A stretch of DNA of 23,013 nt from a virus, in IMG/VR virus record IMGVR_UViG_3300031673_000508, positions 1-23,013 of that record; one strand, 5' to 3'. Both the position numbers and the translations under genes were made by a program. Of this stretch, positions 1 to 23,013 are shown one piece after another. The notes under the pieces are model-generated. The model had not been told where the DNA came from, did no database searches, and worked only from the letters and a program-made list of their open reading frames with translations. How positions within the stretch are numbered: position 1 is the stretch's first letter; each line of letters starts with the position of its first letter.

Positions 1-2
1 AT

Positions 3-650
3 TCCATCATAGCCGCTCATGCCATGGTGACCCCCGGGGAGGTTCCTTTCATTCATACTACTCCCGAGAAACTCAAGGATTCCATCTCAGCCCGATTGGT
101 GCTGCTCGGCCATTACCATGATCCGTGGGCAAAAATCATCATTAGAGAAAAAGTCTCGGACGGCATGAAGAAAGAACTATCAGTGGGCCTGAAGAAAATA
201 CTTACCTCCAAGGAAGAATGGGGATTGGTATTCCCATGGACCGAATTCGGGAGGATAAATCTATTCATCAACCCAGGAAGTATCGCAAGAATCGCATTGC
301 TTTCCCATAATCTGAGTAGAATCCCCAGGGCCATTATTGTTGATGATAACGCCGATGGCGTGAAAATCTCTTCCCTCCCTATTTCGATCGCCAAACCTCC
401 CGACGAAGTCTTCGCCATCGGGGAAGCGGAAAGAGATAGCGATTGGGAAAACAGAATCCAGGATTTCCTTAAGGCGATGGAGAATGTGAAAGTCGAAGGG
501 ATTGAGGCCGCGACTCTCGTCATGAATGCTGCCAAGGCTCGGGCCGGAGTCGAAAACATCGATGAAATAGAAGAGGATCAAAAACGGGTTCTTGATCGCG
601 CCTTGTCGGCGGTTTCGCAGGCTGAAAATGGAACCGCCATCACCGAATAG
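3..650 (+). CDS. Mre11/SbcD-like metallophosphoesterase, C-terminal part (5' partial)
   Basis: This is the C-terminal part of a calcineurin-like phosphoesterase of the Mre11/SbcD/T4 gp47 type, which would act as the nuclease partner of a Rad50-like ATPase at DNA ends. The frame is open to the left window edge, so the ATG at 24 is probably internal. Seen: an AHA triplet just before that ATG (a candidate motif IV histidine), then LGHYHDP (the GHxH metal-binding motif V) and further on INPGSIARI, which matches the 'GS' strand following GHxH in SbcD and YfcE proteins. The last ~80 residues are acidic and helical. The N-terminal D-x-H and GNH motifs lie outside the window. A coiled-coil gene starts 9 bp downstream and a Rad50-like half-ATPase follows it. 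The family is well supported; the exact substrate is inferred. Confidence 0.8.
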   Translation, partial: SIIAAHAMVTPGEVPFIHTTPEKLKDSISARLVLLGHYHDPWAKIIIREKVSDGMKKELSVGLKKILTSKEEWGLVFPWTEFGRINLFINPGSIARIALLSHNLSRIPRAIIVDDNADGVKISSLPISIAKPPDEVFAIGEAERDSDWENRIQDFLKAMENVKVEGIEAATLVMNAAKARAGVENIDEIEEDQKRVLDRALSAVSQAENGTAITE

Positions 651-659
651 GAGAATCTC

Positions 660-902
660 ATGAGCGTCATCGACGAAGTAGCGAAGATTCGCAAGGATAT
701 TGAACAACTGAGGCTTCAGGAAGCACGTCTCAAAGAACGCTTTGAATCCGAGAAGGAGGAGAAGAATCGATTGCTCGGGGAAGCCAGTGCTCTTGGCGTT
801 CCCGAACCTTCACAACTCAGAGCCTGGGTTGAAGAACAACAACTTCTCTTCGATACCAAGAAGGCCGAGATCGAAAGACTACTTCGTGAAGCGGAGAATT
901 AA
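660..902 (+). CDS. small coiled-coil protein between SbcD-like and Rad50-like genes
   Basis: An 80-residue, highly charged protein with long heptad-like helices: residues ~1-42 are rich in Glu, Lys, Arg and Leu, followed by a break (GVPEPSQLRAW) and a second helix to the end. The pattern suggests a helical hairpin. It has no catalytic motif. It lies 9 bp after the phosphoesterase gene and 2 bp before the ATPase gene, so all three are probably co-translated. By position it may supply a coiled-coil arm to the short ATPase downstream, which lacks the long SMC/Rad50 coiled coil; this is inference. The start is the first ATG after a purine-rich AGGAGAA sequence ending at about 656. Confidence 0.65.
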   Translation: MSVIDEVAKIRKDIEQLRLQEARLKERFESEKEEKNRLLGEASALGVPEPSQLRAWVEEQQLLFDTKKAEIERLLREAEN

Positions 903-904
903 TC

Positions 905-1498
905 ATGCACAATCTAATAGAAAGATTCATGGCCATTCGGGATCGACATAACCAGCGGGTCGGCGAAATGAACCAGATCAAAGGGCGATTGAGTAAGCTG
1001 ATCGTTGAAAAGGATCGAGTGGCTCTGAATCAGCAGGTATCCAAGGAGGCGATCATCCTTCTGGAGACGGCGAGCCAGAGTGCAAGAGAATTCATCACAA
1101 AGAAATTCAATGATATTGTGACTTTTGCATTGCAAGCTGTCTTCGGGGAGGATTATCGATTTGAGACCAATCTCGAAATTAAAAGAAACGCGGTATGGGC
1201 CGACTTCAGAGTTCTTTCCTCCGGGTATTCCGAGGCCGCAGATCCTCTGATGTCCAGGGGAGGAGGCGTCGTGGATATTGTTTCGATGGCGTTGCGGATC
1301 GTGTTGATCGAATTGTATACGCCGCGAATTGATGGGCCTATCATATTCGATGAACCAACGAAGCAACTAAGCAAGATGTTTTCGGGACGAACATCCGAAT
1401 TGTTACAAGCCATATCGGAGCGCGTGCATCGGCAAATCATTCTCGTCACGCACGATCCGGTGCTGGCGAAGGATGCAACATCAAAGGTGGAATTATGA
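905..1498 (+). CDS. Rad50/SbcC-like ATPase C-terminal lobe lacking Walker A
   Basis: A 197-residue protein resembling the C-terminal half of Rad50/SbcC/SMC ATPases. Residues 1-60 are a charged helix. The ABC-type signature is S117-R-G-G-G121, followed by the helix DIVSMALRIVLIEL. Walker B is PIIFDEPT with D149 and E150, and the switch histidine is H183 in LVTHD. No P-loop (GxxGxGKS/T) occurs anywhere in the protein, and the gene is too short for a full Rad50. The architecture recalls short Walker A-less ATPases that I remember beside SbcD-like genes in phages, but no search was possible. It probably works with the upstream phosphoesterase in DNA end processing or recombination, with the P-loop supplied by another protein. 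Its stop overlaps the next start (ATGA). Confidence 0.75.
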   Translation: MHNLIERFMAIRDRHNQRVGEMNQIKGRLSKLIVEKDRVALNQQVSKEAIILLETASQSAREFITKKFNDIVTFALQAVFGEDYRFETNLEIKRNAVWADFRVLSSGYSEAADPLMSRGGGVVDIVSMALRIVLIELYTPRIDGPIIFDEPTKQLSKMFSGRTSELLQAISERVHRQIILVTHDPVLAKDATSKVEL

Positions 1499-1875
1499 GT
1501 CGTGAACACTGCGAAAAAGCGGCAGTTGCCACCATCGATATCGATTGGCACTGGAAGGCTTGCGAATACTGCGCTTATTGGAACCCCGAAATGGACAACA
1601 GAAGGGGTCCAAAAGGCGGTTGCGACAAGGGGATCACATCAGAAAGGGATAGCCGTATTAGAGAGGATTACGACTTACCAGGGGACGGCGCTGCTTATTG
1701 CTCTATATTCGAAGAAGGCGAATGGAAATCGGAAGAAAAAATTCTGGCTCAAGCGAAAGTAGATGGCATTATTTTCGATCATCCAGACCAGAGGTTTTTA
1801 TTCGAAGGGCTGTCGCCTATTCTGGAGAAGGATCTGATAGAGGAAGAACGAAAGAAATTGGAAAAGAAAATCTGA
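1495..1875 (+). CDS. hypothetical Cys-rich protein, possible zinc binder
   Basis: A 126-residue protein that I do not recognise. The N-terminal half has Cys at 6, 23, 26, 43 and 69; C23-E-Y-C26 is a CxxC pair, and C43 and C69 could complete a zinc site. The C-terminal ~45 residues are charged and helical, ending in a Lys/Glu-rich tail. Its ATG overlaps the stop of the Rad50-like gene by 4 bp, so translation is probably coupled and a role linked to the same recombination cassette is likely. Nothing seen points to an enzyme. Confidence 0.6.
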   Translation: MSREHCEKAAVATIDIDWHWKACEYCAYWNPEMDNRRGPKGGCDKGITSERDSRIREDYDLPGDGAAYCSIFEEGEWKSEEKILAQAKVDGIIFDHPDQRFLFEGLSPILEKDLIEEERKKLEKKI

Positions 1876-1886
1876 GGTTCGACGAC

Positions 1887-3002
1887 ATGATTCATTCGGT
1901 TTACGTTCGTGGAAGAAACGATAAAAATTGGCCGAGGGAACTTCCCTATCCATTGAAATGGAAGGAATTAACCGGTAAAACCGGTAATTTCATGAAGTTT
2001 CTCTACAGTGATAATATCTCCGAATCCATTCATAATTGCCGGGAATTCTTTATAAAGCAGGGCTGGGAATTCGAACCCGGAGACATTACTGAGATCCATA
2101 TCAACCATGATCTCATGAAAGGCGATACGAGGATTTTTCGTTTTTCCGAGAAGTTAATCGATGCGCTTTTATCGACGAATTTAGGTGAGGTCCCGACGGA
2201 ACTCATTCGTCTTCCGTTCGAGCGCATGTATCTTGATTTTTCTGAACATGATTTCACAGGGGACTTTAACGGCCATAAGTGGTGGATCCGGGGTGTTCAA
2301 CTGGGAATCGATGAAATCGAAGACAAGAGATTAAAATTTCTTCGCATTCATCAAGTCCGATATATGGAAAAGGGTGTGGACTTTCTGGGACAGCCATTCC
2401 CATTTGGTTTCAATATGCTCATGTTCAGGATTTCTCCCGACAAAGTTTTGGAAATTCCCGATATCAAAACCGTCGAAGACATGGCTAAGAATATGAATTT
2501 GGCATTTCCTGCGGATTGGTTCATTGATGGTTTTTTCACAAAAAATCCTCAATCAGCGATATCATCACTCGATGCGATCCGCGACGTTATAGAACTTACG
2601 ATAAACGCCATTCTCTACATCAATTCTGCGAATGCGGATCTCAAGGAGGGTTGGGTCAAGGAAGGTCTCTATAAAAAATGGCGTAGTTCCAATGGACATA
2701 AAAAGACCGAACTCAAGCATGAACTGAATAAATTCGGAAAATTATATCGATGCGGGACGAGAATCAATATCCCGACATTTTTCGGAAACTCGACTGGCGG
2801 AGGCTCGGGTGGCAAGATCGGGGTTCGCTTCCAGGTCAGAGGACATTGGCACCATTACTGGATGGGGCCTCGAAAGGGCGACCCAGGCGAACAAAAAATT
2901 AAGCTTAATTGGGTGATGCCTTTCTGGAAAGGTCCGGAGCTGGCCGACATTGTGAACAAGAAACAATATCAAGTTGATACCGTGAAAGGAACCAAAAGAT
3001 GA
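1887..3002 (+). CDS. conserved phage protein with C-terminal RGHW...PFWKG motif
   Basis: A 371-residue protein. The open frame extends upstream into the previous gene, but the ATG at 1887, 11 bp after that gene's stop, is the natural start. Near the C-terminus, after a Gly-rich linker (GGGSGGK), come VRGHWHHYW and then WVMPFWKGPE. I remember the pattern RGHW..(Q/W)..G...W(I/V).P(Y/F).(K/R)G from uncharacterised phage and plasmid proteins, some labelled AcaB-like regulators. That label is from memory and does not establish a function. The N-terminal ~280 residues are mixed alpha/beta with no motif I can name. The stop overlaps the next ATG (ATGA). The operon position suggests an early or replication/recombination role; the function is unknown. 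Confidence 0.6.
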   Translation: MIHSVYVRGRNDKNWPRELPYPLKWKELTGKTGNFMKFLYSDNISESIHNCREFFIKQGWEFEPGDITEIHINHDLMKGDTRIFRFSEKLIDALLSTNLGEVPTELIRLPFERMYLDFSEHDFTGDFNGHKWWIRGVQLGIDEIEDKRLKFLRIHQVRYMEKGVDFLGQPFPFGFNMLMFRISPDKVLEIPDIKTVEDMAKNMNLAFPADWFIDGFFTKNPQSAISSLDAIRDVIELTINAILYINSANADLKEGWVKEGLYKKWRSSNGHKKTELKHELNKFGKLYRCGTRINIPTFFGNSTGGGSGGKIGVRFQVRGHWHHYWMGPRKGDPGEQKIKLNWVMPFWKGPELADIVNKKQYQVDTVKGTKR

Positions 3003-3292
3003 GCAATGATTCTCTCGCCGAAAAACGGGCTCTTTACGAAAGGCTTGCACACGCGATGCAAAGTGGTGTGGCATTTTCGATGAATGAGTCGGTCAACGGG
3101 GATACCGAACCCAAGCATCTTCGTGTCGGGATCAACGCAGCGATGTCTGATCATGGTGCATTGGTGGGCATGCTTATTCACAAAGGTATTATTGATGAAG
3201 AAGAATACCTCGATGCGATCATAGCCGGAATGAGGAGGGAGATTGAAACTTATATACGCCGTTTCCCAGACTTCAATATTGGATTGATCTGA
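2999..3292 (+). CDS. small hypothetical protein, mostly helical
   Basis: A 97-residue protein without a recognised domain. The N-terminus (LAEKRALYERLAHAMQSGVA) is amphipathic helix. Residues ~36-85 contain KHLRVGINAAMSDHGAL followed by a helix-loop-helix pattern (LIHKGIIDEEEYLDAIIAGM) that recalls small phage proteins found next to RGHW-motif genes, from memory only. It has no Cys cluster and no membrane segment. It overlaps the previous gene by 4 bp (ATGA), and the next gene begins 2 bp after its stop, so it belongs to the same transcription unit. Confidence 0.6.
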   Translation: MSNDSLAEKRALYERLAHAMQSGVAFSMNESVNGDTEPKHLRVGINAAMSDHGALVGMLIHKGIIDEEEYLDAIIAGMRREIETYIRRFPDFNIGLI

Positions 3293-3294
3293 TC

Positions 3295-3657
3295 ATGCCG
3301 AAAATTAAGGTCACTTATAAAGAAGTCCCGGATTGGAAATTTCCAAACGAACTGGATTCTCTTCTTCGGGACTTCGAAAGATTGTTCGAAGATTTTCGAA
3401 ATAACGCCGCCAAGTCGGACAGGAATCTTGTTGCTTGTAGGAGAGCCAGAACAATCTTGCAAACAATTCGATTCGGTCTGGGACCCGTGTTGCGTAAAGC
3501 TCTATTCCGGCAACGTGACCATTTGGAATCTCTTAGACATGGAGTAACGTTCGATGAATGGAAACGACGCAAAGAAGTCGAACATCCTGATGGGAGTGGA
3601 CGCGGGTCTCGCCAAAACAGGCGTAGCCATCGTCGCCGTCCCGGATCCGTGGAATAA
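3295..3657 (+). CDS. hypothetical basic protein overlapping the resolvase gene
   Basis: A 120-residue protein. Residues 1-90 read as a compact helical domain (PDWKFPNELDSLLRDFERLF, then an Arg-rich helix). Residues ~88-120 are very basic and low in complexity (RGSRQNRRSHRRRPGSVE) and lie in the stretch where the frame overlaps the start of the RuvC-like gene by 104 bp. The basic tail could bind nucleic acid, or could simply be what the resolvase coding sequence spells in this frame. There is no recognised family. It starts 2 bp after the preceding gene. Confidence 0.5.
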   Translation: MPKIKVTYKEVPDWKFPNELDSLLRDFERLFEDFRNNAAKSDRNLVACRRARTILQTIRFGLGPVLRKALFRQRDHLESLRHGVTFDEWKRRKEVEHPDGSGRGSRQNRRSHRRRPGSVE

Positions 3658-4120
3658 GGATCTCAAGGAAGGTCGAATAATCACAGCGCAGTCTTTCGTT
3701 ACGCGCCGAGAAGATACCAAGGTCCGCAGAAGCGACGAAATGCTGAAGAATCGAATCAGACAGGTCGCCGGTTTTTATCTGAAGTTCATTGAGACATATA
3801 AACCGAGGATTATATCCCTTGAAAGCATGTCTTATCCGAGAAATGCTGCGAGTTCCGCCATGTTGGGCATGGCATGGAGCTCCCTTTACACGCTCGCATT
3901 CATGCATAATATTCCGGTGTTCATTTATAGCCCGAGGGAAGTCAGAGACTCACTCGTCTTGCCGAGAAATGCATCGAAGAAGGATATCGAATTCACCGTT
4001 CGGGAGGCGTTCACTGACTATAAAGATTGGCCCAAGGGAAATGTTCGCGAGCACGCCTTCGATGCAACGGCCGTCATCATGACGTTTCTGAATGACGAGA
4101 ACTGGTGTCGCTTTATATAG
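3554..4120 (+). CDS. RuvC-like Holliday junction resolvase
   Basis: A 188-residue RNase H-fold nuclease of the RuvC type that would cut branched DNA made during phage recombination and replication, clearing it before packaging. Catalytic acids are visible in order: D16 in GVDAGLAKTG, E90 in IISLESM, and H167 with D170 in EHAFDATAV, the usual D-E-(H/D)-D layout. The length fits RuvC. The chosen ATG has a GGAG 9 bp upstream (3541-3544). A second in-frame ATG at 3590 lies just before the first catalytic strand, and using it would shorten the overlap with the upstream gene from 104 to 68 bp. It sits in the cassette that also holds SbcD/Rad50-like genes, consistent with a recombination operon. Confidence 0.85.
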   Translation: MNGNDAKKSNILMGVDAGLAKTGVAIVAVPDPWNKDLKEGRIITAQSFVTRREDTKVRRSDEMLKNRIRQVAGFYLKFIETYKPRIISLESMSYPRNAASSAMLGMAWSSLYTLAFMHNIPVFIYSPREVRDSLVLPRNASKKDIEFTVREAFTDYKDWPKGNVREHAFDATAVIMTFLNDENWCRFI

Positions 4121-4131
4121 GAGCAATGAAT

Positions 4132-4353
4132 ATGTCCAACAAAGAACAATATGGTCTGAAGGTTCAATGTAGGGCCTGCAAGATCCACGGTAAACTGGAC
4201 TTTCATGCCTTTCGTGTCAGAATCACCGGAGCACTCGAATTCATCTGTCCGGCGTGCAGCGAGGTATCGATATACATCGGTAGATTCGGACAGGATATAA
4301 AACTTGGGGTTCTCGAAGATGATGTGAAAGGAACCGAGAATGTCGCAGAGTAA
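4132..4353 (+). CDS. small zinc-ribbon protein
   Basis: A 73-residue protein with two CxxC knuckles, C13-R-A-C16 and C39-P-A-C42, separated by 22 residues: the spacing of a zinc ribbon. It probably has a nucleic-acid or protein adaptor role, but nothing in it indicates a specific function. Three in-frame starts exist (GTG 4105, ATG 4126, ATG 4132). AGGAG at 4119-4123 is only 2 bp from 4126 and 8 bp from 4132, so 4132 is preferred. The C-terminus overlaps the next gene by 14 bp. Confidence 0.6.
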   Translation: MSNKEQYGLKVQCRACKIHGKLDFHAFRVRITGALEFICPACSEVSIYIGRFGQDIKLGVLEDDVKGTENVAE

Positions 4354-4750
4354 GAAACCTGAATGGGAAGTTCGACTGAATGTCGATGGCGCTGCAATTA
4401 TGATAGCAAGAACCTCCAAAGAGTCAGCGCAAAGAATTGCTGCGTCTTTCGGCATGAAACTCGAAGGAAACTTTGTGACGCGCTGGCCCCTGACCATTTC
4501 GAAGATAGGTTCCCGCGTCGAATTGGAGCAAAAGGCCCTGGCGCAGATTCTTGCACCAAAGATCGAAGTTCACAAGGGAGACCTTGTGATCATACTATCG
4601 GGTCACGAAAAAGTTTCTGATAACGCGCCGAAGGAAATGTTCATGCCATTGACCAAGGCAATCAAAAGGATCTATGAGGCTCTTGAGGGCAAATCCCCCA
4701 TGCATTGGACACTCTCAATAGCTGAACCGGGGACCATAATAACAAGATGA
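4340..4750 (+). CDS. hypothetical protein
   Basis: A 136-residue alpha/beta protein that I do not recognise. It begins inside the end of the zinc-ribbon gene (14-bp overlap), preceded by AAAGGA about 8 bp upstream of the ATG. It has no Cys cluster, signal peptide or membrane segment. Residues ~10-45 (strand-helix, WEVRLNVDGAA...ESAQRIAASFG) are arranged like a small binding domain, which is only an impression. It is the last ordinary gene of the plus-strand cassette before the HNH region. A 16-codon ORF starting at its stop (ATGA, 4747-4797) is too short to support as a gene. Confidence 0.5.
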   Translation: MSQSKKPEWEVRLNVDGAAIMIARTSKESAQRIAASFGMKLEGNFVTRWPLTISKIGSRVELEQKALAQILAPKIEVHKGDLVIILSGHEKVSDNAPKEMFMPLTKAIKRIYEALEGKSPMHWTLSIAEPGTIITR

Positions 4751-4828
4751 AGAGACCAAAACATAAAAACGGAGACCATTTCGAACGATTGCGGTAGTAT
4801 TATGATGCTTGACGGTGAGGAGACAAAG

Positions 4829-4965
4829 ATGACCGAACCGAAAATCTGCGGGATTCGCAAGGCAAGGCAAGGAGTGGAGTTTGCCAACGAGAAGCAACGG
4901 TCCTGACCGAGGAGAAGGGGCTGATCTGCCTTCGGCACTACAGCGGTTTTCGTGCCCATAACCTC
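4829..4965 (+). pseudogene. frameshifted 5' end of the HNH endonuclease gene
   Basis: A strong GAGGAG at 4817-4822 lies 6 bp before the ATG at 4829. That frame reads MTEPKICGIRKARQG and then stops at 4904-4906. The HNH frame is open from 4819 without an ATG, and just before its GTG at 4966 it encodes GLICLRHYSGF, which parallels the later KGYCERHYWQL zinc-knuckle repeat. The region between holds three tandem GCAAG units (4857-4871). Removing one unit joins the two frames into an uninterrupted protein of about 250 residues, with Cys residues positioned as in the second knuckle. The gene therefore probably begins at 4829 and is broken by a 5-bp expansion, or by an assembly error. Confidence 0.7.
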
Positions 4966-5586
4966 GTGAGAAAAGCGAAGCGAGTCTGTAAGGTCGATGG
5001 GTGCTTCAAAGGTTTTTATTGTAAGGGTTATTGCGAAAGACACTATTGGCAACTACACGTCCATAGAAAAATACTGAACGTCGATCGTACTAAGTTTGAT
5101 CCCAACGTGATACGCGTGGGGAGGGATACCGCCGCGATCATATTATGCGACCAACGTGGCTTTCCAATCGCTGAAACACTGATCGACAAAACTTTCATTG
5201 AAATAGTTCGTGGATACAAATGGCATCTACACCATGAAGGATACGCCGAGTCTGGATCAAATTCCATTTTTCTACACCATCTCGTCCTCGGTAGACCGCC
5301 CGTCGGCATGGAGATAGATCATATTAATCGCAACCGATTAGATAATCGCTTTGAAAATCTTAGGTCAGTTACTTTCGGACAGAACAATATGAACGTCAGC
5401 GTCGGGACAAATAATACTTCGGGCGTGACGGGCGTTAGTTGGCACAAAGGAGCCCGCAAATGGCAGGCTGGCATCATGCTTGATTACAAGAACAAACACC
5501 TCGGTCTCTTCGAAAGAAAACAAGACGCTATCGACGCACGAAAAGAAGCAGAACGAAAATACTTCGGCGAATATTCGCCAAAATAA
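4966..5586 (+). CDS. HNH/AP2 homing endonuclease (N-terminus frameshifted)
   Basis: A free-standing homing endonuclease of the HNH type common in phages. In the 206-residue frame: a zinc knuckle (C8, C13, C23, H26, ending GYCERHY), a linker, the HNH core (H104-H105, then EIDHINRNRLDNR with D118-H119, N121 and N131 in ENLR), and a C-terminal AP2-type DNA-binding domain from ~151 (SGVTGVSWHKGARKWQAGI...HLGLF) to the end. The annotated GTG at 4966 has no Shine-Dalgarno sequence; the real start is probably ATG 4829 in another frame (see the adjacent entry), so the gene may be inactive or produce little protein. It is the last gene on the plus strand and looks like an independent mobile insertion downstream of the recombination cassette. 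Confidence 0.8.
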   Translation: MRKAKRVCKVDGCFKGFYCKGYCERHYWQLHVHRKILNVDRTKFDPNVIRVGRDTAAIILCDQRGFPIAETLIDKTFIEIVRGYKWHLHHEGYAESGSNSIFLHHLVLGRPPVGMEIDHINRNRLDNRFENLRSVTFGQNNMNVSVGTNNTSGVTGVSWHKGARKWQAGIMLDYKNKHLGLFERKQDAIDARKEAERKYFGEYSPK

Positions 5587-5587
5587 T

Positions 5588-5621
5588 AACCCGCGCCCAC
5601 CCTTGCGAACGGACGCGGGTT
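5588..5621 (-). terminator. intrinsic terminator of the minus-strand tail operon
   Basis: AACCCGCG (5588-5595) and CGCGGGTT (5614-5621) form a perfect 8-bp inverted repeat with an 18-nt loop, located between the convergent HNH gene and the last minus-strand gene. Read on the minus strand, the stem is followed by TTATTATTTT, a T-rich tract typical of rho-independent termination. The plus-strand side has no comparable T run, so it should mainly stop the tail operon. Its effect on plus-strand transcription is uncertain. Confidence 0.65.
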
Positions 5622-5653
5622 CAACGACAAGAAATAAATGGCGATAGCGCGGA

Positions 5654-5986
5654 TCAACCCTGGTTAACCGCCACCTTCCCCTTTGTACAATCGACAATCA
5701 AGTCTATCAGCGGCGGAACGAGAGACTTGAGAATGACCTCCTCGATCCACGTCTCGAACGGTTCGGGTATCCAGGGCAGATCGACGTCTACTTCGCGGTA
5801 AGCCTTGCCGATTACCTCCACCGCGAACGCCTTCTTTTCAACCCCGGATAATCCCGCGAAGCATTCCGTGATTTCGCACGCGGTTCTCACGGCAAGCGTG
5901 ATGTCGGAGAAACTGAATTTCTTGTCCTTGAAGCACTCCACGACTTTCTTGACGGCTTCCACCGTCTGTTCTGCTATTGCTCCCAT
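5654..5986 (-). CDS. hypothetical small protein, last gene of the tail operon
   Basis: A 110-residue protein with a strong ribosome site (AAGGAGG, 5 bp before ATG). The first half is helical (TVEAVKKVVECF...ITLAVRTACEI). The second half contains LPWIPEPFETWIEEVILKSL and a hydrophobic amphipathic stretch (VPPLIDLIVDCTKGK). There is no clear membrane span or catalytic motif. As the final gene after the fibre gene, in the place where lysis genes often lie, a holin-like or lysis-accessory role is possible but not shown. The terminator at 5588-5621 follows. Confidence 0.5.
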   Translation of the reverse strand: MGAIAEQTVEAVKKVVECFKDKKFSFSDITLAVRTACEITECFAGLSGVEKKAFAVEVIGKAYREVDVDLPWIPEPFETWIEEVILKSLVPPLIDLIVDCTKGKVAVNQG

Positions 5987-6049
5987 GAGAGCCTCCTTAC
6001 TTGGACTTGAAATTGACCCGACCGGATCAACCGTGAAGATCTCAATGCC

Positions 6050-6406
6050 TCAGCCGAGCATCCCTTTTAGGGCCGCTCCCGCCACGGCTCCCAGGATCTC
6101 CACCACGGTCGCGAAGATTTCCTTGACGGCATCCTGGGTCGCATCACTGAACTTGATCGCCTGACGGGCAACGAAGGTGTCAACGCGGGCGTGCATGAAC
6201 GACATGTCCTGCTTCACCGCTTCCCGCTCCACTTGGGAAACCGCCGTCGCGGCCTGATACTGGAGATTCGCCATCTCCAGCGCGATCTCCTTAAGAAATT
6301 CTGTGTCAGAGGCGTCCTTGAGATAGTCCTTCAGCCGCGCGACCAGGGAGACGCCGATCTCCTTCGCCAGATTCTCCACGTTCAGGTTCATCTCGAAATC
6401 GGGCAT
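6050..6406 (-). CDS. hypothetical helical protein with hydrophobic C-terminus
   Basis: A 118-residue protein, almost entirely helical. Residues ~8-90 form charged amphipathic helices (VENLAKEIGVSLVARLKDYL, then VSQVEREAVKQDMSFMHARV). Residues 94-118 are hydrophobic and Gly/Ala-rich (FATVVEILGAVAGAALKGML) and could enter or lie on a membrane. A GGGGGAA ribosome site precedes the ATG. It sits between a predicted membrane/lipoprotein gene and the last small gene of the operon, so the three may form a lysis or virion-accessory group; this is positional inference only. Confidence 0.5.
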   Translation of the reverse strand: MPDFEMNLNVENLAKEIGVSLVARLKDYLKDASDTEFLKEIALEMANLQYQAATAVSQVEREAVKQDMSFMHARVDTFVARQAIKFSDATQDAVKEIFATVVEILGAVAGAALKGMLG

Positions 6407-6467
6407 GATTCCCCCTTTCCAGTACTTGGACCATCGATGATCAACAGATCGATTGGCCCTGCGTGAC

Positions 6468-6737
6468 CTATTTCTCGATCTTGTCCTTCGTTTCCTGGAC
6501 CAGTACGGAGAACTCGGCTGCGGTTTTGAGGCGGATTTCTCGGGACGATTCGGGCATCGTCTGGTCAGCCATCACGTAGGCAATGTATTCCTTCCCGATC
6601 ACGGTCCAGTTCGAATCCACGGCCTTGACGAATGCCTCGTTCATCGATCCCCAGCAGCCGCCCGTCAATGCAACTACCAGGATGAGTAGGGCCACGATCA
6701 CCATGAAGCGGCCCATCAGCAAATCCCTGATCTTCAT
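6468..6737 (-). CDS. small membrane-anchored protein or lipoprotein
   Basis: An 89-residue protein. The frame is open further upstream, but AAGGAGG placed 6 bp before the ATG at 6737 decides this start. Residues 1-10 are basic, followed by a hydrophobic segment (FMVIVALLILVVAL, 11-24) and TGGC with Cys28, which resembles a lipobox although position -3 is Thr instead of Leu. The remainder is soluble and helical. A spanin-type lysis subunit or another envelope-anchored phage protein would fit its size, topology and place after the fibre gene. Neither can be demonstrated from the sequence, and no partner endolysin or holin is recognisable in the window. Confidence 0.6.
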   Translation of the reverse strand: MKIRDLLMGRFMVIVALLILVVALTGGCWGSMNEAFVKAVDSNWTVIGKEYIAYVMADQTMPESSREIRLKTAAEFSVLVQETKDKIEK

Positions 6738-6771
6738 CTTGAACCTCCTTAATCCCACTCGAACCAGAATT

Positions 6772-8859
6772 TTACGGCCAAACCAGCTCGTCATTGTCCA
6801 CGTCAGCGAATTCCTCGTATCCGAGAACGTAGATAAAGATGGAGTGGTCGGTCCCAGCGCCATTATTGTCTTTGGAAATATCGATTTGTCTGGCCTCGTT
6901 CATCGCAACCCATCCGCTGCCTACCCCAGGGGCTGGAGCTGTCCCTGCCCAATCCATGGCGTGCGCCTCGATCTTGTTATTCTCATTGGTTCCAGCTCCA
7001 GGGGTTTCATGCAAGGCCATGTTGCCGGTTGGGGCCGGACGAACATAGCCGTGAATCCAGGAAGACGCGATCGTGACTTTAATCCTTAGAAAAGCCCGTA
7101 GAGAACCAGGGGGAACTCGCGTGGCCAGGGATTGAACCGCCGTGCCCCAGCCTAAAGCTCCTATCGCCCCGTAGGTATACTGAAGTTGTGCCAGTTCATA
7201 TTCGCAATGGTTTCCAATTTTGCGAATTTGGCAGAGTTCCCAAGCACTGCCATTCTGATTCATTACGGCAGCAATGAATCTCCAGTATCTCCAGCCACCT
7301 TCGTCCCCGGCAACAACCCCCCCGTTCCAGAACTTGAACACGGGCGATCCCCCATCCGTGAGGGCCGGGCCACCGGCCCAGGGCGGATTGGAAGAAAACA
7401 CCAGAGCCAAATGAGGAGAAATTCCAGTGTATTCGCGGCCGATGAGATACACGTAGCGCCAAGTATCCAAGCCGTAGGTGGGCTGCGTATTGTCGGCTTG
7501 TCCGATGTTGTTCGCGGCGGGCGAACCGTTGAAGTAAACGTCCAAGGGGTAATCCGGGTGTCCCCGGTCGTAATCGAAATAGTAATCCCCGTATTTCTGA
7601 GTCGGATTCTGATAATCCCCTCGGGCAAGGCCATGCATCTGATGAAGTCGATAGCGAATGAATGGCGTGTCATCTCGCGGCATAAAGATCATCGAAGGCC
7701 GCGAGGCCAGCTTTCGGACCGAGGCAAGTGCATTGAGAGGAAGTAGCCGTGAATCGCTTCCTTGAACGGCCTTGCCCGCCGCTGTTTCTCCGTCCGTCGC
7801 GAGCTGAACTTTTCCTTTGACGGTTGTAGTCGCGTCTGGGATCTCCCCCGCGATTTGATCCGATTGGATTGCGAACATGGGATCAGAGGTCGGATAGGAA
7901 TCCAGACCAAAGACTTCCTGCACATACCACAGGAAGACCGGACCGCCAGAGAAGGGAGTCATGTCGAACACGGCTTCCGGCCCACCTGCCGGGTAGGTGT
8001 AAAAAGTTAAGGTCCAAGTGTAAGGGAAGGTCGCCCCCGTTGCAGTGATTCGTCCGTAGACTTTGTCTCCGGTTGCGGGATCGATGAAATTGTCGCGGTC
8101 TATATTGAAGACTTTGACATAGTTATCCGGAGGCGTTGTCATTATTCCCTTGGAGGTCGACGAACCTCCCGGAGGAGACGCATGGGCATTCAACTCCGTC
8201 GAGACATCGACGCTCGACCCGGCGGGAATGATCACATTGGTCGGTTGGTATGCCCTGCCCAGGAATCCGAGCTGACTGGCGACGTAAGAAGGTGTGAGTT
8301 CGATGTAAAGGAAATCCTCGCGTCTCAGGACATTGATATCCCCTGCCAGAATCTGGGTCTGACCGTAGATGAGATAGATATCGCAGATCAGGACTTGATT
8401 CGCCCTCGGCGGCGGCTTAATCGCAGCGCCGATCCCAGCCTCGGCCGATTGGACCACGTTGAATTTCGTGGTTTCATCGCGTTTCCAATAGACCGTCGAT
8501 CCGTTTCCATCGGTGCGGGGATCGGACAGCACCCTATCAGCTTCCACGAAAATGGAGAGCCATTTTTCGTTTCCCGGTGCGACAACCGCAGTTGACGCGG
8601 CATTTTCGTCGACAGCGCAATTTACATTGGTGATCGCATCGGTCGGAATGCGTCTGCCGAGCTGATCGTATCCGACGTGAACGGGGATATTGACCGTCAG
8701 ATCAGCCGGGCTCGCGGGATATGGAAGCGGACTCCCAAGGAGTCCGTATCCGAGGATCTCCTTCGCGATCGCCCAGTCGGCAAGTTCGATCTTGTCATCT
8801 GCCTCATCCCATTCCGCATCGGTCACGCGCTGTTCGAAATACCAATCGCGACGGTCCAT
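6772..8859 (-). CDS. tail fibre-like protein
   Basis: A 695-residue structural protein. The longer upstream frame is discounted because AAAGGAG lies just before the ATG at 8859, in the 16-bp gap after the gpI-like gene. The N-terminal ~70 residues (DRRDWYFEQRVTDAEWDEAD...) are probably the baseplate-attachment end. Around residues 345-368, KGKVQLATDGETAAGKAV then QGSDSRL matches the short linker motif seen in many phage fibres. The remaining C-terminal part is beta-rich with many Trp, Tyr and Gly, ending in an AHAMDWAGTAPAP...HSIFIYVLGYEEF region that may form the receptor-binding tip. It follows the gpI-like gene, the usual place of fibre genes in P2-type operons. There is no reverse transcriptase or variable repeat nearby, so it is not a diversity-generating target. 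Confidence 0.75.
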   Translation of the reverse strand: MDRRDWYFEQRVTDAEWDEADDKIELADWAIAKEILGYGLLGSPLPYPASPADLTVNIPVHVGYDQLGRRIPTDAITNVNCAVDENAASTAVVAPGNEKWLSIFVEADRVLSDPRTDGNGSTVYWKRDETTKFNVVQSAEAGIGAAIKPPPRANQVLICDIYLIYGQTQILAGDINVLRREDFLYIELTPSYVASQLGFLGRAYQPTNVIIPAGSSVDVSTELNAHASPPGGSSTSKGIMTTPPDNYVKVFNIDRDNFIDPATGDKVYGRITATGATFPYTWTLTFYTYPAGGPEAVFDMTPFSGGPVFLWYVQEVFGLDSYPTSDPMFAIQSDQIAGEIPDATTTVKGKVQLATDGETAAGKAVQGSDSRLLPLNALASVRKLASRPSMIFMPRDDTPFIRYRLHQMHGLARGDYQNPTQKYGDYYFDYDRGHPDYPLDVYFNGSPAANNIGQADNTQPTYGLDTWRYVYLIGREYTGISPHLALVFSSNPPWAGGPALTDGGSPVFKFWNGGVVAGDEGGWRYWRFIAAVMNQNGSAWELCQIRKIGNHCEYELAQLQYTYGAIGALGWGTAVQSLATRVPPGSLRAFLRIKVTIASSWIHGYVRPAPTGNMALHETPGAGTNENNKIEAHAMDWAGTAPAPGVGSGWVAMNEARQIDISKDNNGAGTDHSIFIYVLGYEEFADVDNDELVWP

Positions 8860-8875
8860 ATGCTCTCCTTTAACT

Positions 8876-9535
8876 TTAGTGGAGGTCAGACGTGATTCCC
8901 AGTTCCGAGATTCCAAGTTCCCAATGCAAATGCACTGGAGTCGGCGCGATACCGTGGACTCCAATATAGTGCATATATGCTGGTTTTACAATCTTCATCA
9001 GAGCCTTGATAACATCCTGCTGATCTTGAGTTGGAACGGCATCGAGATCGATCATGAAGGAATAGATCTGGAAGAGCCTCGAAGGATAAAGATAAATATA
9101 GCTTGTGGGCAGATCGAACGAAATCGGATGAATCCCATCTCCGAGAACATGTGTCCCGAGGATCCATCCCGAGAACTGGCCCTTGATGATATCGGTCACC
9201 ACCAGATTCGTGAAGGTGGCTACCACTACTCGTATGGCAGGATCAGTCCCGAAGGCCCTGTAAATATTCACAAGTGCTCTGACCAGGAGGCGTTTTTGGG
9301 TCAAAGTGAGGCGACTGACATCAAAGGGGTTCCCAAGATCTGCCAGATCAAGGTCCACAATGGCTTCCAGATCGACGGTATCCACGTCGTTGATATTGTG
9401 GTAGCGATCGAGGATGGCGTAGACCTCGTCCAGGGCTCCCTGAAGCACGGACATCCACTTGGCATAATCTCCGGTGGCATCCTGCCTCCTGAGCCAGTAG
9501 GGCATCCAGTCGATCAGTTGCGGACGATCAGTCAT
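8876..9535 (-). CDS. baseplate protein, P2 gpI-like tail protein
   Basis: A 219-residue protein resembling the tail protein I family (P2 gpI), which joins the baseplate wedge and helps attach fibres. Seen: the N-terminal LIDWMPYWLRRQD, then LQGALDEVYAILDRY, DLEAIVDLDLADLGNPFDVS and LLVRALVNIYRAFGTDPAIR; the last is the hallmark helix (R..l....rirGT..ai). The C-terminal ~90 residues are beta-rich. Gene order supports this: baseplate J lies upstream and a fibre gene immediately downstream (16-bp gap). Unusually, 239 bp separate it from the J gene in an otherwise compact operon. Confidence 0.8.
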   Translation of the reverse strand: MTDRPQLIDWMPYWLRRQDATGDYAKWMSVLQGALDEVYAILDRYHNINDVDTVDLEAIVDLDLADLGNPFDVSRLTLTQKRLLVRALVNIYRAFGTDPAIRVVVATFTNLVVTDIIKGQFSGWILGTHVLGDGIHPISFDLPTSYIYLYPSRLFQIYSFMIDLDAVPTQDQQDVIKALMKIVKPAYMHYIGVHGIAPTPVHLHWELGISELGITSDLH

Positions 9536-9774
9536 GACCTCGTATCAGCCTCACAGGCTATCCAGTTTCGCGTCTCCGATAGGGTTCGCCAAAATCAAGA
9601 GCCGAACTACGGATCCCGCCGAAGGCGCTCCAAATGGCGCAGGATCGCTCCAGACGCAAGGCGCATGAAATGCCCAAAACAGCCCTTTTCTTTCCTTGTT
9701 TCATTATTGCTTGCAACAGCCATGATGAGCATCCCAAAATGCACAAAAAGACTCTGTTCTTTCCATGTTTCATA
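9536..9774. repeat. spacer with imperfect direct repeats and inverted repeat
   Basis: This 239-bp gap interrupts the baseplate operon between the J and gpI-like genes. On the minus strand two related segments begin ATGAAACA(T/A)GGAAAGAA at 9773 and 9704, 69 bp apart, with about 29 of the first 37 bases identical by eye. Further along, an imperfect inverted repeat pairs GATCCCGCC (9612-9620) with GGCGCAGGATC (9636-9646). A 71-codon frame (9773-9558) begins 1 bp after the J stop and includes both repeats in frame, but it has a poor ribosome site and an unlikely composition, so it is not called as a gene. It could be an imported intergenic repeat or a decayed gene. Confidence 0.5.
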
Positions 9775-11289
9775 TCAAAATGGGTCTCCGGTATCTCCAT
9801 TATAAAGCGACACGGAACCCAAAACCGGAAACTCGTTGTTGGCGAGGATCACATCGGTAGCCGGGGAGAAGGGCGTTTGGGTCACCTTACGCACTCCTTC
9901 GGCATCCCTGACTGCATTAAAGACGTCGGACCATGGCACTTCGGGATCCGGATAGCCCTGCCAATCCTTGATGTGAAAGCCGAAGTCTATGAGAGGATTG
10001 GGGTTACCATCGATATCCATCAGTGCAAAAAAGGCTTCGAGGCTGGCCTCGACATTCGCCCTGACTTCTGTCTCTGTGTAACCATATTCCAGGTATATAG
10101 TTGCGGAAATCGAGATAATCTTCAGAAGTGGATCGAGGATATTGACGTCCATCCCGACTGGCTGAGGGCGTGTGACCGTGATCATCTCAAGAACTTCGTT
10201 TTTGAGTGCAGCCGAAGGCAATCCTCCGCCCGTGGGAACGATGTAGACATTGGCTGTGTATTCCGGAATGGTTGGTTCGTCATCCGAGGTCAGAACAAGT
10301 GTCCTGGCAACTCCCCGCACTTGCTTGGGATTGATCTCGAATTGATCCGCGGTGCAGGTCACTAAGTTCACTGTTAAGACGCTTTCTGGGATGGCTACAC
10401 GGGCTTCTTCCACGCTCATGCGGTCGGTTCCACCACCAGCCTTTGATGGATTCCTGACGAGCAACCTGACTATGTTATTTCTCTCGTCCTTGACCTGCGT
10501 CAACAGTTCATCGATAGCGTTGGCCTCGACGTTGGCGATCTCGCCGCCGCCGGTTTCGTAGGCTACTGAACCCAGACCGCTGGGCGTGTAACCGTTGACG
10601 CCGTCGCCGAAGAGGATATATCCGACATCGTTTTCATCAACGAAGGCGGTGAAAACCTTATCGGAGGGTCCATATTCCAAAAGGTTCGAGACGTATAGAT
10701 AAGTTTCGGATCCAACGACGACATCCGCAGAGCCGTCGAGATAGGGAGTCTGCACAAGTGCATATTTCTGATTCGGTGATCCGTCGGCCGTAAATACGTC
10801 GAATTGCGGGGCGGCGTTCCTCGCCGCCACGTTAGAAATCTGAATGTTTCCTTGAGTGATCCTGGCTTCCTCAACCGTGAAAAACGAAACAGGGTTCTCG
10901 ATATCGGGTGCTCGGACTTCTGCGCCCGCAGGGATGATGATATCGACCGAACGAGCTTGACCATCCGCAATCGTGAATTCGAGATCCACCGAAGATTCCG
11001 CGGCACCTGGGAGTGCGAAGCCTATCTTCTTTCCATGATCGATCATGGACTTGCGCAATCTGGTCGTCAAGATGAAACATTCGAGTGTCTGTTGGTCAAT
11101 CGAATAAGTTATGACGTCAAGAGTGTGCGCATAGAGTTCGAGGAAGAGATTCCCGATGTTGGCTTTGTTGTAATCAGTCCAGAAAGGGAAAACCGCCTGG
11201 GCCATCGCACGAAGATCGACGACCCAGGACTGGAAGTCCTTCGAGGTGAAGTCTACCCTTCGGTCGGTCAAAGTGGTCACTGGAGACAT
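9775..11289 (-). CDS. baseplate J-like protein (T4 gp6 / P2 gpJ family)
   Basis: A 504-residue baseplate wedge protein. The N-terminus shows the family pattern: DFTSKDFQSWVVDLRAMAQA, then NIGNLFLELYAHTLDVITYS, IDQQTLECFILTTRLRKS and KKIGFALPGAAESSVDLEF. The central part contains IIPAGAEVRAPD, the typical 'p.Gt.v' strand, and a VGYILFGDGVNGYTPS strand also common in the family. The C-terminal third has EMITVTRPQPVGMDVNI, where the family has the conserved 'P.g..v' segment. It would dimerise in the wedge and hold the baseplate ring together. Its start overlaps the stop of the gp25-fusion gene (TGATG), so the two are translationally coupled. Confidence 0.85.
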   Translation of the reverse strand: MSPVTTLTDRRVDFTSKDFQSWVVDLRAMAQAVFPFWTDYNKANIGNLFLELYAHTLDVITYSIDQQTLECFILTTRLRKSMIDHGKKIGFALPGAAESSVDLEFTIADGQARSVDIIIPAGAEVRAPDIENPVSFFTVEEARITQGNIQISNVAARNAAPQFDVFTADGSPNQKYALVQTPYLDGSADVVVGSETYLYVSNLLEYGPSDKVFTAFVDENDVGYILFGDGVNGYTPSGLGSVAYETGGGEIANVEANAIDELLTQVKDERNNIVRLLVRNPSKAGGGTDRMSVEEARVAIPESVLTVNLVTCTADQFEINPKQVRGVARTLVLTSDDEPTIPEYTANVYIVPTGGGLPSAALKNEVLEMITVTRPQPVGMDVNILDPLLKIISISATIYLEYGYTETEVRANVEASLEAFFALMDIDGNPNPLIDFGFHIKDWQGYPDPEVPWSDVFNAVRDAEGVRKVTQTPFSPATDVILANNEFPVLGSVSLYNGDTGDPF

Positions 11290-12221
11290 CAGGTTACCTC
11301 AATCTCGATGGTCTCAAGGTTAGGAACTATCACCTCGTTTCCTTCCACATTGTTGGTTATCAGACCATATTTGATCAGCACATACAATGCATTCGATCCA
11401 CCTTGTTCCCTGCGTTCAGCTTCTGCGTCTATGAAAACGAGCCTCGGCTCTTGATCGAGCGCGAGCTCAGCGAAACCTGCGGCTTCTTCGCTCGTGATGT
11501 CATCTCCAGGAGCATGCTTCAAGGTCCAGAATAAGCTTCCGAAACCCGGATCCCATGGAACCTCACCACCCCATTTGTCCGTGGCGGCTTTGGTATTCAA
11601 TATCATCGCTACCGCAGACGCCACGAGAACTTGGCCTTTAGCAGTCATAAAATCGGAAGGACCTCTTCGCCATGGTGCCACGGGTCCTTGTCCGAGATAG
11701 TCTCCGATTCGGAAAGCCGCTCTTCTCGAAACTGTAAGAACCTGGGGAGATCTCCTGACCACCGTGGAAACGTAAAACGAACTCGACGTGATGATTACGC
11801 TGCTGGATCCAGTGAACTCGAAACGAAGGGTTATCTCTCCCTCGAAGTCATCGTCGAGATCCCAGAAAGCGTTCCACACGAAATCAAATTCTCGCTTCGA
11901 CGCCACAATATGCATCGGATTCTGGGCAGTGTGCCTGAAGTCCAGATCTTGCGGGGAACAAGCATTCCAGGTATTCCCTCCGTCGTCGGAGTATTCTGCG
12001 TTTATGAGGTTTGCATCGTATACAAAATCATCGGGGCCATATTTTTGCGCTCCATATTTGAAAGCCCCGTAGCAATGATGCCCTCCATCTTTCCACAAGT
12101 TGAACTTAGCATCCACGAGATAGGTGCCACCCGTGCGTTGAACGATAGTCGTCCATTCCGCGCTCGGCGGAAGCACCGATGAGTATGAATACGGTCCAGA
12201 AACTTGAGTAATGTTCGCCAT
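11289..12221 (-). CDS. gp25-like baseplate wedge protein fused to an N-terminal beta domain
   Basis: A 310-residue protein; gp25/GPW proteins are usually about 100-150 residues. Residues ~170-290 match the gp25 fold: AKGQVLVASAVAMILNTKAA, VPWDPGFGSLF and the conserved EPR triplet at 258-260. gp25 joins the sheath initiation region to the wedge core. The N-terminal ~165 residues are extra: beta-rich with many aromatic residues, containing S-D-D-G-G-N-T-W at 78-85, a perfect Asp-box as in sialidase/BNR propellers, followed by a strand-rich stretch (GEITLRFEFTGSSSVIITSS). The extra domain may decorate the baseplate or bind glycans; that is inference. The gene lies just before baseplate J, as gp25 does in P2-type operons (W-J-I). 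Confidence 0.8.
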   Translation of the reverse strand: MANITQVSGPYSYSSVLPPSAEWTTIVQRTGGTYLVDAKFNLWKDGGHHCYGAFKYGAQKYGPDDFVYDANLINAEYSDDGGNTWNACSPQDLDFRHTAQNPMHIVASKREFDFVWNAFWDLDDDFEGEITLRFEFTGSSSVIITSSSFYVSTVVRRSPQVLTVSRRAAFRIGDYLGQGPVAPWRRGPSDFMTAKGQVLVASAVAMILNTKAATDKWGGEVPWDPGFGSLFWTLKHAPGDDITSEEAAGFAELALDQEPRLVFIDAEAERREQGGSNALYVLIKYGLITNNVEGNEVIVPNLETIEIEVT

Positions 12222-13345
12222 CAGTAAGTCAGCAATCCATTCACGAGCCCGTAAATCTCTGCTTCGCTAAGAACACGATCCCAGACGCCAATCTCGTCCA
12301 TCTCCCCGCCTGGTGTTTGCATCATCGCCTTGAAGACCCCACGATCGATGTCGAGGGCTCCTGATCCCGTTATCGTGGTCCCAAAAATGACTGGATAGCC
12401 GTCCACTAAGAGTCCCATCCCGGCAATCGATCCCAGCCCATCGTATGTAAGGGTGACATGATACCAAGTGTCGAGATTATAAACGTATGAGGTGTAGACC
12501 AGCCAGTTATTGGAGGAGGTTCCCATGTAAAAATTCAATCTGGCCCTGGTCGAAACTCCCAGTTGAATTCTAAAACCCGACAAGGTTCCAAGGGAACTTC
12601 CAATGACAATTGTGGTCGAGCCAAGACTGCTGAATTTCACCCAGAACGTGACTGAGAAAGATTTTGAAAGGTTGAAAACATCCCCTGGCGAAACTTCAAG
12701 TGCACTTAAATCTGCTTCGGCGGCAGTTGACTTCACAAAATCGATCCCTTTATCGATCTTGCCCTCAGCGGTGTAAACCTCGGTATTCCTCGGGGCACCT
12801 CCTCCAACCAACTGAAGGGTGCCCACGGCAGAGCCAACGGAATCGATCAAATCGGAACTCGGCGCGTCGTCATCCAGTTTCCAATAACCGATACATCCGT
12901 TCTCAAGTGTTGGATGTCCGTTGAAGGCGGCAGGAGCATTCCAAGAGATCACTAACTGGAGATAGATATCTCCCGAGACATCTTGGAGGATTTCCGCTGG
13001 AATTTTGAAGGCCGTGCCGACGACGGAACCGATTCCGGGCCAGGAGTATTCAGGATCACCGGGCCGGATCGTCATGGGGGTCCACGGCCCTGATATGCTC
13101 ACGGTTGAGTAGCTCAAGGAGGCAAGAACGAAAGAATAAGACCAAGCGGTGGTATCGAAGATTTTGCCGATCAAGTCCCCGAGACTCTCTCCGGCCCGTT
13201 GAGCGAACGAATCAATCCGTGCCGAAACGAGAGAGGTGGAGAAGATGTCCGCGAAGGCCCTCGCTTGATTGATAGAACCGAACGAAGGTTGATGGAAGAT
13301 CACCTTCGTTCCGAGCACCCTGGCATACGATCCAATCGTGGACAT
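12221..13345 (-). CDS. tail/baseplate adhesin with LamG-type lectin domain
   Basis: A 374-residue protein. Residues ~1-145 are an unassigned structural domain. From ~150, NGCIGYWKLDDDAPSSDLID begins a concanavalin A-like/LamG domain, continued by SFSVTFWVKFSSLGSTTIVI, WYHVTLTYDG, GLLVDGYPVIFG and the diagnostic end GGEMDEIGVWDRVLSEAEI. Such domains usually bind carbohydrate or protein ligands, so it is probably a receptor-binding or decoration protein of the tail tip. It overlaps its neighbours by start/stop sharing (TAATG upstream, TGATG downstream), which places it firmly within the operon, between the spike and the gp25 gene. Confidence 0.75.
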   Translation of the reverse strand: MSTIGSYARVLGTKVIFHQPSFGSINQARAFADIFSTSLVSARIDSFAQRAGESLGDLIGKIFDTTAWSYSFVLASLSYSTVSISGPWTPMTIRPGDPEYSWPGIGSVVGTAFKIPAEILQDVSGDIYLQLVISWNAPAAFNGHPTLENGCIGYWKLDDDAPSSDLIDSVGSAVGTLQLVGGGAPRNTEVYTAEGKIDKGIDFVKSTAAEADLSALEVSPGDVFNLSKSFSVTFWVKFSSLGSTTIVIGSSLGTLSGFRIQLGVSTRARLNFYMGTSSNNWLVYTSYVYNLDTWYHVTLTYDGLGSIAGMGLLVDGYPVIFGTTITGSGALDIDRGVFKAMMQTPGGEMDEIGVWDRVLSEAEIYGLVNGLLTY

Positions 13346-15378
13346 TAAGGCACCTCGGTATCCACGAACAACTCAGCCGTCCCTATTTTATTGGTCCCGA
13401 GATCGACTATGTGATCCCAATCAAATTGATGGAGCATACCGCCCAGGCATCTCCGAATCGATCCAGCGCCCGAGATTGCGACATCTGCAATTCCAGGTTC
13501 CGAACCAGGGGGAGTTCCAATGGCAGTCCAATATCCAGGCGCTCCAGACGCGGCAATGCAACCCATAATAAGATTCACGGGCTCAGAGTAGGCTGCTCCG
13601 CCAGCAGGCGTAATGTCCGTGGGACTGCCATCAGGATCATGGATAATCGTCCAGACATTTGATCCATCCCGTGTGATTCTGATTTTATCGCCATCGGAGC
13701 ATGCAATCTGGGACGAGAACACAAAGGCGGTATCAGCGGTCATGTAGACGCCTTTGACGTAAGTTGTCCCTGATATGTTATAGGCGAAGAATCCGAAGCC
13801 TTCATTCGGAGAAATCCTAAATAGGCAAACCAGCGGATACTGCACAGAAGCCACGCTCTGGAGACTTGAAATGTCCTCTACGGTGATATCGGCCACAAAC
13901 TCGCCCAGTATCGACCATAGACCCTTGACCCCTTGACCATGATAAGCACCGACCGTTTGAGATGCTTTTCCAAAGCGCAAAACGCCTCCGTTAATCTTCA
14001 AATCGGCTGGAGCAAAATCTATCGTGTACCCAGCGCCAAAGTCCCTAAAAGTTGTTGCAGTATTCAAAGATAGGCCATAGGGTTTCCAAAGTTCCGTATT
14101 CAGAATAGCAGATGAAAAATCATCGGAAAGATCCGCAAGACTGGTGATGCCGCTTGGCATTGAGGCAAGATTCACTTTGTCGGCATGGGGAGCCTTTCCA
14201 GTGCATTCCGAATAAGGAGGGGGCTCACTGTAATCAAATCGAAATCTTGGATCGATATCCACGGCAGAATTTGCCTTCAGATCAAACACCTCGATCTGCA
14301 TCTCAACGTGATCCGAGGGAACGGTATCCTGAGCAGACTTGATTTCCGCCGCCCGAGCCTCGGGATCGTATACCACTCCGGACCATGGATATAGGATCTC
14401 AGCGCCGCTGGCGATTGATATAAAAGTGCCTTCCTGGAATTCGTACATCTCCCAGCCGCCCGCGAAGATAGAACGAATAAGAAAGACCTGCTCGGTGTTG
14501 CCGAGGTCGTCCCTGATTTCGAAGATTTTGCCCGTTGTAGCCGTGGCCACTGTGGTTTGCCATTCACTGGGAAGCCATGAAGTTCTTTCCACGGAACCCC
14601 CGGTCACTTCGTCAAATTCGAACAGCCGAAGGCGAGGTTGTCCAATTACGTCCGTATGTAGGGCCAGGAAGAGTTTCCCATTGAATTTGAAGAAAGCATA
14701 CTGTGTGGCGACCGTACCGGTATAGTTTATGAGGTTGGAAAACGAGGAAGGTGTGCCAATCAACGAAAAAGTCCCACCCGAAGCCTTGTAAAGATCCAGC
14801 GTGCCCGTTCCGCTGTTCACCATGCAGCCATAAACCTCTCCGCCAAGTTCACAGATTCTAAAGAATGTAGGCGTGAAGGAGGAGAAAACCGGTGCAGCAG
14901 CAAATGGATAGTCCCATGAAAGCAATTTCTTCGCGCTTGTATCCAGGCCGTAGAAGACATCTCCAACTACAATATAGTCAAAAGGGTTGCCCACCGTGGC
15001 TCCAGCCGCGTAATCCCGCTCCTCGGCGTCGTAGCCCCAGCCCTGCTTCCCTGTTTCGTAAAACAGCACTCGATCTTTGATCGGGACTATCTGCATTCGA
15101 ATCGGATAACCCAGGCAGATTTCGATTTTATCCGATTCGTGATGATACTTCCCCCAGCCGCTCGCAGAGGAATCGTGACGGCCAATCGGGAAATAAACGT
15201 TTCCATTCCAGCAGAAGCACTGTTTCACATAGCCCGGGTCGAAAGATTGGCTTGATTGGATCATGTGCCTGGATGGGATCAGCGAACTTCCGCCACCCGT
15301 GACCTTCAAAGCGCTGGTGAGCCCCAAGCTCGAAGAGCCACGGTAGGTTGGAAGGATGATCGTATGATTGAGAGCCAT
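13345..15378 (-). CDS. large beta-rich tail protein, propeller-like plus lectin-like domains
   Basis: A 677-residue structural protein with a GGAGC ribosome site 5 bp before the ATG. Residues ~40-340 contain recurring strand patterns such as CFCWNGNVYFPIG, IVVGDVFYGLD, CELGGEVYGCMV and FFKFNGKLFLALH, suggesting a beta-propeller. From ~425, LADLSDDFSSAILNTELWKPYG opens a jelly-roll domain of the 'DDFs...ld...W' type (DUF1349/concanavalin-like), with KINGGVLRFGKAS and a matching beta set. It has no signal peptide and no catalytic residues that I can name. It is probably a receptor-binding or host-surface protein of the tail tip. Neither domain could be confirmed without a profile search. Confidence 0.6.
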   Translation of the reverse strand: MALNHTIILPTYRGSSSLGLTSALKVTGGGSSLIPSRHMIQSSQSFDPGYVKQCFCWNGNVYFPIGRHDSSASGWGKYHHESDKIEICLGYPIRMQIVPIKDRVLFYETGKQGWGYDAEERDYAAGATVGNPFDYIVVGDVFYGLDTSAKKLLSWDYPFAAAPVFSSFTPTFFRICELGGEVYGCMVNSGTGTLDLYKASGGTFSLIGTPSSFSNLINYTGTVATQYAFFKFNGKLFLALHTDVIGQPRLRLFEFDEVTGGSVERTSWLPSEWQTTVATATTGKIFEIRDDLGNTEQVFLIRSIFAGGWEMYEFQEGTFISIASGAEILYPWSGVVYDPEARAAEIKSAQDTVPSDHVEMQIEVFDLKANSAVDIDPRFRFDYSEPPPYSECTGKAPHADKVNLASMPSGITSLADLSDDFSSAILNTELWKPYGLSLNTATTFRDFGAGYTIDFAPADLKINGGVLRFGKASQTVGAYHGQGVKGLWSILGEFVADITVEDISSLQSVASVQYPLVCLFRISPNEGFGFFAYNISGTTYVKGVYMTADTAFVFSSQIACSDGDKIRITRDGSNVWTIIHDPDGSPTDITPAGGAAYSEPVNLIMGCIAASGAPGYWTAIGTPPGSEPGIADVAISGAGSIRRCLGGMLHQFDWDHIVDLGTNKIGTAELFVDTEVP

Positions 15379-15387
15379 TGTTTGCTC

Positions 15388-15831
15388 CTATGGTATCGTC
15401 ACGATGATATCAGCCCAACCAACCATCTCGGTGTCTTCGTAGAAGATTATTTTGACGGCAGTTTTGTTACCTGAAGACGTCAAACATCCCATCTCAAGAG
15501 CTGTCTTGGAGGCGAATCGTTGAAGCAATGTGGATATGCCGGTCCCGGCCGGTCCGGTATTATTGATGTTCGTGAAATTGAAGAGACCTGAAGCCCCAAT
15601 GGAAACCTTCAAGGTCTTGCCCGTATCGAGCGCCACGCGCGTGAGGACTTCCACGGGATCACCTGGATTAATTTCTGCGGGTTGAACCGAGAGTATTTTC
15701 TGCTCCTTGAGATTATTGACAAACTGAGTGAGCCAGTATATTTGTTCATCGAGATCATTGTGATCAGCGGCCTCCACATCGTTCACGCCTTCGACCACGG
15801 GCGTCAGCACCCAAGGATAGATGTAGGCCAT
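15388..15831 (-). CDS. small tail tip/fibre-associated protein
   Basis: A 147-residue protein. The N-terminus (VEAADHNDLDEQIYWLTQFV) resembles the short 'a..hN.L...I..l' coiled-coil element found at the start of many phage fibre and structural proteins and usually associated with trimerisation. The rest is beta-rich (TLKVSIGASGLFNFTNINNT, then VKIIFYEDTEMVGWADIIV). It starts 2 bp after the spike gene stop and is the first of three adhesin-like genes inserted before the gp25 gene. The role as a structural connector or small fibre is inferred. Confidence 0.55.
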   Translation of the reverse strand: MAYIYPWVLTPVVEGVNDVEAADHNDLDEQIYWLTQFVNNLKEQKILSVQPAEINPGDPVEVLTRVALDTGKTLKVSIGASGLFNFTNINNTGPAGTGISTLLQRFASKTALEMGCLTSSGNKTAVKIIFYEDTEMVGWADIIVTIP

Positions 15832-15833
15832 GA

Positions 15834-16583
15834 CTATTCGCCTTTCGTCTTGACGGTAAAAGCCACATCAGGTATCGGCGTGCCCCCGCCTGAGACCCCG
15901 GCTCCAACCGTCACTCCAGAGTGAACATGACTTAGCGCCCACGCCTGAAGAAAACTTTTTTTAGCCAAGAATTCCTGAGCCGCCTGACCAAGTTTAATCT
16001 CATTAGTCCCGTCGATCAATATGCTGGCCGAGGCTTTAATCTGTGCCTCACCCTGACACTGAATGTCAACATCACCGACAACCGTTATCTTCAAATCCCT
16101 ACCAATGGATTCGCTCTTATCTCGCTTTGAGTTGATCAAAACATCTCCGGTTTCAAGATCCAATCTAAAATAGGAACCTTGGGTTGCCCGATCGAGAAGC
16201 GTCATTTTTCGTTGGCCGGATCGTTCATCGACCACTAAAGCAAAGCCATCGAATCCGAAAACAACAATATCGGGATTTCCTATTTCGGCCTCGGCTGGGA
16301 CATCCGAAACACCCTTTGGAGCTCCCCACGGACCAACAATATAACGAGCAGCCGGTGCGTAATGGGAAGCCCCATTCACGAATACAATCACAACATTGGT
16401 TCCGATCTTGGGGACCACAAACATCCCTCTTCCCTCGGTGGCGTCGAGAAGACCGAAAGGATAAATCCAATCGGAGTAGCTCGGCGCTTCAAAGAGACCA
16501 GGAGACTCCACACGCACTCTGCCGAGACCATCGGGGTCCCTTCTGTCGATCACTCTGCCTTGTCTTGCCTCGGGAGTAAACAT
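15834..16583 (-). CDS. baseplate central spike protein (gpV / gp5-like)
   Basis: A 249-residue spike. The N-terminal OB-fold is recognisable from RQGRVIDRRDPDGLGRVRVE, SDWIYPFG and FVVPKIGTNVVIVFVNG. Residues ~140-205 alternate short hydrophobic strands (GDVLINSK, GRDLKITVVGDVDIQCQGEA, SILIDGTNEIKLGQAA), the pattern of an intertwined trimeric beta-helix. Near the end is HVHSGVTVGAGVSGGGTPIP with H219 and H221; an HxH at the apex of P2-type spikes is known to bind iron. The protein should form the membrane-piercing tip under the hub. There is no lysozyme domain, unlike T4 gp5, and no separate PAAR tip gene is visible nearby. Confidence 0.85.
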   Translation of the reverse strand: MFTPEARQGRVIDRRDPDGLGRVRVESPGLFEAPSYSDWIYPFGLLDATEGRGMFVVPKIGTNVVIVFVNGASHYAPAARYIVGPWGAPKGVSDVPAEAEIGNPDIVVFGFDGFALVVDERSGQRKMTLLDRATQGSYFRLDLETGDVLINSKRDKSESIGRDLKITVVGDVDIQCQGEAQIKASASILIDGTNEIKLGQAAQEFLAKKSFLQAWALSHVHSGVTVGAGVSGGGTPIPDVAFTVKTKGE

Positions 16584-16587
16584 GATC

Positions 16588-17985
16588 CTACTTCCCCCAA
16601 GCTTCGCTCAGGAACTGCCGCTTCTGAAGTGGAGTTTGGGTTTTTTGCGCCGGAGATAGTTTAGGATTTTGTTTGAAAATCGGATCATATATCTTTCGAT
16701 AAATAACTGAAGTTCTACCTGTTTCACCACTGGTCAAGGTCAAGGGGACAAGTTTATCTGGATCATCAGCGGTCTTAGTATTGGGAACTCCAGGTGCCGA
16801 AATCATCCCGCTTTGATCCGTGGGTCTGAGACCAACCGCATCCTTACGAAGATCCATTTCCGTGACATATCCGCTTTCTGACCATTTATGTTTGACACCT
16901 ACAACATAATAATTTCCAGCCAACATCTTGGGCAATCCAGAAATATTGATTATTCCCTGTGGGGAAATTTGTATGCCAGGATGTCCTATCACAGTGGCCT
17001 TAGCCTTGATCTGCTCTTCCTGAGTATTCTGATAATCAGAGTCCGCTCCGGTAGAACATTCGTCTGAACTTGTATATGGAGTCACCACCCGTTTTTTGGC
17101 CGTAGGAAATTTAGCCGCCCCGGGATTTCCAACCCTTCCGAATCTTCCCGTTTCCCCGCCAATGGCAAAGGTATGATTTATTTCGGAGGAAGCGCCACCG
17201 AGATTTGATTGCTTATTAGTATTTTGGGAAGACGCTTCACCGGAGACAACTTTCTTTTCAAGGGGATCATACCCGAGCCATTCAACCTCTTGGGCCATTC
17301 CCAATATTGAATTCTCAGTGATCTCGAATGATTTCATCAATCCGTAACCACCGCGCCAAACATATTGCCTGGTGGGCCTAACCCCAAGATCGCGGCGATG
17401 AAAATGTAGAGTTAGCATGCCGCTTTCTACTCGTGTGCTTAGTATAAGACCGATCTCAATGCCTATATTATAGAGAAACGCACGATCAGAAATCCCGTCC
17501 TGATAATATGTTCCTATTTCATTGGTTCTATCTATAATTACCTTTCTGAATCCATTCTCCTTGGCAAGGTAATCGGCGATTTGACCTCTGGTCACGTTTT
17601 TGAAAGTTCTCGTCTTCTCTACCGAATCAAATTCACTTTCTATTACCTCACATTCGACCGTTAGAGTTTCAAATCCTTTGATATTCATAACTCTCGCGGT
17701 AATCAACTCCGAAAGATCTACCCGATAACCGAAAGATATGGAAAATTCATCGCCCTTCATCAGAAGAGCATTATCAAAATAAGATAGATCATGGTTCTCA
17801 AGGCCAAGCTTGATCTCAGATTTTTCCTTTTCATCCAAAGTAAGCTCGATAGTCTTCAGTCGTTCGGAAAGATCGAACTCTCCTTTGTATCGAACATGCT
17901 TGATTCCCGAAGTTCCAAACAAACCGCCGTCTGAGGTCCTTAGCGACCAGCCAAGCGATCGAAAATCATAAGCCATGTCCATCAC
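16588..17985 (-). CDS. baseplate hub protein (gpD / gp27-like)
   Basis: A 465-residue hub subunit of the late control protein D/VgrG-N/gp27 type, which connects the tail tube to the spike. Seen: an N-terminal tube-like beta domain (KTIELTLDEKEKSEIKLGLE, then GDEFSISFGY), a central section with TRGQIADYLAKENGF and DRAFLYNIGIEIGL, and the C-terminal PGIQISPQGIINISGLP, then YYVVGVKHKWSESGYVTEMD, the usual end of gpD proteins. About 75 polar residues follow that may be a tail of unknown use. The first in-frame start is GTG at 17985, sharing bases with the LysM stop; ATG at 17982 and ATG at 17976 are good alternatives. The spike gene begins 4 bp after its stop. Confidence 0.8.
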   Translation of the reverse strand: MMDMAYDFRSLGWSLRTSDGGLFGTSGIKHVRYKGEFDLSERLKTIELTLDEKEKSEIKLGLENHDLSYFDNALLMKGDEFSISFGYRVDLSELITARVMNIKGFETLTVECEVIESEFDSVEKTRTFKNVTRGQIADYLAKENGFRKVIIDRTNEIGTYYQDGISDRAFLYNIGIEIGLILSTRVESGMLTLHFHRRDLGVRPTRQYVWRGGYGLMKSFEITENSILGMAQEVEWLGYDPLEKKVVSGEASSQNTNKQSNLGGASSEINHTFAIGGETGRFGRVGNPGAAKFPTAKKRVVTPYTSSDECSTGADSDYQNTQEEQIKAKATVIGHPGIQISPQGIINISGLPKMLAGNYYVVGVKHKWSESGYVTEMDLRKDAVGLRPTDQSGMISAPGVPNTKTADDPDKLVPLTLTSGETGRTSVIYRKIYDPIFKQNPKLSPAQKTQTPLQKRQFLSEAWGK

Positions 17986-18341
17986 GACGACCGTCCGATC
18001 TCTTCCAGGAGATACCTGAAATCATCCGGTGGCGCGAGGAAGACTTCGCGAATCCACCTTATGGAGGGAATTATTATTGACTGGCCTACTGTCAACGAAA
18101 GCGATGCATCGATGATATCATTGAACTCGGCGATTGCTCTCCACAATTGAGCGGCAAAGGGAATTCCTCGATAGTAACGATAAGCCAAGACCTGAAGGGT
18201 ATCGCCGGTCTTGATCACGTATGAAACATTGTCACTCTCATTGGTGAACCGGAAAGGACCAGGAACCTCAAGAAACCAGAGACCGTCATCATCCTGAAAA
18301 GCTCTGGAATATTGATAGCGCGTATCTTTTCTCGGGGCCAT
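17982..18341 (-). CDS. LysM-domain tail/baseplate protein
   Basis: A 119-residue protein with one LysM domain at ~39-93: VSYVIKTGDTLQVLAYRYYR, then LWRAIAEFNDI and VGQSIIIPS. In contractile tails and injection systems such LysM proteins (gpX, T4 gp53, the C-terminal part of Afp7) bind the tube-hub or wedge junction instead of acting on peptidoglycan. The N-terminal 38 residues and the C-terminal extension (REVFLAPPDDFRYLLEE) lie outside the domain. It sits between a tube-cap-like gene and the hub gene, the same order in which the two parts occur fused in Afp7-like proteins. Confidence 0.8.
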   Translation of the reverse strand: MAPRKDTRYQYSRAFQDDDGLWFLEVPGPFRFTNESDNVSYVIKTGDTLQVLAYRYYRGIPFAAQLWRAIAEFNDIIDASLSLTVGQSIIIPSIRWIREVFLAPPDDFRYLLEEIGRSS

Positions 18342-18343
18342 AG

Positions 18344-18955
18344 TTACCTCAACTGGGATCGATATCTTCTTCGTCCCGAAACAAAAGAACCTTTAAGACG
18401 AACATAATCCGAGAACCGCTGGGAGGGAACAATTTCCTCTATCGTTACATCGGCGGTCATCGCAATCGTCCTGAGATCCTCCGCTGAGAACCTCTGATGA
18501 TTGAAAGTCAGCTCAGTGACAACGCAAACCATCCTGATCACTTTGGGCCATACGAATAGAATCTCAGCGGGAGCGGACCAGCCTCCCGATGGAGATTTGG
18601 ATGGATACAAAAGTGACTGAATAAAGTTCTTGGCATCCGTAAGATTGAATCCGGCAGCATCAACATCCTCGACGGCCCCTATAGCCGTTCCAAGCGCACC
18701 TGTTCCCATCTTTAGTGAATGGAGGCGAATCCAATCATATACTGAACTCATATAAATCGACAAAGAGATTTTGTTGTTAGAAGTATTGATGTAATTCATG
18801 ACTTCATGTGAAAGCCCGGGAACCTGATGCCTCGCATAATTGGCAGACAGCGCCTCGGAAAATTCAGGGGGGTTGAATTGGAATCTCAATTCTTCCCCGG
18901 TATCAAGAATAGTGAAGGCTCCCCGTTCCGACGTTACTGCTGGCCATTCAGCCAT
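18344..18955 (-). CDS. tail tube-cap / CIS tube-type protein (Afp7 N-terminal-like)
   Basis: A 203-residue protein. Its N-terminus follows the pattern of the contractile injection system tube-protein domain: an ELRFQFNPPEF strand, then NYARHQVPGLSHEVMNYINT and KISLSIYMSSV. In Afp/PVC-type systems this domain precedes a LysM domain within a single protein; here the LysM part is a separate gene 2 bp downstream. The C-terminal section contains PAEILFVWPKVIRMVCVVTE and a basic tail (SGRRRYRSQLR). It probably links the end of the tail tube to the hub. The assignment relies on pattern memory plus position between the tape measure and LysM genes. Confidence 0.7.
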   Translation of the reverse strand: MAEWPAVTSERGAFTILDTGEELRFQFNPPEFSEALSANYARHQVPGLSHEVMNYINTSNNKISLSIYMSSVYDWIRLHSLKMGTGALGTAIGAVEDVDAAGFNLTDAKNFIQSLLYPSKSPSGGWSAPAEILFVWPKVIRMVCVVTELTFNHQRFSAEDLRTIAMTADVTIEEIVPSQRFSDYVRLKGSFVSGRRRYRSQLR

Positions 18956-18963
18956 TTTAAAAC

Positions 18964-21477
18964 CTACCTAACGTATTCTCTTCCAGCTATGAACACAGAT
19001 CCTTGTCCCTTTTTCTGCTTGGCTTTCCTGCGATCGAGTGATTCCTCTATCATGTCGCTATCGATAATGAGTTGGTTTTTATTCTCTACAGTGATTTGTG
19101 GAATTTGCCTCACCGCTCCCGCACCTTCCGCGAATCTGGCTCCTACAGCAGTGGCAGCGCTCGTCTTGGATCCCAATCTCCCCGCCGCCGTAGCGGTAGC
19201 CATCCCGGTATCGACGGCAGTCACGGCTTGAGGAGGAACAGGTGTTGCTGACACCGGAGTCTTGGGCTTCGCACCCAACAAAGTCTGTTCTTGGAAGTTG
19301 ATGATATCCTGCATCCAACCAGCACGCCACGATTCCGGGAGAATCTTCATGATTGCCACGAACGGTGCCAAAAGTAGAGCGAGAGCGCTTTTGCCCAAAT
19401 TTACAAGGAACTGCACGAGCGCGGAAAATCCACGCTTGAGATCATCAAGCAAAGTCTTGAAACCACCGGTCATAAGAGTTATGGGCCAGAACAGAACCTT
19501 CAGGATGATTTTGCCCGTGTAATAGATCATCTTGACGAGCGGACCCAGAAGTTTCGTGGCAATCCTAATCCCGGTACTCAGGTGAGTTAAAGTCGGGATA
19601 ATCGCTATCTTAAGTACCCAGGCAAGCCCTACGGCAACAACGGTTATCACATCCCCGACGATTCTTCCAAACGTTCTCCAAGAGTCGCTGCCGGTGCTCG
19701 TAAAACCTATCAACTCAGCAAACACACCGAATAATTCAGTGATCTGATCTCCGATCGCACTAAACACACCCCAAATAGCCTCGAAGGCAGGCGCTATGGC
19801 ATCCGAGACATATCCCCAGCCAGATTGCAAAGATACGAACAACACCTCGAAGAAAGCCTTTACTCGAACTCCGGCCATATACACCGATGTCACGAAACCA
19901 AGCAATGGACTGTCCATCAACTTCGTTCCGAGGTCTTCTGAAAGATATCCTCCCGTGCTGAATAGCATGATGAGAGAATCCATGACTAATGAAATATCAT
20001 CGACGATGGGCATTATCAGATCTCTGATACCGCCGAAGTTGGTTTCCCAAGAAAAATACAAAGCAGAACCCGCTGCTGCTACTGCCGCTATTACCAGAAA
20101 GACTTCGCCGAATATCGCCAGCAATCCAGCAAGTCCACCAATCGCCGTCATCGCGAGCAGCGACGAAGCGGCGTAAAGAGCCGTCACAAGACCAGTCACC
20201 ACCGTCGCAGCGAAACCGATGGCCATCGTTATGGCAACTACTTCTTTCAAACCCATGGGCAAACTCGCAAAGGCTTTGGCAATCCTGTTCACTATATTAG
20301 CAAAGAGCTCGGTGACCGGCTCCAGCCCTTTGGCAATACCCTCGCCTACGGCTATCATCAGGCCCTCTATCTGGGCCTTGATGACCATCTTCATACCTTT
20401 CCAGGTATATATCGCTGCATCACGAAGTTTTTTAGCCGTTCCGGTGGCATTCCGCATCTTGTCACGAAGATTCTCGATAGCTTTAGAGAGATTCTCGCGA
20501 GTCACACCCCCAAGTTTGGTCGCGGCGGTTGTCAACTGCCGATATATGGTCAGAAGACCGGCCATCGAACGTTTGCCGAAAATTGCCTGAACGCTTACAG
20601 CCCGTTCAACTTCGCCCATTTCAGCAAGACGTCCAGAAAGATCACCAATGATATTGAGAACGGGTCTGAACTTTCCTGTTCCGAGTTCTTCGATCTGGAC
20701 CCCAAGTGCCTCAATTTGTTTCTTTTCTTTTCCAGATGCGAGTTTTTCAAGAGATGTAGCGAAAGCCGTGGCGGCACGTTCCGTCGTCGGAATGATGTTC
20801 CTGACAAGCCCGAGACCGATCAACGTATCTTCGAGACTCGCATTCACGGCAATAACACCACGAGCCGCAACGCCGAGGGCCAACGGTAGTTCCTTGAACT
20901 GAATGCTCGACATGACCGTGGCCTTGGCCAATCTATCCATCATGTAAGTGCTCTGATCCGCATCCAATCCGAAGAGTTTCAGACCCGTTACGGCGAGGCC
21001 CGTGGCATTGGCAAGACTCAGTTGACCAAAGGAAGCCGCAGCAATATCAAGAGTGGGCATCAAGGCATTCATCGATGATTGGGCCGAGAAACCGGCCTGC
21101 GCAAAAATCCGCAAACCTTCTGCGGCATCCGTCGGCGAGAATTGGGTCATAGCAAGACCGGCATCCATGGCCGATTGTCTCAACCTTTCAAAAACTTCTG
21201 GCGTGGCCCCGGTGATTTCTCTGACTGCCGCCATTCTTATTTCAAACTCACCTGCTCTATCGGCCAAGTTATCCATGATTTTCAACCCAACTGCGCCGAT
21301 GGCCGCAATAGCAATACCTTTCCCGAGTTGTTTGAAGCCTTCTCGGAGTTTCATGTCGACGCCTTCAGCATCACCGGCCATGCCCGTGAGCTCTTTTCGA
21401 ATGACCCTGAAGGTGGGTGTGGCGAGATCGCGGGCGCTGAATATGAAGCCGAGGCCCCATCTGTTCAAGCCCGCCAT
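18964..21477 (-). CDS. tail tape measure protein
   Basis: An 837-residue tape measure protein that sets tail length and is released into the cell on injection. Residues ~60-370 resemble the TP901-type core (ITGATPEVFERLRQSAMDAG, then FSPTDAAEGLRIFAQAGFSA, and AVSVQAIFGKRSMAGL). Residues ~408-475 form a strongly hydrophobic block (TMAIGFAATVVTGLVTALY, then GEVFLVIAAVAAAGSALYF). Another hydrophobic region follows at ~600-690 (VITVVAVGLAWVLKIAIIP, then LVKMIYYTGKIILKVLFWP). The C-terminus is Ala/Thr-rich and ends in basic residues. At the usual ~0.15 nm per residue the tail would be about 125 nm; this is an estimate. It lies directly after the frameshifted chaperone ORFs, which is diagnostic. 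GAGAGG precedes the ATG. Confidence 0.9.
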   Translation of the reverse strand: MAGLNRWGLGFIFSARDLATPTFRVIRKELTGMAGDAEGVDMKLREGFKQLGKGIAIAAIGAVGLKIMDNLADRAGEFEIRMAAVREITGATPEVFERLRQSAMDAGLAMTQFSPTDAAEGLRIFAQAGFSAQSSMNALMPTLDIAAASFGQLSLANATGLAVTGLKLFGLDADQSTYMMDRLAKATVMSSIQFKELPLALGVAARGVIAVNASLEDTLIGLGLVRNIIPTTERAATAFATSLEKLASGKEKKQIEALGVQIEELGTGKFRPVLNIIGDLSGRLAEMGEVERAVSVQAIFGKRSMAGLLTIYRQLTTAATKLGGVTRENLSKAIENLRDKMRNATGTAKKLRDAAIYTWKGMKMVIKAQIEGLMIAVGEGIAKGLEPVTELFANIVNRIAKAFASLPMGLKEVVAITMAIGFAATVVTGLVTALYAASSLLAMTAIGGLAGLLAIFGEVFLVIAAVAAAGSALYFSWETNFGGIRDLIMPIVDDISLVMDSLIMLFSTGGYLSEDLGTKLMDSPLLGFVTSVYMAGVRVKAFFEVLFVSLQSGWGYVSDAIAPAFEAIWGVFSAIGDQITELFGVFAELIGFTSTGSDSWRTFGRIVGDVITVVAVGLAWVLKIAIIPTLTHLSTGIRIATKLLGPLVKMIYYTGKIILKVLFWPITLMTGGFKTLLDDLKRGFSALVQFLVNLGKSALALLLAPFVAIMKILPESWRAGWMQDIINFQEQTLLGAKPKTPVSATPVPPQAVTAVDTGMATATAAGRLGSKTSAATAVGARFAEGAGAVRQIPQITVENKNQLIIDSDMIEESLDRRKAKQKKGQGSVFIAGREYVR

Positions 21478-21489
21478 TGGTCAACCTCT

Positions 21490-21867
21490 CTATGGGTGCG
21501 AAGGTCGCCGCACCCTTGGAGATCGCATCGACCCTTTCATCGATGCGATACTGCCGAGCCCTCCGGTTCCCGAGTGACTCGACTTTGAATTAAGAGCTTT
21601 CGCTTCACGTTCTTGTCGCTCTTGAAGCCATTTCAACGCTCGATGACGCTCGGTCCTCGAAAGTTTAATGACCTCATTATACGGCATCCCGAAGCCTCCT
21701 CCGAACATCGGAATGTAACAGAGTTCGAAGACCTCGTTCCATGCGGCTTCGGCTCCAAGAAAAGATTCGCTGTCGAGATACGTCCAAGGCAGAATTCTTC
21801 TTGGATCGAATCCTTTTACGCTGTCTGCGACCTCCCTCGCGTCTTCGGGAGCAAGAAGTTGTCGTGA
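21490..21867 (-). CDS. tail assembly chaperone, -1 frame extension
   Basis: This ORF is the second part of the tail chaperone. Read in -1 relative to the upstream gene from 21867, it adds 125 residues: LLAPEDAREVADSVKGFDPR, then FLGAEAAWNEVFELCYIPMF, GMPYNEVIKLSRTERHRALK and a Ser/Gly-rich basic tail. The sequence is coherent across 21708-21860, yet it has no ATG, GTG or TTG between the in-frame stop at 21895 and ATG 21708, so frameshifting is the simplest route to translate it. An internal start at ATG 21687, preceded by GGAGGAGG, could additionally yield a 65-residue protein. It ends 12 bp before the tape measure start, exactly where G-GT-type extensions are found. Confidence 0.7.
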   Translation of the reverse strand, partial: SRQLLAPEDAREVADSVKGFDPRRILPWTYLDSESFLGAEAAWNEVFELCYIPMFGGGFGMPYNEVIKLSRTERHRALKWLQERQEREAKALNSKSSHSGTGGLGSIASMKGSMRSPRVRRPSHP

Positions 21868-22598
21868 AAAGGGAGTTCGACTGCAACCTCTCCATCATCG
21901 ATGCATTCGATTTCGAACTGGGTCATCAGGCCACAGTCAATATCTTCCTTGGCGTCCCTGAAAAACGAAGCATCGGAAGAGGACAGAATTTCCTTCGGAC
22001 CTTCCCATTTTTCTGGAAACGGATCGAGACCGAGGAACAACCGTTTCATTTTGATACCATCGATCTCCTTGATCACCAAATTGAGTAGAGTCGAACTCAT
22101 CTTGTCGAACGCATTTCTTCTCAACTCGGGGAACTGCAACTCATCCTTGAGTGTGAGCAGGCGGTAATGGACGGTTTTGCCACATTTGGGAAGGCCCATC
22201 TCGAAGATGCCATTCTTGTTCAGAAGAATTTCCTTCGAGGTCTCGGGCAGGATCTTCGTATATTTTTCGAGATACTCGTTGAGATCCAATTCCCAAGGAA
22301 TCTTGTGGCCGCATCTCGGACAGTTGACATCGAAGAGGAATTCGGGACCATAGGACTCGATCCTGAGTTTCACGAGCAGAACGAGCCCATCACCCTGCAA
22401 GAGTTTCAGGACATCGAAGGCACCACCTCCGAAATCATAGATCCCGGGGTCCAAGGTTTCGACCCAGCAACTCTGGAGAACTTTGTGAAGACTCTTGCCC
22501 GATTTGGCAAGTTTCTTGTCGGACAGCATGTTTTCTTCGGGAATCCCGAGTTCTCGGATGATTCCACGAAGACCGCTGGGAAGCAGAACTTCGCTCAT
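21816..22598 (-). CDS. tail assembly chaperone / T4 gp26-like protein
   Basis: A 260-residue protein with GAGGAG 7 bp before the ATG. The N-terminus (VLLPSGLRGIIRELGIPEEN, then KSGKSLHKVLQSCWV) and LVLLVKLRIESYGPEFLFDV followed by CPRCGHKIPWELDL match the T4 baseplate gp26-like proteins that occupy the chaperone position before the tape measure in many myophages. The CxxC at ~113-116 and the KCGK further on suggest a zinc ribbon. In the zero frame it ends shortly after VELPFHDNFLLPK. A CCCTTTT heptamer 51 bp before the stop would shift part of the ribosomes into the next ORF, giving a ~369-residue fusion. The short and long forms would chaperone the tape measure during tail assembly, as G and GT do in lambda. 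Confidence 0.75.
   Translation of the reverse strand: MSEVLLPSGLRGIIRELGIPEENMLSDKKLAKSGKSLHKVLQSCWVETLDPGIYDFGGGAFDVLKLLQGDGLVLLVKLRIESYGPEFLFDVNCPRCGHKIPWELDLNEYLEKYTKILPETSKEILLNKNGIFEMGLPKCGKTVHYRLLTLKDELQFPELRRNAFDKMSSTLLNLVIKEIDGIKMKRLFLGLDPFPEKWEGPKEILSSSDASFFRDAKEDIDCGLMTQFEIECIDDGEVAVELPFHDNFLLPKTRGRSQTA
21867..21873 (-). promoter_or_regulatory. putative -1 programmed frameshift site CCCTTTT
   Basis: On the minus strand the zero frame reads CTC CCT TTT CAC. The heptamer C CCT TTT fits the X XXY YYZ rule, and after slipping back one base both tRNAs re-pair as CCC TTT (Pro-Phe in both frames). The -1 frame then continues open for 126 codons. A 5-bp stem (CTCCC/GGGAG, 10-nt loop) begins about 15 nt downstream, rather far for a classic stimulator. 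Confidence 0.65.
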
Positions 22599-22643
22599 GA
22601 CTATCTCCTCAGATCTTAAACTTAACTTTTGCGGTTCCTACGA

Positions 22644-23013
22644 TCAGAATGGAGTCATGGGAACCCGTTCCGGGTAATCGTAGGACAGCACGAGCCGTTC
22701 GATACGGAACTCATCGGCATCGTTGTTGAAATCGCCGAGTCCGCATTCCTTCGGCCAGGCGTTGAAGAGGTGGATCATTTCCACCCATGTCCCGAGGCGG
22801 TCCTTCTGAGCAATTGTCGCTCCTCTCTTGTATTGCTCAGGAAATGCAAAGCCCGCTCCCTGGCCGGAAAATCCCGAAGCCAGGGCGGCATCGGAACAGG
22901 ATTGGAACCAATTCCAGATATCCAGGTTCCTCGACATCCCCCGTTCGAGGGTGATATCGGCGAAGGTGAGCCTTGTCGGTTCCTTGATAGGAATCAAGGA
23001 GCCGCCCTGCCAG
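22644..23013 (-). CDS. tail tube protein, T4 gp19-like (5' partial)
   Basis: A phage tail tube subunit of the T4 gp19/CIS tube family, which would assemble as hexameric rings inside the contractile sheath. The frame is open to the right window edge. The TTG at 22997 is not the start: upstream codons give WQGGSL, continuing to IPIKEPTRLTFADITLERGM, which matches the family's GG...Kl....f..itLerG core. Further features are SRNLDIWNWFQSC, then WVEMIHLFNAWPKECGLGDF and the C-terminal FRIERLVLSYDYPERV. The N-terminal part of the gene is outside the window. A sheath gene would be expected upstream. It is the first visible gene of the minus-strand tail operon. Confidence 0.8.
   Translation of the reverse strand, partial: WQGGSLIPIKEPTRLTFADITLERGMSRNLDIWNWFQSCSDAALASGFSGQGAGFAFPEQYKRGATIAQKDRLGTWVEMIHLFNAWPKECGLGDFNNDADEFRIERLVLSYDYPERVPMTPF

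What the first reader, a model, noticed from the sequence alone, without database searches (positions are those of the whole stretch)
3..1498. SbcD-like phosphoesterase next to a Walker A-less Rad50 half and a small coiled-coil protein
A normal SbcC/Rad50 carries Walker A at the N-terminus, a long coiled coil, and signature/Walker B at the C-terminus. Here the C-lobe (signature S117-GGG, D149-E150, H183) is a 197-residue protein with no P-loop, the coiled coil is a separate 80-residue protein, and the nuclease is immediately upstream. Either the P-loop half is encoded elsewhere (a split Rad50), or this is an ATPase-derived subunit with a different mechanism. The split arrangement could be a minimal DNA-end-processing complex.
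Basis: partly seen in the sequence, partly recalled or inferred. Interest (0 to 1): 0.6.

Follow-up and report, generated by a model that had tools for sequence, protein, structure and literature searches.

The report
Rad50 repair ATPase split in pieces
This phage encodes the DNA-end-repair ATPase Rad50 in separate pieces: the window holds its nuclease partner (cut by the contig edge), a small coiled-coil protein and the rear half of the ATPase, while relatives show that the ATP-gripping front half is a separate gene that ends exactly at the zinc hook, so a machine thought to need one continuous chain appears to be assembled from parts.

Summary
The 197-aa protein (905-1498) is a Rad50 C-lobe without a P-loop: its family profile matches Rad50 C-halves (E 6e-16), and its model (pLDDT 94.8) has Rad50 1f2u chain B as top match (Z 14.2, 2.5 Å over 130 residues).

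The window is a whole 23-kb contig starting inside the nuclease gene, so the missing half would lie off its edge. In 82 of 90 relative loci (64 of 72 distinct) a separate gene for the other half lies nearby, always on the same strand: Walker A, Q-loop, coiled coil and a CxxC zinc hook 3-23 residues before its stop (81 of 83). In the closest relative it lies about 6 kb upstream of the nuclease.

Rad50 is thus cut at the hook. The return coil is almost gone; an 80-aa helical protein sits beside one half. No ORF carries both halves. In 13 of 15 whole records the split pair is the only Rad50 found. Gene order is shuffled, and five loci fuse nuclease to the P-loop half.

Likely mechanism (inferred): the pieces assemble into an Mre11-Rad50-type end-processing complex. 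I found no published description in the library searched. New variant of a known kind.

The parts
3..650 (+). C-terminal 215 aa of an SbcD/Mre11-type metallophosphoesterase (gene truncated by the contig start; motifs IV and V present, I-III off-contig)
   Evidence: blastp to L013 nuclease E 6e-11, L008 E 1e-10; conserved H, GxxH, NxG...R columns; full-length relatives keep D.H, GD, GNHD motifs
660..902 (+). small helical hairpin / coiled-coil subunit, 80 aa, with a central GVPEPSQL break
   Evidence: same-size helical proteins with a GVxPExL loop lie directly upstream of the C-half or directly after the N-half in relatives; sequence similarity alone is weak (best blastp E 0.025)
905..1498 (+). 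Rad50 C-half: 50-aa coil stub + C-lobe with variant signature (G119-G121), Walker B D149, catalytic E150, switch H183; no Walker A
   Evidence: (phrog_15167 E 3e-38)
1495..1875 (+). small Cys-rich protein (CxxCAYW...C) whose start overlaps the C-half stop by 4 nt; possible accessory, also present in closest relative L011
   Evidence: E 0.041, weak
1..2 (+). contig edge: the Rad50 N-half gene (Walker A + coil + CxxC hook) is expected upstream of here and is not in the window
   Evidence: no AAA_23 in the window; record is a linear fragment; N-half about 6 kb upstream of the nuclease in closest relative G001/L100; same order N-nuc-small-C in L002, L013, L027, L057

Best explanation
This is part of a naturally split Mre11-Rad50 (SbcDC) module. 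Rad50 is divided at its zinc hook into (1) an N-half with Walker A, Q-loop, the whole outgoing coiled coil and a CxxC hook at its very C-terminus, and (2) a C-half with a ~50-aa coil stub, signature, Walker B and switch His. A third, ~80-aa helical hairpin protein stands where the return coil would be encoded. The fourth part is the SbcD/Mre11 nuclease. The window holds (2), the small protein and the end of the nuclease; the N-half gene lies beyond the contig start. Shown: the separate halves, their complementary ATPase motifs, their co-occurrence, and the absence of an intact Rad50 in relatives. Inferred: N- and C-halves associate into one ABC head, two heads sandwich ATP, the small protein caps or pairs with the orphaned coil, and the complex processes phage DNA ends for recombination, together with the nearby RuvC-like resolvase.
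For: C-half profile matches Rad50 C-halves (3aux 167-368, E 6e-16) and the model matches 1f2u_B (Z 14.2). N-half profile matches Rad50 N-halves (5f3w 2-234, E 2.5e-18). The two matches are complementary. N-half found in 82 of 90 loci, always same strand. 81 of 83 N-halves end 3-23 aa after CxxC. Walker A G52, G57, K58, Q-loop Q152 and hook C378 are invariant in the N-half, and D149-E150 in the C-half. No ORF has both halves. In 15 whole records there is one C-lobe ORF each (206-316 aa) and, in 13, an N-lobe ORF of 360-540 aa above the family cut-off; no intact Rad50. Nuclease and N-half are fused in L005, L007-L009 and L056. N, C and nuclease distances correlate, r 0.85-0.90, 0 of 1000 permutations. 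Solved Rad50 heads 1f2t and 1ii8 consist of separate N and C chains, so two-chain heads are physically possible.
Against: The window's own N-half is not seen, since the contig ends first. Assembly of the pieces was not modelled or tested. The canonical signature Ser is not conserved, so the ATP sandwich may differ. Some C-half carriers (Tunturi_5, G003, G004, G007) have no N-half that my profiles detect. The mirror-tree correlation can come from shared phage descent.
Confidence: 0.87

Rival explanations
1. The C-half works alone or as a homodimer, an ATPase-derived subunit that no longer binds ATP and merely scaffolds the nuclease.
For: No P-loop in any C-half; signature Ser lost; a few genomes have a C-half without a recognised N-half.
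Against: Walker B Asp, catalytic Glu and switch His are kept in 55-56 of 56 C-halves, which makes sense only if ATP is hydrolysed at a shared site; an N-half with intact Walker A is present in 82 of 90 loci.
Confidence: 0.06
2. Artefact: a normal SbcC gene broken by frameshift, mutation or misassembly.
For: Metagenomic contig with a truncated edge.
Against: Same split in 72 distinct loci including isolate genomes (vB_BboS-125, Mvi-JY20, Magritte) and plasmids; the break is always at the hook; in many loci the nuclease or other genes lie between the halves, and in Magritte the halves are about 93 kb apart in the record.
Confidence: 0.01
3. The module is a phage-borne defence or anti-defence system of the SMC-like kind (Lamassu LmuB-like) rather than recombination machinery.
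For: N-half's best PADLOC matches are LmuB (E 1e-14); such ATPases are all Rad50 relatives.
Against: No toxin or effector recognised in the module; partner is an SbcD-type nuclease with intact motifs; neighbours are Holliday junction resolvase, UvsW-type helicase and the like; LmuB is a single chain carrying both lobes.
Confidence: 0.05

Closest known systems
Rad50 of Pyrococcus furiosus / Methanocaldococcus (1f2u, 1ii8, 3aux)
   Same: C-lobe and N-lobe folds, Walker A, Q-loop, Walker B, switch His, CxxC hook
   Different: One continuous chain with two antiparallel coils in nature; here separate genes cut at the hook, with the return coil reduced to a ~50-aa stub
SbcCD of E. coli and T4 gp46/gp47 (from general knowledge; compared here only through structure matches 6s85, 6s6v, 7yzo)
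   Same: Two-function nuclease + ABC ATPase module next to recombination genes
   Different: Intact ATPase with LSGGE-type signature
Mre11/Rad50 fusion proteins (Mimivirus R555, Bacillus phage 0305phi8-36, Anaerostipes; PMC3175470)
   Same: Nuclease-ATPase fusion as in L005, L007-L009, L056. The paper noted that in the Bacillus phage and Anaerostipes cases one P-loop segment of SbcC was not observed, which may be the same split
   Different: The passages read do not report the missing half as a separate gene; whether those two cases belong here was not tested
PHROG_16465 'exonuclease' and PHROG_15167 'ATPase'
   Same: These are the N-half and C-half families
   Different: Catalogued as separate families; not described as two halves of one protein
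Archaeal ASRP and Lamassu LmuB (SMC/Rad50-like)
   Same: Rad50-type lobes; ASRP also has a zinc hook (PMC9389158)
   Different: Single chains with both lobes

Membership tests
Rad50/SbcC | ABC C-lobe with signature, Walker B, switch His | tested here: met
   Fold and profile matches; D149, E150 56/56, H183 55/56; but signature is GGG[VI], not LSGGE (the viral loci were selected with that motif)
Rad50/SbcC | Walker A and Q-loop N-lobe | tested here: met
   In relatives, as a separate protein: 46/46 G52, G57, K58, Q152; not visible in the window itself
Rad50/SbcC | Zinc hook CxxC at coil apex | tested here: met
   81 of 83 N-halves have CxxC, 3-23 aa from the C-terminus; zinc binding not tested; Magritte's N-half lacks it
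Rad50/SbcC | Both lobes in one continuous chain with two long antiparallel coils | tested here: not met
   No ORF with both lobes in 90 loci; 174-376 residues between Q-loop and hook in the N-half, but usually only about 120 residues before the signature in the C-half, of which helix 2-80 holds the stub
Mre11/SbcD nuclease | Five phosphoesterase motifs D.H, GD, GNHD, H, GHxH | tested here: met
   In full-length relatives; in the window only motifs IV and V, the rest off-contig
Mre11-Rad50 complex | Physical complex of nuclease and ATPase, ATP-dependent DNA end processing | not testable with these tools
   Gene linkage and five natural nuclease-N-half fusions only
Lamassu LmuB | Single-chain SMC-like ATPase with effector LmuA | tested here: not met
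   Split chain; no effector recognised; nuclease has no PADLOC match

The most novel reading that the evidence does not exclude
Rad50 works here as a three-piece ATPase with a one-sided arm. The N-half coil reaches the hook alone or folds back on itself, the return coil has been replaced by a detachable 80-aa helical protein, and the ATP site uses a signature without the canonical serine. Head-to-hook signalling therefore cannot run along two continuous antiparallel coils as assumed for Rad50.
Probability: 0.4. Interest if true: 0.75.

Novelty: new variant of a known kind. Interest (0 to 1): 0.62.

Why it matters
Rad50 is held to need one continuous chain, so that ATP-driven changes in the head travel along paired coils to the hook. 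A widespread phage family that cuts the chain at the hook and drops most of the return coil is a natural experiment on which parts of that path are needed. It gives a small, separable system for reconstituting DNA-end tethering and nuclease activation. It also joins PHROG families that are now catalogued separately, and may explain the incomplete SbcC fusions noted in 2011 (PMC3175470).

Tried and rejected
- Scans of viral contigs with single window proteins found nothing; only the family alignment worked.
- The genome-contig scan with the alignment failed for lack of a conserved stretch; a single Bacillus protein found four bacterial loci with the full module.
- Pfam gives no confident hit for the window's own proteins.
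- A P-loop DNA pattern search of the window gave one spurious hit on the other strand inside tail genes.
- Sequence similarity of the small protein alone is not significant in blastp. My HMMs for it included the window sequence, so those E-values are not independent; the same holds for the nuclease HMM. The case for the small protein rests on position, size, helical make-up and loop motif.
- Invariance of GGG in the signature is partly circular because the viral scan was seeded with that motif. Relatives found by BLAST show GHG (L002) and GDG (L006) as well.
- Fold matches that extend along the coil of the N-half mostly have very large rmsd (about 13-50 Å) and say nothing reliable about its path. 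AlphaFold helices 176-267 and 277-375 are of similar length, which would allow a fold-back; not resolved.
- I searched for 0305phi8-36 relatives by tblastn with a fused protein and did not recover that phage, so its link to this family is untested.
- Co-folding of the pieces could not be run.

Full report
What is there. The window is a complete IMG/VR record of 23,013 bases, linear and probably a fragment. Its first bases lie inside a gene. ORF 3-650 is the last 215 residues of a phosphoesterase, ORF 660-902 is an 80-aa helical protein, and ORF 905-1498 is a 197-aa ABC C-lobe without a P-loop. The rest of the contig carries a RuvC-like resolvase (3554-4120), an HNH endonuclease and, on the other strand, contractile-tail genes: tape measure, baseplate wedge, tail tube. 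No AAA_23 N-lobe is present in the window.

The C-half is Rad50. A profile of 56 relatives hits the C-halves of archaeal Rad50 first (3aux residues 167-368, E 6e-16; 3qkr_B 3e-15; 1ii8_B 2e-14), ahead of SMC and ABC transporters. The AlphaFold2 model of the window protein has mean pLDDT 94.8: one long helix (2-80) followed by the C-lobe. Its best solved match is Rad50 1f2u chain B (Z 14.2, 2.5 Å, 130 residues), then the P. furiosus Mre11-Rad50 complex 9a9j chain B (Z 14.0). Walker B Asp149 and Glu150 are kept in 56 of 56, and switch His183 in 55 of 56. The signature reads GGG[VI] instead of LSGGE, and the position of the signature serine is not conserved. The viral relatives were collected with a pattern that includes this motif, so its invariance is partly built in. 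BLAST-found relatives show GHG and GDG variants.

The missing half exists as its own gene. I examined 90 loci around C-halves (window, three phage records, six plasmid records, 80 viral contigs) with profiles for each part. A separate N-half is present in 82 loci and a nuclease in 83. After removing near-identical C-halves, 64 of 72 loci have an N-half, in every case on the same strand as the C-half. The N-half profile hits Rad50 N-halves (5f3w 2-234, E 2.5e-18), and all 46 aligned members match Pfam AAA_23. Walker A Gly, Gly and Lys and the Q-loop Gln are invariant. Its most striking feature is the end: 81 of 83 N-halves have a CxxC (mostly CPxC) with only 3 to 23 residues after it. That is the Rad50 zinc hook, normally at the middle of the chain. 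Rad50 is therefore cut just after the hook.

No intact copy. No ORF in the 90 loci has both lobes. In 15 whole records the C-lobe profile finds exactly one place each, in ORFs of 206-316 aa. AAA_23 finds one N-lobe above the family cut-off in 13 of them, in ORFs of 360-540 aa; one record has a second, sub-threshold match. The isolates vB_BboS-125 (L001), Mvi-JY20 (L002) and Magritte (L099) are among them. In Magritte the halves are about 93 kb apart in the record, and its N-half has lost the hook. Tunturi_5 and viral records G003, G004 and G007 show no N-half by my profiles.

The window's own partner. The closest relative, IMG/VR contig G001 (L011, 46% identity over the C-lobe), has the same order nuclease, small, C-half. 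Its N-half (Walker A GETDKGKS, hook CPVC, 14 residues before the stop) lies about 6 kb upstream of the nuclease. In L013 it lies 1.5 kb upstream. The window ends inside its nuclease gene, so the expected N-half is outside it. This is an inference for this phage and an observation for its relatives.

Gene order and fusion. The order varies: N-nuc-C, N-small-C-nuc, N-nuc-small-C, nuc-N-small-C. This shuffling rules out frameshift or read-through explanations. In L005, L007-L009 and L056 the nuclease and N-half are one protein of 800-940 aa, which ties the nuclease to the split ATPase. N-half, C-half and nuclease distances correlate (r 0.85-0.90), as expected for co-inheritance, though common descent of the phages would give this too.

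The small protein. In most loci a 77-121-aa helical protein with a central G-V-x-P-E-x-L break lies directly upstream of the C-half, often overlapping it, or directly after the N-half. In two very large phages it stays with the N-half (L093, L094). It sits where the return coil of Rad50 would be encoded. N-halves have 174-376 residues between Q-loop and hook, while the C-half has only a stub of about 50 residues. I infer that the small protein pairs with the coil base or replaces part of the lost return coil. Its sequence similarity between families is weak.

How it probably works. Established for canonical Rad50: N- and C-lobes form one ABC head, two heads sandwich two ATP, Mre11/SbcD docks at the coil base, and hooks join through zinc. 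Solved Rad50 heads 1f2t and 1ii8 consist of separate N and C chains, so joining two polypeptides into a head is feasible. The motifs here are divided so that neither half should hydrolyse ATP alone: Walker A and Q-loop in one, signature, Walker B and switch His in the other. I therefore think the halves join into a head, dimerise and control the nuclease at DNA ends during phage recombination. The joining, the DNA activity and the role of the small protein are not shown.

What is known. In the library searched I found no paper describing a split Rad50 or SbcC. PMC3175470 noted that in fusion proteins of Bacillus phage 0305phi8-36 and Anaerostipes one P-loop segment of SbcC was not observed; I could not test whether these belong here. 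PMC7824862 calls SbcCD near-universal in jumbo phages and describes split polymerases; the passages found there do not mention a split SbcC. PHROGs lists the halves as separate families 16465 'exonuclease' and 15167 'ATPase'.

Verdict. Observation confirmed, split-Rad50 interpretation supported, complex formation inferred. A new variant of a known kind.

Noticed in passing
1495-1875: Cys-rich 126-aa protein (CxxCAYW...C) overlaps the C-half stop by 4 nt; closest relative L011 has a similar CxxCAYY protein in the same place (6468-6863). May be a further accessory part.
   Followed up: partly
3554-4120: RuvC-like Holliday junction resolvase (phrog_159 E 2e-17) shortly after the module, fitting a recombination cassette.
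   Followed up: no
4966-5586: HNH endonuclease (phrog_99 E 4e-42), possibly a homing endonuclease.
   Followed up: no
L001 6860-7840 (NC_048735.1 22423-23403): The SbcD-like nuclease of Bacillus phage vB_BboS-125 is an unannotated ORF in the public record.
   Followed up: partly
L101 1839-2891 (Magritte gp155): An N-half that has lost the CxxC hook and is encoded about 93 kb from its C-half in the record.
   Followed up: partly
L003, L063, L077, L087: C-half carriers (including 309-kb phage Tunturi_5) in which no N-half is recognised; divergent partner or different mechanism.
   Followed up: no
L093, L094 (300-kb and 456-kb viral contigs): In very large phages the N-half and C-half are far apart and the small coil protein stays with the N-half.
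   Followed up: partly
L018 5563-6477, L019 5299-6186: C-halves with an extra ~90-residue N-terminal extension (295-304 aa), perhaps a longer coil stub.
   Followed up: no
1698-3002: 434-aa protein of unknown function with only a short PHROG match at its C-terminal end (phrog_6160 E 6e-11).
   Followed up: no
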